Under the pieces are notes generated by a model. That model had not been told where the DNA came from and searched no databases. It was given only the letters and a program-made list of their open reading frames with translations. The position numbers and the translations under genes were made by a program. A stretch of 64,000 nt of DNA from contig NZ_CP016382.1 of assembly GCF_002813635.1 (NCBI RefSeq), positions 186,001 through 250,000 of the forward strand. The letters are read 5' to 3'. This DNA comes from Spiribacter roseus (GTDB lineage: Bacteria > Pseudomonadota > Gammaproteobacteria > Nitrococcales > Nitrococcaceae). Shown in pieces: positions 1-64,000 of this stretch; within the stretch, counting starts at the first letter, position 1, and each line of letters begins with the position of its first letter.

Positions 1-471
1 GGTGGCGATGCGCGGGCGGCTGCCGGTGCGTTCCTCGAACAGCTCGAACGCCGCCGCGGCATCATCGGGTTCATCGGCGAAGGCCTCGGCCAGTTCCCCG
101 GTGGCCATCAGCCCGATCTGCTCCTGAATGCTCGCGGCCAGCACTTGGATGGGGATATCGCGGCTGCGGCTGACCATGGCCGGGCCAATGCCGAACACCA
201 TGACATCGAGCTCGCCCGAGGCGAGGGCCTGGACCATGGCCGGTCCACTCCCAAAACGGGTCAGGGACAGATCCAGCCCCGCCTCGTCCGCCCAGCCCGC
301 TTCCTCGAGCACGAACAGCTGCGCCACCGGCAGGATCGGCATGTAGCCCACCTCGAGGGTCACCGGCGACTCGGCCCGGGGGGCGGCCGCCGTCAGTGCC
401 AGCACCGCCCCCAGGGCGAGGGCGATCAGTGGGTTGCGGGTCGAACGGTTCAAGCGCTGGTGGGCAGACAT
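1..471 (-). CDS. Periplasmic substrate-binding protein of an ABC transporter (NitT/TauT or SsuA/THI5-like), partial
   Basis: Partial gene: the start is at 471 and the coding sequence runs off the left edge of the window after 157 codons. The first 33 or so residues form a signal peptide (Arg-rich start, then a Leu/Ala-rich core ending in AAAPRAES). The mature protein begins with VTLEVGYMPILPVAQLFV and continues with GPAMVQALASGELDVMVFG, the pattern of periplasmic binding proteins of the nitrate/sulfonate/taurine/thiamine-precursor type, in which a short-chain ligand sits between two lobes. The ligand cannot be told from this part. It is divergent from trpG, with a 165-base intergenic region holding inverted repeats. 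Its permease and ATPase, if present, should lie to the left. Confidence 0.75.
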   Translation of the reverse strand, partial: MSAHQRLNRSTRNPLIALALGAVLALTAAAPRAESPVTLEVGYMPILPVAQLFVLEEAGWADEAGLDLSLTRFGSGPAMVQALASGELDVMVFGIGPAMVSRSRDIPIQVLAASIQEQIGLMATGELAEAFADEPDDAAAAFELFEERTGSRPRIAT

Positions 472-539
472 ACGGGTTCCATCGCTGATCAAACCCCAAA
501 GCTTACTCAGTCTGAGCACTCCGCGTTAAATAACGAACT

Positions 540-555
540 GGAATATCCATATTCC
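540..555. promoter_or_regulatory. Inverted repeat, possible operator between the ABC binding protein and trpG
   Basis: Seven-base arms GGAATAT and ATATTCC are separated by two bases, within an AT-rich pocket of an otherwise GC-rich intergenic region. A second palindrome, CTCAG-T-CTGAG, lies at 506-516. Either could bind a regulator of the minus-strand transporter gene or of the trp operon. No trp leader peptide with tandem Trp codons and no TrpR-box-like sequence was recognised. The assignment rests on symmetry and location only. Confidence 0.3.
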
Positions 556-636
556 CGCCGCCCTGGGACTCGCGCCGGGGCCCATCCGGGTTATCCTGTC
601 GGGTGTCAGTCAGTGCCAGCCATGTGAGCGAACGCC

Positions 637-1260
<624 letters not shown>

Positions 1261-2241
1261 TCTTGACCACGCCGAAATGACCGCGGTCATGCAGCGGATC
1301 ATGACCGGCGAGGCCACGGGGGCACAGATCGGCGGGTTTCTGATCGGTCTGGGGATGAAGGGCGAGACGGTCACCGAGATCGCCGCGGCGGCGGCGGTGA
1401 TGCGCGAGCTGGCCATGCGGGTCGAAGTGGATCGCACCCATCTGGTGGACACCTGCGGCACCGGCGGCGACGCCCGCGGCACGTTCAATATCTCCACGGC
1501 TACCGCGTTTGTGGTGGCGGCGGCCGGCGGTCGGGTGGCCAAGCACGGCAACCGCTCGGTCTCGAGCGCCTCGGGCAGTGCCGATCTGCTGCAGATCGCC
1601 GGGGCGCGTCTCGATCTGGAGCCCGCGGCCGTGGCCGAGTGCATCGACACCGAGGGCGTGGGGTTCATCTTCGCCCCGCAGCACCACCAGGCCATGCGCC
1701 ATGCCATCGGCCCGCGCCGCGAGATGGGCGTGCGCACCCTGTTCAACCTGCTGGGACCCCTCACCAACCCCGCGGGCGCTCCCAATCAACTGCTGGGCGT
1801 CTATGACGCCGCCTGGGTGCGGCCCATCGCCGAAGTGCTGCGCACCCTGGGCAGCGAGCGGGTGATGGTGGTGCATTCGGAAGACGGTCTTGATGAGATC
1901 AGCATCGCCGCCCCCACCCGGGTGGCGGAACTGCGCAACGGCGAGGTACGTGAATACACGATCCGTCCCGAGGACTTCGGCCTGGAGTCGGCTTCGCTCG
2001 AGTCGCTGCGGGTGGATTCCGCGGAGCGCAGCCTCGAGGTGATCAAGGCGATCTTTGACGGCCTGCCCGGTCCGGCGGCGGATCTACTCGCGCTGAATGC
2101 CGGTGCGGCCATCCATGTGGCGGGCCTTGCCGACCACCTTGGCGACGCCGTGGCCCATGCCCGCGGGCTGCTTGCGAGTGGCGAAGTGCGGACCCGTTTC
2201 GACCGGTTCATCGCCACCAGCCAGCGACTGGGGGCAACGCC

Positions 2242-3048
2242 ATGAGCGCTGGCCCGGATACCCCCGATATCCTGCGCCGGATCATGGCCCGCAAGGCCGA
2301 GTCGGTGACCGAGCGCCAGCGCCAGGTCAGTGCCACGGCGCTTGAGGCCCGGCTGGGCGAGGCACCGCCGGTGCGGGGTTTTCGCGCGGCCCTCGAGGCG
2401 CGCATCGGCGCCGGCCATGCGGGGGTGATCGCCGAGGTCAAGAAGGCCTCGCCCAGCAAGGGGGTGCTGCGCGAGGCCTTCGACCCCGCCGCCATCGCCC
2501 GCAGCTACGAGCACGGCGGTGCGGCCTGCCTGTCGGTACTCACCGAATCGGCGTTCTTCCAGGGCGCGGACGCGCATCTCGAGCAGGCCCGCGCCGCCTG
2601 CCGCTGCCCGGTGATCCGCAAGGATTTCCTGTTCGATGACTACCAGGTGCTCGAGGCCCGGGTCCTGGGTGCGGACTGCATCCTGCTGATCGTGGCCGCG
2701 CTGGATGACGCGCGACTGCGCGGGCTCCACGACCAGGCCCGGGCGCTGGGCATGGATGTGCTGGTGGAGGTGCATGATGCCGCCGAGCTGGATCGGGCGC
2801 TGGCGCTGGACACGGACCTGATCGGCATCAACAACCGCGACCTGCGCACCTTCGAGACCACCCTGGAGACCACCGCCCGACTGGCGCCCGCCGTCCCCGA
2901 CCACGTGCGGCTGGTGACCGAGAGCGGCATTCATCACCGCGACGATGTCAGCGCCATGCGTGCGCGGGGCATCGACGCCTTCCTGGTGGGGGAGGCCTTC
3001 ATGCGGGCCGATTCCCCCGGTGATCAGCTGGCCGCGCTGTTCGGCTGA
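2242..3048 (+). CDS. trpC: Indole-3-glycerol phosphate synthase
   Basis: 268-residue single-domain TIM barrel that decarboxylates and closes the ring of carboxyphenylamino-deoxyribulose phosphate to indole-3-glycerol phosphate. Visible hallmarks are [16 protein letters not shown], with the catalytic lysine, then [27 protein letters not shown] and the phosphate-binding end VTESGI plus FLVGEAFMR. There is no fused PRAI (TrpF) domain, unlike the enteric enzyme. It starts in a 4-base overlap with trpD and ends exactly next to the convergent crp stop. Confidence 0.96.
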
Positions 3049-3687
3049 TCAGCGCGCCTCGTGCACCACGATGGTCCTGCCGCGGGCCGAGATCAGATCA
3101 TCGGCCTCCATGTCGCGCAGCACCCGGCCGACCATCTCCCGCGAGCAGCCCACCAGCCGGCCGAGCTCGATGCGGGTGATCTTCAGCTGCATGCCCGCCG
3201 GGTGGGTCATGGCATCGGGCTGGCGGGCGAGGTCGTGGAGCGTGGCGAGCACCCGGCCGCGGACGTCCTCGAAGGCCAGTGAGCGGAACCGGCGGTTGGT
3301 GTCGCGCAGCCGGCTCGAGATCTGCTCGATCAGCGGCTGCAGCACAATGGCATGCTCGGCCTGCACCCGCGCAAAACCGGCATAGCTGATCTCGGCGAAC
3401 TCACAGGTGGTGCGGGTACGGATCCAGGCGCTGCGCTGCGGCGCCTCCAGGAAAAGCCCCATCTCGCCGATGAAATCTCCCGGGTTGAGATAGGCCAGAA
3501 TCAGCTCCCGCCCGTCGGGCTCTTCCTCGAGCACGCTCACCGATCCGCTCAGCAGCAGGAACAGCCGGTCGCTGCTCGAGCCCTGATGGATCAGCGTGGA
3601 ATGGGGTCGATAGCGGCTGCGGCCGCAGTGGCGCAGCAGCTCGATGATCGATGGGCGCTGGAAAAAGCGGTAGCTGGCCGGTGACAT
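3049..3687 (-). CDS. crp: cAMP receptor protein (CRP/Vfr type)
   Basis: 212-residue global regulator that binds cAMP through an N-terminal jelly roll and DNA through a C-terminal winged helix. The cAMP pocket is seen in GEMGLFLE and QRSAWIRTRT, with the Arg-Ser pair conserved. The recognition helix GCSREMVGRVLRDME keeps the Arg-Glu...Arg pattern that reads the CRP half site. The start at 3687 was chosen over longer upstream starts because GGAGG precedes it at 3692-3696 and the CRP fold begins here. The order trpGDC-crp-osmC resembles that around Pseudomonas vfr. The Thr-Ser pair that contacts cAMP across the dimer in E. coli appears as Thr-Asn in RDTNRRF. Confidence 0.92.
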   Translation of the reverse strand: MSPASYRFFQRPSIIELLRHCGRSRYRPHSTLIHQGSSSDRLFLLLSGSVSVLEEEPDGRELILAYLNPGDFIGEMGLFLEAPQRSAWIRTRTTCEFAEISYAGFARVQAEHAIVLQPLIEQISSRLRDTNRRFRSLAFEDVRGRVLATLHDLARQPDAMTHPAGMQLKITRIELGRLVGCSREMVGRVLRDMEADDLISARGRTIVVHEAR

Positions 3688-3800
3688 GGGAACCTCCCTG
3701 TTTCCTGGAATCGCATCGGTCAATCGGTTCTTGGACGTTATACTCACCGGCGGTAATCGGATATGACCCATATGGAGGGGTCCAGAATGGGGGGTGAACC

Positions 3801-4244
3801 GTGAAAGCGCATGTACGCTGGCTTGATGGGATGGCATTCGAGTCGGAATCCGGCAGTGGCCACCGACTAACGGTGGATGGCCCACCGGATCTGGGCGGCC
3901 AGGGCAGGGGCCCGCGGCCAATGGAGCTCATGCTCCAGGGCCTGGGGACCTGCTCGGCGGTGGATGTGGTGTATATCCTCGAGCGCGGTCGCCACGCGGT
4001 GACGGGCTGCGAGGTGGATATCGAGGCAAGTCGCGCGGAGACACCCCCCAAGGTGTTCACCGCGATCCATCTGCATTTCCGGATCAGCGGGCACGCGCTC
4101 AAGGACGCCGCGGTGGAGCGGGCCGTGAAGCTGTCCGCCGAGAAATACTGCTCGGCGTCGATCATGCTGGCCAAGGCCTGCACGGTCACCCACAGCCATG
4201 AGGTGGTCGCGGCTCCGGGCACCGGGGATGGCTTGTCGCCGTAA
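3801..4244 (+). CDS. OsmC/YhfA-family thiol peroxidase-like protein
   Basis: 147-residue OsmC-family protein. The two redox cysteines of the family lie in LGTCSAVDVVYIL and EKYCSASIMLAKAC. In characterised members (Ohr, OsmC) such a pair reduces organic hydroperoxides. The more distant YhfA subgroup, to which this one seems closer, has no firmly assigned substrate. It starts with GTG at 3801, preceded by a GGGGG tract. It is divergent from crp with a 113-base gap, so both may be driven from one regulatory region. A copy beside crp/vfr is known in pseudomonads. Confidence 0.85.
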   Translation: MKAHVRWLDGMAFESESGSGHRLTVDGPPDLGGQGRGPRPMELMLQGLGTCSAVDVVYILERGRHAVTGCEVDIEASRAETPPKVFTAIHLHFRISGHALKDAAVERAVKLSAEKYCSASIMLAKACTVTHSHEVVAAPGTGDGLSP

Positions 4245-4261
4245 ATCGGTTTCTGTACACT
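4233..4261 (+). promoter_or_regulatory. Putative sigma-70 promoter for rplM-rpsI
   Basis: TTGTCG at 4233-4238 and TACACT at 4256-4261 are separated by 17 bases, about 45 bases before the rplM start. The -35 box overlaps the end of the osmC-like gene. The match to consensus is moderate (4 of 6 in each box). No L13 leader autoregulatory structure was identified. Confidence 0.4.
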
Positions 4262-4306
4262 CCACGATCTTAATTCGGGCGCGTTGACTTCGGAGAAACA
4301 GCACCC

Positions 4307-4735
4307 ATGAAAACGTTTAGCGCCAGAGCCGAGACGGTCCAGCGTGACTGGTATGTCGTCGACGCCACCGGCAAGACCCTCGGACGACTCGCCTCTGAAA
4401 TCGCCTATCGGCTTCGGGGCAAGCATAAACCGGAATTCACGCCGCACGTTGATACGGGCGACTATATCGTTGTGGTGAATGCCGAGCAGGTCGATATCAC
4501 CGGCCGCAAGGCGGAGCAGAAGATGTATCACCGTTTCACGGGATATGTCGGCAACATGAAGTCGACGAACTTCGCGACGCTGATCCAGGAGCACCCGGAG
4601 CGGGCCATCGAGTTCGCGGTCAAGGGCATGCTGCCCAAGGGCCCTCTCGGCCGGCAGATGCTCGGCAAGCTCAAGGTTTACAGCGGTGGCGAACATCAGC
4701 ACCATGCCCAGCAGCCTCAGGCGCTGGAAATCTGA
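4307..4735 (+). CDS. rplM: 50S ribosomal protein L13
   Basis: 142 residues, the standard length. L13 binds 23S rRNA early in large-subunit assembly. Typical sequence is seen in [19 protein letters not shown], the internal [13 protein letters not shown] and the end [18 protein letters not shown]. It is followed after 19 bases by rpsI, the universal bacterial pairing. Codon choice is more conservative and the GC content slightly lower than in neighbours, as expected for a highly expressed gene. Confidence 0.98.
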
Positions 4736-4754
4736 ATCGGAGCGACGATAACCG

Positions 4755-5147
4755 ATGGCAGTCCAACAGTATTACGGCACCGGCCGGCGCAAGAAGTCCT
4801 CGGCCCGTGTGAACATGCGGCCCGGCAACGGCCAGATCACCGTCAACGGCAAGCCCCTTGACGAGTACTTCGGCCGCGAGACCGCGCGCATGGTGGTGCG
4901 TCAGCCCCTCGAGCTGACCGACACGACGGAAAAGCTCGACATCAAGGTGAGCGTCTTCGGTGGTGGCTCGAGTGGTCAGGCCGGCGCCATCCGGCACGGC
5001 ATCACCCGCGCGCTCATCGACTACGACGAAGCGCTCAAGGGCGGCCTGCGCAAGGCCGGCTACGTGACCCGCGACGCCCGGATGGTCGAGCGTAAGAAGA
5101 TCGGCCTGCACAAAGCGCGCCGCGCCACGCAGTTCTCCAAGCGCTAA
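4755..5147 (+). CDS. rpsI: 30S ribosomal protein S9
   Basis: 130 residues. The start [19 protein letters not shown] and the strongly basic end, [18 protein letters not shown], are diagnostic. That C-terminal tail reaches the P-site tRNA in the ribosome. It forms an operon with rplM, 19 bases upstream. A tRNA-Gln gene follows 9 bases after the stop and is probably processed from the same transcript. Confidence 0.98.
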
Positions 5148-5156
5148 AGGGTTTAT

Positions 5157-5230
5157 TGGGGGATCGTCTAGCGGTAGGACTACGGACTCTGAATCCGTCA
5201 ACCCAGGTTCGAATCCTGGTCCCCCAGCCA
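5157..5230 (+). tRNA. tRNA-Gln (anticodon CTG)
   Basis: A complete cloverleaf can be folded. The acceptor TGGGGGA pairs with TCCCCCA, the anticodon stem ACGGA/TCCGT holds the loop CTCTGAA with anticodon CTG, and the T arm is CCAGG-TTCGAAT-CCTGG. The discriminator is G and CCA is encoded (5228-5230). The UGG/GGGG acceptor start fits tRNA-Gln. It sits directly behind rpsI. Confidence 0.95.
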
Positions 5231-5236
5231 TCCATG

Positions 5237-5263
5237 AAAAGGCCCCCGTCAGGGGGCTTTTTT
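5237..5263 (+). terminator. Rho-independent terminator after rplM-rpsI-tRNA-Gln
   Basis: A perfect six-base stem GCCCCC/GGGGGC (5242-5247 and 5252-5257) with a GTCA loop is followed by six T residues at 5258-5263. An A-tract precedes it, so it could also work in reverse. Confidence 0.9.
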
Positions 5264-5311
5264 ATGGATAATTGAGTACCAGGTTCAAAGTCGACCGCGG
5301 GCAATGCGATT

Positions 5312-5551
5312 ATGAAAATCGAACTCTATGGCCGGCTCCGCGAAGTCGCCAGCACTCAGACCGTGGAGCTGTCCGTCGACACACCCTGCACCATTGCCGA
5401 GGCATTGACCGCGCTGGTCCGCCAGTATCCGGCGCTGGCCGACACTCTGCCGCGTGTGGCGTGTGCGGTGGGCGACGAGATGCGAACCCGCCAGGACATC
5501 CTGCAGGGCGACGAAACCCTGGTGTTATTGCCGCCGGTGAGCGGCGGCTGA
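5312..5551 (+). CDS. moaD: Molybdopterin synthase sulfur-carrier subunit
   Basis: 79-residue beta-grasp ubiquitin-like protein ending in Gly-Gly (PPVSGG). That tail is adenylated and thiocarboxylated by MoeB so that sulfur can be passed to precursor Z in molybdopterin synthesis. The opening KIELYGRLREVA and late VLLPPVSGG are typical of MoaD rather than ThiS, although the general MoaD/ThiS family cannot be fully separated by eye. No moaE or other molybdenum-cofactor gene is adjacent. It is 45 bases upstream of the helicase gene and may be co-transcribed with it. Confidence 0.82.
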   Translation: MKIELYGRLREVASTQTVELSVDTPCTIAEALTALVRQYPALADTLPRVACAVGDEMRTRQDILQGDETLVLLPPVSGG

Positions 5552-5596
5552 TGTATGCTGTGAGGTTGTGCATGCAGACGCCCGGGAGTAGCCGCC

Positions 5597-8500
5597 TTGA
5601 CCGATCCTCTTGCCGAATGGATCTCGACCCACGGTGAGGCCGTCCTCTGGGCGGACTTCCCGCGCGAGGCACTGGAGGCCGGTGAGCGCCTGATCCAGTC
5701 ACGGGCCGTGCTCGACTGCAGCCCCGGGGGGCAGGGGTTTTTCGCCCGCGTCCAGGCCGATCGCCGCCACATCCACTCGGTGGACATCCGGGTCCATCCA
5801 CTGCCCTCGCACCGGCCCCTGACCCCGCTCTGCAGCTGCCCTGAGGGCGGCGCCTGCGGGCATGCCGTCGCCGCGATCCTGCACTACCTGGGCCGCACGG
5901 CACCGGCCGGGCTGACCCGCGCCAACCCGGCCGTCACCCAGTGGCTGGATCGCGCCCGCCGGCTTGCCGCCGAGTCGCATTCATCGGCGACGCCACGCGG
6001 CGAAGCGCTGATCTATCTGCTTGACCGCGACGCCAGTGGTCGCCTGACCGTGACCCCCCAACGCGCCCGATTGCGCCGGCACGGCGGCTACGGGCGGCTG
6101 TTGCCGTTTGCCGGGATGCGCCGGGCGCCCGAAGGCCTGCTGACGGCCGCCGACCGACGATTGCTGCGCCTGCTGCCCGAGACCGGCTGTCCCGTGAATC
6201 CGGACGATGCGTACTTTCTGCTGCAGGCGCTGGCCGCCACCGGGCACGCCCACTGGCAGCAGCCCGACGCCGCCGCCATTCAGGCCGCACCGGCGATTGA
6301 GGGGGCCTTCGCGTGGCAGACCCTCGCCGATGGCAGTCAGCGCCTGACCGTGGACGCCGGCGCCGGGCGTCTGGCCCTGGCCGCGCAGCCGCCGCTGTGG
6401 CTGGCGCCGGCAAGCGGCACCTTTGGTGTCATCGACACGGGTCTGGCGCCGGCGCTGGTAGCCGAACTCCAGGCCGGCCCGGTGGTCGCCCCCGAGGAGG
6501 TCCCGGCGGTGGCCGCCAAGCTGTCTGACGGGCGTCTGCCCATTCCGGTGCCCGAAGCCCCGCAACGGCGCCGTGTGGAGGGCGTGCAGCCGGTCCCCGT
6601 CCTGCGCCTGACGCGACTTGGCGACACCCGCCGGCCGGCCCGCGACGAGCGGGGCGAGGCCGTCGCGGAACTGCACTTCGATTACGATCAGCATCGTATC
6701 GATGCCGAGACCGGGGGCGACTGGCTGTCGGTGTTCGAGGGCGGCGAGATCCTTGATTACCCGCGGGACACCCGTGCCGAGACCCGCGCCCTGCAGCGCC
6801 TTACCCAGGCAGGCCTGCACGCCACCGGCACCATGGCCGAGGGCCGCCGCGTGCCGGATCACACCCGCGACTGGCGCAAGATCGTTGTCGAAACCCTGCC
6901 CGAGCTGGAGGCCGAGGGCTGGCGGGTGAGTGTGGAGCGCGGCTTTCCCTGGCGGGTGGTCAGCCCCGATCAATGGCAGGCCGAGACCCGGTCCAGTCAG
7001 CCCGGCTGGTTCAGCTTTGGCATGACCCTTGAGGTGGAGGGCGAGCACCACCCGCTGATGCCCCTTCTGCTGGCGCTCATCCGCGAACACCCCGAGGCCA
7101 TGGCCACCCGCCATCTGGACACCATCGATCCCGACAGCAGCCTGCTGGTGGACCTGGGTGATGGGCGCCTCGCGCCGGTTCCCGCGCGCCGGCTGGTGCC
7201 CCTGCTCAAGGGGCTGACCGAACTCTATGACCCGACCACGCAGTTGCGTGACGGCCAGCTCGTCCTGCCCACCGCCCGCGCGGCGGTGCTGGATGATCTT
7301 GAGCGGGCCGAGGGCCATGCCCTGCGCTGGCGGGACGAGGCGCAGGTGCGGGGTCTGGGGCAGGCCCTGAGGCATCCGCCGGCGGAGACCGACGTACCGG
7401 TGACGCCGCCGGGTCTGCGTGGCGAACTGCGGCCCTATCAGCGCGAGGGCGTCGGCTGGTTGCAGCACCTCTCGCGGCTGGGCCTGGGCGGGGTGCTGGC
7501 CGATGACATGGGGCTTGGCAAGACCCTTCAGGTGCTCAGTCATCTGCTCATGGAAAAGGCTGCCGGCCGCACCCAGGCGCCCAGCCTGATCGTCGTGCCC
7601 ACCAGCCTGCTGTTCAACTGGCAGCGCGAAGCCGAGCAGTTTGCCCCGACACTGCGCGTGCTGCGGCTGCATGGGCCGCAGCGCCACGCCGACTATGCCC
7701 GTCTGGGTGAGCAGGATCTGGTGCTCACCACCTACAGTCTGGTGGTGCGCGACATCGAGCGGTTGCAGGCACAGGCCTGGCACCTGCTGGTGCTGGACGA
7801 GGCGCAGGCGGTCAAGAACCCCCGCGCCCAGGCCGCCCGGGCAGTGCGCACGCTGAGCGCCGGGCAGCGCCTGAGCCTGACCGGCACACCGCTGGAGAAT
7901 CACCTGGGCGAGCTCTGGTCGCAGTTCGACTTCGTCCTCCCGGGGCTACTGGGACATGCGGCCGCGTTCAAGCGGGTCTATCGCCGGCCCATCGAAGATG
8001 ACGGCGACGACAGCCGGCTGGCGGCGCTGCGCGCGCGGGTGGCGCCGTTTCTGCTGCGCCGGACCAAGGCCGCGATCGCTGAAGAACTGCCGGCGAAGAC
8101 CGAGATCCCGGTCTACGCCGAGCTCAGTGGCGATCAGCGCGCCCTCTACGAGCAGCTACGCCTGGGGCAGGAGCCGCGCATTCGGGAAGCCCTGGCGCGC
8201 CCCGATCAGCCCCAGAACCGGATCCAGATCCTCGACGCCCTGCTCAAGCTGCGCGAAGTCTGCTGTGACCCCCGATTGGTGCGCGATGCACCGCAGACCG
8301 CCCATCGTTCGGCCAAGCTCGAGCGGCTGCTCACGCTGATCGACGACCTGCGCCAGTACGACCGCCGCATCCTGGTGTTCTCGCAGTTCACGCGCATGCT
8401 CGACCTGATCGGTGCGGCGCTCACCGCCCGCGGCATGACCTATGCCCGGTTGACCGGCGAGACCCGCGATCGCGAGGGCGCCGTCCAGCGTTTTCAGTCG

Positions 8501-8845
8501 GGCGAGGTGCCGATCTTCCTGATCAGCCTCAAGGCCGGCGGGACGGGGCTTAACCTGACCACGGCGGACAGCGTCATCCACTACGACCCCTGGTGGAACC
8601 CGGCCGTCACCCGCCAGGCGACGGACCGCGCGCATCGCATCGGCCAGGATCAGCCGGTGTTCGTCTACCACCTGCTGACCCGGGATACGGTGGAAGACCG
8701 CATTATGGCGATGCAGCGGGACAAGGCCGATCTGGGCGAGCGCCTGCTGGGTGATCAGGATGCCTCGGCGGTGAGTGCCCTTGATGCCTCCACCCTTGAG
8801 ACCCTGTTCCAGCCCCTGGGCGGCGAGGACCCGGCCCAGGACTGA
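5597..8845 (+). CDS. SWIM zinc-finger SNF2-family DNA helicase/translocase
   Basis: 1082 residues. A SWIM finger (CxCx5CxH) is seen as CSCPEGGACGH near residues 79-89. About 540 less conserved residues follow, then the SNF2 motor: Walker A region LADDMGLGKT (about 635-645), Walker B-type LVLDEAQAVKNP (about 730), SLTGTPLENHLGELW, and in the second lobe FSQFTRMLDLIG, SLKAGGTGLNLT and ATDRAHRIGQ (about 1005). Such proteins move along double-stranded DNA using ATP; the bacterial SWIM-SNF2 group is of uncertain role, probably in transcription or DNA remodelling. The start is TTG at 5597, with GGGAG nine bases upstream. It is preceded closely by moaD, with no obvious functional link. Confidence 0.88.
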   Translation: MTDPLAEWISTHGEAVLWADFPREALEAGERLIQSRAVLDCSPGGQGFFARVQADRRHIHSVDIRVHPLPSHRPLTPLCSCPEGGACGHAVAAILHYLGRTAPAGLTRANPAVTQWLDRARRLAAESHSSATPRGEALIYLLDRDASGRLTVTPQRARLRRHGGYGRLLPFAGMRRAPEGLLTAADRRLLRLLPETGCPVNPDDAYFLLQALAATGHAHWQQPDAAAIQAAPAIEGAFAWQTLADGSQRLTVDAGAGRLALAAQPPLWLAPASGTFGVIDTGLAPALVAELQAGPVVAPEEVPAVAAKLSDGRLPIPVPEAPQRRRVEGVQPVPVLRLTRLGDTRRPARDERGEAVAELHFDYDQHRIDAETGGDWLSVFEGGEILDYPRDTRAETRALQRLTQAGLHATGTMAEGRRVPDHTRDWRKIVVETLPELEAEGWRVSVERGFPWRVVSPDQWQAETRSSQPGWFSFGMTLEVEGEHHPLMPLLLALIREHPEAMATRHLDTIDPDSSLLVDLGDGRLAPVPARRLVPLLKGLTELYDPTTQLRDGQLVLPTARAAVLDDLERAEGHALRWRDEAQVRGLGQALRHPPAETDVPVTPPGLRGELRPYQREGVGWLQHLSRLGLGGVLADDMGLGKTLQVLSHLLMEKAAGRTQAPSLIVVPTSLLFNWQREAEQFAPTLRVLRLHGPQRHADYARLGEQDLVLTTYSLVVRDIERLQAQAWHLLVLDEAQAVKNPRAQAARAVRTLSAGQRLSLTGTPLENHLGELWSQFDFVLPGLLGHAAAFKRVYRRPIEDDGDDSRLAALRARVAPFLLRRTKAAIAEELPAKTEIPVYAELSGDQRALYEQLRLGQEPRIREALARPDQPQNRIQILDALLKLREVCCDPRLVRDAPQTAHRSAKLERLLTLIDDLRQYDRRILVFSQFTRMLDLIGAALTARGMTYARLTGETRDREGAVQRFQSGEVPIFLISLKAGGTGLNLTTADSVIHYDPWWNPAVTRQATDRAHRIGQDQPVFVYHLLTRDTVEDRIMAMQRDKADLGERLLGDQDASAVSALDASTLETLFQPLGGEDPAQD

Positions 8846-8864
8846 GCGGGCACAGGACGCAGCC

Positions 8865-9752
8865 TCAGCCCGCCCGCAGCCGCCGCCAGAGGCGCCCGTC
8901 GATGACCGCCAGACCCACGAACAGGATCCCCATGCCCGCAAACGCGGTGGACCCCAGTCGCTCGTCAAGGAACACCGCCCCCAGGGTGATGGCGGAGACC
9001 GGCACCAGAAACGTCACCAGCGACATATTGTTGGCGCCGGCCGAGGCCAGCAGGCGGAAGTAGAGGAGATAGGCCACGGCGGTGCATAGCAGCGAGAGCC
9101 CCAGCAGCGCGCCCCAGCCCGACAGCCCCGGCGAGAGTGTCCACGGCTGATCGACCACCAGCGCCACGGGCGTGAGCCAGACGGTGGCGGCGGTCAGCAT
9201 ATAAGCCGCATTCACCAGCGAGGGGGTGTCCTTGAATCGCCGGCCGTAGTGCACCGCGAAGCCGTAGCAGATCGTCGCCCCCAGCACCGAGAGCTGGCCC
9301 AGGCTATAGGGATCGATCCTGCGCAGCAGATCCGGGCCCATGAGCACCGCCACCCCGGAGAACCCCAGCAGAATGCCCAGGGCACGGGCCGGGGTGAGCC
9401 GCTCATCACTGCCGATCAGCAATCCCACCAGCATCGCCCAGATCGGCGTCATCGCATTGATGATCGAGGCGAGGCCACTGGGGATCTGGGTTTGCCCCCA
9501 GACAATGAAGGAAAACGGCATGGCGTTGCTGATCAGGCCCAGCAGCAGATAGCGGCGGACCAGCGAGGCGTTGAAGGGCAGGGGAACACCGCGCAGCCGG
9601 GCGATCACCAGCAGCGTCATCGCCGCCAGACTGACTCGCCCCAGCACCACCGTGAACGGCGGCAGGGTCTGCAGCGCCAGCTCAAAGAAAAAGAAGGATC
9701 CGCCCCAGACAGTGGAGAGGATGATCAGGAGTAGCCAGTCGCGGGTGTTCAT
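8865..9752 (-). CDS. EamA/DMT-family inner-membrane transporter
   Basis: About 295 residues with ten predicted membrane segments in two EamA repeats. The first begins WLLLIILSTVWGGSFFFFELAL and the second at about GQLSVLGATICYGFAVHYGRR. Drug/metabolite transporters of this type export amino acids or other metabolites; the substrate cannot be told. The longer in-frame start at 9803 was rejected because its extension (MCVCAGRGGVGGLGLPA) overlaps the terminator hairpin at 9806-9829 and lacks a family match. MNTRDW at 9752 is the natural EamA start. Confidence 0.82.
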   Translation of the reverse strand: MNTRDWLLLIILSTVWGGSFFFFELALQTLPPFTVVLGRVSLAAMTLLVIARLRGVPLPFNASLVRRYLLLGLISNAMPFSFIVWGQTQIPSGLASIINAMTPIWAMLVGLLIGSDERLTPARALGILLGFSGVAVLMGPDLLRRIDPYSLGQLSVLGATICYGFAVHYGRRFKDTPSLVNAAYMLTAATVWLTPVALVVDQPWTLSPGLSGWGALLGLSLLCTAVAYLLYFRLLASAGANNMSLVTFLVPVSAITLGAVFLDERLGSTAFAGMGILFVGLAVIDGRLWRRLRAG

Positions 9753-9801
9753 GGCGGGCAAGCCTAGGCCGCCAACCCCGCCGCGTCCAGCGCAAACGCA
9801 C

Positions 9802-9829
9802 AAAAAAAGGCGGCCCGAAGGCCGCCTTT
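9802..9829 (-). terminator. Rho-independent terminator of the porin gene at 9854-10855
   Basis: Ten-base perfect arms AAAGGCGGCC and GGCCGCCTTT flank a CGAA tetraloop. On the minus strand the hairpin is followed by a run of T (A-tract 9802-9808 on the plus strand). It lies 25 bases past the porin stop. Confidence 0.9.
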
Positions 9830-9853
9830 GAAGGCTCTAACTGCTGGGCAGTT

Positions 9854-10855
9854 TTAGAAGCCGTACCAGAGGGACACGGCGTAGCCGTTGCCCGCATCAT
9901 TCGCCTTGTCGGCGGAACGGTACTCGAGCGAGGTGTAGACGTTGTCGGCGATGTCGTAAGTCGCGCGACCGATCACCTCGGTGCGGTTCGACTGGCCATC
10001 AACATCTACGCTCTGAGCACCCAGCTGCAGCGAGCCGAAGTTGTAAGAAGTGCTGGCATACACACCGGCAATCTTCTCATCCTGGCCGTCTTCGATCTGG
10101 CTGTTGACGTAGGTTGCACTCAGGTCGACAACATCGATGCTGGTGACCGCCGCCAGACCGTAGGCACCGTCGGAGTTCTTGTCCTGCAGGTTACCGGCAG
10201 TGTACGCAGCATGCACACGCACCGGATCGAGGTCGGCGTAGGCCGCCACGTTGACACTGCTGGAGTTGCCAGTATCCGTCTTGGCCTGTTCATCGTCACC
10301 GGCCAGCTCAGACTCAATCTCGAAGCCGAAGCCGTCGAAGTCCGGGGAAGCGTAGTTGAGGATGCGAGTCCGCGTGATGGCGTTCGAGAACGTGAACACC
10401 AGCGCGTCGTTGTAGTCACGGACGACGTCGATGTAACGGTACATCAGGTTGTCGTTCTTGCCGTAGGTGACGGAGCCGAAGTCGCCGCTAAGCGTGGCAT
10501 GAGCCACGTGGGTGCGGACGCCGGCGTCGTTCTCAGTGGTGTCTCCGCCCTGAGTTTGAACAACGGCATTGCTGTCGGCGAAATCACCCAGACCATTCTG
10601 CGGACGCAGCTGGTAGTACAGCGAGGCGGTCATGCCGTTCACGGCGGCCTTCTCGGCGGTGAAGATCAGGCGGCTGGCGTCGCCGTAGCCGTCGGTGCTA
10701 TCGCCGTTTGCATCCTTGGTGTTCGTGTAGAACGGATAGAACGCACCACCAATGCCGACCGTGGTCGTGTCATTGATCTGGAAAGTGGCGGCGGAGGCCG
10801 CGCCGGTGCCCAGCAGGGCCGCGATGGCCAGGGCGCTAGTTGTCTTCTTCATCAT
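9854..10855 (-). CDS. Gram-negative outer-membrane porin (general diffusion type)
   Basis: About 333 residues. The signal peptide MMKKTTSALAIAALLGTG ends in ASAA. The mature chain has alternating polar/hydrophobic beta strands, is rich in Asp, Asn and Gly, and ends SLWYGF with the C-terminal Phe that the BAM machine recognises. Length and pattern fit a 16-stranded trimeric porin. The start at 10855 was chosen because GGGGGA lies about five bases upstream; a GTG/ATG further up (10867) would precede this site. The excess of acidic residues suits a halophile. It is monocistronic with its own terminator and a structured leader at 10882-10915. Confidence 0.85.
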   Translation of the reverse strand: MMKKTTSALAIAALLGTGAASAATFQINDTTTVGIGGAFYPFYTNTKDANGDSTDGYGDASRLIFTAEKAAVNGMTASLYYQLRPQNGLGDFADSNAVVQTQGGDTTENDAGVRTHVAHATLSGDFGSVTYGKNDNLMYRYIDVVRDYNDALVFTFSNAITRTRILNYASPDFDGFGFEIESELAGDDEQAKTDTGNSSSVNVAAYADLDPVRVHAAYTAGNLQDKNSDGAYGLAAVTSIDVVDLSATYVNSQIEDGQDEKIAGVYASTSYNFGSLQLGAQSVDVDGQSNRTEVIGRATYDIADNVYTSLEYRSADKANDAGNGYAVSLWYGF

Positions 10856-10881
10856 GGTTTCCCCCATATGGGATAGGTTTT

Positions 10882-10915
10882 GAACAATCGTGTCGGGTAG
10901 CTACCCCGACTGTTC
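10882..10915 (-). promoter_or_regulatory. Inverted repeat in the porin mRNA leader
   Basis: Outer arms GAACA/TGTTC enclose near-perfect inner arms GTCGGG-TAGCTA-CCCCGAC. It lies about 27-60 bases before the porin start, so on the minus strand it would form a 5' UTR hairpin or serve as an operator. The rest of 10916-11130 is AT-richer leader/promoter DNA with no further gene seen. Confidence 0.35.
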
Positions 10916-11130
10916 GTATTGTGTGCTGGTCAGTGCCGGCGTTGTGTTTTTGCCACAAATGCCATGCAACTGTTGCGCACGAGTTGGAAGGTAGCCTAGT
11001 TTCCGCCCCCATGCAAACCCCTTTGTCATCAACAAGGGCATAATTTTTCAGGGGCTTGGGCGATAACCATGAGTGGCTTCTGCGACTCGTTGTTTGCGCG
11101 CAACGCCCCACGCATCACCAGGAGCCGGCC

Positions 11131-11439
11131 ATGACCGATACCGAGATCCCGCTTGAGACCCAGCTGAACACCGAAACCGGGCCCATTCGCTGGGCCGAGC
11201 TTGAACGCCATTTCGCCCGCGGGGTGGTGGTGCGGGTGGACCCGGCGCTGGATCTGGTGGCGGTGGCGGCGGCGTTCGTGCGCGATGACGAGCCGACAGT
11301 GATGAGCTGGATGACCGCCGGGCAGGTCGCCCGGGCCAGTACTGATGAGGCCCAGGACTGGCACCAGCGCGATCCTGACCTGTGGGCGGTGGTGGCCGCC
11401 CCGTGGGTGCTGGTTCAGGAGCCGGCGGTGGGGGCCTGA
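11131..11439 (+). CDS. DUF2288-domain protein
   Basis: 102 residues, function unknown. The body matches the DUF2288 pattern: a threonine/glutamate start, then IRWAELERHFARGVVVRVDPALDLV, VAAAFVRDD, and GQVARASTDEAQDW (quoted in parts). The start at 11131 is preceded by AGGAG at 11119-11123; a longer frame from 11056 lacks such a site. The 3' end overlaps the convergent msrA gene by 25 bases. Probably a small cytosolic protein: no membrane segment or signal is visible. Confidence 0.78.
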   Translation: MTDTEIPLETQLNTETGPIRWAELERHFARGVVVRVDPALDLVAVAAAFVRDDEPTVMSWMTAGQVARASTDEAQDWHQRDPDLWAVVAAPWVLVQEPAVGA

Positions 11440-11966
11440 TCGCGCATGCGATCGGCGAACAGTGACCGGGCCTTGTCCAGCTTGGGGTCAATGACCATCT
11501 GGCAGTAGGGCATGGGCGCGTTGCGCAGGTAGTAGTCCTGATGATCGCCCTCGGCCGGGTAGAACGCCGTCAGCGGTTTGACCTCGGTGACGATGGGCGC
11601 CCGGAATGCCCCCTCGTCGGTCAGGCGCTGGATGTGCGCCTCGGCGGTCCGGCGCTGCGCGTCATCGGCATAGAGCACGATGGACCGGTATTGCGGCCCC
11701 ACATCCGCACCCTGGCGGTTGGGGGTGGTCGGATCATGGATGGCAAAGAACACCGCAAGCAGGGTGTCAAAGTCGATGACCGCCGGGTCGTAGTCCACCT
11801 GCACCACCTCGGCATGCCCGGTGCGGCCGGTGCACACGCTGCGGTAGTCCGGGTTGGGGGTATCGCCGCCGGCATAGCCGGATGTCACCGAATGAACGCC
11901 GTCGAGGCGCTGGAATACCGCTTCGATGCACCAGAAGCATCCGCCGCCCAGTGTTGCTGTCGCCAT
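11415..11966 (-). CDS. msrA: Peptide-methionine (S)-S-oxide reductase
   Basis: 183 residues. The catalytic motif GGCFWCIEAVFQ holds the nucleophilic cysteine near residue 10, and SGYAGG and GHAEVVQVDYDP are family signatures. It repairs S-oxidised methionine using thioredoxin, with a later cysteine in MPYCQMVI as a candidate resolving residue. The start directly abuts the stop of the upstream Nudix gene, suggesting one operon. The 3' end overlaps the convergent DUF2288 gene. Confidence 0.95.
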   Translation of the reverse strand: MATATLGGGCFWCIEAVFQRLDGVHSVTSGYAGGDTPNPDYRSVCTGRTGHAEVVQVDYDPAVIDFDTLLAVFFAIHDPTTPNRQGADVGPQYRSIVLYADDAQRRTAEAHIQRLTDEGAFRAPIVTEVKPLTAFYPAEGDHQDYYLRNAPMPYCQMVIDPKLDKARSLFADRMRDQAPTAGS

Positions 11967-12509
11967 TCAGTCTTCCTCCGCGGTTGGATTGGCAAAGGCC
12001 TCGCCGTGGCCCTGCATGTGGGCCTGATGGTCCTGCTCGAGCGCCCAGCGCACCGTGGGAAACGCCAGTTCGTCCCAGGGCAGTTCCGAGTAGTGGAACA
12101 GCCCCACGCTCTGCGATTCCGGGCCCGCCTCGACATGCGGGTCGGTGAGCACGGCGCGATAGATCAGCTGGACCTGATGAATGCGTGCCAGACTGTAGAC
12201 CGCGAGCAGGCCAGTGAGTTTGAGCTGGGCCCGCGCCTCTTCCCAGGCCTCGCGCCGGGCGCCGGTCTCGGCGGTCTCGCCCAGCTCCATGTAGCCCGCG
12301 GGCAGGGTCCAGTAGCCGATCCGCGGCGGGATGGCCCGGCGGCACAGCAGGATGCGCTCATCCTCGGCGCGGGCCACGACGCCGACCACGATGCGGGGGT
12401 TTTCGTAGGCGATGAAACCGCAGTCGGGACAGGTGAGCCGTTCACGATCATCGCCCTCGGGGATCTGGTAATGCCGGGGCCCGACCGTCGGCTGCTCGGA
12501 GTCGCTCAT
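11967..12509 (-). CDS. Nudix hydrolase with N-terminal zinc ribbon
   Basis: About 180 residues. A short zinc-ribbon half (LTCPDCGFIAYENP) precedes the Nudix domain, whose box GX5EX7REUXEEXGU is seen in GYMELGETAETGARREAWEE. This arrangement occurs in bacterial Nudix enzymes related to the NADH/ADP-ribose pyrophosphatase group; the actual nucleotide substrate is unknown. The start at 12509 (MSDSEQ) was preferred to 12539, since the extra ten residues would crowd the divergent promoter region. It is followed without a gap by msrA. Confidence 0.82.
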   Translation of the reverse strand: MSDSEQPTVGPRHYQIPEGDDRERLTCPDCGFIAYENPRIVVGVVARAEDERILLCRRAIPPRIGYWTLPAGYMELGETAETGARREAWEEARAQLKLTGLLAVYSLARIHQVQLIYRAVLTDPHVEAGPESQSVGLFHYSELPWDELAFPTVRWALEQDHQAHMQGHGEAFANPTAEED

Positions 12510-12583
12510 AATGGAATCTCTTGCGCGGTTGTCGGTCACTGAGAATAACAGAGCCGCCGCACCAACATGATGGGAGGGCCTGC

Positions 12584-13245
<662 letters not shown>

Positions 13246-13249
<4 letters not shown>

Positions 13250-15738
13250 CTCGACTGATCGGGCGCATCGGCCGCGCGGACCTCGCGCGGCATCCCCTGC
13301 AGACCGGGCTCGCCATGCTGGGCGTGGCGATCGCCGTGGCGGTGGTGGTGGCCGTGGACTTGGCCAACCACTCGGCGCGCGAGGCCATGCGCGTGTCGCT
13401 GGAATCGGTCACCGGCAGTGCCACCCACCAGGTCGTCGGCGGCCCGGCGGGCGTCGACGAACGGCTCTACACCCGACTGCGCACCGAGATGGGCCTGCGC
13501 CGCGCGGCACCGGTCATCCAGGGCGGTGTGGTGCGCGCCGACGGCAGTGGTCGTGCCCTGACCCTGCTGGGGGTGGATGCCTTTGCCGAGGGCCCGTTCC
13601 AGCGCCCGCTGGGCGCCACCAACAACCTGGGGGACGCCTTCAACGACCTGATGCTGCGCGATGATGCCGTGGTGGTCGGCCAGGGCGAGGCCAAGCGCCT
13701 GGGCGTGACCGCCGGCGACCCCCTCGATCTGCTCATTGATGGCGCGCGCCACACCGTCACCGTGGTGGCGGTGGTGGACGATCCCGACGATCAGGCCCGC
13801 GGGCTGGTGCTCGCGGATATCGCCGCCGCCCAGACATTGCTGGATCAACACGGCCGGCTGGATCGCATTGACCTGATGGTGGATGAGGCCCGGGCCGCGG
13901 CACTGGCCGAGACCCTGGGCGCGGGGGTGCGCATCGTGCCCGCGGCGGCCAGCGCCCAGTCGGTGCTGCAGATGAGCCTCGCCTTTCAGATCAACCTGAC
14001 CGCGCTCTCGCTGCTCGCCGTCGTGGTGGGCGCGTTCCTGGTGTTCAACACCCTGAGTTTTCTGGGCGTCCGGCGCCGGGCGGCCATCGGCATCCTGCGC
14101 GCCATGGGGGTGCAGCGGCGCGAGATCATCGGGCAGATGATCGGTGACGCCCTGCTGATCGGGTTGATCGGCACGCTGGCCGGGCTCGCCCTTGGCTATG
14201 CGCTGGCGCATGGGCTGGTGGGACTGGTCCTGCAGACCGTCAATGATGTCTATTTCGCCCGCGCCGCGGGTGATCTGGTGCTCTCGCCCTGGAGTCTGGC
14301 GGCGGGCCTGCTGGTGGGCCTGGGCGGATCGGTGCTGGCGGCGGCCGCGCCGGCCCGGGACGCCGCCGCCACGCCCCCGCGGGCGGCGCTGTCGCGGGCT
14401 GATCTGGAGCAGCGCGCCCGGCGCCTGGCGGGCCGTGCCGGCTGGATCGGTGGCAGTGCCCTGCTGCTGGGGGCGCTGGTGATTGCGGCGAGCGACGGCC
14501 TGGTCGCCGCCTTTGTCGGGCTGTTCGCGGTCATCCTGGGGGCCGCGTTCATGGCCCCGGCCATCATCCTGAGCGTCGGCGCGCTGTTGCGACCGCTGAT
14601 GCGCGGCCGGCCGGTGGGCGGGCTCATCGTCGAAGGGGCGGTGGCTTCACTCAGTCGCACCGGGGTGGCGGTCGCCGCGCTGTCGGTGGCGGTGGCGGCG
14701 GTGATCGGGGTGGCCGTGATGATCGCGAGCTTCCGCGCCAGTGTGGTGGACTGGCTGGAAGGCTCGCTGGCCGCGGATTTCTATGTTTCGTCCCCGGCGG
14801 ATCTCAGCGACTCCCGGGCCGACCGCCTGGCGGCGCTGGATGAGGTGGCCTTTGTCAGCCGCTCGCAGTGGTACGACCTGGCCACCGCGGACGGGCCGGT
14901 TACGATCTGGGCGCTGGGCCTGCCCGAGGGGCGCCAACCCTCGGTGGACATCCGCCGGCCCGAGCGTGCCGCGGCGCTGGCGGCCTATCGCGGGCAGACG
15001 GCGGTGCTGATCAGCGAGCCGTTTGCCGTCCGGCGCGACCTGGCGCCCGGCGACACCCTGCGGCTGCCGGTGGGCGAGTCGCGCCAGGCATTGACCGTAG
15101 CGGGCGTTTATCGCGATTACGCCTCGCCCACCGGCGCGGTGCTCATGCGGCGTGATCTGTATCGCGATCTCTACGACGATGCCGGGCTGGCCGGGATCGG
15201 CGTGCATGCCCGTGACGGCGCGGACCGGCAGGCGCTGATCGGCCGCCTTGAATCGGCTCTGGCCGGGGTGCCCGGGGCGCGGGTCACCGACAATGCCGCG
15301 GTGTTCGAGCAGTCGCTGCGCATCTTCGATCGCACCTTCGCGATCACCGAGGTGCTGCGCTGGCTGGCCGGGCTGGTGGCCTTCGTCGGCGTGATCTCGG
15401 CGCTGATGGCCCTGCAGCTCGACCGGTTGCGCGAGTTTGCGGTGCTGCGGGCCGTGGGGCTGGGCCGCGCCGGGCTGGCCGGGCTGATCAGCGGGCAGAG
15501 CGCATTGCTGGGGCTGATCGCCGGGCTCTGGGCGGTGCCGCTGGGCGTGACGCTGGCGGGGCTGCTGGTGTTTGTCATCAACCGCCGGGCCTATGGCTGG
15601 ACCATGGGCTTTGAGCTGCAGGCCGGGCCGGTGGTCGAGGGCGTTGCCTTGGCGGTGGTCGCGGCGCTACTCGCCACGGTCTATCCGGCCTGGCGGGCCA
15701 CACGGCTGCGGATTGCCGCGGCGTTGAAGGGGGAGTGA
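13246..15738 (+). CDS. FtsX-like ABC permease (AttFG-like, large fused form)
   Basis: 830 residues with two FtsX-type halves. There is an N-terminal membrane anchor, a roughly 220-residue periplasmic domain, three membrane segments (about 250-370), several more segments around 395-500, then a second periplasmic region and three final segments (about 700-825, ending ATVYPAWRATRLRIAAALKGE). The motif RRRAAIGILRAMGVQRREI after the first periplasmic domain is the usual FtsX coupling region. It probably expels or extracts a lipid-like or hydrophobic substrate from the inner membrane with the ATPase encoded just upstream. It is translationally coupled to both neighbours. Confidence 0.85.
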
Positions 15739-16895
15739 TGCGCAATCGACTGGATGCGGGGCTGCTGGGACTGGCCGGACTGCTGGTGGCGGCCATTGTG
15801 ATCGGGGCGGTGCGCTTTGGGGGCACACCGGCGGGTGAGCCCGCCAGCGACGGCGCCCAGAGTCTCGCCGCCGCCATGGGCCCGAGCGCCAACGCCGATG
15901 CCTTCGCCCGGGTCACCGGCCCACGGCCGCTCGACTTTCCCGCCGATCATGGCGCGCATCCCGACCACCGCACCGAGTGGTGGTATTTCACCGGCAACCT
16001 CACCAGTCCGGCGGGCCGCGACTACGGCTTTCAGCTGACGCTGTTCCGCACCGCCCTGGCGCCGGAGGCGGGCGATCGGCCCTCGGACTGGGCGACCCGG
16101 CAGGTCTGGATGGGGCATTTCGCGGTCACCGATGTGACGGCCGGCACGCATCGGGCGGTGGAGCGCTACCAGCGCGGGGCCCTGGGGTTGGCCGGCGCCA
16201 CCACCCGACCGGTGCGGGTGTGGCTGGATGACTGGCAGATCCGCAGCGAGGGCAGCGAGGCGCTGTTCCCGCTGCGGGTCACCGCCAGCGCCCCGTCGCG
16301 CGGGATTGGCATCGATCTGGCCATTGCCGCGCAGAAACCGCGGGTGCTGCAGGGGGATCGCGGCTACAGCCGCAAGGGTGAGGAACCGGGCAATGCCTCG
16401 CGCTATTACTCGTACACGCGTCTCGCCGCCGATGGCGAGGTACGCTTTGCCGATCAAACCCATGCCGTTACCGGCAGTGCCTGGCTGGATCGTGAGTGGT
16501 CCACCAGCGCGCTGGATGCCGATCAGGCGGGTTGGGACTGGTTTGCGCTGCAGCTCGACGACGGCCGCGATCTGATGGTCTATCGCCTGCGCCGGCAGGA
16601 TGGCAGCACAGACCCCCGCTCCGCCGGGATCCTGGTGGGGCCCGCCGGGCAGAGCCGGCGCCTGAGCGCCGAGGACTTCCGTCTGACGCCGACGCGGGAG
16701 TGGCAGAACCCGCGCACCGGGTCGCGCTATCCGGTGGCCTGGCGCATTCAGCTGCCGGATGAGGGCATCGACCTGCGGGTCAATGCCCGTCTGGATGACC
16801 AGGCGATGCCCACCACCGTGCGCTACTGGGAGGGCAGCGTCGCGGTGACCGGCAGCGCCAGCGGCGTGGGCTATCTGGAGATGACCGGCTACTGA
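15738..16895 (+). CDS. Secreted lipocalin-like (AttH/CrtC-type) protein
   Basis: About 385 residues. The N-terminal segment (LLGLAGLLVAAIVIGAVRFGG) is an uncleaved anchor or signal. The body carries AttH/CrtC-family patterns: PADHGAHPDHRTEWWYFTGNL, QLTLFRTAL, FAVTDV and TGSAWLDREWST. The family contains hydroxyneurosporene synthase and the AttH structural protein, two consecutive lipocalin-like barrels that bind hydrophobic ligands. The start ATG at 15738 overlaps the permease stop by one base (a GTG at 15735 is also possible). Its place behind an ABC exporter suggests it receives or carries the exported lipid-like compound in the periplasm (inference). Confidence 0.82.
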   Translation: MRNRLDAGLLGLAGLLVAAIVIGAVRFGGTPAGEPASDGAQSLAAAMGPSANADAFARVTGPRPLDFPADHGAHPDHRTEWWYFTGNLTSPAGRDYGFQLTLFRTALAPEAGDRPSDWATRQVWMGHFAVTDVTAGTHRAVERYQRGALGLAGATTRPVRVWLDDWQIRSEGSEALFPLRVTASAPSRGIGIDLAIAAQKPRVLQGDRGYSRKGEEPGNASRYYSYTRLAADGEVRFADQTHAVTGSAWLDREWSTSALDADQAGWDWFALQLDDGRDLMVYRLRRQDGSTDPRSAGILVGPAGQSRRLSAEDFRLTPTREWQNPRTGSRYPVAWRIQLPDEGIDLRVNARLDDQAMPTTVRYWEGSVAVTGSASGVGYLEMTGY

Positions 16896-17593
16896 CCGGC
16901 GTCGCCGGTCTCCTCCTCCCAGGTGCCCTCGACATCCACCGTGCCTTCCTCGAGGGCGGCGATCATCGCGTCCACGCCGCCGTCACGGCCGGCCTCGGCC
17001 TGCAGCGCGTCGCGGAACACCAGCAGCATGCTCACGCCGCGGGTTTCGATGTCGAAGACCCGCCAGCGATCATCGCGCTTGTAGAGCTGGATGCGCAGCT
17101 CGAGCGTGTCGATGTCCGGGCCCTGGGCAATGGCGTTGACGATGGCGCGGTCGTCCTCTTGGGTGACCAGGCGCAGGTCGACCTCACCCTTTTCGGCAAA
17201 ATCCACGGCCTCCTGAGCATAGCGCTGCAGCGCCCCGGCGTAGAGGTTGGCCACCCGATCGGCAAGCGCCGTGGCGAGCCGCTCGATCTCCGCCGGCTCA
17301 GCGGTGCGCGCCGCCGGGCCCATGGCAAACCGGGCCATCAGCTGGGTATCTACCCAGGGACGCACCCGGCTGTTGAACAGCTCGACCGCCGCCGCGCGAT
17401 CGTTGGCCAGCGTCTCGCGCTCGTCGACAATGCGATTGAGGGCTTCGGTGACCACGTAGTTGACCACCGCCTTGGGCGCCTCGGGCGGCCCCTCGTCGGG
17501 GGTGGTGGCGCTTGCCTGCACCCCGGTGGCGGGGATCAGCAGCGCGGCGATCAGGGCCAGCAGGGTCCGGGCGAGGGGGCTAGATCTTGTCAT
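16889..17593 (-). CDS. MlaC/Ttg2D-family periplasmic phospholipid carrier
   Basis: 234 residues with a signal peptide (LARTLLALIAALLIPATGVQA). The MlaC fold is indicated by the Ala/Arg-rich helical first half and the late segments FAEKGEVDLRLV and DDRWRVFDIETRGVSMLLVFRDAL, the last being the family signature. MlaC ferries phospholipids between the outer membrane and the MlaFEDB complex. None of mlaA, B, D, E or F is adjacent: this is an orphan copy whose start overlaps the kinase-like gene by 14 bases. The acidic C-terminal tail (EEGTVDVEGTWEEETGDAGQ) is an extra feature. The longer in-frame start at 17701 was rejected. Confidence 0.82.
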   Translation of the reverse strand: MTRSSPLARTLLALIAALLIPATGVQASATTPDEGPPEAPKAVVNYVVTEALNRIVDERETLANDRAAAVELFNSRVRPWVDTQLMARFAMGPAARTAEPAEIERLATALADRVANLYAGALQRYAQEAVDFAEKGEVDLRLVTQEDDRAIVNAIAQGPDIDTLELRIQLYKRDDRWRVFDIETRGVSMLLVFRDALQAEAGRDGGVDAMIAALEEGTVDVEGTWEEETGDAGQ

Positions 17594-18242
17594 GGGCGCG
17601 CTCCAGCAGATGATTGAGGTACTCCAGCCGCAGCCGAGAGGTACGGATCCGTGTCGCCAGCCCCGGGTCGGGGTCGGGCAGGATCTCGAGCAGATCGGCA
17701 TGAAAGAATACGCCGAAACTGTCGATGTAGTGCAGGTGATGATTGCGGTCGAGGACCAGATTGTCGATGCCGTAGAGGTCGAGCACCCGGTCGTCCTCGC
17801 GGTACCAGCGCTCGGCGCTGCCGATGAAATGCGCCAGGGCGTCGCGCAGGCGGGGGTCGCGGGCGATCATGGGCGCGAGCTCGGCCTCATTGCCGGGGTT
17901 GGCCACGTCAAACCAGCGGCGGATGTTGGGTGCCATGGCGATCACGCTCGCCTCGCCGTCAATGTGGGTGCGCACGAACACCGTGGGCGGGACGATGTCA
18001 CCCAGGGCGGCGCGCAGGCGCTGGTGGTCGCGGTTGAGGACGGCCACCTCGCGGGCCGGCGTGGCCGTCCGTGGGATCTTGATGATCCGGTCCACCGGCT
18101 GGCGCTCGCCGTCCCGGCGGACGCTGCCGCTGCTGCGCCAGACCTCGCAGTGATAACCCGCGTCGGAGACCAGCGTGGCGGGCAGTCGATCGGTGCGCAG
18201 GCACGCGATGCGGTTGTCGATGCGGTCGTCTTCGCGGGCCAT
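17580..18242 (-). CDS. Uncharacterised protein with kinase-like fold
   Basis: 220 residues, not recognised as a named family. It resembles the kinase/APH fold. A candidate ATP-binding lysine is in DRIIKIPR, a following helix with Glu is in REVAVLNRD, and a catalytic-loop-like LDLYGIDNLVLDRNHHLHYIDSFG occupies residues about 165-188 (it looks like D-x-x-x-x-x-N then I-D). The classic HxD motif is not intact, so activity is uncertain. It lies between an MFS exporter and an mlaC-like gene, with a 3-base gap and a 14-base overlap respectively, so the three are one operon. Confidence 0.55.
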   Translation of the reverse strand: MAREDDRIDNRIACLRTDRLPATLVSDAGYHCEVWRSSGSVRRDGERQPVDRIIKIPRTATPAREVAVLNRDHQRLRAALGDIVPPTVFVRTHIDGEASVIAMAPNIRRWFDVANPGNEAELAPMIARDPRLRDALAHFIGSAERWYREDDRVLDLYGIDNLVLDRNHHLHYIDSFGVFFHADLLEILPDPDPGLATRIRTSRLRLEYLNHLLERAHDKI

Positions 18243-18245
18243 GGC

Positions 18246-19466
18246 TCAGGCGACGGATGCCGGCCGGCGCTGCTGGTGCCAGAGTGCGGAGACCGCCGCC
18301 AGGGCGAGCGCCGCGGTGACCGCCATGACACCGACCATGGTGATCAGCGGCCCGGCCGTGATGAGCCCCACCAGCGCCGCACTGACCGCCCCCAGACTGA
18401 ACTGGGCGACGCCGAACAGCGCCGAGGCCGCCCCGGCGTGGGCCGGGTAGCGATCGAGCAGTCCGGCCACGGTGTTGGCGGCGATGATGCCCACCGTGCC
18501 CAACGCCACGAACAGGGGCGGGGTGATCAGCCACTGCGCGGTCACCCCGCCCGCCACCAGCGCGACCAGGGCGGCCGTGGCGCTCGCCATGATCAGCACT
18601 CCGGCACTCAGCATGCGCCGGTGGCCGTAGCGCATGACCAGCTGGCCGTTGGTGAGGTTGCCAATCAAAAGCCCCACCACGTTGAGGGCGAAGTAGTAGC
18701 CGAACTGCGCCTGCGAGACGCCGAACACCTCGGTGTAGACGAACGGGCTGCCGGCGACATAGGCGAACAGCGCGGCGAAGGCCATGCCGCCGGCGCCCAG
18801 ATAGGCGAGGCTGACCGGATCCCGCAGGATGGGGCCATAGGCCATGAACAGCTGCCCCAGCCGGGCATCCGGGCGCCGCTCCGCAGGGTGGGTTTCGTAT
18901 AGCGCGATGAGCAGCATGGCGGTGCAGATCACCGCGAACAGGGCGAGCACTGCGAACACCGCACGCCAGCCGAGCTGCGAGCTGATCCAGCCGCCCAGCA
19001 CCGGGGCGATGAGCGGCGCCATGGTCATGACCAGGATCACGAACGACATCATGCGCGCCGCCCGTCGGCCCGAGTACAGATCGCGCACCACGGCGCGGGC
19101 GATCACCGGCCCGGCCGCCGCCCCGAAGCCCTGGATCAGCCGGCCGACCAGCAGGGCCTCGATGCCGGTCGCAAGACCGCATATCAGCGTCGCCGCGCCA
19201 TACAGTAAAATACTGGCCAGCAGCGGCCGGCGCCGGCCGTAGCGATCGGCAAGGGGGCCATAGAAGAACTGCCCCAGTGCCAGTCCCACAAAGAACAGCG
19301 CCAGGCTGAGCTGTGTCTGCCCGGCACTGACCCCCAGGTCCGCCTCGATCAGCGGCAGGCTTGGCAGGTACAGGTCGATGGACAGCGGGGCGAACGCGGT
19401 GATCACGCCCAGAATGATGATCATCGCCACGCCGTCGGGGCGGGCGGGCTTGATGGGTCCGAACAA
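18246..19466 (-). CDS. Bcr/CflA-family multidrug efflux transporter (MFS)
   Basis: About 406 residues with twelve membrane segments. Family marks are DLYLPSLPLIEADLGVS after the first helix, FYGPLADRYGRRRPLL between helices 2 and 3 and GRLIQGFGAAAGPVIARAVVRDL in helices 4-5. Proteins of this group expel bicyclomycin, chloramphenicol or sulfonamides, but the substrate here is unknown. I chose the TTG at 19466, because AGGAGG stands nine bases upstream; the ATG at 19517 would add 17 residues with no visible ribosome-binding site. It is the first gene of a minus-strand operon with the kinase-like gene and mlaC. Confidence 0.85.
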   Translation of the reverse strand: MFGPIKPARPDGVAMIIILGVITAFAPLSIDLYLPSLPLIEADLGVSAGQTQLSLALFFVGLALGQFFYGPLADRYGRRRPLLASILLYGAATLICGLATGIEALLVGRLIQGFGAAAGPVIARAVVRDLYSGRRAARMMSFVILVMTMAPLIAPVLGGWISSQLGWRAVFAVLALFAVICTAMLLIALYETHPAERRPDARLGQLFMAYGPILRDPVSLAYLGAGGMAFAALFAYVAGSPFVYTEVFGVSQAQFGYYFALNVVGLLIGNLTNGQLVMRYGHRRMLSAGVLIMASATAALVALVAGGVTAQWLITPPLFVALGTVGIIAANTVAGLLDRYPAHAGAASALFGVAQFSLGAVSAALVGLITAGPLITMVGVMAVTAALALAAVSALWHQQRRPASVA

Positions 19467-19571
19467 GGGTGAGGGCCTCCTGGCGCCAAAGAGCAAGCGA
19501 ATTCCGGCCGCTTGCATCTGTCAGTATACCGTAGCGTAGTGGAGGCCAGTCAGGCCGAGGAGTTCCTTCGC

Positions 19572-20453
19572 GTGGCACGTTCACGACCCCTTCCCGAACC
19601 CGCCGATGAATGGCCCGTCGAGCGCATGGCGCAGGCCCTCGAGGCGCACGCCCCGGCGCTGGTGATCACCGGCGCCGGGGTGTCCACCGGCTCGGGCATT
19701 CCGGATTATCGCGACCATCACGGCGTCTGGAAGCGCGGCTCGCCCATGCAGCTGGCCGAGTTCACCGGTCACGAGTCGGGTCGCCGGCGCTACTGGGCGC
19801 GCAGCCTGGTGGGCTGGCGCACCGTCGAGCAGGCCCGACCCAATGCCGCCCATCGGCGGCTGGCCGAACTCGGCGCCCGTGGCGTGGTGGGCCCGGTGAT
19901 CACCCAGAATGTCGATGGCCTGCACCAAGCCGCCGGCAGCCCGGCGGTTCACGACCTCCACGGCCGGCTCGATCGCGTCGAGTGCCTGGACTGCGGCCGG
20001 GTTATCCCCCGCGCCCATCACCAGAGCCAGCTGGAGGCGGCCAACCCCGGCTGGGCGGCCGCGGCCCGGTCCCCGCAGATGACCCCGGATGGTGATGCCG
20101 AGCTGGGCGATGTCGACTACGACGATTTCGTGGTGCCGGCGTGCGAGGCCTGCGGTGGCATGCTCAAGCCCGCAGTGGTGTTTTTTGGTGAGACGGTCCC
20201 CAAGGCCCGGGTCGCCGCCGCCTTCGCCGCCCTTGAGTCGGCCGGCGCGCTGTGGGTGGTGGGCTCCTCCCTGATGGTCTGGTCGGGCTACCGGTTCGTG
20301 CGCGCCGCGGCGGCGGCCGGCAAGCCGGTGTATGTGCTGGGGCTTGGCATCACCCGCGGCGACGCCGAGGCCAGCGGTCGGGTGACCGCGGACTGCGCGA
20401 GCGGGCTTGCCGCGATCATCCAGTCCCTGTCACCCCGCCGGGCGGTGGGCTGA
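19572..20453 (+). CDS. Sir2-family NAD-dependent protein deacylase
   Basis: About 293 residues. NAD-binding motifs [16 protein letters not shown] and [10 protein letters not shown] are followed by the catalytic His in VHDLHG, then two zinc-binding Cys pairs, CLDCG and CEACGG, around an insertion. The later KPAVVFFGE and [13 protein letters not shown] complete the Rossmann fold. It removes acyl groups from lysine with NAD. The start at GTG 19572 has GAGGAG nine bases before it; a TTG at 19512 is possible but would overlap the divergent transporter's leader. It overlaps the next gene by one base. Confidence 0.88.
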
Positions 20454-20581
20454 TGGCGAAAAAGCCGCTGCCCAGCAAGATCTGCCCGGTCTGCGGCCGG
20501 CCGTTCAACTGGCGACGCAAGTGGGCGCGTGACTGGGAGAACGTGCGCTATTGCTCGGAACGCTGTCGGCGCAGTCGATGA
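20453..20581 (+). CDS. DUF2256 zinc-ribbon mini-protein
   Basis: 42 residues. Four cysteines ([10 protein letters not shown] and [11 protein letters not shown]) form a probable zinc ribbon around a basic, Trp-rich middle ([13 protein letters not shown]). The family is known to lie beside photolyase/cryptochrome-like genes in many proteobacteria, but its job is unknown. The start overlaps the sirtuin stop (TGATG) and its stop overlaps the photolyase start (ATGA), so translation of all three is coupled. Confidence 0.85.
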
Positions 20582-22134
20582 GCGCGCAGCTTGTCTGGTA
20601 CAAGCGCGATCTGCGCACCGCCGACCATGCGCCGCTGGCACGCGCCATGGCCGAAGGGCCGGTGCTGCCGGTGTATGTCATTGAGCCCGACTACTGGCGC
20701 CAGCCGGACACCGCTCAGCGCCACTGGGCGTTCATCCGCGAGAGCCTGATCGAACTGGATGCGGCCCTCGCCGAGCGGGGCCTGCGCCTGTGGGTGTTCG
20801 AGGGCGAGGCCATGGTGATCTTTCGGTGGCTGAATGCCGCGCTGGGCGGGATCACCCTCCACGCCCACGAGGAGACGGGCAACGCCTGGACCCATCAGCG
20901 TGACCGGGCGGTGCGACGCGGCTGCCGCGAGGCCGGTATCGCCCTGCATGAGGTGCCGCAGTTCGGCGTCGTCCGCCCGCTGGCGAGCCGCGATGAATGG
21001 GCCGGACACTGGGAGCGGCGGATGAAGGCCCCGCCCGTGTGCCCGCCGGCGACCGCCCGGGCGCTTGACCCGGGCGCGGCGGTGCACGCCGCCGCCATCC
21101 CCATCGATCGGCTGCCGGCCGAGCGCGGCTGGGGGCGGATTGACTGCCCGGGCCGTCAGCCGGGCGGTCGGGCCGCTGGCGAGTCCCTGCTGGCCAGCTT
21201 TCTGGCCACCCGCGGCGAGACCTACCGCCAGGGCATGGCAAGCCCGGTGTCCGCCGGCGAGGTCTGCTCGCGGCTCTCGCCGCATATCGCCTACGGGACG
21301 CTTTCGCTGCGCGAGATCGTGCAGACCCATCGCCGCCGCTGGATGGCACTGAAGGCCGAGGCGCCGCGCTCGCACTGGGCGCGGTCGCTCAAGTCGTTCG
21401 AGTCGCGCCTGCACTGGCACTGCCATTTCATCCAGAAACTCGAGGACGAGCCGGCGCTTGAGTGGCGCAACATGCACCGCGGCTACGACGGGCTGCGGGA
21501 CGAGTCGCAGACCGATCCCGAGCGCCTCGCCGCCTGGATCGAGGGCCGCACCGGTCTGCCCTTCGTCGATGCCTGCATGCGCCAGCTGCGGGCCGAGGGC
21601 TGGATCAACTTCCGGATGCGCGCCATGCTCGTCGCCGTATCGAGCTATCACCTGTGGATGCACTGGCGTGAACCGGCACAGGCGCTGGCGCGGCTTTTTA
21701 CCGACTACGAGCCGGGCATCCACTACTGCCAGTTCCAGATGCAGTCCGGCACCACGGGGATCAACACCCTGCGCATCTACAACCCGGTCAAGCAGTCCCG
21801 CGATCAGGATCCGGACGGCGCCTATATCCGCCACTGGCTGCCGGCGCTGGCCGCCGTGCCCGGCGAGTGGATTCACGAGCCCTGGCGGATGCCCGGCGGG
21901 CTGCAGCGGCGCTACGGTGTGCGTCTGGGGCGGGATTACCCCTGGCCGGTGGTGGATCACGAGCAGGCCGCGCGGGACGCCCGGGCGCGCATCAAGGCCC
22001 ACCGCGAGCAGCGGGATCTGGCCCGGGAATCGGCCCGAGTGCGCCGCCAGCACGCCAGCCGCAGCCCCGCCCCCGAGCGGCCGCGCTCCGGCCGGCGCCG
22101 CCCGCCGCCGGGGCAGGGCACGCTGGATCTCTAG
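20578..22134 (+). CDS. Photolyase/cryptochrome-family FAD-binding protein
   Basis: 518 residues. The N-terminal Rossmann domain begins [19 protein letters not shown], as in photolyases; the C-terminal FAD domain shows [35 protein letters not shown] and [20 protein letters not shown]. The sequence is of the class associated with DUF2256, which differs from classic E. coli PhrB and is often listed only as a cryptochrome/photolyase. Whether it repairs pyrimidine dimers, (6-4) products or senses light is open. The tail after about residue 470 is Arg/Pro-rich and probably disordered. It is translationally coupled to DUF2256. Confidence 0.85.
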
Positions 22135-22144
22135 TCCCTGGAAC

Positions 22145-22184
22145 AAAAAAACCGCCGACCGGGTAGCGACGCCGGTCAGCGGTT
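22145..22184 (-). terminator. Rho-independent terminator of the second porin gene
   Basis: Arms ACCGC-C-GACCGG and CCGGTC-A-GCGGT form a stem with one mismatch. On the minus strand the hairpin is followed by a T-run (A-tract 22145-22151 on the plus strand). It stands 27 bases after the porin stop at 22211. Confidence 0.8.
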
Positions 22185-22210
22185 GTGTGGGGGAAACCCT
22201 GGGAGTGGGA

Positions 22211-23197
22211 TCAGAACTCGTAGATCAGACCCGCGACGCCCAGCTTGTCGGTGTCGCTTTCGGCGAACGTTTTGCCGTCAGTGGCCTTGCGATCAAGGTC
22301 GCCGTACTCGGCAAAGATCACTACATCGCTGGCGATTTCGTAGTTGATACCAGCTGCCGTCTGCGTGTTCGAGTCACCGTTGCTGGGATCAACGCTCTGG
22401 GCCGCCCCGTAGAGGTCACCGCCGCCGTAGTTGTAGGAAAGCGCGATAGCCGTGTAATCGGTGTCATTACCAGCCTGATCGTTCTCCTGGGCAAAACGAG
22501 CACTCGCCTCGAGACGGTCACTCAGCTGGGCCACTGCAGCGATGCCGACCACGTGGTCCTGCGACTTGAAGTCATCGCTTTCAGTGGAATCCTCTGAGCC
22601 GCGGCTGTCGTAAGCAGCTGCGATGGCGACCGGGCCGAAGTCATACTCGGCCGCCGCGATCAGGCTGATTTCTGCACTCTCACCACCGTCACGATTGTTG
22701 TGACGACCCTGCAGCCGGAATGAGAACCCATCCATGTCGGGGCTGTAATAGGTGAGCATGCTGTCTTCCTCGGTCAGGCTGGCGCCGTCCAGCGAAGCAT
22801 TCTCAAACGGATCCACCGCGTCAGAGATGAGGTCCTCGAAGACGTTATCGCTGGCACCGATCGCCACTTCACCAAAGTCGCCGACAAACCCGAGGATGCT
22901 GCCGTCGCGGCTTACAGTGTCGCTATTTCCGAGCGTGTTGTACTCAAACTCCGCCTCGGCAAACGCCGTGATGCCATTGCCCAGATCCCGGGTACCGCCG
23001 ATGACGACTTTCGACCCGTCATCTTTGAAGTCCGTGTCGTTTTCGCCGTTTGTTTTCTTCTCGTACAGGTAGTTGAGGACCACTTCGCCGCCCAGGGTCA
23101 GTGTGGTGTTCTCGGAGACTTCGAAATCGGCGGCCTGGGCGCCGGCGGAGGCCATGCCGGCCGCGACCAGAAGGGCCAGTTTGGGTGCGTGCTTCAT
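22211..23197 (-). CDS. Outer-membrane porin, second copy
   Basis: 328 residues. The signal peptide MKHAPKLALLVAAGMASA ends GAQAADFEV. The mature protein shows porin patterns (TLGGEVVLNYLYEKK, DFGEVAIGASDNVFEDL, TYYSPDMDGFSFRLQGRH) and ends LIYEF with the terminal aromatic. It is strongly acidic. It is only distantly related to the porin at 9854-10855 by eye. The start at 23197 has GAGGA about ten bases upstream; a longer frame to 23278 is not needed. It has its own terminator. Confidence 0.85.
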   Translation of the reverse strand: MKHAPKLALLVAAGMASAGAQAADFEVSENTTLTLGGEVVLNYLYEKKTNGENDTDFKDDGSKVVIGGTRDLGNGITAFAEAEFEYNTLGNSDTVSRDGSILGFVGDFGEVAIGASDNVFEDLISDAVDPFENASLDGASLTEEDSMLTYYSPDMDGFSFRLQGRHNNRDGGESAEISLIAAAEYDFGPVAIAAAYDSRGSEDSTESDDFKSQDHVVGIAAVAQLSDRLEASARFAQENDQAGNDTDYTAIALSYNYGGGDLYGAAQSVDPSNGDSNTQTAAGINYEIASDVVIFAEYGDLDRKATDGKTFAESDTDKLGVAGLIYEF

Positions 23198-23388
23198 CAC
23201 TTGAATCCTCGTTTGATTGTGGCGTTGCGTTGACGCGACAGCCGCGGCGTCCGCCGCTGCCCCGACTGGCGATGACAATGCCGGGGCAATGTGACGAGGC
23301 GATGAGGATTCAGTGACAGATCAGTGGCGGTTCAATGACAGGACGATGGCATTTGGATGACAGCCGTGGTGAAGACGCAACAGGGCGT

Positions 23389-25395
23389 TCACAGCGACTC
23401 GCTGAGGCGGTCCTTGAGCTCGGCGGCGGTGGCCGCCTTCGGCAGGCAGGCCCGGGCGCGGCACACCCACGCGCCGCTGCCCTCGACCGGCGCGGCGCCG
23501 GCACGCTGGCCGTCCCCGGGGGTCAGCACCAGCCGGCCCGGGGCGAAGCCGCCCTCGGCGACGTCGCGCAGGGCCTGGCGCGTTGGCGTGTCCCCGCGGA
23601 TCACCACCAGCGCCGGGGGGACGAGCTGCTCATCCAGGGCATCCAGCAGGGTGCAGTGCGCCGCCGGTGCCTGCTCGATGCTCTCGGCAGCCGCCATCAG
23701 CGTGCGCTCGGCGGCATCCAGGTAGCGCGGCTCGCCCAGCCAGTGCCCCAGTCGGTTGAGCGCCAGCGCCGCAATGCCATTGCCGGCGGGCAGGGCATCG
23801 TCGGTCCAGCGCCGGGGCCGCTGGATGAGGGGGGCATGGTCGCGGGCGGTCAGATAGAAGCCGCCGACGGCCGCATCCTCGAAGCCCTCAAGCAGGGCAT
23901 CGGCCAGTGAGCGCGACCACGCCGTGCGGGCATCGGACCAGCGCGCCTGCTGGAGCTCGATGAGGGCATCCAGCAGGAAGGCGTGATCGTCGAGGAAGGT
24001 CAACGCGCCGCGCGCCTGCAGTGCCGCCTCGGTGCGCTCGGCGGCATCGATGAGGTGCGGCAGGTCGAGGAAGCGCCCGGCCCGCGCCAGGGAACGGATC
24101 ATCAGCGCATTCCAGGCGGTCAGCACCTTGTCGTCGCGGCCCGGCCGCGGGCGCTGGTCGCGGGCATCACGGAGTTTCTGCTGCGCCGACTTCCAACGGG
24201 CCACCAGGACGTCGCGCGGGGTGTGCAGGGCCTTGGCCAGTTCTGAGAAGGCCATATGCACCTGCGGGTGCCAGCGCCCGTCAAAGTTGGGTTTTTCATC
24301 CAGGCCCAGTCGCCGGATCACCAGCTCCGCCTCGTCGGCACTGAGCACCGCCCGCATCTGCTCGGGCGTCCATAGATAGAACGCGCCTTCGCCCCCGGCG
24401 CTGTCGGCGTCCAGCGAGGTGGCGAAGCCGCCGCCCGGCTGTTCCATTTCGCGCAGCGCCCACTCGGCGGTCTCCCGGGCAATGCGGCGGAAGAACCGAT
24501 CGCCGGTGGCCTGGAAGGCGTCGCTGGCGACACCGATCAGCAGGGCGTTGTCGCTGAGCATTTTCTCAAAATGCGGGATCCGCCATTCGGCATCCACGCT
24601 GTAGCGCGCAAAGCCACCGCCGATCTGGTCATAGATGCCGCCCAGCGCCATCCGCCGCAGGCTGTGGCAGGCCATGTGCAGGGCGCCGCGGTCGGGCTCA
24701 CCGCGCTGCTGGCCGCGGGCATAGGTGCGCAGCAGCCGCTCGAGGGTCATGGGCTGCGGGAACTTGGGCGCCGGGCCGAACCCGCCGTGGGCCGGGTCGA
24801 AGCGCTCGCCCAGCTGCTGGCGGGCGGTGTCGAGCACGCCGGCATCGGGCAGGGCAGTGCGCGGCGTGACCGTGCCCAGCCGATCCAGCACGCGCTTGAG
24901 ATCGGCGTTCTGCTCGTGGATCTCGTCGCGGTGGTCGCGCCACACCCGGGTGATGCGATCCATGACATCGCCAAAGCCGGGCATGCCCTGGCTGGCCTTG
25001 GCGGGGAAGTAGGTCCCGGCAAAAAACGGCATCTGATCGGGGGTCAGGAAGACGGTCAGCGGCCAGCCACCGCCGCGGCCCACCAACAGCTGATGGGCGG
25101 TCTGGTAGATGTGGTCAAGATCGGGGCGCTCCTCGCGGTCGACCTTGATGTTGATGAACCCGTGATTCATCTGATCGGCGATGGCCGGATCCTCGAAGCA
25201 CTCATGCGCCATGACATGGCACCAGTGACAGGCCGAATAGCCGATGGACAGCAGGATCGGCCGGTCCTGATCGCGGGCGGCGGCCAGCGCGGTGTCGTCC
25301 CACGGCTGCCAGTGCACCGGGTTGTCGGCGTGCTGGCGCAGGTAGGGGCTGCTCGCCGCGCCCAGTCGATTGCTGGTGAGGGGTGATTCGGCCAT
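23389..25395 (-). CDS. DUF255 thioredoxin-domain protein (YyaL/SSP411 type)
   Basis: 668 residues. The N-terminal thioredoxin-like domain contains SSPYLRQHADNPVHWQPW and the redox-like pair in GYSACHWCHVM. The remainder is an alpha/alpha six-barrel related to glycosidases and epimerases, for example GGIYDQIGGGFARYSVD and WHPQVHMAFSELAKAL. The family is widespread (human homologue SPATA20), yet its biochemical job is not established. No secretion signal is visible. It is divergent from ampD. Confidence 0.88.
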   Translation of the reverse strand: MAESPLTSNRLGAASSPYLRQHADNPVHWQPWDDTALAAARDQDRPILLSIGYSACHWCHVMAHECFEDPAIADQMNHGFINIKVDREERPDLDHIYQTAHQLLVGRGGGWPLTVFLTPDQMPFFAGTYFPAKASQGMPGFGDVMDRITRVWRDHRDEIHEQNADLKRVLDRLGTVTPRTALPDAGVLDTARQQLGERFDPAHGGFGPAPKFPQPMTLERLLRTYARGQQRGEPDRGALHMACHSLRRMALGGIYDQIGGGFARYSVDAEWRIPHFEKMLSDNALLIGVASDAFQATGDRFFRRIARETAEWALREMEQPGGGFATSLDADSAGGEGAFYLWTPEQMRAVLSADEAELVIRRLGLDEKPNFDGRWHPQVHMAFSELAKALHTPRDVLVARWKSAQQKLRDARDQRPRPGRDDKVLTAWNALMIRSLARAGRFLDLPHLIDAAERTEAALQARGALTFLDDHAFLLDALIELQQARWSDARTAWSRSLADALLEGFEDAAVGGFYLTARDHAPLIQRPRRWTDDALPAGNGIAALALNRLGHWLGEPRYLDAAERTLMAAAESIEQAPAAHCTLLDALDEQLVPPALVVIRGDTPTRQALRDVAEGGFAPGRLVLTPGDGQRAGAAPVEGSGAWVCRARACLPKAATAAELKDRLSESL

Positions 25396-25482
25396 GGCAT
25401 GATCCCGACAGACAGTGATAACGCGGGCTGGATGCTATCATCCTCGCCATCAACGGGTCTCGACGCACAGGAACGGGCACTC

Positions 25483-26070
25483 ATGCGGATCGATGGGGCA
25501 ACCGGACGGGTTGCCGAGGCGGCCTTTGTGGCATCGCCCAATCAGGGCGAGCGACCGCCCGGTCAGGCGCCGGAGCTGATTGTGGTGCATGGCATCAGCC
25601 TGCCCGCCGGCCAGTTCGGCGGCGGTCATATTACCGAGCTGTTCACCAATCGGCTCAACACCCGCGGTGACGCGCGCTTCGATTACCTGGCCGGCGTGCG
25701 GGTATCCGCCCATGTGCTGATCGCCCGGGACGGCGGGCTGACCCAGTATGTCGCGTTTGACCGGCGCGCCTGGCATGCCGGCGAGTCGGTGTTCGAGGGG
25801 CGGCGCGACTGCAATGATTTCTCCATTGGCATCGAGCTGGAGGGCACGGACACCCAGCCCTACCGGCCGATTCAGTATGACCGGCTTGAGGCGCTGATCC
25901 GCGGGCTGCGGGCGACCTATCCGGCCATCGGCGCGGACCGCGTGGTGGGGCACTGCCATATCGCCCCCGGGCGCAAGAGCGATCCCGGTCCCGGATTTGA
26001 CTGGCAGCGCCTGGCCCGCAACCTCGAGATCCGCTGCCCGATCACCCAGCGCCGGGCGCTCACCCTGTGA
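25483..26070 (+). CDS. ampD: 1,6-anhydro-N-acetylmuramoyl-L-alanine amidase
   Basis: 195 residues, cytoplasmic zinc amidase of cell-wall recycling that cuts the stem peptide from anhydromuramic acid. Zinc ligands are in VVHGISLPAG and GHCHIAPGRKSDPGPGF (second His and the Asp), and IGIELEG is a further family mark. The start MRIDGATGRV at 25483 gives the normal AmpD length; the longer frame from 25399 was rejected. It is coupled to ampE by a GTGA overlap. Confidence 0.93.
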   Translation: MRIDGATGRVAEAAFVASPNQGERPPGQAPELIVVHGISLPAGQFGGGHITELFTNRLNTRGDARFDYLAGVRVSAHVLIARDGGLTQYVAFDRRAWHAGESVFEGRRDCNDFSIGIELEGTDTQPYRPIQYDRLEALIRGLRATYPAIGADRVVGHCHIAPGRKSDPGPGFDWQRLARNLEIRCPITQRRALTL

Positions 26071-26930
26071 AGCTGCTTGCCCTGATTGCCGCACTGCTCA
26101 TCAACAGCCGCCTGCCACCCGGGGGCTGGCGCAGTGCGCGGGGGTTCTTTCGCTACAGTGCCTGGCTGCAGCCGCGGCTGATGCGCCTGCGCGCCTGGGA
26201 CCATGGCCTGGGCGTGGCGCTGGTGCTGCTGCCGCCGCTACTGCCGGTGGCGATCCTGCAGTGGAGCCTGGGTGGCGCGCTGTTCGGCGGCGTGGGGCTG
26301 GTGCTGAGCGTGGCCGCACTGTGCTTTGCGTTTGGCGGGGGCGAGCCCCTCGAGGCCGAGGTGGCGGCGTTCACCGCGGCCTGGCGGCGCGGGGACATCG
26401 CCGCCGCCGAGACCGCCTTGAAGGCGCTGGCCGGGGGGCGGGACGAGCCGATGGCCTTCGAGGCCATGCCCGAGGCGGCGGCGGGGCATCTGATGCTGCG
26501 CGCCCGGACGCGCTTGTTTGCGCCGGTGTTCTGGTTTGTGCTGCTGGGCCCGGTGGGCGCGTTCGGCTATCGACTGGCGGTGCTGGCGCGGGCGTTCGGC
26601 GACTGCCAGGACAATGCCGGTCCCGGCTACTGCGGGCGTGCAACGCGCCTGGTGGCGGGACTGGACTGGCTGCCCGACCGGCTGATGGCGCTGACACTGG
26701 CGCTGGCGGGCCACTTCAGTGCGGCCTGGACGGTCTGGGAATCTGAGGCGGCGGCGGGCGCACCGCGGCGCCTGGCGGAAACCGGCATGGCGGCTCTGGG
26801 TGTGCCGCTGGCCAACGCCCCCCGCGATCTGACCGCCGACGCTGTGGACGATGCCTATGCGCTGCTGCGGCGGACGGTTTATGTGTGGCTGGCCCTGGTG
26901 GCGGCGGGCGTGCTGCTGATCATCGGCTGA
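26067..26930 (+). CDS. ampE: AmpE-like membrane protein
   Basis: 287 residues with four or so membrane segments (about 55-95, 145-180, and the last, VWLALVAAGVLLIIG). It follows ampD in the usual operon. AmpE has been proposed as a sensory membrane protein in beta-lactamase regulation, but its activity is not proven. Similarity is mostly in the N-terminal LLALIAALLINSRLPPGG region and the YCGRATRLVAGLDWLPDRLMAL segment. The start is GTG, overlapping the ampD stop. No ampC or ampR is in view. Confidence 0.8.
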   Translation: MKLLALIAALLINSRLPPGGWRSARGFFRYSAWLQPRLMRLRAWDHGLGVALVLLPPLLPVAILQWSLGGALFGGVGLVLSVAALCFAFGGGEPLEAEVAAFTAAWRRGDIAAAETALKALAGGRDEPMAFEAMPEAAAGHLMLRARTRLFAPVFWFVLLGPVGAFGYRLAVLARAFGDCQDNAGPGYCGRATRLVAGLDWLPDRLMALTLALAGHFSAAWTVWESEAAAGAPRRLAETGMAALGVPLANAPRDLTADAVDDAYALLRRTVYVWLALVAAGVLLIIG

Positions 26931-26957
26931 GCCGCCGGGCCCCCGCTGGAACGATCG

Positions 26958-27407
26958 CTAGACGACCATGACCGGGCAGTGCGCCCCGCCCGCCACACGG
27001 TGGGCAACGCTGCCCAGCAGCATACTGGTCTCGTCGGTGGTGCCCTGGGCGCCGATCACGATCAGGTCACACTCGCGCTGGCGGGCGAACTGGACGATGG
27101 TGCTCGCCGGCCGCCCGCCCTTGACGAACGCCCGCACCCGATCGCGGGGGACGTGGTGGTCGATGATCGACTGCTTGGCCGACATGGCGATGTCGGTGGC
27201 GTATTCCTTGAGCGCGTCGTCGGGCATGGTCATGCGCTTTGGCCGGACCATGGACAGCGAGGCCTCGCGCAGGCTGTGGTGCTTGAACACACACAGCACG
27301 AACACCTCGGCGTCGGTCAGTCGCTGCAGGCCGATCACCGTATGCAGCGCCGACATCGCGCCGCTCGAACCATCCACGGGCACCAGGATTCGGTTGAATA
27401 ACGCCAT
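26958..27407 (-). CDS. teaD: Universal stress protein, TeaD-like
   Basis: 149-residue UspA-fold protein. The ATP-binding pattern G-x2-G-x9-G-S is seen in [20 protein letters not shown], and the start [19 protein letters not shown] is typical. In Halomonas elongata the equivalent gene behind teaABC encodes TeaD, an ATP-binding regulator that limits ectoine uptake (established knowledge). The same order here, ten bases after teaC, supports that role (inference). Confidence 0.82.
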
Positions 27408-27416
27408 ACGCCGCCT

Positions 27417-28700
27417 CTAGTTGAACATCAGGTCGCGCAGTCCCAGGGCGATCTGCGGGAACATGATCAAAAGGGCCGCCGAGAACACCAGCATAAGGAC
27501 AAACGGCGGTGTCCCCCGAATGACCTCCATATAGGGTCGCTTGAAGATCGCGATGGCCGTGAAGATATCGCAGCCGAACGGCGGTGTCGCCGATCCGATC
27601 GCCACCTGCAGCGTGATCAGGATGCCCACCAGCACCGGGTCGAGCCCGGTGGCCTCGATGGCTGGCATGAAGATCGGGGTCAGCACCAGGATGACCACGA
27701 TGGGGTCGACGAACATACAGGCGATGAAAAACGCCACGCAGATCGCGATCAGTACGCCCACGGGTCCGGCTTCGTTGATGCCGACGGCGCCGAGCACTGC
27801 CTCGGGGATCTGGGCGAACGAGATGATCCAGGAAAATCCGTTGCCCGCGCCCACCAGGATGAACACCACCGCGGTGATCAGGCCCGTGGACTTGGCGATG
27901 GCCCAGATCTCGCTGGCCTTGAGCGAGCGGAAGATCACGAACTCAAGGATCAGTGCGTAGAGCACGCAGACCGCGGCGGCCTCGGTGGGGCTGAACACGC
28001 CGCCGTAGATGCCGCCGACGATGATCACCGGAAAGCCGAGCGGCCAGAGTGCATGGCGCACCGCTGCCAGGCGCTCGCCCCAGCTGGCCTTGTCCTCGGT
28101 GGGGACGTCCTTGATGTGGGCATAGATGATGCAGTAGACCGAGAACATCGTGAGGATCATCAGCCCCGGGCCGATGCCCGCGATGAACAGCTCGCCGATG
28201 GAGGTCTCGGAGATCACGCCGTAGACGATCATGCCGATGCTCGGCGGGATCAGGAACGCGATGTCACTGGCGTTGATGATCAGCGCGAGCGTGAACGGGT
28301 CCTTGTAGCCGGCCTTGAGCATCCGCGGCCGCAGCGGTGAGCCGATGGCCACCACCGTTGCCTGGGTGGAGCCCGAGACCGCGCCGAACAGCGTGCAGGA
28401 GGCGGCGGTGCTGACCGCCAGGCCGCCCTTGATATGGCCGATGAAGCTCATGACCATGTTGATCAGGCGCTCGGCGGAATGCCCCCGGGTCATGATGTCG
28501 GCGGCGAGGATGAACATCGGCACCGCGATCAGCGACGCCGGCCGGATCCCCGCGAGCATCTGCTGGATGAGGGTCTCCATCTGCCCGAAGCCGCCGAACA
28601 TCATGGTGAAGCCGATCACCGCCCCGGCGATCAGCGGCACCATCATGGGGAATCCCAGCAGCAGCAGGATCACCATGGCGCTGAACATGATGATGCTCAT
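27417..28700 (-). CDS. teaC: TRAP transporter large permease, ectoine type
   Basis: 427 residues with about a dozen membrane segments, DctM family. Characteristic stretches are MGFPMMVPL-type start, FGAVSGSTQATVVAIGSPLRP, NASDIAFLIPPSIGMIVYGV and ATPPFGCDIFTAIAI. It is the sodium-coupled transport subunit of the importer. It lies 3 bases after teaB and 9 bases before teaD. The specificity for ectoine is inferred from TeaA next door. Confidence 0.88.
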   Translation of the reverse strand: MSIIMFSAMVILLLLGFPMMVPLIAGAVIGFTMMFGGFGQMETLIQQMLAGIRPASLIAVPMFILAADIMTRGHSAERLINMVMSFIGHIKGGLAVSTAASCTLFGAVSGSTQATVVAIGSPLRPRMLKAGYKDPFTLALIINASDIAFLIPPSIGMIVYGVISETSIGELFIAGIGPGLMILTMFSVYCIIYAHIKDVPTEDKASWGERLAAVRHALWPLGFPVIIVGGIYGGVFSPTEAAAVCVLYALILEFVIFRSLKASEIWAIAKSTGLITAVVFILVGAGNGFSWIISFAQIPEAVLGAVGINEAGPVGVLIAICVAFFIACMFVDPIVVILVLTPIFMPAIEATGLDPVLVGILITLQVAIGSATPPFGCDIFTAIAIFKRPYMEVIRGTPPFVLMLVFSAALLIMFPQIALGLRDLMFN

Positions 28701-28703
28701 GGC

Positions 28704-29288
28704 CTAGACCTCGGTCTCGGTGTCGCGGTAGCCGTCGATGACGGCGGTGGACAGGTAGACGTCCTTCTCGCGGATGTTCTTGATGGCGGTGAGCAGGTAC
28801 TGGATGGCGGTGATCCCCAGCCCCAGCGGCACCCAGACGTAGACCGTCCAGATGGGGAAGCCGAGTGCCGGCAGTACCCGACCGCTGTCGCGGACGTCGA
28901 TGATGTACCACACCGAGAAGTAGAGCAGGAAGAACATCGTCGCCGAGGTGACCAGGGCGATGATGATCATCGCGACCTTGCGCCCGCCGACGGGGAATGC
29001 GTCGTAGATGGCCGACATGCGGATGTGGCGGCCGTGGCGCGCCGCGTAGCCGATGCCCGCGAACGTGATCAGGATGATCAGGATCCGGTTGATTTCGCCG
29101 GAAAAGGAAATGCTCTGACCCAGCGCGAAGCGCCCCACCACGTTGGCGATGGTGTTGGTGGCCATGAGCAGCACGCCCGAGGCCAGGATGACGGCCTCCA
29201 GTCGTGCGAGAAAGGTGTCGAGCAGGCCAAGTGGGCCCGGCAGGTCCGAGCGATAGGCCCGTTCCGCTGCTTCGTCTTCGGCGTTCAT
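28704..29288 (-). CDS. teaB: TRAP transporter small permease, ectoine type
   Basis: 194 residues, DctQ family, four membrane segments (about 28-50, 65-85, 103-125, 145-170). Family sequence is seen in RHGRHIRMSAIYDAFP and VGRFALGQSISFSGEINRI. It binds the large permease. It is separated from teaA by 93 bases that contain a strong hairpin, so permease genes may be expressed less than the binding protein. Confidence 0.87.
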   Translation of the reverse strand: MNAEDEAAERAYRSDLPGPLGLLDTFLARLEAVILASGVLLMATNTIANVVGRFALGQSISFSGEINRILIILITFAGIGYAARHGRHIRMSAIYDAFPVGGRKVAMIIIALVTSATMFFLLYFSVWYIIDVRDSGRVLPALGFPIWTVYVWVPLGLGITAIQYLLTAIKNIREKDVYLSTAVIDGYRDTETEV

Positions 29289-29316
29289 GCCCGCTCCGCC
29301 TCCTCGATCACTGGTT

Positions 29317-29350
29317 AATAAAGGGGGCGACCCGCCACGCGGGCCGCCCC
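29317..29350 (-). terminator. Hairpin between teaA and teaB, possible attenuator
   Basis: Arms GGGGCG-x-CCCGC and GCGGG-x-CGCCCC around a CAC loop make a long GC-rich stem (29324-29350). Reading the minus strand it is followed by CTTTATTAAC, only a weak T-tract. Such intercistronic hairpins often allow partial read-through or protect the upstream mRNA, which would favour excess binding protein. Confidence 0.5.
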
Positions 29351-29381
29351 GGGGCTGACTGGCGATCAGTCAGTCAGGGTC

Positions 29382-30398
29382 TCAGTTGGACTGGACTTCT
29401 TCGAGATCGGCCTTGAACTGCTCGAGCAGCGCTTCGCCATCCTCGCCGGTCATCTCGAGATACGCCTGCTCGACCTGCGGCGCCTGGGCCTTGAAGGCCT
29501 CGATCTGCTCGTCGGTGAGACGTGTCACGGTGACCTCGTCGGAGTCCTCGCGGATCTTCTCAAGCGACTCGTCGGCCAGACCCTGGATGTGCTCCATGGT
29601 GTGGTCATAAGCCACATTGGCCGCCTCGCGGATCATCTGCTGATCGCTGTCCGACAGGCCTTCGAAGAAGTCCTGGTTGGCCATCGACGCCGTCACGAAC
29701 CAGCCGTGACCGGTGAACGTCAGATGCGGCGAGACCTCGTAGAGGCCGCCCGACTCGATCCAGAAGATCGGGTTCTCCTGACCGTCGATCACGCCGGTCT
29801 GCAGGCCACCATAGACCTCACCCCAGGGCAGGGGCGTCGGGCTGGCGCCGAAGGCGTCGTAGGTCTCGGAGAGCAGCGGGTTGGTCATGACCCGGATCTT
29901 CTTGTTGTTGAGATCCTCCGGGCTGGTGATCGGCTCGTCGGCGGTGACCACCATTTCGCCCTCGGGGTACATCTTCAGCAGCTCGAGGTCATGCTCGGCA
30001 TAGAGCTCGGGGAACATCTCGTTGATGGCCTCGCTCTCGTTGAAGAACTCGAGCACGGTCTGCTCGTCGGTGGGCAGCAGGTAGGGCACGAAGAAGATCT
30101 GTGCCGGTGGCAGCCAGGCGCCACTGAAGCCCGGCGACTGGTTGACGAACTCGAGGATGCCGGACTGGGCCTGCTCCATGATGTCGTCGGACTCGCCCAG
30201 CTCGCCAAAGCGGTAGATCTCGAGGGTGTGATCGGAGTTGGCCTCGATGTAGTCCTTGAAGGCCACGGCGTAGACGTCCTGCACGTCGCCTTCATACTCC
30301 TCGTGCGCATAGCGCCAGGTGTCGGCGAAGGCGGCCGTGGACAGGCCGAGGGCGAGCGCACCGGCGGCGGTACGCGTGAAAAGCGCGGATGACTTCAT
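29382..30398 (-). CDS. teaA: TRAP periplasmic binding protein for ectoine/hydroxyectoine
   Basis: 338 residues. A signal peptide ends at STAAFA. The mature chain starts DTWRYAHEEYEGDVQDVYA and continues with RFGELGESDDIMEQAQSGI, MVVTADEPITSPEDLNNKK, PLPWGEVYGGLQTGVIDGQ and NPIFWIESGGLYEVSP. From memory these run almost residue for residue with Halomonas elongata TeaA, whose ligand is ectoine and hydroxyectoine, so the specificity is well supported though not proven. With teaB, teaC and teaD it forms a complete osmolyte uptake operon, expected to be induced by salt. Confidence 0.88.
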   Translation of the reverse strand: MKSSALFTRTAAGALALGLSTAAFADTWRYAHEEYEGDVQDVYAVAFKDYIEANSDHTLEIYRFGELGESDDIMEQAQSGILEFVNQSPGFSGAWLPPAQIFFVPYLLPTDEQTVLEFFNESEAINEMFPELYAEHDLELLKMYPEGEMVVTADEPITSPEDLNNKKIRVMTNPLLSETYDAFGASPTPLPWGEVYGGLQTGVIDGQENPIFWIESGGLYEVSPHLTFTGHGWFVTASMANQDFFEGLSDSDQQMIREAANVAYDHTMEHIQGLADESLEKIREDSDEVTVTRLTDEQIEAFKAQAPQVEQAYLEMTGEDGEALLEQFKADLEEVQSN

Positions 30399-30463
30399 GA
30401 ATGAGTCTCCTTGTTGCTGTTTCGGGTGACGGCAGAATGCCGCGCACTTGCCGATTACCAGCC

Positions 30464-30477
30464 GTCACTGATGTGAC
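30464..30477. promoter_or_regulatory. Inverted repeat downstream of the putative teaA promoter
   Basis: Perfect arms GTCAC and GTGAC separated by TGAT, about 65 bases before the teaA start and just downstream of the proposed -10 box. The spacing is shorter than a CRP site (TGTGA-N6-TCACA), and the arms are in inverted order, so CRP is unlikely. It is a candidate operator or leader hairpin. Confidence 0.3.
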
Positions 30478-30487
30478 AGACCCGTTA

Positions 30488-30517
30488 AAGCTATCCCGCG
30501 CTGTTCGCGGGGGTCAA
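30488..30517 (-). promoter_or_regulatory. Putative promoter of teaABCD with a palindromic spacer
   Basis: On the minus strand TTGACC (30517-30512) and TAGCTT (30493-30488) are 18 bases apart, about 90 bases before the teaA start. The spacer holds CCCGCG-x5-CGCGGG (30495-30511), a perfect 6-base inverted repeat lying exactly between the boxes, where a repressor or osmoregulator could act. The -35 match is good and the -10 match poor. Confidence 0.4.
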
Positions 30518-30558
30518 GTCAGTGGCATATGCTTTAAAATGGCGCGAATCATGCACGA

Positions 30559-31305
30559 TCATGGCGCGTTATTACCGTTATCCGGCGCCCGTCGCGGCAC
30601 CTCCGGCAGTTCGCTGCGACGCGGAAAGCGCCCGCCGCGGTAGGCCCGGGTCTGCATCCGCACCGTGGCCGTGGTCACCAGTGGCAGCCGCCCGGTGGCC
30701 AGCATGGCACGCTCCCGCGCGCCGTACGCCGAAGTCCAGCGCGTGGCGGTGCGCAGGGCCTGGAGAATGAATGCACCGGCATAGGGCACTTCAAGGGCGT
30801 AGCCGTAGGTGGCCCGGACCCGTAGCAGGGTGGCGTCCTGGAGGCTGATGCCGCTGCGCCGGCCGATGCCGCTGGGCGCACGATCGAGGTGGCGGAACGG
30901 CAGATAGACCTTGCCGTTGGCGTCCCGCTGGCCGTGGTCGGCAAACGCCTCGCGGGTCGGGTTAAGAATGTGCAGCGCGAGGTTGAGCCGGGCATCGGGC
31001 ATGGCCCGGGTGAAAAAGGCCGTCTCGAACCCGGTGGCCGTGGCGTCTTTGAGATGCAGCGGGACGATGGCGCGGGCAAAGGCATTGCGCATGGGGCCCG
31101 TCTCGGCATTGGCGAGGGCCCCGGTCCGCGTCGCCATCAGGGTGGCGTGATCGACCACGGCCCGGGCCTGATGGATGAGCGCCCACTGGGTGATCGACAG
31201 GCCCAGCACCAGTACAACCGGCAGGGCGATCACCGTTTCCAGCATGATGCTGCCGGTGATGCGCCCGCTGCCGCTTGCGGTGGACCGGCCTGCGCGTCGG
31301 CGCAT
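30559..31305 (-). CDS. TadE-like pseudopilin/assembly protein
   Basis: 248 residues. A single hydrophobic helix near the N-terminus (SIMLETVIALPVVLVLGLSI, about residues 19-38, with a Glu in position 5 of the helix) follows a basic leader, the pattern of TadE/TadF proteins of Flp/Tad pili. The rest is a soluble, Arg/Ala-rich domain with no recognised motifs and an Arg/Pro-rich tail. It stands 30 bases downstream of the type IV pilin gene. No other tad gene is seen, so the assignment is moderate. Confidence 0.55.
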   Translation of the reverse strand: MRRRAGRSTASGSGRITGSIMLETVIALPVVLVLGLSITQWALIHQARAVVDHATLMATRTGALANAETGPMRNAFARAIVPLHLKDATATGFETAFFTRAMPDARLNLALHILNPTREAFADHGQRDANGKVYLPFRHLDRAPSGIGRRSGISLQDATLLRVRATYGYALEVPYAGAFILQALRTATRWTSAYGARERAMLATGRLPLVTTATVRMQTRAYRGGRFPRRSELPEVPRRAPDNGNNAP

Positions 31306-31335
31306 GCTCAGGGCCGGGTTATGACGGATGGGTCG

Positions 31336-31812
31336 CTATTGAGTGGTGGAGGTGGAACGGCAGCTGGCCGGGGCGTATTGAGCGGGGAGGCCATTGGTGT
31401 CGGGGATCTCGCAGTTCCAGGCGAGGGCGTTGTTCGAGGTGTCCGGTACGAAGTTCAGCAGGGTATCTATCGCAGCAGAGTCTCCGATATCGCCAAATTC
31501 GATCTCAATAGTCCCCTGAGTTTGTCCCGGCACCGCATCCCCGTGAATAGAAAGATCCTTGATCACGTCTGTTGCATAATCGGTCCCCGTCGCTAGGCCC
31601 GCCTCCGCATTACTGGTCGGCAACTCGCCATTCGCATAGTAGTAATCCGCCACACTCGTCTTGGCGGCGCCGGCGGCGGTGAGGGCCTCGGTGACCTTCG
31701 CCCGCACCGTGTAGTCCGAGTAGGCCGGTACGGCCACCGCCGCCAGGATGCCGATGATCGCGACCACGATCATCAGCTCGATCAGGGTGAAGCCCTTCTG
31801 TCGCATTCGCAT
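31336..31812 (-). CDS. Type IV pilin (PilA-like major pilin)
   Basis: 158 residues. A short basic leader precedes the prepilin peptidase site in [20 protein letters not shown], with Glu5 of the mature pilin present, then the usual [14 protein letters not shown]. Two cysteines near the end (WNCEIPD and ASCRST) form the D-region disulfide typical of type IVa pilins. The start at 31812 has GGAGG seven bases upstream; ATG 31806 is the alternative. A sigma-54 (TGGC-N..-TTGC) promoter such as that of Pseudomonas pilA was not found upstream. Confidence 0.88.
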
Positions 31813-32026
31813 GGGAAACCTCCATTGTCATGCTCAGGCCAGACTGCGGCCTGCCGGTCCATTCAGCCCCAGGTGCCGGTGCCGATCTGCGCGCCGGGTC
31901 ACACAACCGAGCCGCCCGGCGGATGCGCCGGACGAATGGCGGTCATCACGGGGTAGCTGATCTTTTGAATCGGTGCGTTTAATCGTGGAGAATGTCGGCA
32001 CTTTTATTGGAGGAGGCGGAGCGTCC

Positions 32027-33196
32027 ATGAACCTTCACGAATTTCAGGCGAAGCACATCTTCAGCCAGTTCGGTATTCCCATCCCCCGGGGCTTCGTGGC
32101 CCGCTCCGCGGCCGAGGCCCGCTCCGCTGCGCAGGAGCTGGGCGGTTCGGTGCAGGTGGTCAAGGCGCAGGTCCACGCCGGCGGCCGCGGCAAGGCCGGT
32201 GGCGTCAAGCTGGCCAAGAGCATTGACGAGGTGGGCGAGTACACCGAGGCCATGCTCGGCACCCGGCTGGTCACCCATCAGACCGATGAGCAGGGCATGC
32301 CGATCAACGCGGTGATGGTCGAAGAAGGCCTGGACATCGCCCGCGAGATTTATCTCGGCGCCCTGGTCGACCGGGCCAGCAAGCGAGTCGTGTTCATGGG
32401 CTCCGCCGCCGGCGGCATGGACATCGAGGAGGTGGCCGCCACCGAGCCGGAGAAGATCGTGACCGTTCGGGTCAATCCCGTCGCCGGTCTGCAGCCCTAT
32501 CAGTGCCGCCAGATGGGCTTTGCGCTGGGCCTGACGCCCGCCCAGATCAAGCAGCTGACGCAGATCATGAAGGGCCTGTACCGCTGCTTCGAGGACCGCG
32601 ACCTCAGCCTCATCGAGATCAATCCGCTGATCGTCACCGCGGATGATTCACTGCTGGCGCTGGACGCTAAGATCAACGTCGATGACAACGCCATCGAGGT
32701 CAACCGCCAGCCCGAGATCGCCGACATGCGCGATCTGAGCCAGGAGGACGAGACCGAGGTGCAGGCCGCCGAGCACGGCCTCAACTACATCACCCTCGAC
32801 GGCAACATCGGCTGCATGGTCAACGGCGCGGGGCTCGCCATGGCCACCATGGATGTCATCAAGCTGCACGGCGGCGAGCCGGCCAACTTTCTGGACGTGG
32901 GCGGCGGCACCAATAAGGAGCGCGTCACCGAGGCGTTCAAGATCATCTCCGCCAGCCCCGATGTGCAGGGCATTCTGGTGAATATCTTCGGGGGCATCGT
33001 GCGCTGCGACATGATCGCCGAGGGCGTGATCGCCGCGGTTAAGGAAGTGGGGGTCAACGTCCCGGTGGTGGTGCGGCTCGAGGGCACCAATGTCGAGCAG
33101 GGCAAACAGCTGCTCGCTGAAAGCGGTCTCGATATCATCCCCGCCGATGACCTGACCGACGGCGCAGACAAGGTGGTCGGCGCGGTCAGCGCCTGA
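32027..33196 (+). CDS. sucC: Succinyl-CoA ligase (ADP-forming) beta subunit
   Basis: 389 residues, ATP-grasp protein of the TCA cycle. [12 protein letters not shown] is the canonical start, and [22 protein letters not shown] and [19 protein letters not shown] are family marks. The start at 32027 has GGAGGAGG at 32009-32016. It forms an operon with sucD, 33 bases downstream. Together they make ATP or GTP while converting succinyl-CoA to succinate. Confidence 0.97.
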
Positions 33197-33229
33197 TCCC
33201 GCAACCCGGACTAACGACGAGGAATACAC

Positions 33230-34102
33230 ATGAGCATTCTGGTGGACAAGCACACCAAGGTCATCGTCCAGGGCTTCACCGGGAAGCAGGGCACCTTTCA
33301 CGCCGAGCAGTGCATTGCCTACGGCACCAACATCGTCGGTGGCACCACGCCGGGCCGTGGCGGCGAGACGCATCTTGACCGGCCGGTGTTCAACACCGTG
33401 CGCGATGCAGTGGACGGCACCGGGGCCGACGCCTCGATGATCTATGTGCCGGCCGCGTTCGCCGCCGACGCGATCCTCGAGGCCGCCGAGGCGGGCATCA
33501 AGGTCATCGCCTGCATCACCGAGGGCATTCCCGTGCTGGACATGCTCAAGGTGAAAGCGGCGCTGGACTTCTACGACGCCACGCTGATCGGTCCCAACTG
33601 CCCCGGCATCATCACCCCGGATCAGTGCAAGATCGGCATCATGCCGGGCCATATCCACAAGGCGGGGTCCATCGGCATCGTCTCGCGCTCGGGCACGCTG
33701 ACTTACGAGGCGGTCAAGCAGACCACCGACATCGGCATGGGCCAGAGCACCTGTGTGGGCATCGGCGGCGATCCGATCCAGGGCATGAGCTTCATCGATG
33801 TGATCTCGCGCTTCGAGGCCGACCGCCACACCAAGGGCATCGTCATGGTGGGCGAGATCGGCGGCACCGCCGAGGAAGAGGCCGCGGAGTATATCCAGGC
33901 CAACGTGCGCAAGCCGGTGATCGCCTATATCGCCGGTGTCACGGCGCCGCCCGGCAAGCGCATGGGTCATGCCGGTGCGATCATCAGTGGTGGCAAGGGC
34001 ACCGCGGCGGATAAGTTCGGCGCCCTCGAGCGCGCCGGCGTGGCCACGGTTCGCTCGCCGGCGGAGATCGGTCAGCGCGTGAGCGACGCCTTTACCGGAT
34101 GA
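33230..34102 (+). CDS. sucD: Succinyl-CoA ligase alpha subunit
   Basis: 290 residues. It contains the CoA-binding [32 protein letters not shown] and [11 protein letters not shown], and the phosphorylated histidine (about residue 247) in [18 protein letters not shown]. Its stop overlaps the nadE start in an ATGA. Confidence 0.97.
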
Positions 34103-35745
34103 ATCAGCACCTGCGGCTGGTCATGGCCCAGCTCAACCTGCTGGTCGGCGATGTCGCAGGCAACACCGATGCGGTCATCGCAGCCGCCACCCGGGCGCGG
34201 GACGACCTGGGTGCGCGGTTGGTGTGCTTTCCGGAGCTGACGCTGACCGGCTATCCGCCGGATGATCTGCTGCTGCGGCCCGACTTCATCGCCGCCGTCG
34301 ATCACGGCCTGGGCCGCATCGCCGAGGCAGCCCGGGGCATCACTGTGATCGTGGGCGCCCCGCAGCTTGCCGATGGCCATCTCTACAACGCCGCCTGCGT
34401 GATCCGCGACGGCGCGGTGCAGGCCTGCTACGCCAAGCAGGAGCTGCCCACCTATGGCGTATTCGACGATCTGCGCTATTTCACACCGGGGACGTCGCCC
34501 TGTGTGATCGACGTCGACGGCTGCCGGGTGGGCGTGACCATCTGTGAGGACGCCTGGCACCGCGGGCCGGTCAACCAGGCGGCGGGGGCCGGCGCGGATG
34601 TGGTGGTCAACCTGAACGCCTCACCGTTCGATCACTATAAAAGCGCCGCCCGTGAGTCGGTGCTGCGCGACCGCGTCGCCGAGACCGGTTTGCCCATCCT
34701 CTACTGCAACATGGCCGGTGGTCAGGACGAGGTCGTCTATGACGGCGGCTCCTGCGCGTTCGACGGCAACGGCGATCTGATGGTGCGCGCGCCACACTTC
34801 GACACGGGCCTGCATCCGGTGGATGTCGAGTGCATCCATGGCCGCTGGACACCGCTGGAGGGGGCCATCGAGCCATCGCTCTCGCCCGAGGCGGTGGTCT
34901 ATGAGGCCCTGGTCTGGGGGGTGCGCGACTATGTCGAGAAAAACGGCTTCCCGAGCGTGGTGATCGGTCTGTCCGGCGGCGTCGACTCGGCGCTGGTGAC
35001 CTGCATCGCCGCCGACGCGCTGGGCCCGGACCGGGTGCACTGCCTGATGATGCCCACCCGCTACACCGCCGATATGAGTCAGACCGATGCCGCCGGGCTG
35101 GCCGACGCGCTGGGCGTTCGCTACGACACGCTGGCCATCGAGTCGGTGTTCGATGGCTTCTGCGCCACGCTGGCGCCGGTGTTTGGTGACCGGCCCGTGG
35201 ATGTCACCGAGGAGAATCTGCAGTCGCGGATCCGCGGGACGATGCTGATGGCGGTGTCCAACAAGCTGGGCGGTCTGGTGCTGGCGCCGGGCAATAAAAG
35301 CGAAATGGCGGTGGGCTACTCCACGCTCTATGGCGACATGGTGGGCGGGTTCTCGCCGCTCAAGGACATCTTCAAGACCGAGGTGTACCGCCTGGCCGCC
35401 TATCGCAACGCCGACGCCCCGGTCATCCCCGAGCGGATCCTGACCCGCGCACCGAGCGCCGAGCTTGCCCCCGATCAGAAGGACAGCGACAGCCTGCCGG
35501 ATTACGCCGAGCTCGACACCATCCTCGCCGCCTATGTCGAGGACGATGCCAGCGTCGAGGATCTGGTGGGTCAGGGGCATGACCGCGAGACGGTGGCCAA
35601 GGTGGTCAAGCTGCTGCACCGCAACGAGTACAAGCGCCGTCAGGCGGCGCCGGGGGTCAAGGTGACCACCAAGGCATTCGGCCGCGACCGGCGCTATCCG
35701 ATCACCTCCGGGTTCGGTCGTCAGCCGGGCGGACCGGGCGCCTGA
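34099..35745 (+). CDS. nadE: Glutamine-dependent NAD+ synthetase
   Basis: 548 residues. The N-terminal nitrilase domain supplies ammonia from glutamine (Glu in [15 protein letters not shown], Lys in [10 protein letters not shown], Cys in VTICEDAWH). The C-terminal domain adenylates and amidates deaminonicotinamide-adenine dinucleotide, with the P-loop [13 protein letters not shown] at about 290-302. It is translationally coupled to sucD, an association of convenience. Confidence 0.95.
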
Positions 35746-36120
<375 letters not shown>

Positions 36121-36125
36121 TCGCG

Positions 36126-36164
36126 AACGCCGTCCGCGGCGGTTAGAAGCCGCTGGAGGCGGCT
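36126..36164. terminator. Hairpins between the convergent glnB and bamD genes
   Basis: CGCCG-TCCG-CGGCG-type and AGCCGC-TGGAG-GCGGCT (36148-36164) inverted repeats fill the 42-base gap. Neither has a T-tract, so they may be mRNA-stabilising rather than true terminators. Confidence 0.3.
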
Positions 36165-37026
36165 AGAGGCCGCCGCCCATCGGGCCACCCATTCCGCCTG
36201 AGCCGCCTGAGGGGCCTTCGGACGTGGGGGCGGGTGGCACTTCCATCGTCTCTTCCTCGTAGAGTGTCGGCGTGTCGGGGATGCGGTCCCCAGCATCGCG
36301 GTCGGTCTCGCGCTGGGCCGTGCGCACGCCATCAGCCAGGGCATCCAGACCGAGGCGCTGGTAGGCGGTGCCAAGCAGGTCGGTGGCTGGCTTGACCGCG
36401 GCGGTGCCCTCAAAGGCCTCGATCACGGTGATGGCCCGCCGGGCGGCGGCCACCCAGGCATCGCGATCGGCATAAAAGCGCGCCACGCTCAACTGGAACT
36501 CCGCGCCTTCGGCGTACAGCACATCCAGTCTTCCGCGCGCCATGTCGGTGTACTCGCTGTCGGGATAGTCCTCGATCAGTGTGGTGTAGGCGGCGAAGGC
36601 CTGGCGCCTCGGGACCGGGTCGCGCAGGACGTCGTTGATGCCCACCCAGTCCTTGACCGGCCCGCGGTTTTTCTCCTCAAGCGCGAGGCCCTGCATATAC
36701 CAGCTGTAGGGCACGGCGCGGTGGCGCGGGTTGATGCGCCGGAAGCGTTCGGCGGCGGCCACGGTGGAGGCTACTTCGCCGGCCTGGTAGTAGGCGTGGA
36801 TGATGTCGAGCTGGGCCTGGGTGGCGTAGAGCCCGAACGGGTACTGCGCCTGCAGCGACTCGAGCTCGCTGATGGCGGTCTGCCAGTCGTTGCGCCCGGC
36901 CGCCTCGCTGGCGGCTTCGTAGAGGGCCGCCGCCTCGGTGTTGTCGAGCCGGTTGGAGGTCTGCGTGTTGCCGGCGCAGCCCGCGAGCAGGCCGATAAGC
37001 AGTAGAATTGCGAGAAAGCGCGTCAT
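36163..37026 (-). CDS. bamD: Outer-membrane assembly lipoprotein BamD
   Basis: 287 residues. The lipobox LLAGC follows a hydrophobic signal (FLAILLLIGLLAGC). TPR-type helices with LESLQAQYPFGLYATQAQLDIIHAYY, SWYMQGLALEE and TTLIEDYPDSEYTDMARGRL identify the BAM component that folds outer-membrane beta barrels. After about residue 250 the protein continues with a Pro/Glu then Gly/Met-rich tail (SGGSGGMGGPMGGGL) not usual in BamD. It is divergent from rluD, the common arrangement. Confidence 0.92.
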   Translation of the reverse strand: MTRFLAILLLIGLLAGCAGNTQTSNRLDNTEAAALYEAASEAAGRNDWQTAISELESLQAQYPFGLYATQAQLDIIHAYYQAGEVASTVAAAERFRRINPRHRAVPYSWYMQGLALEEKNRGPVKDWVGINDVLRDPVPRRQAFAAYTTLIEDYPDSEYTDMARGRLDVLYAEGAEFQLSVARFYADRDAWVAAARRAITVIEAFEGTAAVKPATDLLGTAYQRLGLDALADGVRTAQRETDRDAGDRIPDTPTLYEEETMEVPPAPTSEGPSGGSGGMGGPMGGGL

Positions 37027-37090
37027 GGCACCTGTATCCACCGTGTGTCTGATTCACCCAGTCTAGAGAAAACGGGGAGCATCGCCCAGC

Positions 37091-38203
37091 ATGAATGACT
37101 CGTCAGTGACCCGGATCGAGCGCGACGCGACGATCCCCGAGGCCGCCGCGGGGCGGCGGCTGGATGCCGTGCTCGCGGAGCTGCTCCCGGAGTTCTCGCG
37201 CTCGCGGCTGCAGCGTTGGCTGCGCGATGGGGATCTGACCGTCGATGGTGGATCGCCGCGGGGGCGCGTGGCGGTCAAGGGCGGTGAGCGCATCCGGCTG
37301 GCCGCCACCGCCTCGGAGGAGGGGGTGGTCGCGGCGGAGCCCATTCCGCTGTCCATCGTTCATGAGGACGCGGCTATCCTGGTGATCAATAAACCGGCCG
37401 GTCTGGTGGTGCACCCCGGCGCGGGCAATGCGGACGGCACGCTGCAGAATGCGCTGCTGCATCATGATGCGCACCTTGGCGGGCTGCCGCGCGGGGGGAT
37501 CGTGCATCGGCTCGATCGCGACACCACGGGGTTGATGGTAGTGGCGAAGACCCTCGAGGCGCATACCCATCTGGTTGAGCAGCTCCAGGCCCGCACTGTG
37601 GGCCGCGAGTATCTGGCGGTGGTGGGCGGCACCTTTACCGCGGGCGGCAGCGTGGATGCGGCCATTGGCCGGCACCCGCGGGACCGGTTGCGGATGGCGG
37701 TGCGCCAGGGCGTGGACAATAACGGCGATCCCATCGGAGCGGGGGTCAAGCCGGCGGTCACCCATTACCGTATCGAGGCGCGTTTCCCGGCCCATACGCT
37801 GCTGCGCTGCCGGCTGGAGACGGGGCGGACGCATCAGATCCGTGTGCACATGGCGCATATCCAGCATCCGATTGTCGGTGACGCGCTGTATGGCGGGCGG
37901 CTGGCGCTGCCGTCAGGGGCCGAGTCGGCAATCCCGGCCGAGGGGAATAGTGGGGTTGCTTTGGCGCCGAGTGAACACTCGTCATCCACACGCGACGTCC
38001 ACACGCTGGCCGATGTGCTGCGCCGCTTCCGCCGGCAGGCCCTGCATGCCGAGACCCTCACGCTGGTGCACCCGACAAGCGGCGAGACCCTTTCCTGGTC
38101 GGTGCCGCCGCCGGACGATTTTGCCGCGCTGCTGGCCGCCCTGCGTGCGCATCAGGCTCAGATGGCGTCGGCCGCCGAGGATGACGGACGGTGGCGGCCA
38201 TGA
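37091..38203 (+). CDS. rluD: 23S rRNA pseudouridine synthase RluD with an insertion
   Basis: 370 residues. An S4-like N-terminal domain (RRLDAVLAELLPEFSRSRLQ) precedes the catalytic domain with HRLDRDTTGLMVVAKT (catalytic Asp142). It modifies helix 69 of 23S rRNA and is needed for normal ribosome assembly. Between GDALYGGRL and LRRFRRQALHAE, usually about 15 residues apart, there are about 39: an extra segment of about 24 residues, part of which is encoded by a 13-bp tandem repeat (37971-38009). This segment is Ser/Ala/Glu-rich and probably a surface loop. The downstream pgeF start overlaps the stop. Confidence 0.93.
   Translation: MNDSSVTRIERDATIPEAAAGRRLDAVLAELLPEFSRSRLQRWLRDGDLTVDGGSPRGRVAVKGGERIRLAATASEEGVVAAEPIPLSIVHEDAAILVINKPAGLVVHPGAGNADGTLQNALLHHDAHLGGLPRGGIVHRLDRDTTGLMVVAKTLEAHTHLVEQLQARTVGREYLAVVGGTFTAGGSVDAAIGRHPRDRLRMAVRQGVDNNGDPIGAGVKPAVTHYRIEARFPAHTLLRCRLETGRTHQIRVHMAHIQHPIVGDALYGGRLALPSGAESAIPAEGNSGVALAPSEHSSSTRDVHTLADVLRRFRRQALHAETLTLVHPTSGETLSWSVPPPDDFAALLAALRAHQAQMASAAEDDGRWRP
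37971..38009 (+). repeat. Three 13-bp tandem units inside rluD (repeat family copy A)
   Basis: GTGAACACTCGTC, ATCCACACGCGAC and GTCCACACGCTGG follow one another with exact 13-base spacing. The shared core is ACAC at unit positions 5-8. The total of 39 bases is a multiple of three, so the insertion keeps the rluD frame. The same family occurs at 43818-43896, 50774-50865 and 51629-51680. Confidence 0.65.
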
Positions 38204-38991
38204 CCGCCGGGACGGGCCTGTCGATCCTGCGCCCGGACTGGCCAGCGCCGGTGAACGCCGGCTTTACGACCCGGCACGGTGGAGTCAGCGAGCCGCCGTA
38301 TGACGCCCTCAACCTGGCGATGCATGTGGGTGATGACCCTGCCGCGGTGCGGGAAAATCGTCGGCGTCTGGTTGAGCAGGCCGCCCTGCCCGAGGCGCCC
38401 CGCTGGCTCTCCCAGGTGCACGGCACCCGTGTGGTGCATGCAAGCGCCGTCGAGCGCGACGTCACCGAGGCCGACGCGGTGTGGACGGATCAGCCCGGCC
38501 AGGTCTGTGCGGTGCTGGTGGCCGATTGTGTGCCGATCCTGCTGGCCGCACGGGACGGCAGTTGTGTGGCCGCGGTCCATGCGGGCTGGCGTGGTCTGGC
38601 AGCAGGGGTGATCCCGCAGACCCTGGCGGCACTGCCCGTCCCGGCGTCTGAGCTCATGGCCTGTATCGGCCCGTGTATCGGGGCGGAGGCCTATGCGGTG
38701 GGCGGTGAGGTGCTCGAGGCGATGGCAAGCGAAGGGGTGGCTGCCCGATATCGGTCGGCAACCGTCACCGACAACGCGGGACAGGGCCCCCCAGCGGGTG
38801 ACACCCCCAGCGGGCGCTTTCAACTTGATCTGGCGGCCACCGCCCGCGGGATTCTCGCGGACGGGGGCATTGGCGCGATCACCGGGGTGGGGCGCTGCAC
38901 CCACACGGCGTCGAGCACCAGTTATTCCTATCGGCGTGAGGGTGCCACGGGCCGTCTTGCCGGGTTCGTGGCGCGACTTGCAAAGGCCTGA
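38200..38991 (+). CDS. pgeF: PgeF/YfiH-family purine nucleoside phosphorylase-like (polyphenol oxidase/peptidoglycan editing) protein
   Basis: About 263 residues. Family signatures are NAGFTTRHGGVS, LSQVHGTRVV, VADCVPILLA and VHAGWRGLAAGV, with His and Cys metal ligands. E. coli YfiH has been linked to editing of muropeptides in cell-wall synthesis; homologues act as purine nucleoside phosphorylases or laccase-like oxidases. The start overlaps the rluD stop (ATGA at 38200); a GTG at 38191 is possible. Order rluD-pgeF-clpB is conserved in gammaproteobacteria. Its last codons hold the -35 box of the clpB promoter. Confidence 0.9.
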   Translation: MTAGTGLSILRPDWPAPVNAGFTTRHGGVSEPPYDALNLAMHVGDDPAAVRENRRRLVEQAALPEAPRWLSQVHGTRVVHASAVERDVTEADAVWTDQPGQVCAVLVADCVPILLAARDGSCVAAVHAGWRGLAAGVIPQTLAALPVPASELMACIGPCIGAEAYAVGGEVLEAMASEGVAARYRSATVTDNAGQGPPAGDTPSGRFQLDLAATARGILADGGIGAITGVGRCTHTASSTSYSYRREGATGRLAGFVARLAKA

Positions 38992-39005
38992 TGCACACCC
39001 CATAT
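38977..39005 (+). promoter_or_regulatory. clpB: Heat-shock (sigma-32) promoter of clpB
   Basis: CTTGCAA at 38977-38983 and CCCCATAT at 38998-39005 are separated by 14 bases. The -10 box is an exact match to the CCCCATNT consensus and the -35 differs at one position from CTTGAAA. It lies about 40 bases before the clpB start. The -35 box is within the end of pgeF. Confidence 0.75.
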
Positions 39006-39044
39006 CAATAGTCAAAGCGAACGACTACTGAAGGAGTCTGCACC

Positions 39045-41666
39045 ATGCGTACGGACAAACTGACCACGAAATTCCAGATGGCCCTGGCGGATGCGCAATC
39101 GCTGGCCGTGGGGCGTGACAACTCGATGATCGAGCCGGAGCATCTGACGCTCGCCATGCTCGATCAGGAGGGTGGCGGCGTGCGTCACCTGCTGCAGCAG
39201 GCGGGCGTCAACGTCAATCTGCTGCGCTCGCAGCTCGGCGAGGCCGTTGATCGGCTGCCGACGGTGAGCGGCGATGGCGGTGAGGTGCATGTCAGCAATG
39301 ACCTCAACCGACTGCTCAATCAGACCGACAAGCGGGCGCAGAAGCGCGGCGACAGCTATATCTCGAGTGAGCTGTTTCTGCTGGCGGCCGTGGATGATGG
39401 CAAGACCCGGGTGGGCGAGGCGCTGAAACACGCCGGCGCCAATAAAGAGGCGCTGGAGAAGGCCATCGACACCACCCGTGGCGGTGAGAGCGTCGATGAT
39501 CCCAATGCCGAGGACCAGCGCCAGGCGCTTGAGAAGTACACCATCGACGTCACCGAGCGGGCTGAGCAGGGCAAGCTCGATCCGGTGATCGGCCGTGACG
39601 AGGAGATCCGCCGGACGATCCAGGTCCTGCAGCGGCGCACCAAGAACAACCCGGTGCTGATCGGCGAGCCGGGCGTGGGCAAGACGGCCATCGTCGAGGG
39701 GCTGGCGCTGCGCATCGTCAACCACGAGGTGCCCGAGGCGCTCAAGGAAAAGCGCGTGCTCTCGCTCGACATGGGGGCGATGGTGGCCGGCGCGAAGTAC
39801 CGGGGCGAGTTTGAGGAGCGCATGAAGGGCGTGCTCAAGGACCTGGCCAAGCAGGAAGGCGAGATCATCCTGTTCATCGATGAGATTCACACCATCGTCG
39901 GCGCCGGTAAGGCCGAGGGTTCGATGGACGCGGGCAATATGCTCAAGCCGGCCCTGGCGCGGGGTGAGCTGCACTGCATTGGCGCGACAACGCTGGATGA
40001 GTATCGCACCAACATTGAAAAGGATGCCGCGCTGGAGCGGCGCTTCCAGAAGGTGCTGGTGGACGAGCCATCGGTGGAGGACACCGTGGCGATCCTGCGC
40101 GGTTTGAAGGAGCGCTATGAGGTGCACCACGGCGTCGAGATCACCGACCCGGCGATCGTCAGCGCGGCCACGCTCTCGCAGCGCTACATCACCGATCGCA
40201 AGCTCCCGGACAAGGCCATCGACCTGATCGATGAGGCGGCGAGCCGCATCCGCATCGAGATCGATTCCAAGCCCGAGGCCATGGATCGACTCGAGCGGCG
40301 GCTGATTCAGCTCAAGATCGAGCGCGAGGCCCTCAATAAGGAAGCCGACGAGGCCTCGAAAAAGCGCCTCGCCACCCTTGAGGACGAGATCGCCGAGATT
40401 GAGCATGAATACAGCGAAATGGAAGCCGTCTGGAATCGCGAAAAGGCCGCCGTGGAGGGCACCACCGGGCTCAAGGAGGCCCTGGAGCAGGCCCGTCAGG
40501 AGCTGGAGACAGCCCGCCGGGCGAGTGATCTGACGCGCATGTCCGAGCTCCAGTACGGCCGGATCCCCGAGCTCGAGCAGCAGCTTGAGGCGGCCACGCA
40601 GGCCGAGGATCAACCGGCCATGCAGCTGCTGCGCAACGCCGTCACCGATGAGGAAGTCGCCGAGGTGGTCTCGAAGTGGACCGGCATCCCCGTGGCGAAG
40701 ATGCTCGAGGGTGAGCGCGACAAGCTGCTGCGCATGGAAGAAGGTCTGGGCGAGCGGGTGATTGGCCAGTCCGAGGCCGTGCAGGCCGTCTCGGATGCCA
40801 TCCGCCGGTCACGGGCGGGGCTGTCCGATCCGCACCGGCCGAATGGCTCGTTCCTGTTCCTGGGCCCCACGGGCGTCGGCAAGACCGAGCTGTGCAAGGC
40901 GCTGGCGAGCTTCCTCTTTGATACCGAGGAGGCGATGGTGCGCATTGATATGTCCGAGTTCATGGAAAAGCACTCCGTAGCACGGCTCATCGGTGCGCCG
41001 CCGGGCTACGTCGGCTATGAAGAGGGCGGCTATCTGACCGAGGCCGTGCGCCGCAAGCCCTACTCGGTGCTGCTGCTCGATGAGGTGGAAAAGGCCCACG
41101 CGGATGTCTTCAACATCCTGCTGCAGGTGCTCGATGACGGGCGGCTCACCGACAGCCACGGCCGCACGGTGGATTTCCGCAATACCGTGATCGTGATGAC
41201 CTCCAACCTCGGCTCGCACCTCATCCAGTCGCATGCCGGCGAGGCGCAGTATGACGAGATGAAGCGCGAGGTGATGGGCGTGGTCGGCCAGCACTTCCCG
41301 CCGGAGTTCATCAACCGGGTCGATGACGTGGTGGTGTTCCACCCCCTCGAGCGCGAGCAGATCCGCCGGATCACCGAGATCCAGGTGCGCGACCTCTCCG
41401 AGCGGCTGCGCGAGCGGGACATGGCGCTGGAGCTCACCGATGCGGCACTGGATGTGATCGGCGAAGCGGGCTTCGACCCGATGTATGGCGCCCGGCCGCT
41501 GAAGCGGGTGCTCCAGCAGCGGGTCGAGAATGCTCTGGCGCAGCGGATCCTTGCCGGCGAATTCCAGGCCGGCGATCGCATCCGGGTGGATGCCGAGGCG
41601 TCGACGGACGGCGAGGGCAGTGGCGGCTTGACCCTCGAGCGGGTCAGCGAGCCCGTGCCGGCCTAG
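39045..41666 (+). CDS. clpB: ATP-dependent disaggregase ClpB
   Basis: 873 residues, a Hsp100 chaperone that rescues aggregated proteins with DnaK. It has the N-domain, two AAA+ modules with Walker A GEPGVGKT (about 207-214) and GPTGVGKTE (about 607-615), and the intervening coiled-coil middle domain (about 405-530), which separates ClpB from ClpA. GGAG precedes the start at 39045. A heat-shock promoter lies just upstream. The acidic tail ends after [12 protein letters not shown]. The 3' end overlaps the convergent SDR gene by four bases. Confidence 0.97.
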
Positions 41667-42520
41667 CCGTTCACGCGGCGGATTATCGTGTCGAGGGCGC
41701 GCGTCGGCAGCAGCCGGCGTAGCGCCTTAAAGACATGGGTGGGGAGGGTGACGTGGTAGCGGGGCTTGGGGTGAACGGACTCGACCGCCAGGCGCAGCTT
41801 GCGCGCCACCGCCTCGGCCCCCAGCGTGAATGGCGGATCACCGGCGCCTTCGAGGCGTTTGATCACGGCCTGATAGCTTTGCTGGTGGACGCTTGCGCTG
41901 GGATCGATCCAGCGCTCGAACTTTTCCCTTCCGGTGGCCCGGAAGCGGCTCGTGACCGGCCCGGTCTGGATCAGTACCGCCTCGATGCCGCTGCCGCCCA
42001 GTTCCTGACGCAGGGTGTCGGTCAGGCCTTCGAGGGCGTACTTCGAGGCGTTGTAGGCGCCCCGCCACGGCAGGCCGATAAAGCCGAGCACTGAGCTGTG
42101 CTGGACGATGCGGCCATGGCCTTGAGCCCGCATCGCCGGCAGCACCGTGCGAATCACCGCCTGAGCGCCGAGGACATTGGTTTCGAACTGCGCGCGCAGG
42201 GCTTCGCGGGGCAGATCCTCGACCGCCCCCGGCTGGCCGAACCCGGCGTTGTTGAAAACGGCATCAATGCGGCCGTTAGTGCGACCGAGCAGGGTATCCA
42301 CCGCGCGCTGAATGCTCGCGTCATCATCCACATCCAGGCGCAGCGCATCGTCCAGGCCATCATGCTGCAGGGCCTCGACGTCCTGCGGCTGGCGTGCCGT
42401 GGCAAAGACACGCCAGCCGTGGCGTTGCATGGCGAACGCGCAGTGCCGGCCGATGCCGGTGGAGCAACCGGTGATCAGGATGACTGGCTTTGTCTCTGCG
42501 CGTTGCGGGGTCTCAGACAT
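41663..42520 (-). CDS. Short-chain dehydrogenase/reductase
   Basis: 285 residues, classical SDR. The NAD(P)-binding [14 protein letters not shown] and the catalytic Ser plus YNASK motif (HSSVLGFIG then [12 protein letters not shown]) are intact. TARQPQ after the second strand suggests NADP preference (basic residue). The substrate is unknown. It overlaps the upstream M24 gene by eight bases, implying a two-gene operon. Confidence 0.87.
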
Positions 42521-43727
42521 GGTCCGTTCCGGTCAGTCGCAGGTCGTTGTGGGTCAGCGGCTCGCCGCCGACTTCGGTCACCCGCACCGTGTTGCTCATC
42601 CCGATGCCCCATTGGCCGGGGATACGCAGCATCAACGGCAGATGAAAGACCATGTTGGTCTGGAACTCGCGCTCGACGCCGCGGGCTATGAACCCGGAGC
42701 CCTCCACCCATGAAGGCGGGAACTGGAGCCCGACGGTGTAACCGAACACACCCGAGAAGAACGCCCGATCGGCGAGTGGGGCGAGGGCCGCCTCGGCCGC
42801 GGCCGCCGCGTTATCCATCGACACACCCGGGCGCATGTGCTCGATCAGCGTTGTGTGGATATCCCGGATGCCATCCGCCACCCGACGCATGTCATCGGTT
42901 ACGGACCCCGCGACGCGTGTGCGCATCATTGGTGCGGTATAGCGCTGATACGCCGACCCGAACTCGATGAACACCGGGTCACCGTCCGCCACCGTGTGAC
43001 GCTGGTGGTTGCAGTGGATGACGCTTGATCGCCAACCGGCCGTGACGATCGGCTGCAGGCTCATGAACTCGCTGCCGGCGTTGATCATGGCCGCCGATCC
43101 AGCGGCGGCGAGCTGCTGGTCCGTCACGCCCGGGGCGATCAGCTGCTCGGCGGCGGCGATGCCGGCCTCGGTGATCCGGGCGCTCTCCCGCAGCAGGGCG
43201 ATTTCGGCGTCGCTTTTGACGATCTTGACGGCATCGACCAGTCCCGAGGCATCGATGAGGGGCCGATCCGGGAGCGCGTCCGCGAGTCCGTCCCTGAAAC
43301 CGGTGCGCAGTGCGGGTCCCCAGTTGTCCGTGCCGATGGGCCCGGAAAGCCTCAGGTCGGCGATGATGCCGGCCATCTGCTCCGCAGCGCCGTCCGCGCC
43401 TTCCCAGCGATAGCCAAAGACTGCGTCCACCCGGGCAGTGGTCACGGCCGGGCCGGTCTCGATGGAGGGGACCTGCAGCACCGCTTGCCCGGGTGGGTTG
43501 CCCCCGGCCGTGAGCAGTAGTGCGGTATGCACCGAGACCTCGAAGGTGTTGTAGCCGGTGAGATAGCCGATATCCGCCGCGTCGGTGACCAGCAACCCGT
43601 CCAGGCCGGCCGCCGCCATTCGCTGCGTGACGGTCAGGCGGCGCCGATCGTACTCGGCATCATCGAATGGCCGAGTCAGCGAACCGACGCGCTCGGCGAG
43701 CACTTCGCGATAGCGATTGAAATCCAT
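42513..43727 (-). CDS. M24-fold hydrolase lacking metal ligands (creatinase/ectoine-hydrolase-like)
   Basis: 404 residues with the pita-bread fold: an N-terminal creatinase-like domain (LDGLLVTDAADIGYLTGYNTF) and a C-terminal M24 domain. In Xaa-Pro peptidases the motif DxG...DxTRT supplies two Asp metal ligands. Here it reads VFIEFGSAYQRYTAPMMRT, with Glu and Ala in those positions. The usual GHGIG histidine region reads FGYTVGLQFPPSW. Metal-independent M24 enzymes include creatinase and the ectoine hydrolase DoeA/EutD, so a C-N hydrolase is more likely than a peptidase. A teaABCD importer lies 12 kb away, which makes ectoine breakdown an attractive but untested idea. No doeB-like gene is adjacent. 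Confidence 0.7.
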   Translation of the reverse strand: MDFNRYREVLAERVGSLTRPFDDAEYDRRRLTVTQRMAAAGLDGLLVTDAADIGYLTGYNTFEVSVHTALLLTAGGNPPGQAVLQVPSIETGPAVTTARVDAVFGYRWEGADGAAEQMAGIIADLRLSGPIGTDNWGPALRTGFRDGLADALPDRPLIDASGLVDAVKIVKSDAEIALLRESARITEAGIAAAEQLIAPGVTDQQLAAAGSAAMINAGSEFMSLQPIVTAGWRSSVIHCNHQRHTVADGDPVFIEFGSAYQRYTAPMMRTRVAGSVTDDMRRVADGIRDIHTTLIEHMRPGVSMDNAAAAAEAALAPLADRAFFSGVFGYTVGLQFPPSWVEGSGFIARGVEREFQTNMVFHLPLMLRIPGQWGIGMSNTVRVTEVGGEPLTHNDLRLTGTDHV

Positions 43728-43816
43728 GGATGGCTTCCTCTGGCTGGCGGATTACACAATGTGGGACTTCCCGCGATGTTCGTCCAGAACGAGGCGGTCA
43801 TCCCTGTTCCCGATCC

Positions 43817-43905
43817 CTTGCACACTCGTCACCCACATCGTTTATACACATCCCCGATACACATCCCCAATACACACTGATGGATACACATTGTGGGTGT
43901 GCAAG
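43817..43905. repeat. 13-bp ACAC tandem repeat array with terminal inverted repeats (copy B)
   Basis: Six units follow one another, starting at 43818, 43831, 43844, 43857, 43870 (14 bases) and 43884. The best conserved are ATACACATCCCCG and ATACACATCCCCA. The array is bounded by CTTGCACAC (43817-43825) and GTGTGCAAG (43897-43905), a perfect 9-base inverted repeat. It lies between the M24 gene and the vapC remnant. No ORF of interest is in 43728-43985. Confidence 0.7.
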
Positions 43906-43950
43906 CCCTCCGGAAGAGGCATCCGCTTCTCGGGATCTTTGGCCTGTCCC

Positions 43951-43983
43951 GCATACCGGATATGTACGGCCTTGCGCTCCAGC
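43951..43983 (+). repeat. Direct repeat DR2, degenerate copy of the hipA-like 3' end
   Basis: The stretch ATACCGGATATGTACGGC and the following CTTGCGCTCCAG matches 44533-44564 with four mismatches and one gap over about 31 bases, in the same orientation. The other copy is the last codons of the hipA-like gene. The two copies bracket the vapBC remnant. Confidence 0.55.
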
Positions 43984-43985
43984 GC

Positions 43986-44245
43986 CTAAATGGCGATCAG
44001 TCGGATTAACGATGAGTAAGGCGGCAGTCGGCGGTCGGTGGTGAGCAAGTAAGCAGGCAATCTGAGCGTTTGGGCAACCAGCAAGCGGTCGAATGGATCG
44101 CGATTTCCCAGAGGCTCGCGACACTGCAGATCACCCGATTGTCAGGGTTGCTGAGATCGGCCTGCGTGGCTTGAGGCAGTCGCTTGGGTTCTAGCAGTGC
44201 GTGCAGGAGGATGTTGGTGTCGAGTACAAAGCTGCGACTCTCCAT
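43986..44245 (-). pseudogene. vapC: vapC PIN-domain toxin, internally deleted
   Basis: The start is intact: SFVLDTNILLHALLEPKRL with the first catalytic Asp, then SLWEIAI with the Glu. Directly after this the frame jumps; in the third frame the sequence continues DPFDRLLVAQTLRLP and AYLLTTDRRLPPYSSLIRL to a stop at 43986-43988. These are the normal C-terminal PIN motifs. About 45 codons between the two blocks, as judged from usual PIN length (about 130 residues), are missing and the reading frame is broken. In frame 1 the product would be 79 residues with a nonsense tail. It lies 11 bases after an intact antitoxin gene. Confidence 0.8.
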
Positions 44246-44256
44246 GTCATCTCGCG

Positions 44257-44499
44257 TTATTCACTGCCGTAAAACATTGCTTCAATGGCTGACCGATTCT
44301 GATCGTCAAAATCAGCCGGCACCTGAAATTTACCCTTGCCGAGTCCAAGGCGTCGCGGTTCGGTGGTGCGAGTTTCCAGTGCGACTAGCCTCGCAACGGG
44401 CCTGCCTCCGCGAGCGATCACGATCTCTTTGCCTGCAGACGCCTCTTCGACATACCGAGAGAGGTGCGTCTTTGCCTCGTGAATATTGATCGAGTCCAT
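44257..44499 (-). CDS. Phd/YefM-type antitoxin of a vapBC-like pair
   Basis: 80 residues. The N-terminal DNA-binding Phd fold is seen in INIHEAKTHLSRYVEEASAGKEIVIARGGRPVARLV (quoted as family pattern IHEAKTHLSRYVEE and IARGGRPVARL). The acidic C-terminal part (VPADFDDQNRSAIEAMFYGSE) is the toxin-binding tail. The start at 44499 was chosen because it begins the fold; an earlier one at 44514 reads MCKDN. The toxin partner is broken, so this antitoxin is an orphan, perhaps kept for anti-addiction or simply not yet decayed. Confidence 0.85.
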   Translation of the reverse strand: MDSINIHEAKTHLSRYVEEASAGKEIVIARGGRPVARLVALETRTTEPRRLGLGKGKFQVPADFDDQNRSAIEAMFYGSE

Positions 44500-44505
44500 A
44501 TTGTC

Positions 44506-44518
44506 TTTACACATCCCC
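44506..44518 (+). repeat. Single 13-bp unit (copy C) upstream of the antitoxin gene
   Basis: TTTACACATCCCC differs at two positions from the ATACACATCCCC(G/A) units of the array at 43818-43896. It lies seven bases before the antitoxin start, in the 35-base gap from the hipA-like gene. One unit alone could be chance; its position beside the direct repeat supports a real copy. Confidence 0.35.
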
Positions 44519-44530
44519 TGGATTGCCCGG

Positions 44531-44564
44531 CGGATTACCCGATCTGTGCGGCCCTGCGCTCCAG
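44531..44564 (+). repeat. Direct repeat DR1 (3' end of the hipA-like gene)
   Basis: The last codons and stop of the hipA-like gene form the partner of DR2 at 43951-43983 (same orientation, 550 bases apart). Duplication of a gene end around a cassette is what integration into a gene's 3' end leaves behind. Confidence 0.5.
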
Positions 44565-45953
44565 GGTACGGGCGTTCGCCTCGCCGGCCCGTCTCAACGC
44601 GGTCTCAATATGCGGCGTCTCGGCGACGGTCGTCCAGAAAACAATCGCCGCCTCGGCTGCGGCGTGCCAGTCGGCGAATTCGGCGGGTTGTGGCATCGGT
44701 GGGTCGAAGGCCGGCTCCCGCATCTCGCCACTCGTTATTGGCGCATAGGCCATCGGCAGCATGTCGTAGGCCGGCGTGGGCTCAAAGCGGGGACGGCCTG
44801 ACCGTTGTCCGTCAGCCGCGACGGGTCGAAAGGCCACGTTCCCCGGGTGCATGTCGGAATTGGCGATCATCTGTCCGAACCACCACTGCCGGCTCACTGC
44901 CACGCATCCCGCCGCATCCAGCCAGCCATGGCGATGCAATGCCGCAATCTGCACACGCCAGTCGTGACTGAACACACCCACCAGCGACGGATCGATCGCT
45001 GCGAGGGTCGAGACCGGACGGCGTCCGAAGGCGCCCTGTCGATCGAAGCGCTCGATCTCCAGGAAACGCCGCGACTCGGCATCAATGACCCTCGTTTGCG
45101 ACGCCTTGACGCCCGCTATCCCGGCCAGCGCTCGTGCTGCGAGATGCTCGCAGTAGAGCAGATCCCGCCAGCGCTGCACCACGGCTGATCCATCGTCCGG
45201 CGCGGAGAACTTGACGATGACCGGGGTTGACGCACCGGTCTCGGAATTCATGCACAAGGCCGTGAACTTGGGAAATTCGCCACCGGCACTGGACGCGGGC
45301 AAGATCTCCGCAATCGCCCGCCTGGCGAGCGCCGGGAAATCTGTCTGTCGATTCGACACGGATATGGCCGACTTGCCCTCGGCACGCTCCCGGTACCAGC
45401 ACTCGATGGATGCCTGCCCCACCACCAGGTCTCCGGGCAGATCGGCGCCGTGCCGGCCGATGACCCGCAGGATGTCGTCGTCACTCCACAAGGCCGGTTC
45501 GGCGGGGACCGGCAGCCTGCCCTCAAGTGCCCGGGCATAACGACGCCCGATGTAGCCCTGCGGGCGCATATCGAGGATCGGATAGGGCAGGCTCTCCCAC
45601 CAGCCATCGCGCTGCGCCTCGTCCATCGGCCAGCCCAGGGCCTGCAGGTCGAAATGACAGCCCTCGGGCGCGATCGGTGTAAGCAGCCCGGCGTCATGGG
45701 CCCGGCCCTCAGTATCGATACTCATGACCGGGAGCGACGTCTCCTCGATGCCAGCGACCTGCCTGCGCAGGGCGTAGCGGCGGCGCGACGCCTGTCCGCT
45801 CTGTAGCCAGCCCCCGGAGTGGGCCTTGAGGTAGCGGTGCAGGGTGGCGAGGCTGACGCCCAGATCGCGGGCCAGACGAGGGCCGCTCACCGGCCCCTGC
45901 GCCTGCAATGTCTGCGCGACTTGAGACCACTGGATGCGTGATGGACGCGCCAT
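44535..45953 (-). CDS. HipA-family serine/threonine kinase toxin, YjjJ type
   Basis: 472 residues. An N-terminal winged-helix domain (VAQTLQAQGPVSGPRLARDLGVSLATLHRYL, here cited as ARDLGVSLATLHRYL) replaces the usual HipA N-lobe start. The kinase part has the ATP-binding GEFPKFTAL and VIVKFSAP with the lysine, and the catalytic loop NSDMHPGNVAF with Asp and Asn, followed by AYDMLPMAYAP. YjjJ-like HipA proteins occur without a HipB partner, the built-in DNA-binding domain possibly replacing it; E. coli YjjJ overproduction slows growth. No hipB is seen next to it. Confidence 0.88.
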   Translation of the reverse strand: MARPSRIQWSQVAQTLQAQGPVSGPRLARDLGVSLATLHRYLKAHSGGWLQSGQASRRRYALRRQVAGIEETSLPVMSIDTEGRAHDAGLLTPIAPEGCHFDLQALGWPMDEAQRDGWWESLPYPILDMRPQGYIGRRYARALEGRLPVPAEPALWSDDDILRVIGRHGADLPGDLVVGQASIECWYRERAEGKSAISVSNRQTDFPALARRAIAEILPASSAGGEFPKFTALCMNSETGASTPVIVKFSAPDDGSAVVQRWRDLLYCEHLAARALAGIAGVKASQTRVIDAESRRFLEIERFDRQGAFGRRPVSTLAAIDPSLVGVFSHDWRVQIAALHRHGWLDAAGCVAVSRQWWFGQMIANSDMHPGNVAFRPVAADGQRSGRPRFEPTPAYDMLPMAYAPITSGEMREPAFDPPMPQPAEFADWHAAAEAAIVFWTTVAETPHIETALRRAGEANARTLERRAAQIG

Positions 45954-46056
45954 TCAAACCGCCGTTATGCAATCATTAATGCAATGATCTTATCCCCTAA
46001 GAACAGAGAGTTGCCAGTATTCAGCGCATGGACTGCAATGGTTTGCCGAGCCGCAT

Positions 46057-46710
46057 CTACGCCAGCAGCACCGCCACCAGCCCGGTGATGAACACGCCGT
46101 CAAACGTCCCCGCCCCGCCAATCGAGGCCAGGGGCGAGCCGAGGCCGCGCACGTCGCGCAGGCGCAGGGCGTCGGCGCCCAGCAGCACGCCCAGGGTACC
46201 GCCGATGTAGGCCAGCGGGGCGCTGCTCTCAGGCGCCAGCGTGACGGCGGTCACCGCCGCGCTGATCGGCGCGATGAAGATCGGCATCCCGATCCCGACC
46301 CCACTGACAGGCCGGCTGAACGCGTAGCAGATGCCGGTCTGGATGGCGACTGCTGCCAGCACGATCCCCGGTGACAGCGGGTTGTGGTTGAGCAGATAGA
46401 CCGTGAACGCCACGGGGATGATGCCGCCGCCGACATTGACTGCGATAAGCACTTTGTTCGGGTTGAGCCGACGGGCCATGGCGGTCATCCAGCGCAGCCG
46501 CTCGGCCCAGCGCGGATCGGGCTCGCGGGTGGCATCGACCGTGAATAGCGGCAGGTTGATGCTGCTGCCGAGCAGCGAGGTGATCAGCAGCAGCATGGCG
46601 GAGCCCTGCGACAGTCCGAGCTTGTCAAAGGCGACGGTCACGACGCCGATCTGGATGAACACGAACAGCGTGGCGGCGAGAAAGATGGCAGCGATGATCT
46701 GAAGCGGCAC
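46057..46710 (-). CDS. DUF1614 inner-membrane protein
   Basis: 217 residues with about seven membrane segments. It begins PLQIIAAIFLAATLFVFIQIG and contains LLITSLLGSSINLPLF, VNVGGGIIPVAFTVYLL, ending with IGGAGTFDGVFITGLVAVLLA, the DUF1614 signature. The function is unknown. The start is GTG at 46710 with AGGAG eight bases before; a longer frame to 46812 is less likely and would cross the fmdB promoter. It is divergent from fmdB. Confidence 0.82.
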   Translation of the reverse strand: MPLQIIAAIFLAATLFVFIQIGVVTVAFDKLGLSQGSAMLLLITSLLGSSINLPLFTVDATREPDPRWAERLRWMTAMARRLNPNKVLIAVNVGGGIIPVAFTVYLLNHNPLSPGIVLAAVAIQTGICYAFSRPVSGVGIGMPIFIAPISAAVTAVTLAPESSAPLAYIGGTLGVLLGADALRLRDVRGLGSPLASIGGAGTFDGVFITGLVAVLLA

Positions 46711-46810
46711 TGACGGACTCCTGATGATCCAAAACCGGCTATCATGGCTTGCATTGGGGCAGTCGCGCCCCGACTCAATAACCATTGGACAGGTGACAGG
46801 GACCCACAGC

Positions 46811-47155
46811 ATGCCGATCTATGAATACGTTTGCGATGACTGCCGCCACGAGCTCGAGGCACTGCAGGGCATGAACGACGCCGTGCTCACTGAATGCCCC
46901 GAGTGTGGCCATGCCGCGCTGCGGCGCAAGATTTCCGCCGCCGCCTTCCGCCTGAAGGGCAGTGGCTGGTATGAAACCGATTTTAAAAAGGACAACCAGC
47001 GCAACCTGGCCGGGGATCAGGCCGCGAGCGCCAAGTCCGAGGGGAAATCGGCCGAAGGAGGACGCAAGGATGGCGGCAAGTCGGCCGCTGCGGGCAAAGA
47101 CAACGGCGCGGGCAAGGGCTCAGGTAAAGCATCTGGGGGCAGCGCCAAAGAGTAG
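46811..47155 (+). CDS. FmdB-family zinc-ribbon protein
   Basis: 114 residues. The N-terminal FmdB zinc ribbon has two CxxC pairs: MPIYEYVCDDCRHELE and TECPECGHAALRRKIS. The second half (after about residue 65) is a low-complexity Lys/Gly/Ser/Ala tail, probably disordered. The role is unknown; the family was first met as a regulator candidate in methylotrophs. fmdB directly before aspS is a common order in proteobacteria. Confidence 0.88.
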   Translation: MPIYEYVCDDCRHELEALQGMNDAVLTECPECGHAALRRKISAAAFRLKGSGWYETDFKKDNQRNLAGDQAASAKSEGKSAEGGRKDGGKSAAAGKDNGAGKGSGKASGGSAKE

Positions 47156-47254
47156 TTTCGCACCCTGCAACCCGGTTGGGACGGCTTGCCTGCCCTTCCC
47201 CCACCGCTTAACATTCGCCGGTTTAAATGATTCATTAATGGCGGTTTGATCCCT

Positions 47255-49033
47255 ATGCGCACCCACTACTGCGGCGATGTCACCGAGGCCCTGCTCGATC
47301 AGGATGTAGAAATCTGCGGCTGGGTGCACCGGCGGCGGGACCACGGGGGTGTCATCTTCATTGATCTGCGCGACCGCGAGGGTCGCCTGCAGGTGGTGTT
47401 CGACCCGGATCGCGAGGAGGCCTTCGCCACCGCCGACCGTGCCCGGCCCGAGTGGGTGCTGCGAATCAGTGGCCGGGTGCGTCGCCGGCCGGAGGGGACC
47501 GCCAACGAGAACCTCGGCTCGGGCCAGGTCGAGGTGCTCGCCCATGACATAGAAGTGCTCAATACGGCCAAGACGCCGCCGTTCCAGCTCGACGAGGACG
47601 ACGTTGGCGAGGATGTGCGCCTGCGTCATCGCTACATGGATCTGCGCCGCCCGGCGATGCAGCAGCACCTGATCATCCGCGCTCGGGTGACCAGCTTCAT
47701 GCACCGCTTCCTCGACGGCTACGGTTTTCTCGATATCGAAACGCCGATGCTAACCCGGGCGACGCCCGAGGGCGCCCGGGACTTTCTGGTGCCAAGCCGC
47801 CTGCATGCGGGCAGTTTCTACGCGCTGCCGCAGTCGCCGCAGCTGTTCAAGCAGCTTCTGATGATGTCGGGCCTCGATCGCTACTACCAGATCGTGCGCT
47901 GCTTTCGGGACGAGGACCTGCGGGCCGACCGCCAGCCCGAGTTCACCCAGCTTGATGTCGAGGCCTCGTTCATGGACGAGGGCGAGATCACTGAGCTGAT
48001 GGAGCGCATGGTCCGCGAGCTCATGCACGATGTGGCGGGCGTCGATCTCCCTGCGACCTTCCCGCGGATGACCTACGCCGAGGCCATCGAGCGCTACGGC
48101 ATTGACCGGCCCGACCTGCGTATCCCCATGGAGCTGGTCACGGTCAGTGATCTGCTGACCGGGGTGGATTTCAAAGTGTTCGCCGGGCCGGCCGCAGACC
48201 CGCGGGGGCGTGTTGCCGCCCTGCGCGTGCCGGGCGGGGCATCGCTCACCCGCAGGCAGATCGACGAGTACACCGAGTTCGTGGGGCGCTATGGCGCCAA
48301 AGGCCTCGCGTACATCAAGGTCAATGACCCGGCGGAAGGCGTTGACGGGCTGCAGAGCCCCATCCTCAAGTTTTTGCCCAAATCGGTGGTCACCGACCTG
48401 CTCGCACGCACCGGCGCCGGTGCCGGTGATCTGATCTTTTTTGGGGCGGATCGGGCCAATGTGGTCAACGAGTCGTTGGCCGCGCTGCGGGTGCGGTTGG
48501 GCCACGATCTGGGGCTGCTCGAGGGCGAATGGCGGCCGCTGTGGGTGGTCGACTTTCCGATGTTCGAGTACGACGAGGATGATGGGCGTTACTACGCGCT
48601 GCATCACCCCTTCACCGCGCCGCGCACGGATTCGGTGGAGGCGTTCCAGGCCGCCGATCCCGAGGCGCTCATTTCCCGGGCCTATGATCTGGTGCTCAAC
48701 GGCACCGAGCTGGGCGGCGGGTCGATCCGTATCCATCGCCCCGAGATGCAGTGGGCGGTGTTCGAGCGCCTGGGCATCGAGGCGGATGAGGCGCGCGAGA
48801 AGTTCGGCTTCCTGCTCGAGGCGCTCGAGTACGGCGCGCCGCCGCATGGGGGGATCGCCTTCGGGCTTGACCGGCTGGTCATGCTGATTGCCGGGGCAGG
48901 CTCGATCCGCGACGTCATGGCCTTTCCCAAGACGCAGACCGGCACCTGCCTGCTCACCGATGCGCCGGCGGGGGTGGATACCCAGGCGCTGGATGACCTG
49001 CACATCCGCGTGCGCCGGCCGCAGAAGGGCTAG
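47255..49033 (+). CDS. aspS: Aspartyl-tRNA synthetase
   Basis: 592 residues, bacterial-type class II synthetase. It has the anticodon-binding OB fold ([22 protein letters not shown]), motif 2 ([20 protein letters not shown]), the bacterial GAD insertion (about 290-410) and motif 3 ([16 protein letters not shown]). The start at 47255 (MRTHYCG) is the family start; a TTG at 47246 is in frame. In most gammaproteobacteria yebC-ruvCAB-tol follows aspS; here that block is 4-12 kb away on the other strand. Confidence 0.97.
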
Positions 49034-49575
49034 TCGGTAAGCGTCAGCCGGGTGCCGGGTCGGATGCCGTGGCGCCCGGCGGCACCGGCCGCGAGCTCAA
49101 GGGCGGCGGCAATCGGTGCATCGATCCCATAGCCGGTGCCACCGGGGGTCATCCGCTCGACGTCAATCACGACGCCGTCGGCGTTGATATAGGCAATGTC
49201 GAGGGCGCGCCGGACGTTCTGCATGTGCCAGCCCACCCGGCGCGGCTGTGTGAAGGCGAACCAGATCGGCTGATCGGCGATCACTGCGGCGGGCAGATCC
49301 TGCATGCCCTGGGCGCGCTCGTCGGGCTCATCGGCAATGCGCACGGCGAGGCGGCGGGGCGATGAATGGGTCTTTTCAGCGTCATCGGCTGCCGGCGGGG
49401 TGATCACGACCTCGCCCGTGGTCATGGACTGCCAGGCGGCGGGCAGGGCAGTGGGATCTGGCGCGGTGCCGGCATCGGCGGATTCGGCCGTCCCGCCGAA
49501 CAGCCAGGCATCACCCAGCAGGATCGCGCCGGCCAGTGCCAGCCCCGCAATAATCCGTGCAATCCATCGTTTCAT
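49030..49575 (-). CDS. DUF192-family exported protein
   Basis: 181 residues. One N-terminal hydrophobic segment ([24 protein letters not shown]) serves as signal or anchor. The DUF192 fold is seen in [44 protein letters not shown] and [10 protein letters not shown]. The function is unknown. The longer frame (to 49827) was rejected because it runs through the promoter and start region of the divergent SMR gene. The stop overlaps the convergent aspS by four bases. Confidence 0.85.
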
Positions 49576-49723
49576 GGGTAGCAGGCTAACCGATTCCCGG
49601 CGCCGGCGTCGCGGGGTGAAGATCGGTAACGTCGGTGTGGCTGCGGCTGGGACCGGGGTTGTGGGTGGCCGGGGGCGATGGATCGGCGTAGCGTCGGCGG
49701 CTGGTTGGTTGCAAGGAGGGGTC

Positions 49724-50041
49724 ATGCCCGCATGGCTGTTACTGGTGGGCGCGGTCACCATGGAGGTGATCGGCACCACGGCGCTCAAGTTATCCGACGG
49801 TTTTTCACGCCTTTGGCCGAGCCTCATCGTGGTGGCGGGCTATGGGCTTGCGTTCATTGCGCTGGGGCTGGTGCTCAAGCGCATGGAGGTGAGCGTGGCC
49901 TATGCGGTGTGGGCCGGGCTTGGCACCGCGCTGGTGGCCCTGGTGGGGGTTTTCTTTTTTGGTGAGGCGATGAGCTGGGTCAAGGCCGGCAGCCTGCTGC
50001 TGATCATTCTGGGGCTGGTGGGGTTGAATCTGGCCGGTTGA
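49724..50041 (+). CDS. Small multidrug resistance (SMR) transporter
   Basis: 105 residues, four membrane helices. The essential proton- and drug-binding Glu14 is in GAVTMEVIGTTALK; the second and third helices (SLIVVAGYGLAFIALGLVL and AYAVWAGLGTALVALVG) are also typical. Dimers export quaternary ammonium compounds in the EmrE subgroup or guanidinium in the Gdx subgroup; WAGLGTALVA fits the EmrE/QacE-like side. The start at 49724 has AAGGAGG at 49713-49719. Confidence 0.9.
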   Translation: MPAWLLLVGAVTMEVIGTTALKLSDGFSRLWPSLIVVAGYGLAFIALGLVLKRMEVSVAYAVWAGLGTALVALVGVFFFGEAMSWVKAGSLLLIILGLVGLNLAG

Positions 50042-50073
50042 GGTGGGATATCTCAGGGACAGGACATCGATGG

Positions 50074-50115
50074 TTTGGGTTTGAGCTTGGGCTTGGGCTT
50101 GGATTTGGGCTTGGG
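50074..50115 (+). repeat. Hexanucleotide tandem repeat (YTTGGG)7 upstream of dps
   Basis: Seven consecutive 6-base units: TTTGGG, TTTGAG, CTTGGG, CTTGGG, CTTGGA, TTTGGG, CTTGGG. It lies 33 bases after the SMR gene and 66 bases before the dps start, in the likely promoter region. Slippage could change promoter spacing in steps of six bases. Confidence 0.8.
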
Positions 50116-50131
50116 TCGCCGCGATGTTAAA

Positions 50132-50146
50132 TTGAAATGGTTTCAA
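50132..50146. promoter_or_regulatory. Inverted repeat upstream of dps
   Basis: Perfect arms TTGAAA and TTTCAA around TGG, 36 bases before the dps start in AT-rich DNA. It may be an operator (for example of a peroxide or starvation regulator) and TTGAAA might double as a -35 box. Unproven. Confidence 0.4.
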
Positions 50147-50181
50147 ACAGCGCGTCAGGACGACGCAAAAAGGAGGTCATC

Positions 50182-50658
50182 ATGGCCACACCGGCAATCA
50201 ATATCGGGATCGAGGAAAGCGCCCGCGTCGAGATCGCGGAGGGGGTCAGTCGTGTGCTGGCTGACAGCTATTCGCTGTACCTGAAAACCCATAACTTCCA
50301 CTGGAACGTGACCGGGCCGATGTTCAACTCCTTGCACAACATGTTCGAGGAGCAGTACACCGAGCTTGCCACGGCGGTGGATGACATCGCTGAGCGCATC
50401 CGCGCACTGGGGGCCCGCGCGCCGGGTAGCTACAGTGAGTATGCAAAGCTGACCTCCATCCCCGAGGAGAGCAGCACGCCGGATGCCCAAGAGATGATCC
50501 GTCAGTTGGTCACGGGTCATGAGATCGTCGCCCGCACGGCGCGCGAGGTGTTTGCGACGGCGGATGAGGCGCATGACGAGCCGACCGCCGATCTACTGAC
50601 CGAGCGCATGCAGCTTCATGAGAAGACGGCGTGGATGCTGCGCAGCATGCTGGAGTGA
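50182..50658 (+). CDS. dps: Dps-family DNA-protecting ferritin-like protein
   Basis: 158 residues. The inter-subunit ferroxidase site is visible in THNFHWNVTGPMF (His) and FEEQYTELATAVDDIAERIRALG (Glu/Asp). Dodecamers oxidise ferrous iron with hydrogen peroxide and protect DNA in stress. The start at 50182 follows AAGGAGG at 50169-50175. The N-terminal tail is short and little basic, so DNA binding is uncertain. It is monocistronic with a strong terminator. Confidence 0.92.
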   Translation: MATPAINIGIEESARVEIAEGVSRVLADSYSLYLKTHNFHWNVTGPMFNSLHNMFEEQYTELATAVDDIAERIRALGARAPGSYSEYAKLTSIPEESSTPDAQEMIRQLVTGHEIVARTAREVFATADEAHDEPTADLLTERMQLHEKTAWMLRSMLE

Positions 50659-50699
50659 TGGTGCGGTCTGGATAGCGGATACGGCGTTGCTCGCCGTCG

Positions 50700-50739
50700 C
50701 GGCCGGGGGTGGATGCGTCTGCCTCCGGCCGTTTTTTTT
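50700..50739 (+). terminator. Rho-independent terminator of dps
   Basis: CGGCCGGGGG and CCTCCGGCCG form a ten-base stem with one mismatch around a 12-base loop, followed by eight T residues (50732-50739). Confidence 0.9.
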
Positions 50740-50773
50740 GTGAAAGGCGCGTTGTCATCCCCTTTCTTGCTGC

Positions 50774-50865
50774 GTGAACACGCGCGCAACACACCGGCTA
50801 TCCACACGCCTCATCCACACGCCTCATCCACATCGCGAGGATGTGGGTGCGGCATACACACGCGG
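50774..50865 (+). repeat. 13-bp ACAC tandem repeat array (copy D) downstream of the ccdAB fusion
   Basis: Five contiguous 13-base units from 50774 to 50838, two of them the identical ATCCACACGCCTC. An inverted piece (GGATGTGGGTGCGG) at 50839-50852 and a further unit CATACACACGCGG at 50853-50865 follow. CCACAT...ATGTGG can form a hairpin. The array ends 11 bases from the stop of the ccdAB fusion gene. Confidence 0.7.
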
Positions 50866-50876
50866 CAGCGGCGCGC

Positions 50877-51614
50877 CTAAATGCCGCCGAACACAAAGTC
50901 GATGGCGCGCATGATCTGCTGCGTCTCGCCGGTGAGGGATCCCGCCGGTTTGCCGAGCGCGTTATCCGATACCGTCATGAGCCGATCGACCACCACGACG
51001 AAATGGCTGCCGGGCGAGCACTCGAGCGCAACGATCGGGTGGGCTTCCTGCAGCGGGCGTTCGAAATGGGCCGTGGGCACGAGCGGCGCGACAATCGCCC
51101 GACCGAGGGGTTGGAGCAGCGAGTTCTGCAGGCTGACGAGAAACGGCGCCCGCGAGTCAATGCGGAACTTGTCGGCCCGGTATACCGGGTAGGTCGTCGA
51201 GGCGAGCTGGCCGCTCAGCCGTCGATCCACCGATTCCTTGAGAATCGGCACACGATCGATCATCGCCCGGACCCACTCGTCGGTCAGAAAGTCGTCATGA
51301 CCGTTATGACCATCTGCGCCATCGGTGCCGTTAGCGTCGTCGATATCGTCGATATTGATGAAGGGTATTGGCCTGGACGGCCGATTGTCCCGGGCGCTCG
51401 GGGGGTCAACGCGATTCTCAATCAGGGCGCGGCGATTGCGCTTGAGCCAGGTACGGCAGCGTAGTGCATGCAGTGATTCACGCAGATGATCCTCAAAGAA
51501 TCCCGAGAGGTTCATCTCCAGCGCCCGGGCCTCGTCGAGGAGATCGGGATCGATGCTTACATTGATGCGCCTTTTCTGAAGCGGCATGCGGGGCGTTCGA
51601 GTACCGAGAACCAT
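50877..51614 (-). CDS. CcdA-CcdB fusion protein (single-chain type II toxin-antitoxin)
   Basis: 245 residues from the start at 51614 (51587 is the alternative; a longer frame to 51779 runs through repeat DNA). Residues about 12-68 are CcdA-like: RRINVSIDPDLLDEARALEM, then NLSGFFEDHLRESL and LRCRTWLKRNRRALIE, a ribbon-helix-helix antitoxin. A linker (about 70-135) is acidic and Gly/His-rich in the middle (NGTDGADGHNGHDD). Residues about 140-245 are CcdB-like: TYPVYRADKFRIDSRAPFLV, SLQNSLLQPLGRAIVAPL and the end IMRAIDFVFGGI. F-plasmid CcdB ends in FWGI, where the Trp is needed to poison gyrase; here that Trp is Gly. The two are normally separate overlapping genes; no stop or frameshift is seen between them here. 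The product may be self-neutralised, or cut to release the toxin. Confidence 0.78.
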   Translation of the reverse strand: MVLGTRTPRMPLQKRRINVSIDPDLLDEARALEMNLSGFFEDHLRESLHALRCRTWLKRNRRALIENRVDPPSARDNRPSRPIPFINIDDIDDANGTDGADGHNGHDDFLTDEWVRAMIDRVPILKESVDRRLSGQLASTTYPVYRADKFRIDSRAPFLVSLQNSLLQPLGRAIVAPLVPTAHFERPLQEAHPIVALECSPGSHFVVVVDRLMTVSDNALGKPAGSLTGETQQIMRAIDFVFGGI

Positions 51615-51628
51615 GTCGTCGTCTGCCT

Positions 51629-51680
51629 GGTTAGTGTGTATGGGGCATGTGTATCGGGCGTGTGTATTCAGCGTGTGCGC
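51629..51680 (-). repeat. 13-bp ACAC tandem repeat array (copy E) upstream of the ccdAB fusion
   Basis: On the minus strand four units follow one another: GCGCACACGCTGA, ATACACACGCCCG, ATACACATGCCCC and ATACACACTAACC, ending 14 bases before the fusion gene start. It is nearly identical to the core of copy B over about 36 bases, but in opposite genomic orientation. The remaining gap to 51879 contains only the metY promoter region. Confidence 0.7.
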
Positions 51681-51879
51681 GGGCCGCGGAAGACAGTTAA
51701 CAACGCGCTCCTTCGGTATCACCGCCCGCGACGCCAGACGGTCCCCGCCACCCGATGGCCGGCCTTTATTCCATCCCACGCTTTCCTTATCACCACATAT
51801 TCCAGACGCCTGCGCTCAAACGCGTTAGAGTTTTGGGGTATAAAGCGATCTGATTACAGACCAACAGCGAGATCCCTCC

Positions 51880-53160
51880 ATGAAACTCGAGACTCAGGCC
51901 ATCCACAGCGGCTATTCCCCGGATCCGACGACCAAGGCGGTGGCGGTGCCGATCTACCAGACCACCTCGTACGCCTTTGACGACACCCAGCATGGGGCGG
52001 ACCTGTTTGACCTGAAGGTCGAGGGCAACATCTACAGCCGCATCATGAACCCGACCAACGGTGCGCTTGAGCAGCGCGTGGCGGAGATGGAAGGCGGCAT
52101 CGCCGGACTGGCCGTGGCTTCGGGGATGGCGGCCATCACCTATGCCATTCAGTGCATCACCCGTGTCGGCGATAACATCGTCACCACCAGTCAGCTCTAC
52201 GGCGGCACCTACAATCTGTTCGCCCACGCCCTGCCCAACATGGGCATTGAGGTGCGGTTTGCGAGCGGTGATGATCCGGCCGCCATCGAGGCACTGATCG
52301 ATGACAACACCAAGGCGGTGTATGCCGAGACCGTCGGCAACCCCAACGGCAACGTGGTGGACATCGAAGCCTTCGCCACCATCGCCCATCGCCATGGTGT
52401 GCCGCTGATCGTCGATAACACGGTGCCGACGCCGGTACTCTGGCGGCCCATCGAGCAGGGCGCCGACATCGTCATCCACTCGCTGACCAAGGCGATGGGT
52501 GGGCACGGCACCACCGTGGGCGGCGTAATCGTCGACTCAGGCAACTTCCCCTGGGCGGACTACGCCAAGAAATTCCCCATGCTCACCGAGCCTGATCCGT
52601 CCTACCACGGCGTGGTCTACACCGAGGCGCTGGGCGCGGCGGCGTATATCGGGCGCTGCCGGGTCGCACCGCTTCGCAACATGGGCGCGGCACTCTCGCC
52701 GATGAACGCTTTTTTGCTGATGCAGGGCATTGAGACCGTGCCCCTGCGCATGGCCCGTCACGGCGAAAACGCCATTGCGCTGGCCGAGCATCTGAAAGCG
52801 CATCCGGGCGTGATCTGGGTGAAGTACGCCGGCCTGCCTGACAGTCCCTACTATCCGCTGGTGCAGAAATACATGGGCGGCAACAACGCCGGCGGCATCC
52901 TCAGTTTTGGGATCAAGGGCGGCGAAGAAGCGGGGGCGAAGTTCATCGATGCGCTGCAGCTCATCGTGCGTCTGGTCAACATCGGCGACGCCAAGTCGCT
53001 GGCCTGCCATCCGGCCACCACCACGCACCGCCAGTTGAACGACGAGGAGCTGGCGAGCGCCGGGGTCAGCCGTGACATGGTGCGGATCTCGGTAGGCATC
53101 GAGCACATCGACGACATCCTCGCCGATGTCGATCAGGCGCTGGCGGCGGCGGGACGCTAG
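51880..53160 (+). CDS. metY: O-acetylhomoserine sulfhydrylase
   Basis: 426 residues, PLP-dependent Cys/Met metabolism family, of the longer OAH/OAS sulfhydrylase type. The PLP lysine (about residue 204) is in IHSLTKAMGGHGTTVGG, with PIYQTTSYAFDD, NPTNGALEQRVAEMEGG and HPATTTHRQL as family marks. It makes homocysteine from O-acetylhomoserine and sulfide. A TATAAA -10-like box lies at 51839-51844 with no convincing -35. No SAM riboswitch was recognised in the 100-base leader. Confidence 0.93.
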   Translation: MKLETQAIHSGYSPDPTTKAVAVPIYQTTSYAFDDTQHGADLFDLKVEGNIYSRIMNPTNGALEQRVAEMEGGIAGLAVASGMAAITYAIQCITRVGDNIVTTSQLYGGTYNLFAHALPNMGIEVRFASGDDPAAIEALIDDNTKAVYAETVGNPNGNVVDIEAFATIAHRHGVPLIVDNTVPTPVLWRPIEQGADIVIHSLTKAMGGHGTTVGGVIVDSGNFPWADYAKKFPMLTEPDPSYHGVVYTEALGAAAYIGRCRVAPLRNMGAALSPMNAFLLMQGIETVPLRMARHGENAIALAEHLKAHPGVIWVKYAGLPDSPYYPLVQKYMGGNNAGGILSFGIKGGEEAGAKFIDALQLIVRLVNIGDAKSLACHPATTTHRQLNDEELASAGVSRDMVRISVGIEHIDDILADVDQALAAAGR

Positions 53161-53200
53161 GTCGCCGCGCTCATGTCGGAAGCTTGATCGAGTTCAGAAG

Positions 53201-53276
53201 TGGTGGGTCGTGCAGGATTCGAACCTGCGACCAGCGGATTAAAAGTCCGATGCTCTACCAACTGAGCTAACGACCC
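53201..53276 (-). tRNA. tRNA-Lys (anticodon TTT)
   Basis: On the minus strand the acceptor GGGTCGT pairs with ACGACCC, discriminator A, and CCA is encoded. The anticodon stem TCGGA/TCCGC (last pair weak) holds the loop CTTTTAA with anticodon TTT. D loop AGCTCAGTTGGTAGAGC and T arm GCAGG-TTCGAAT-CCTGC are canonical. It stands just behind cpoB, as in several relatives. Confidence 0.95.
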
Positions 53277-53334
53277 GACGCGGGCGTATGATACGGCGCC
53301 CGTTGCCACCGGGCAATACACGCCGTCACTGAGT

Positions 53335-54153
53335 TCAGCGCTCGTCGAGCCGCTGCTGGGCGAGGCTGGCGGCGGTGCTGTCCGGGAACGCTTCGATCAC
53401 CTCGCGCAATGCCGCTCGTCCCTGCTCGTCACGGCCCTGCTCGAGGTGCACATAGCCGATCTTGAGCAGTGCATCAGGGTGCTTGCGACTGCCGGCATGG
53501 TTGTCGACGACCTGCTCGAATGATTCCAGGGCGGTGTCAAAGTCGCGCACGACGTAATGCGACTCACCCAGCCAGTAGCGGGCGTTGGCGGCGAGGTCGG
53601 CCTCGGGGTGGTTGTCGAGAAAAGCACTGAACGCGTCGGCAGCCGTATCATAGCGACCGGCCTGCAGCTCGCTGAAGGCGGCGTCATAGGCCTCACGGGC
53701 CGCGGCGTCAGCGCTGTCGGTTTCGGCGTCGCCGCCGTCACTCGCGCCGGTATCGGCCTGTGCTTCGCCCCCTGGGTCTTCGCGGGCATCAGCCGGGGCG
53801 GGCTCACCTGCCGCAGGTCCGTCAGGGGTCGCCTCCTCGTCGCCGGCTGATTCCAGTGCCTGCAGCCGCCCATCCAGGTCCAGATACAGCTCCCGCTGCT
53901 GACTGCGGATGTCGTCGATCTGGCGCTGCAGCCGTTCGATCTCGCCGCGCAGCGTGGTGACCTCGCGCTGCAGCTGCTCGCTCTGGTTCATCATCCGCAT
54001 CATGGCCTGGCCCGAGACGCGGTCTTCGAGCCGATCAACCCGGCGCTCGAGGGTCTGCGCCCCGCTGCCGGGGGAGTGGACGATCAGCGCGGTGCCCATC
54101 GAAAGGGCCACGGCGATGGCCAGGATCGGGCGGCGGCCTTGGGTGCCGGTCAT
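53335..54153 (-). CDS. cpoB: Cell division coordinator CpoB (YbgF)
   Basis: 272 residues. Signal peptide (RPILAIAVALSMGTALIVHSPGSGAQT), then a trimerising coiled coil (RRVDRLEDRV to LQALES, about 35-100), an acidic Ala/Gly/Asp-rich linker and C-terminal TPRs (YDAAFSELQAGRYDTAADAF, YWLGESHYVVRDFDTALESF, DALLKIGYVHLEQG). It links peptidoglycan synthesis and Tol-driven outer-membrane constriction in the periplasm. The start at 54153 has AGGAGG eight bases upstream. It is the last gene of the block. Confidence 0.92.
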   Translation of the reverse strand: MTGTQGRRPILAIAVALSMGTALIVHSPGSGAQTLERRVDRLEDRVSGQAMMRMMNQSEQLQREVTTLRGEIERLQRQIDDIRSQQRELYLDLDGRLQALESAGDEEATPDGPAAGEPAPADAREDPGGEAQADTGASDGGDAETDSADAAAREAYDAAFSELQAGRYDTAADAFSAFLDNHPEADLAANARYWLGESHYVVRDFDTALESFEQVVDNHAGSRKHPDALLKIGYVHLEQGRDEQGRAALREVIEAFPDSTAASLAQQRLDER

Positions 54154-54178
54154 GAGGCGTACCTCCTGCGGGATCGGA

Positions 54179-54733
54179 TCAGCGCTCGTAGACAAGGGCG
54201 GCGCGGCGGTTCTCGGCCCAGGCGGATTCATTGCTGCCGCTCACCGCCGGGCTTTCCTCGCCATAGCTCACCACATCGACCTGAGCGTCGTCGGCACCGG
54301 CGATCAGCAGGGCCTGCTTGACCGACTCGGCACGCCGTTCGCCCAGCGCGAGGTTGTATTCACGGGCGCCGCGCTCGTCGGTGTGGCCTTCCACCAGCAG
54401 TTGACGGTCGCTGTTGCGGGCCAGGTACTCGCCGTGCGCCTCGATCAGGGTCATGGCCTCGTCACTCAGCGTGGCGCTGTCGTACTCGAAGTAGACCACC
54501 CGGTCGGCCAGGGCGCTGTCCGGGTCGTCGAGGGGCTCGCCTGAGACACTGCCGCTGGCGGTGGCGCCGCTTGCGGCGGCCGCGCTTTCTTCGGCGTCGA
54601 TCTCGGCCTCGGTGGCGGCGGCCTGATCGATCTCGGCCATTTCGGCATCATCGATGGAATCGTCGGTGGTGGCACAGCCGGCCAGTACGGCGGTCAGGGC
54701 CAGCAGGGTCAGCCATTGTCGGAGTGAGCGCAT
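54179..54733 (-). CDS. pal: Peptidoglycan-associated lipoprotein
   Basis: 184 residues. The lipobox LAGC follows a short signal. After an acidic Ala-rich linker comes the OmpA-like domain with VYFEYDSATLSDEAM, VEGHTDERGAREYNLALGERRAESVK and the peptidoglycan-binding Asp/Arg. It anchors the outer membrane to the wall and binds TolB. Order tolB-pal-cpoB is universal. Confidence 0.95.
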   Translation of the reverse strand: MRSLRQWLTLLALTAVLAGCATTDDSIDDAEMAEIDQAAATEAEIDAEESAAAASGATASGSVSGEPLDDPDSALADRVVYFEYDSATLSDEAMTLIEAHGEYLARNSDRQLLVEGHTDERGAREYNLALGERRAESVKQALLIAGADDAQVDVVSYGEESPAVSGSNESAWAENRRAALVYER

Positions 54734-54769
54734 GAGAGGATCTCCATTCAGTCAGAAAAGGGCAGGGGT

Positions 54770-56077
54770 TCAGTCTGCGGACGGCAGCGGACCCCAGTCG
54801 GGTTCACGCACGGTGTTGTCAAACTCGGTCAGTCCACCCTGGACCCGGCCGAACACCGACACCGTGGCCAGTTCGGTCGCGTCGCCGGTATCGCGGGTAT
54901 AGGCGATCATGCTGCTGCTGGCCGAAAAGCTCGGCGACTCGTCGAGCGGACCATCGGTGAGCACCCGCATGATGTCGTCTTCGAGATCGAGCACGGCAAT
55001 CTGAAAGCCTTCGTCGCGCTGATGGGCGAAGGTGAGGAAGCGGCCGTTGGGCGAGACGCTGGGGCTGGCATTGTAGTTGCCATCGAAGGTGACCCGCTCG
55101 GCATCGCCGCCGCTCACCGGCTGGCGGTATATCTGCGGGCTGCCGCCGCGGTTGGAGGTGAAATAGAGGGTCTCGCCATCCGGCGACCAGGCCGGCTCGG
55201 TGTCGATGCCGAAGTGCCGGGTGATGGGGCGCGGGTCAGCGTCGCCATCGGGGTCGAGGATGAACACATCGGGATTGCCGTCGCGGGACAGCGTCACCGC
55301 CAGGCGCTCGCCGTCCGGTGACCAGGCCGGGGCGCTGTTGATGCCGTCAAACGACGGCAGGGCGGTGCGCTCGCCGGTGGCGACGTTCTGCACGTAGATC
55401 TGCGACTGCCGCCCCGACTCCAGCGAGACATAGGCGATGCGCTCGCCGTCCGGCGACCAGTCGGGCGAGAGGATGGGTTCGCTCGAGGTGAGGATGGTCT
55501 GCGGTCGGTGGCCGTCGGCCTCGGCCACCATCAGCCGGTGCGAGCGCTCATCCCCCGTGCCCGTCTCCTCGACATAGGCGATGCGGGTATTGAACCCACC
55601 CGGCCGGCCGATCAGCGTCTCGAACACCTGGTCGCTGATGGTGTGGGCGAGGTTGCGCAGCCCCGCCGATGTCACGCGAAAGCGCTGACCGGCGATGCGC
55701 TCGCCGGCGTAGACATCCAGCAGTTCATAGCGCACGCGATAGGCGTCGCCGTCGAGCGGAGTGATGCGGCCGATGAGTACGGTATCGGCACCCAGTGCGC
55801 GCCAGTTCTGAAAGCGCACCTGCTCGAGCCGACTCGGTTGACTGAGGTGGTTGTCCGGGTCGAGCGGCGCGAACAGCCCGCTGCGGAACAGGTTGTCGCG
55901 GATGATCCCGGCCAGGTCGACATCGGGGCCATCGCCCTCGGCCGCGTCCTGCATCTGGAAGGGCACGACGGCAATGGGCAGCGCGGCCGCCTCGCCGCCG
56001 CTGATCTCGATGCGGACCTGCGCGGCGGCGGGTAGGGCGAGCATTGCCAGTAGGAGGGCGGCGATCAGTGATTTCAT
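54770..56077 (-). CDS. tolB: Tol-Pal system periplasmic protein TolB
   Basis: 435 residues. Signal peptide SLIAALLLAMLALPAAAQ, an N-terminal alpha/beta domain with FQNWRALGADTVLIGRI, and a six-bladed propeller with repeated PDWSPDGERIAYVS, PAWSPDGERLAVTL and PAWSPDGETLYFTSNR. It shuttles between Pal and TolA. It is very acidic. Confidence 0.96.
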   Translation of the reverse strand: MKSLIAALLLAMLALPAAAQVRIEISGGEAAALPIAVVPFQMQDAAEGDGPDVDLAGIIRDNLFRSGLFAPLDPDNHLSQPSRLEQVRFQNWRALGADTVLIGRITPLDGDAYRVRYELLDVYAGERIAGQRFRVTSAGLRNLAHTISDQVFETLIGRPGGFNTRIAYVEETGTGDERSHRLMVAEADGHRPQTILTSSEPILSPDWSPDGERIAYVSLESGRQSQIYVQNVATGERTALPSFDGINSAPAWSPDGERLAVTLSRDGNPDVFILDPDGDADPRPITRHFGIDTEPAWSPDGETLYFTSNRGGSPQIYRQPVSGGDAERVTFDGNYNASPSVSPNGRFLTFAHQRDEGFQIAVLDLEDDIMRVLTDGPLDESPSFSASSSMIAYTRDTGDATELATVSVFGRVQGGLTEFDNTVREPDWGPLPSAD

Positions 56078-56150
56078 TGGGCGATATTCTGCCTGTCCAT
56101 GGGGGCCTGTGTCGATCCTATCCTAATGGATGGAGGATGTGCGGCGTATT

Positions 56151-57038
56151 TCAGGCATCGGGGGCAAAGACCATTTCGATGCCCTCGCGGTAGGGCTGGG
56201 CCAGATCGGGGTCATCGGGCATGGGCAGCGGGTCGGCGCGCCGCACGGCGGTCACCGCCGAGCGGTCGAAGGCGGCGTTGCCGCTGGAGCGCGCGACTTC
56301 CACCGACAGGACGATGCCACCCGGGCCGAGGCGCACCGCGACCAGGGCGCTCAGCCCGTCGGGGATACCGGCGGGGCGGGTCCATGTGCCCTCGACGCGC
56401 TGGCGAATGGCGGCGTCGTAGGTGCCACGGGCCTCACGCAGGGCCTCGGCATCGGCCTGGCGCCGGGCTTCGGCTTCGCGCTCGGCCTGGCGTTGGGCTT
56501 CGGCTTCGCGCTCGGCGCGGCGCTGCGCTTCGGCCTCTGCCTCGCGACGGGCCTGCTCGGCGGCCTCACGCTGGCGCTCAGCCTCAGCCTCAGCTTCAGC
56601 CTCCGCTTCGCGACGGGCCTGCTCGGCGGCCTCGCGCTGGCGCTCAGCCTCAGCTTCAGCTTCGGCCTCCGCCTCGCGGAGGGCCTGCTCGGCCGCTTCG
56701 CGCTGGCGTTCGGCCTCGGCCTCCGCCTCGCGGCGGGCCTGCTCGGCGGCTTCGGCGGCCTCGCGCTCGGCCGCCAGGCGTTCCGCCTCACGCTCGCGCT
56801 CGGCTTCCAGCTCGGCCAGTTCCTCTTCGCGGCGGCGCTGCTCGGCGGCCTCTTCTGCCTCCAGTGCCTCGATGGCCTGCTGGACCTCGGCCTCTTCCAC
56901 GGCCACCGCCTGCACGCTCTGCTCAGTGCCGGGGTTGGCCTGATCGGTGATCCCGGTCATCTGAAAACTCACTGCGAACAGGCCGAACAGCGCGGCGTGC
57001 GCCAGCACCGACAGGCCGATGTCCCCAACCCTGCCCAT
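56151..57038 (-). CDS. tolA: Cell envelope protein TolA
   Basis: 295 residues. The N-terminal membrane helix (SVLAHAALFGLFAVSFQM) anchors it to TolQR. The middle (about 60-200) is a long charged helix of Ala/Glu/Arg repeats (for example REAEAEAEAEAERQREAAEQ), also visible as DNA direct repeats at 56440-56790. The C-terminal domain (YDAAIRQRVEGTWTRPAG to FDRSAVTAVRRADPLPMP) is TonB/TolA-like and reaches TolB and Pal. Repeat copy number is likely to differ between strains. Confidence 0.92.
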   Translation of the reverse strand: MGRVGDIGLSVLAHAALFGLFAVSFQMTGITDQANPGTEQSVQAVAVEEAEVQQAIEALEAEEAAEQRRREEELAELEAEREREAERLAAEREAAEAAEQARREAEAEAERQREAAEQALREAEAEAEAEAERQREAAEQARREAEAEAEAEAERQREAAEQARREAEAEAQRRAEREAEAQRQAEREAEARRQADAEALREARGTYDAAIRQRVEGTWTRPAGIPDGLSALVAVRLGPGGIVLSVEVARSSGNAAFDRSAVTAVRRADPLPMPDDPDLAQPYREGIEMVFAPDA

Positions 57039-57050
57039 GCGCCCGCGGGC

Positions 57051-57512
57051 CTAGCCGTTGTTGGCCGGGGTATCCCCCGACGGTTGCGTCATCAGCCCCA
57101 CCTGCGGCACCCCGGCACGCTGCAGGGCGGTCATGACATCGATCACGCGGGCATAGGCAACATCGCCGTCGCCGCGCACGAATACCGGCGTGTCGGGACG
57201 GGCGCGCATGACGGCGGTCACGTTCAGCACCACGTCCTCGGCACTGACCGGTTGATCGTCATCCTGCTCGCCCACGCTCAGGTAGTAGCGCCCCTGCTGG
57301 TCCACCTCGACGATCACCGGCTCCTGCTCCTGCGGAGGCATCGGTTCGGCGCTGGACTGCGGCAGGTCGATTTCCACGCCCTGGTAGAGCAGCGGCGCGG
57401 TCACCATAAAGATCACCAGCAGGACCAGCATGACGTCGATGTACGGGACGACATTGATCTCGGCCATGGGCTTGCGGCGACTGCGCCGCCGTCGCGCGGG
57501 TTGGGGATTCAC
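57051..57512 (-). CDS. tolR: Tol-Pal system proton-channel subunit TolR
   Basis: 153 residues. The start is GTG at 57512, overlapping the tolQ stop. A basic N-terminus precedes MAEINVVPYIDVMLVLLVIFMV, with the proton-carrying Asp in the single membrane helix, and a periplasmic domain follows. The tail PSGDTPANNG is short. A longer frame from 58094 is a shadow of tolQ. Confidence 0.93.
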   Translation of the reverse strand: MNPQPARRRRSRRKPMAEINVVPYIDVMLVLLVIFMVTAPLLYQGVEIDLPQSSAEPMPPQEQEPVIVEVDQQGRYYLSVGEQDDDQPVSAEDVVLNVTAVMRARPDTPVFVRGDGDVAYARVIDVMTALQRAGVPQVGLMTQPSGDTPANNG

Positions 57513-58189
57513 GATGCGCCGGCCTGCAGGTGGCGCTGGAGAATGCCGGTGAACTCGTCGATGAACATCTCGTAGCGGTTGGTCATCTGCTCGGACTGGT
57601 TGGCGAAGCGGTTGTAGGCGATCACCGCCGGGATCGCCGCGAACAGGCCCAGCGCCGTTGCGATCAGGGCCTCGGCAATGCCGGGGGCGACCGTGGCGAG
57701 CGTTGCCTGCTGCATGGCGCCCAGGGCGAGGAAGGCGTTCATGATGCCCCAGACCGTCCCGAACAGGCCGATATACGGACTCGTTGAGCCGACCGTGGCA
57801 AGAAACGGCACTGACTGCTCGACACGGTCCATCTCGCGGTTGAGCGCCACCCGCATGGCGCGCTGGGCGGCCTCGATGACGGGCTCGGGCGCGGGACTCT
57901 GGCGGCGCATGCGGCTGAACTCGCGGAACCCGGCACGAAAGATCCGCTCCATACCGCCCGAGTCGATGTCGGGCTGCTCGCTGTTCTGATAGATCTCGGT
58001 CAGGTTGCCGCCGGACCAGAAGCTGTCCTCGAACGCCTCCGCGCCGCCGCGGGCGCGGCGCAGCTCCCGGGCCTTGCGGATGATGATCGCCCACGAGCTG
58101 ATCGAGGCGAGCAGCAGCACCAGCATGACGAGCTGGACGACCAGGCTGGCCTCGGCGATGAGTTGGGTAATGGACAGATCAACGGTCAT
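57509..58189 (-). CDS. tolQ: Tol-Pal system proton-channel subunit TolQ
   Basis: 226 residues, MotA/ExbB family with three membrane segments (about 15-37, 135-157, 170-195). Typical stretches are FLATVGSTSPYIGLFGTVWGIM and IAEALIATALGLFAAIPAVIAYN. The start at 58189 has GGGG six bases upstream; 58195 would sit on top of that site. The acyl-CoA thioesterase gene ybgC, which usually stands between ruvB and tolQ, is absent. Confidence 0.94.
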   Translation of the reverse strand: MTVDLSITQLIAEASLVVQLVMLVLLLASISSWAIIIRKARELRRARGGAEAFEDSFWSGGNLTEIYQNSEQPDIDSGGMERIFRAGFREFSRMRRQSPAPEPVIEAAQRAMRVALNREMDRVEQSVPFLATVGSTSPYIGLFGTVWGIMNAFLALGAMQQATLATVAPGIAEALIATALGLFAAIPAVIAYNRFANQSEQMTNRYEMFIDEFTGILQRHLQAGAS

Positions 58190-58255
58190 GGGCATCCCCT
58201 GGCAGAATGCCTGAAAACACTAACGACCGGCGGGGGACGGCGCAAGCGGCCCGGC

Positions 58256-59299
<1,044 letters not shown>

Positions 59300-59323
59300 G
59301 GCGTCCCGGGTCGCTGCCTGGCG

Positions 59324-59929
59324 CTAGCGTACCGCCTTTTTGAGGGCGGCGCGGATGAGTTGCTCGCTGTCCTCGGCCTCGATCCCTTGCAGCAGCCGCT
59401 GGGCCTCCGCGGGTTTGTAGCCCAGCGCCACCAGCGCGGCGCTGGCCTCGGCGCGCGGGTCGTCGGCACTCGGCGCGCTGCCGGCTCCGGCGATGGCACC
59501 GGGCAGGCCGCCTGCCGCGCTGCCCAGTCCATCCAGCCGGTCCTGCATCTCCAGGGTCAGGCGCTCGGCGATCTTCTTACCGATGCCGGGCAGGCGGGTG
59601 AGGGTGGCGGTGTCTTTCTGCTCGACGGAGCGGCGGAATTCCTCGGCGCTGATGCCGGAGAGGATCGCCAGGGCCATTTTGGGGCCGACGCCATTGACCC
59701 GGATCAGGGCACGGAACAGGCCGCGCTCGCCCTCGGTGTAAAAGCCATAGAGCACCGGCACCTCGTCGCGCAGGCCCTGGTGGACGCGCAGGACCACGGT
59801 CTCGCCGCTTGCCGGCAGCTGGTAGATGCTCGACATGGGCAGTTCGATCTCGTAGCCCACGCCGCTCACGTCCACCACCACCCAGGGCGGTTGCTTGTCG
59901 ATCAGCGTGCCGCGCAGCCGCCCGATCAT
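59324..59929 (-). CDS. ruvA: Holliday-junction DNA-binding protein RuvA
   Basis: 201 residues. OB domain (MIGRLRGTLIDKQPPWVVVDVSG, cited to 20: IGRLRGTLIDKQPPWVVVDV), two helix-hairpin-helix motifs (ALIRVNGVGPKMALAILSG and LTRLPGIGKKIAERLTLEM) and the small domain III for RuvB contact. It overlaps ruvC by four bases. Confidence 0.96.
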   Translation of the reverse strand: MIGRLRGTLIDKQPPWVVVDVSGVGYEIELPMSSIYQLPASGETVVLRVHQGLRDEVPVLYGFYTEGERGLFRALIRVNGVGPKMALAILSGISAEEFRRSVEQKDTATLTRLPGIGKKIAERLTLEMQDRLDGLGSAAGGLPGAIAGAGSAPSADDPRAEASAALVALGYKPAEAQRLLQGIEAEDSEQLIRAALKKAVR

Positions 59930-60453
59930 GCCGCGCCCCCGGGTGACGAACGCGCCATCTGGCGACGGAACCGGTCATGCTGGGCGTGGCTGAGGGCCAC
60001 GGCCAGGGCGTCGGCGGCGTCCTCGCGCAGCTCGCCCTGGAGCCCCAGCACGGTCCGCACCATATAACCCACCTGGGTCTTCTCGGCCCCTCCGCGGCCC
60101 ACCAGGGCCTGCTTGATGGCGCGGGCGCTGTACTCCGCCACGCTCAGGCCGGCGCCGGCACAGGCGCAGATCGCCGCCCCGCGGGCCTGGCCCAGCTTGA
60201 GCGCGGACTGGATGTTGCGGTTGACGAAGACTTCCTCGATGGCGCTTTCCGTGGCGGCATGCTCGGCGATCACCTCAGTGAGCCCGGTGAAGATGGTGTG
60301 CAGTCGCTCGGCGAACGCGCCGCTGCCGGCCTGGATCACGCCGCTGGCGATATACCGGCTGCGCGCCCCGTCCACGGCGATAATGCCGAAGCCGGTGCGC
60401 ACCGATCCCGGATCAATGCCCAGTATGCGTCGCTCACCGCCCGCCGCCGCCAT
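59926..60453 (-). CDS. ruvC: Holliday-junction resolvase RuvC
   Basis: 175 residues. The acidic catalytic set is visible: Asp in RILGIDPGSVRTGFG, Glu in AIEEVFVNRN and the late Asp in DAADALAVALSHA. It cuts four-way junctions together with RuvAB. It is translationally coupled to ruvA. Confidence 0.96.
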   Translation of the reverse strand: MAAAGGERRILGIDPGSVRTGFGIIAVDGARSRYIASGVIQAGSGAFAERLHTIFTGLTEVIAEHAATESAIEEVFVNRNIQSALKLGQARGAAICACAGAGLSVAEYSARAIKQALVGRGGAEKTQVGYMVRTVLGLQGELREDAADALAVALSHAQHDRFRRQMARSSPGGAA

Positions 60454-60458
60454 GCCGG

Positions 60459-61202
60459 TCAGGCGTCCTCGTAGGCGGCGGCCTGGAGCTCGGCGTTGGT
60501 GTAGACGTGCTGGACGTCGTCCAGGTCCTCGAGCCGCTCGATCAGTTTGACCGCCTTGCGGGCGTCATCATCATCGAGCTCGGTGGTGTTCTCGGGGCGC
60601 ATGGTCACCTCGGCGTCCGCCGGGGTCAGGCCATTGTCCGTCAGGGCATCGCGCACAGTGGGAAAGTCCTCGGGCGCGGTCAGGACCTCGAATGAACCGT
60701 CGTCGTTGGCGATGACATCCTCGGCGCCGGCCTCGAGCGCGGCCTCCATCAGGGTGTCCTCGTCGGTGTCCGGCGGAAACAGCATCACGCCGCGCTGCTG
60801 GAACATGAACGCGACACAGCCATCGGTCCCCATGTTGCCGTTGTGCTTGTTGAAGGCGTGGCGGATCTCGCCGACCGTGCGGTTGCGGTTGTCGGTCATG
60901 CAGTCGGCCATGATGGCGATGCCACCGGGGCCATAGCCCTCGAACCGGGCCTCCTCGTAGGCGGTGCCCTCATCATTGCCGGCACCCCGGGCGGCGGCCT
61001 TGTCGATCTTGTCCTTGGGCATGTTCACGCCAAGGGCCCGGTCCACGGCGAGGCGCAGGCGCGGGTTGGCATCGGGGTCGTCGCCGCCCTGACGCGCCGC
61101 CACCGTGATCTCACGGATCATCTTGGTGAAGATCTTGCCGCGCTTGGCGTCCTGCGCCTTTTTGCGGTGCTGGATGTTCGCCCACTTGCTGTGACCTGCC
61201 AT
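60459..61202 (-). CDS. yebC: YebC/PmpR-family translation or transcription factor
   Basis: 247 residues. The start [20 protein letters not shown] is nearly invariant in the family, and [25 protein letters not shown] is another mark. Members have been described as transcriptional regulators and recently as factors easing ribosome stalling at proline-rich stretches. It is the first gene of the ruv-tol block. Confidence 0.95.
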
Positions 61203-61293
61203 GATCCCCCTCGATTCGGGCGAATGATCGTGTTCAAGAGGCGTTCACATTACCATGTCCGCAAACCCGGCACCGATGGCTGGCTGACAACCT

Positions 61294-62616
61294 GTGACCC
61301 AGATCCCCCTTGCGTTTCCGAGCTCGGCACTCATGACCTTCGCGGCGCTGCGCGCGCGCCTGCCGGCACCGGTATGGCTGGATGGCGCCGCCGGCGGGCG
61401 CTACAGCGTGATGAGCGCCGCCCCGCGCGGCCAGTTGGTCAGCCGCCACGGGCACACGCGCTGGCTGCCCGGCGAAGGGGGTGACGGGGACGATCTGGGG
61501 ACAGCGGATCCGCTGGCGCTGCTGCACGAGTCGCTGGGACCGAGGGTGGCGGCGAGTGGGCCGTTCGCCGGCGGGGCCATCGGTTATTTCAGCTACGAGC
61601 TGGGCCGGCGCCTGCAGGGCCAGACAACGCGCGATGCGGGCATGCCGGAAATGGCGGTGGGGCTGTATGACTGGGCGCTGGTGCTGGACCATCAGCAGCA
61701 CTGCGCGTGGCTGGCCGGCGATCCCCCGGCGGATGTCGCCGACTGGCTGGCGACCGGGCCCGCGCAGGCCCCCGGCGCCTGGTGGCCCACCGGCGAGCCC
61801 GCCGCCACCCCGGACCGCGCGGCCTATGACCGGGCCTTCCGCCGGGTCCGTGACTATCTGCACGCCGGTGACTGCTATCAGGTCAATCTGGCGCGGCGGC
61901 TGCAGGCGCCCTTCGACGGTGACCCGCTCGGGGTCTACCGCGATTTCCGCGAGGCGGCCGGCGGCCCCTTCGCCGCCTACCTTGAGCTCGCCGGTGGGCC
62001 GATCCTCAGCGGCTCGCCCGAGCGGTTTCTGGAACTGCGCGACGGCTGGGTCAAGACCGCGCCCATCAAGGGCACGCGGGCCCGGGCGGTGGACCCGCGC
62101 GCCGATGCGGCACGCCGCGACGAGCTGCTCAGCAGTGCCAAGGACCGCGCCGAAAACCTGATGATCGTCGATCTGCTGCGCAACGACCTGGGTCGGGCCT
62201 GTCGCACCGGGTCGGTGAGCGTGCCGCGGTTGTTCGCGCTGGAGTCGTTTGTCACGGTGCACCATATGGTGAGCACCGTGGTGGGGCGGCTGCGCGCCGA
62301 CCGGGTGGCCACGGATCTGCTGCGCGACTGCCTGCCGGGCGGATCGATCACCGGTGCGCCCAAATTCCGCGCCATGGAGATCATCGATGAGCTCGAGGGA
62401 GAGCCGCGCGGCATCTACTGCGGATCCATCGGCTATCTCGGCGCCGACGGGGCGATGGACACCAGCATCGCGATCCGCACGATGACCGCCCGCGACGGGG
62501 TGCTCGACTATCGCGCCGGCGGCGGACTGGTCGTGGATTCGGAGTGCGGCGCCGAATTTGATGAGACTGAATCCAAGGCGGCGGCCTTTCGCCGGCTGCT
62601 GGCGGTGGTAGGGTGA
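61294..62616 (+). CDS. pabB: Aminodeoxychorismate synthase component I
   Basis: 440 residues, chorismate-binding enzyme. Marks are AGDCYQVNLARRLQAPF, KTAPIKGTRAR, AENLMIVDLLRNDLGR, VHHMVSTV and PGGSITGAPKFRAMEIIDELE. The PIKGT region is the PabB form (TrpE has PIAGT). It makes aminodeoxychorismate for folate with a glutaminase partner; no pabA is adjacent, so TrpG (637-1260) may supply it. The start is GTG at 61294 (alternative ATG 61333). Confidence 0.92.
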   Translation: MTQIPLAFPSSALMTFAALRARLPAPVWLDGAAGGRYSVMSAAPRGQLVSRHGHTRWLPGEGGDGDDLGTADPLALLHESLGPRVAASGPFAGGAIGYFSYELGRRLQGQTTRDAGMPEMAVGLYDWALVLDHQQHCAWLAGDPPADVADWLATGPAQAPGAWWPTGEPAATPDRAAYDRAFRRVRDYLHAGDCYQVNLARRLQAPFDGDPLGVYRDFREAAGGPFAAYLELAGGPILSGSPERFLELRDGWVKTAPIKGTRARAVDPRADAARRDELLSSAKDRAENLMIVDLLRNDLGRACRTGSVSVPRLFALESFVTVHHMVSTVVGRLRADRVATDLLRDCLPGGSITGAPKFRAMEIIDELEGEPRGIYCGSIGYLGADGAMDTSIAIRTMTARDGVLDYRAGGGLVVDSECGAEFDETESKAAAFRRLLAVVG

Positions 62617-62661
62617 CCACGAAGGCAATCAAACGAGTCGGTCGAACAGGAGGCAGGAACG

Positions 62662-63840
62662 ATGGAAGATGTGGTGATCGTGGCCGCGGGCCGCAGTGCG
62701 GTGGGGTCCTTCGGCGGCACGCTGGCCCCGCTGGGTGCGGCGGATATCGGCACGCAGGTGATCCGTGGCGTGCTCTCGCGGGCGGATATCGACCCCGCGG
62801 TGATTGACGAGGTGGTGCTGGGTCAGGTCCTGACCGCGGCCGTTGGCATGAACCCGGCGCGCCAGTCCGCGCTGAATGCCGGGCTGCCCGAGACCACTCC
62901 GGCGATGACCATCAACAAGGTCTGCGGCAGCGGCCTGAAGGCGACGCACATGGCCGCCCAGGCCATCGCGCTGGAGGATGCCGGCGTGGTCCTCGCCGGC
63001 GGTCAGGAGTCGATGAGCCAGGCGCCGCATGCCCTGCCCAACTCACGCAATGGCCAGCGCATGGGCCCGTGGAAGCTTGAGGACACCATGCTCAAGGATG
63101 GCCTCACCGATGTGTTCAACAACTATCACATGGGTGTGACCGCCGAGAATCTCGCCACCGAGTACGGCATCAGCCGCGAGGAGCAGGATGCCTTCGCGGC
63201 GCGCTCGCAGCAGCTTGCCGAGGCGGCGCAGAAGGCCGGAAGCTTCGACGATGAGATCGTTCCCGTCGAGATCCCCCAGCGCAAGGGCGACCCGGTGGTG
63301 TTCGACACCGACGAGTTCCCGCGCCACGGCACCACCGCCGAAGGCCTGGCGAAGATGCGCCCGGCGTTCGCCAAGGACGGGACGGTCACCGCCGGTAACG
63401 CCTCGGGCATCAACGACGGCGCCGCCGTGGTGCTGATGATGGGCGAGAGCCGCGCCCGGGCGCTGGGGCTCGAGCCGATTGCCCGCATCAAGGCCTATGC
63501 CAACGCCGGTGTCGCGCCGAGTCTGATGGGCAGCGGCCCGATCCCGGCCACGCAGCGCTGCCTCGAGCGGGCCGGCTGGTCCATCGACGACCTTGAGCTG
63601 ATCGAGTCGAACGAGGCCTTCGCCGCGCAGGCACTGGCGGTCAACAAGGCGCTCGGATGGGATCCGGAGAAGATCAATGTCAACGGCGGCGCGATTGCCA
63701 TCGGTCATCCGATCGGTGCCTCCGGCGCCCGAATCCTCGTCACGCTGCTCCATGAGATGCGTCGTCGGGATGTCAACCGCGGCCTCGCGACGCTGTGCAT
63801 TGGCGGTGGCCAGGGCGTTGCGCTGGCGGTGGAACGTTAA
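62662..63840 (+). CDS. Acetyl-CoA C-acetyltransferase (thiolase)
   Basis: 392 residues, biosynthetic/degradative thiolase. The acyl-carrying Cys88 is in [26 protein letters not shown] and [16 protein letters not shown] hold the second His and Cys. It condenses two acetyl-CoA to acetoacetyl-CoA. A phaR gene follows 18 bases later, so the role in polyhydroxybutyrate synthesis (PhaA) is likely, although phaB and phaC are not in view. Confidence 0.93.
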
Positions 63841-63858
63841 CCCGGGAGGGTGAGACCG

Positions 63859-64000
63859 ATGACGGACAAGCGCCTGATCAAGAAATACCCCAATCGGCGG
63901 CTCTACGACACCGCCATCAGCAGCTACGTCACGCTGGAGGACGTCAAGGGGCTGGTGCTCGATGGGGTGGACTTCGAGGTCACCGATGCCAAATCGGGGG
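63859..64000 (+). CDS. phaR: Polyhydroxyalkanoate synthesis repressor PhaR, partial
   Basis: Only the first 47 codons are inside the window. RLIKKYPNRRLYDTAISSYV and TLEDVKGLVLDGVDFEV are the diagnostic DNA-binding N-terminus of PhaR/PHB accumulation regulators, which sense PHB and control phasin and PHB genes. GGGAGGG precedes the start by nine bases. It continues past the right edge. Confidence 0.9.
   Translation, partial: MTDKRLIKKYPNRRLYDTAISSYVTLEDVKGLVLDGVDFEVTDAKSG

Follow-up and report, generated by a model that had tools for sequence, protein, structure and literature searches.

CcdAB is the textbook toxin-antitoxin (TA) pair, and the usual logic of such a pair requires a separate, short-lived antitoxin. 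CcdA binds its toxin through a C-terminal tail. Proteins in which antitoxin and toxin are fused have been described for other families. For toxins of the RelE/ParE fold, 195 TA fusions, ParD-ParE among them, have been reported (PMC11980606), and that paper contains no mention of CcdB. EzeT is an auto-regulated fusion of a zeta-type antitoxin and toxin for which an origin by operon fusion has been proposed (PMC4826407), and CapRel is a fused TA protein of phage defence (PMC13423816). A 2016 paper reports a TA fusion from Xanthomonas oryzae pv. oryzicola and names 'Spiribacter sp.' as the sole other case of a similar arrangement (PMC4861877); the fusion was called very rare, and in the text available to us the data are not shown and the family is not named.

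An earlier note on the DNA analysed here read one gene as a CcdA-CcdB fusion and could name no described natural example. We found no such description in the literature searched (mostly titles and abstract openings), nor any in the available part of PMC2701414, and to that extent the statement stands. Against it is the 2016 'Spiribacter sp.' fusion of unnamed family, which may belong to the same family as the protein described below. No Xanthomonas record is found among the best 80 of the 186 relatives in the genome-contig scan.

A single reading frame for CcdA and CcdB

The following features lie at the fusion locus of the window (the whole 64,000-nucleotide stretch of DNA that was analysed, from the halophilic gammaproteobacterium Spiribacter roseus):

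50877..51614, minus strand: fused ccdA-ccdB gene, an open frame of 245 amino acids plus stop, with both Pfam domains above cut-off
51423..51575, minus strand: CcdA-like ribbon-helix-helix part, residues 14-64 (PF07362, 50.4 bits), with modelled helices
51198..51416, minus strand: linker, residues 67-139, acidic and Gly/His-rich at approximately 85-108, then strongly conserved at 109-139
50883..51191, minus strand: CcdB-like part, residues 142-244 (PF01845, 54.2 bits), its model matching Vibrio fischeri CcdB best
50880..50888, minus strand: C-terminal Gly-Gly-Ile, residues 243-245; the Gly-Ile end is kept, with Gly at the position of the F-type CcdB Trp
50182..50658, plus strand: dps-like gene, a conserved neighbour marking the fusion locus
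51880..53160, plus strand: O-acetylhomoserine sulfhydrylase-like gene (metY), the neighbour on the other side of the fusion

The gene is thus located between two neighbours that we take, from sequence resemblance, to be dps and metY. The earlier note had placed one uninterrupted frame with a CcdA-like and a CcdB-like half at 50877-51614. These coordinates are borne out, the strand (which was not given) is minus, and the profile search that it proposed finds both halves above their Pfam cut-offs: in hmmscan, CcdA scores 50.4 bits against a cut-off of 22.4 at residues 14-64, and CcdB scores 54.2 bits against 28.6 at residues 142-244. The acidic Gly/His linker, the FVFGGI C-terminus and Met118 that it described are all present. 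A third Pfam match, to PemK/MazF over the CcdB part, is below cut-off (14 bits against 23.1), and both halves fall far under the cut-offs of the NCBIfam CcdA and CcdB equivalog models (22.1 against 100 bits and 17.5 against 147 bits, respectively). The nearest solved relatives by sequence are V. fischeri CcdB (2kmt, E 1e-4) and CcdA 2adl (E 0.008). In PHROGs, each half weakly matches a family of unknown function (E 4e-7 and 2e-5), and the protein matches no PADLOC defence family at E <= 0.01. At E <= 0.001, the genome carrying the fusion (one contig of 1,930,413 bases) contains no further CcdA or CcdB match.

The same fused frame is present in a second genome of the genus (G001), where the protein is 94% identical and the linker is three residues shorter, a 9-nt in-frame length difference. 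This is the recurrence in relatives that the earlier note had asked for; in a scan of the genus, the fusion protein is matched in 4 of 14 genomes, its own included. By Nei-Gojobori counts on these two sequences only, the genes differ by 41 synonymous and 17 non-synonymous changes, giving a w of 0.12 for the whole gene. Among its parts, w is 0.115 for residues 1-66, 0.17 for the linker (67-139), 0.08 for residues 109-139 and 0.07 for CcdB, which with 4 non-synonymous changes in 106 codons is the most constrained main part. In the same comparison, w is 0.017 for dps and 0.003 for metY. Purifying selection thus acts on the two halves and on residues 109-139 of the linker, less strongly than on the neighbouring genes, and selection on both halves is not what is expected of a decaying gene.

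A ccdAB type II TA module consists of two separate proteins, and here there is one frame with no stop between the halves. Antitoxin and toxin domains instead share one conserved, selected reading frame, as in a fused TA. The Spiribacter protein is a true natural single-polypeptide CcdA-CcdB fusion. Such a naturally selected single-chain form breaks the logic of the separate antitoxin.

Other TA-like genes are found in the window. At 44006-44514, a Phd/YefM-type antitoxin gene (PF02604, 48.4 bits) is followed by a short PIN-like frame; this scores 18.3 bits, under the cut-off of 23.6, and looks like a VapC-type toxin cut short. A HipA-like protein (PF07804, 58.3 bits) is encoded at 44535-45953, with a possible N-terminal helix-turn-helix just under the cut-off; by eye, this gene has a counterpart beside the same M24 peptidase gene in another Spiribacter genome, G013 (L239).

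Rarity and history of the locus

Matches to PF01845 occur in 11 of 54 genomes of the order, 44 of 369 of the class and 87 of 398 of the phylum, these samples overlapping. Every listed match in an open frame of at least 165 amino acids (a threshold chosen here) was examined for CcdA in the same frame, using Pfam on six frames and a locally built CcdA model on every compared locus. The loci were the best matches of the order, class and phylum searches together with the best 80 of the 186 genome-contig relatives, so a fusion among the remaining relatives would be missed. This gave 166 distinct CcdB-bearing frames, a set of best matches rather than a random sample, of which 154 have CcdA upstream or in frame. 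CcdA and CcdB share one frame only in the fusion's own genome (G000) and G001. No relative of the fusion was found in phages, viral contigs or the first genome-contig scan, and in plasmids one CcdA half was matched and nothing more.

Within the genus, the site between dps and metY has several states. In G012, the sister genome of the fusion's own, there is no fusion gene and the gap is approximately 200 nt; in G010, likewise without the fusion, it is approximately 250 nt. In G002, the same place holds a 58-codon in-frame remnant (L009 3335-3511) that retains the start, the first CcdA strand, pieces of the acidic linker and of CcdB, and the FVFGGI end. Three deletions separate it from the full gene (165, 180 and 207 nt, from block offsets), each a multiple of three; if neutral, this would happen by chance approximately 1 time in 27. 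The remnant may be a selected miniature protein. The fusion gene is dispensable, being absent from the sister genome and reduced to a remnant in G002. As linker and CcdB are in frame with each other in the remnant, the fusion predates the divergence of G002, barring transfer of the locus between species.

A separate ccdA-ccdB pair is found within the genus only in G013, where it adjoins dps (L010 2441-3245), with metY a few kilobases further away. Both genes are above Pfam cut-offs, and their products share 53% (CcdA) and 29% (CcdB) identity with the fusion. By eye, the G013 CcdA also seems to be without the usual C-terminal tail (it ends KSRTIPTFGTRTR). When 10 genomes are placed in an aspS tree, G002 and G006 lie outside (G001,(G013,(G000,G012))), their own order unresolved, with a support of 89/93 for the G013 node. 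The separate pair thus falls within the lineages that carry the fusion and cannot be taken as merely ancestral to it; replacement or exchange at the dps-metY locus is likely on the basis of this tree. With the pair so nested, loss of an intervening stop stays a putative origin of the fusion.

Short repeats flank the gene on both sides:

51634..51678, minus strand: tandemly repeated 13-nt units (YACACAYNCCCNA) ahead of the start codon; candidate operator, akin to a dispersed intergenic repeat
50796..50833, plus strand: 13-nt repeats of related sequence on the downstream side of the gene, in inverse orientation to the upstream set, matched at up to 3 mismatches

The upstream repeats lie 20-64 nt before the start codon. 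Allowing up to 3 mismatches, the pattern has one further place of occurrence in the same genome, at 43.8 kb of the window (43817-43905), and the reversed control gives 2 matches. One form of the pattern has 4 matches in the window, a number reached in 24 of 100 shuffles and so not above chance; another has 5, reached in 0 of 100 and so above chance. In G013, the same sequence lies within a scattered palindrome of approximately 90 nt (19 pattern matches; control 0), which weakens the case for the repeats as a dedicated operator. A role as the ends of a mobile cassette finds no support. The core of the palindrome is TTGCACAY...ATACACAY plus its inverse (G013 loci L238-L245), and it forms a tandem array with a 129-nt period at G013:C1:1942431-1942967.

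Function of the two halves

The fusion retains the ribbon-helix-helix part of CcdA and the helix with Trp56. In the full-length model, built from rows for the fusion and CcdA only (separate CcdB rows were not placeable on the fusion by MAFFT), helices span residues 23-31 and 36-59 and the mean pLDDT per ten residues is 76-90 over residues 21-60; outside CcdA the model is poor (mean pLDDT 47) and silent on the packing of the halves. No CcdA tail of the GxFxDxxR type is recognisable in the linker: the best score is 5.1 bits, equalled by 240 of 2000 shuffled linkers. Under the same scoring, the last 20 residues of 143 CcdAs have a mean of 22.4 bits, with a matrix built from those same 143 proteins. 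Eleven of the 143 score below the 5.1 bits of the linker, so some ordinary CcdAs are also without the tail. FLTDEW, a candidate for a canonical tail hidden in the linker, is unsupported by the tail scoring.

A model of the CcdB half (26 aligned rows, pLDDT 81.8, pTM 0.77) finds V. fischeri CcdB as its best structure matches (3tcj_B, E 4.1e-8; 4elz_C, E 4.9e-8), with a TM-score of 0.87-0.89 by target length. The predicted fold is that of CcdB, which is consistency and not independent proof because CcdB relatives went into building the model. A quick, unfinished CcdB tree, which has no resolution at its base and in which long branches meet, gives the fusion CcdBs a long stem of 1.66 changes per column.

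The protein keeps the Gly-Ile C-terminus of F and V. fischeri CcdB (Gly244 and Ile245), with Gly in 70 and Ile in 43 of the 73 comparison rows; many CcdBs of another subtype have different ends. The earlier note had taken the Gly at the F-type Trp position as a possible sign of lost killing. The Gly is present, and as such a sign it is weak: among the 166 distinct CcdB frames, 73 end x-G-hydrophobic like the fusion and one of these has Trp at the third-last position, and V. fischeri CcdB, which was crystallised with GyrA14 (PDB 4elz), ends ...LITGI. Gly at this position therefore says little about killing, and for x-G-hydrophobic ends the substitution is rejected as proof of its loss. Of the remaining 93 frames, 66 carry a Trp among their final five residues, at an end of another kind, the -TRAWA type; most frames of this subtype came from the genome-contig scan that was seeded with it.

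Elsewhere in the CcdB half, the fusion has T for Q at residue 141 (Q in 59 of 73 rows), A for N at 147 (N in 59), S for D at 161 (D in 60) and A for R at 173 (R in 63). Residue 166 is Leu in the fusion's own genome and Arg in G001; we align it with Ile24 of F CcdB, a gyrase contact, so that G001 probably has Arg at a gyrase contact position. On the host side, GyrA Arg462 is retained in all six genomes examined; a change at this residue is reported to give CcdB resistance (PMC10886550).

We favour, at a rough probability of 0.45, the reading that the protein is a domesticated DNA-binding single chain rather than a self-restrained active toxin. In an ancestral Spiribacter, a ccdAB operon located at dps-metY would probably have become one reading frame. 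The N-terminal ribbon-helix-helix part would dimerise and bind DNA, probably its own promoter, and the C-terminal part would still fold as CcdB and probably still dimerise. The chain would then be a self-contained regulator, and its CcdB half would have given up classical gyrase poisoning. The absence of a recognisable CcdA tail, the changed CcdB residues and the G001 Arg suggest such taming, as it makes more sense for a toxin to be carried in a chain that lacks the neutralising tail once that toxin has been tamed. Domestication explains these three features together with the long CcdB stem and the dispensability of the gene. Counting against it are the intact Gly-Ile C-terminus, the Arg462 retained in host GyrA and the low w of the CcdB half (0.07), which is also expected of an active toxin.

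These last observations fit a protein that is still toxic and restrains itself, which we regard as the main rival and a real possibility, short of an even chance. Here the CcdA part and the tether would hold the CcdB part off gyrase until the acidic linker is cut or remodelled, by a protease or by a trigger such as a phage protein (compare CapRel). Self-restraint accounts for why the CcdB half (w 0.07) and residues 109-139 (w 0.08) are so tightly constrained, and it agrees with the modelled fold like that of V. fischeri CcdB (3tcj, 4elz), the Gly-Ile end and the host Arg462; fused antitoxin-toxin proteins elsewhere can be functional, as described in the available portions of PMC4826407 and PMC11980606. 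It is at odds with the unrecognisable CcdA tail, the changes at conserved CcdB residues and the Leu-to-Arg change at residue 166 in G001. The lack of a PADLOC family match speaks against a known defence system only. More specifically, and somewhat unlikely in our estimation, the protein would be a single-chain gyrase poison with its own DNA-binding antitoxin, freed by cutting or remodelling of the acidic linker, with the tether replacing the CcdA tail. If so, it would be a CcdAB system with no possibility of the free antitoxin decaying selectively.

It is improbable that the frame yields two products, with an internal start (GTG129 or ATG118) giving free CcdB beside a fusion that serves as antitoxin and repressor, so that the locus would still be a two-protein module. 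GTG129 is about where a separate ccdB would start, with a Shine-Dalgarno duplex of -5.4 kcal/mol (-7.3 in G001), and ATG118 has -5.5 in both genomes, as against -3.6 for the fusion's own start. However, the spacing at GTG129 is only 3 nt, and among 129 internal in-frame start codons of six neighbouring genes 16 reach -5 or better and 3 reach -7, so the signal for an internal ccdB start is hardly above background.

A frame artefact or missed stop (the sequencing error that the earlier note had named as a refutation), or a decaying pseudogene open by chance, deserves almost no credence: the shrunken remnant in G002 and the empty site in G012 are what it has in its favour, and it is excluded in practice because G001 carries the same fused frame, with 41 synonymous against 17 non-synonymous changes, the resulting w and an in-frame indel.

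Between domestication and self-restraint, the fusion is a ready system in which to ask if an antitoxin on a tether is able to keep its toxin in check, or if becoming fused is a step towards domestication. Comparison can test this, as there are species that carry the fusion, one that has two separate genes next to dps, one with a remnant and others with none of these.

Comparison with known systems

Relative to the ccdAB modules of the F plasmid and the V. fischeri chromosome, the fusion has the same two Pfam domains in the same order. It differs in being one chain with no recognisable CcdA tail, a 73-residue linker and diverged CcdB residues.

With ParD-ParE and the other RelE/ParE mono-gene modules, as far as these are described in the available part of the source, the fusion shares an antitoxin placed before the toxin in one gene. 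ParD, like CcdA, is an antitoxin of the ribbon-helix-helix type, and gyrase is a target of ParE too; the toxin of the Spiribacter protein differs in its predicted fold, which is CcdB/MazF-like. EzeT, from the portion of its description at hand, is likewise a single chain with antitoxin N-terminal and toxin C-terminal, unlike the fusion in that its toxin is a UDP-N-acetylglucosamine kinase. CapRel, on the same partial basis, resembles the Spiribacter protein in having toxin and antitoxin fused, and its toxin is different from CcdB. The fusion reported in 2016, as worded in the text available, also has antitoxin and toxin domains in one protein. Fused TA proteins are thus already known as a kind; within that kind the CcdA-CcdB fusion would be a new form, and it may already have been glimpsed in 2016.
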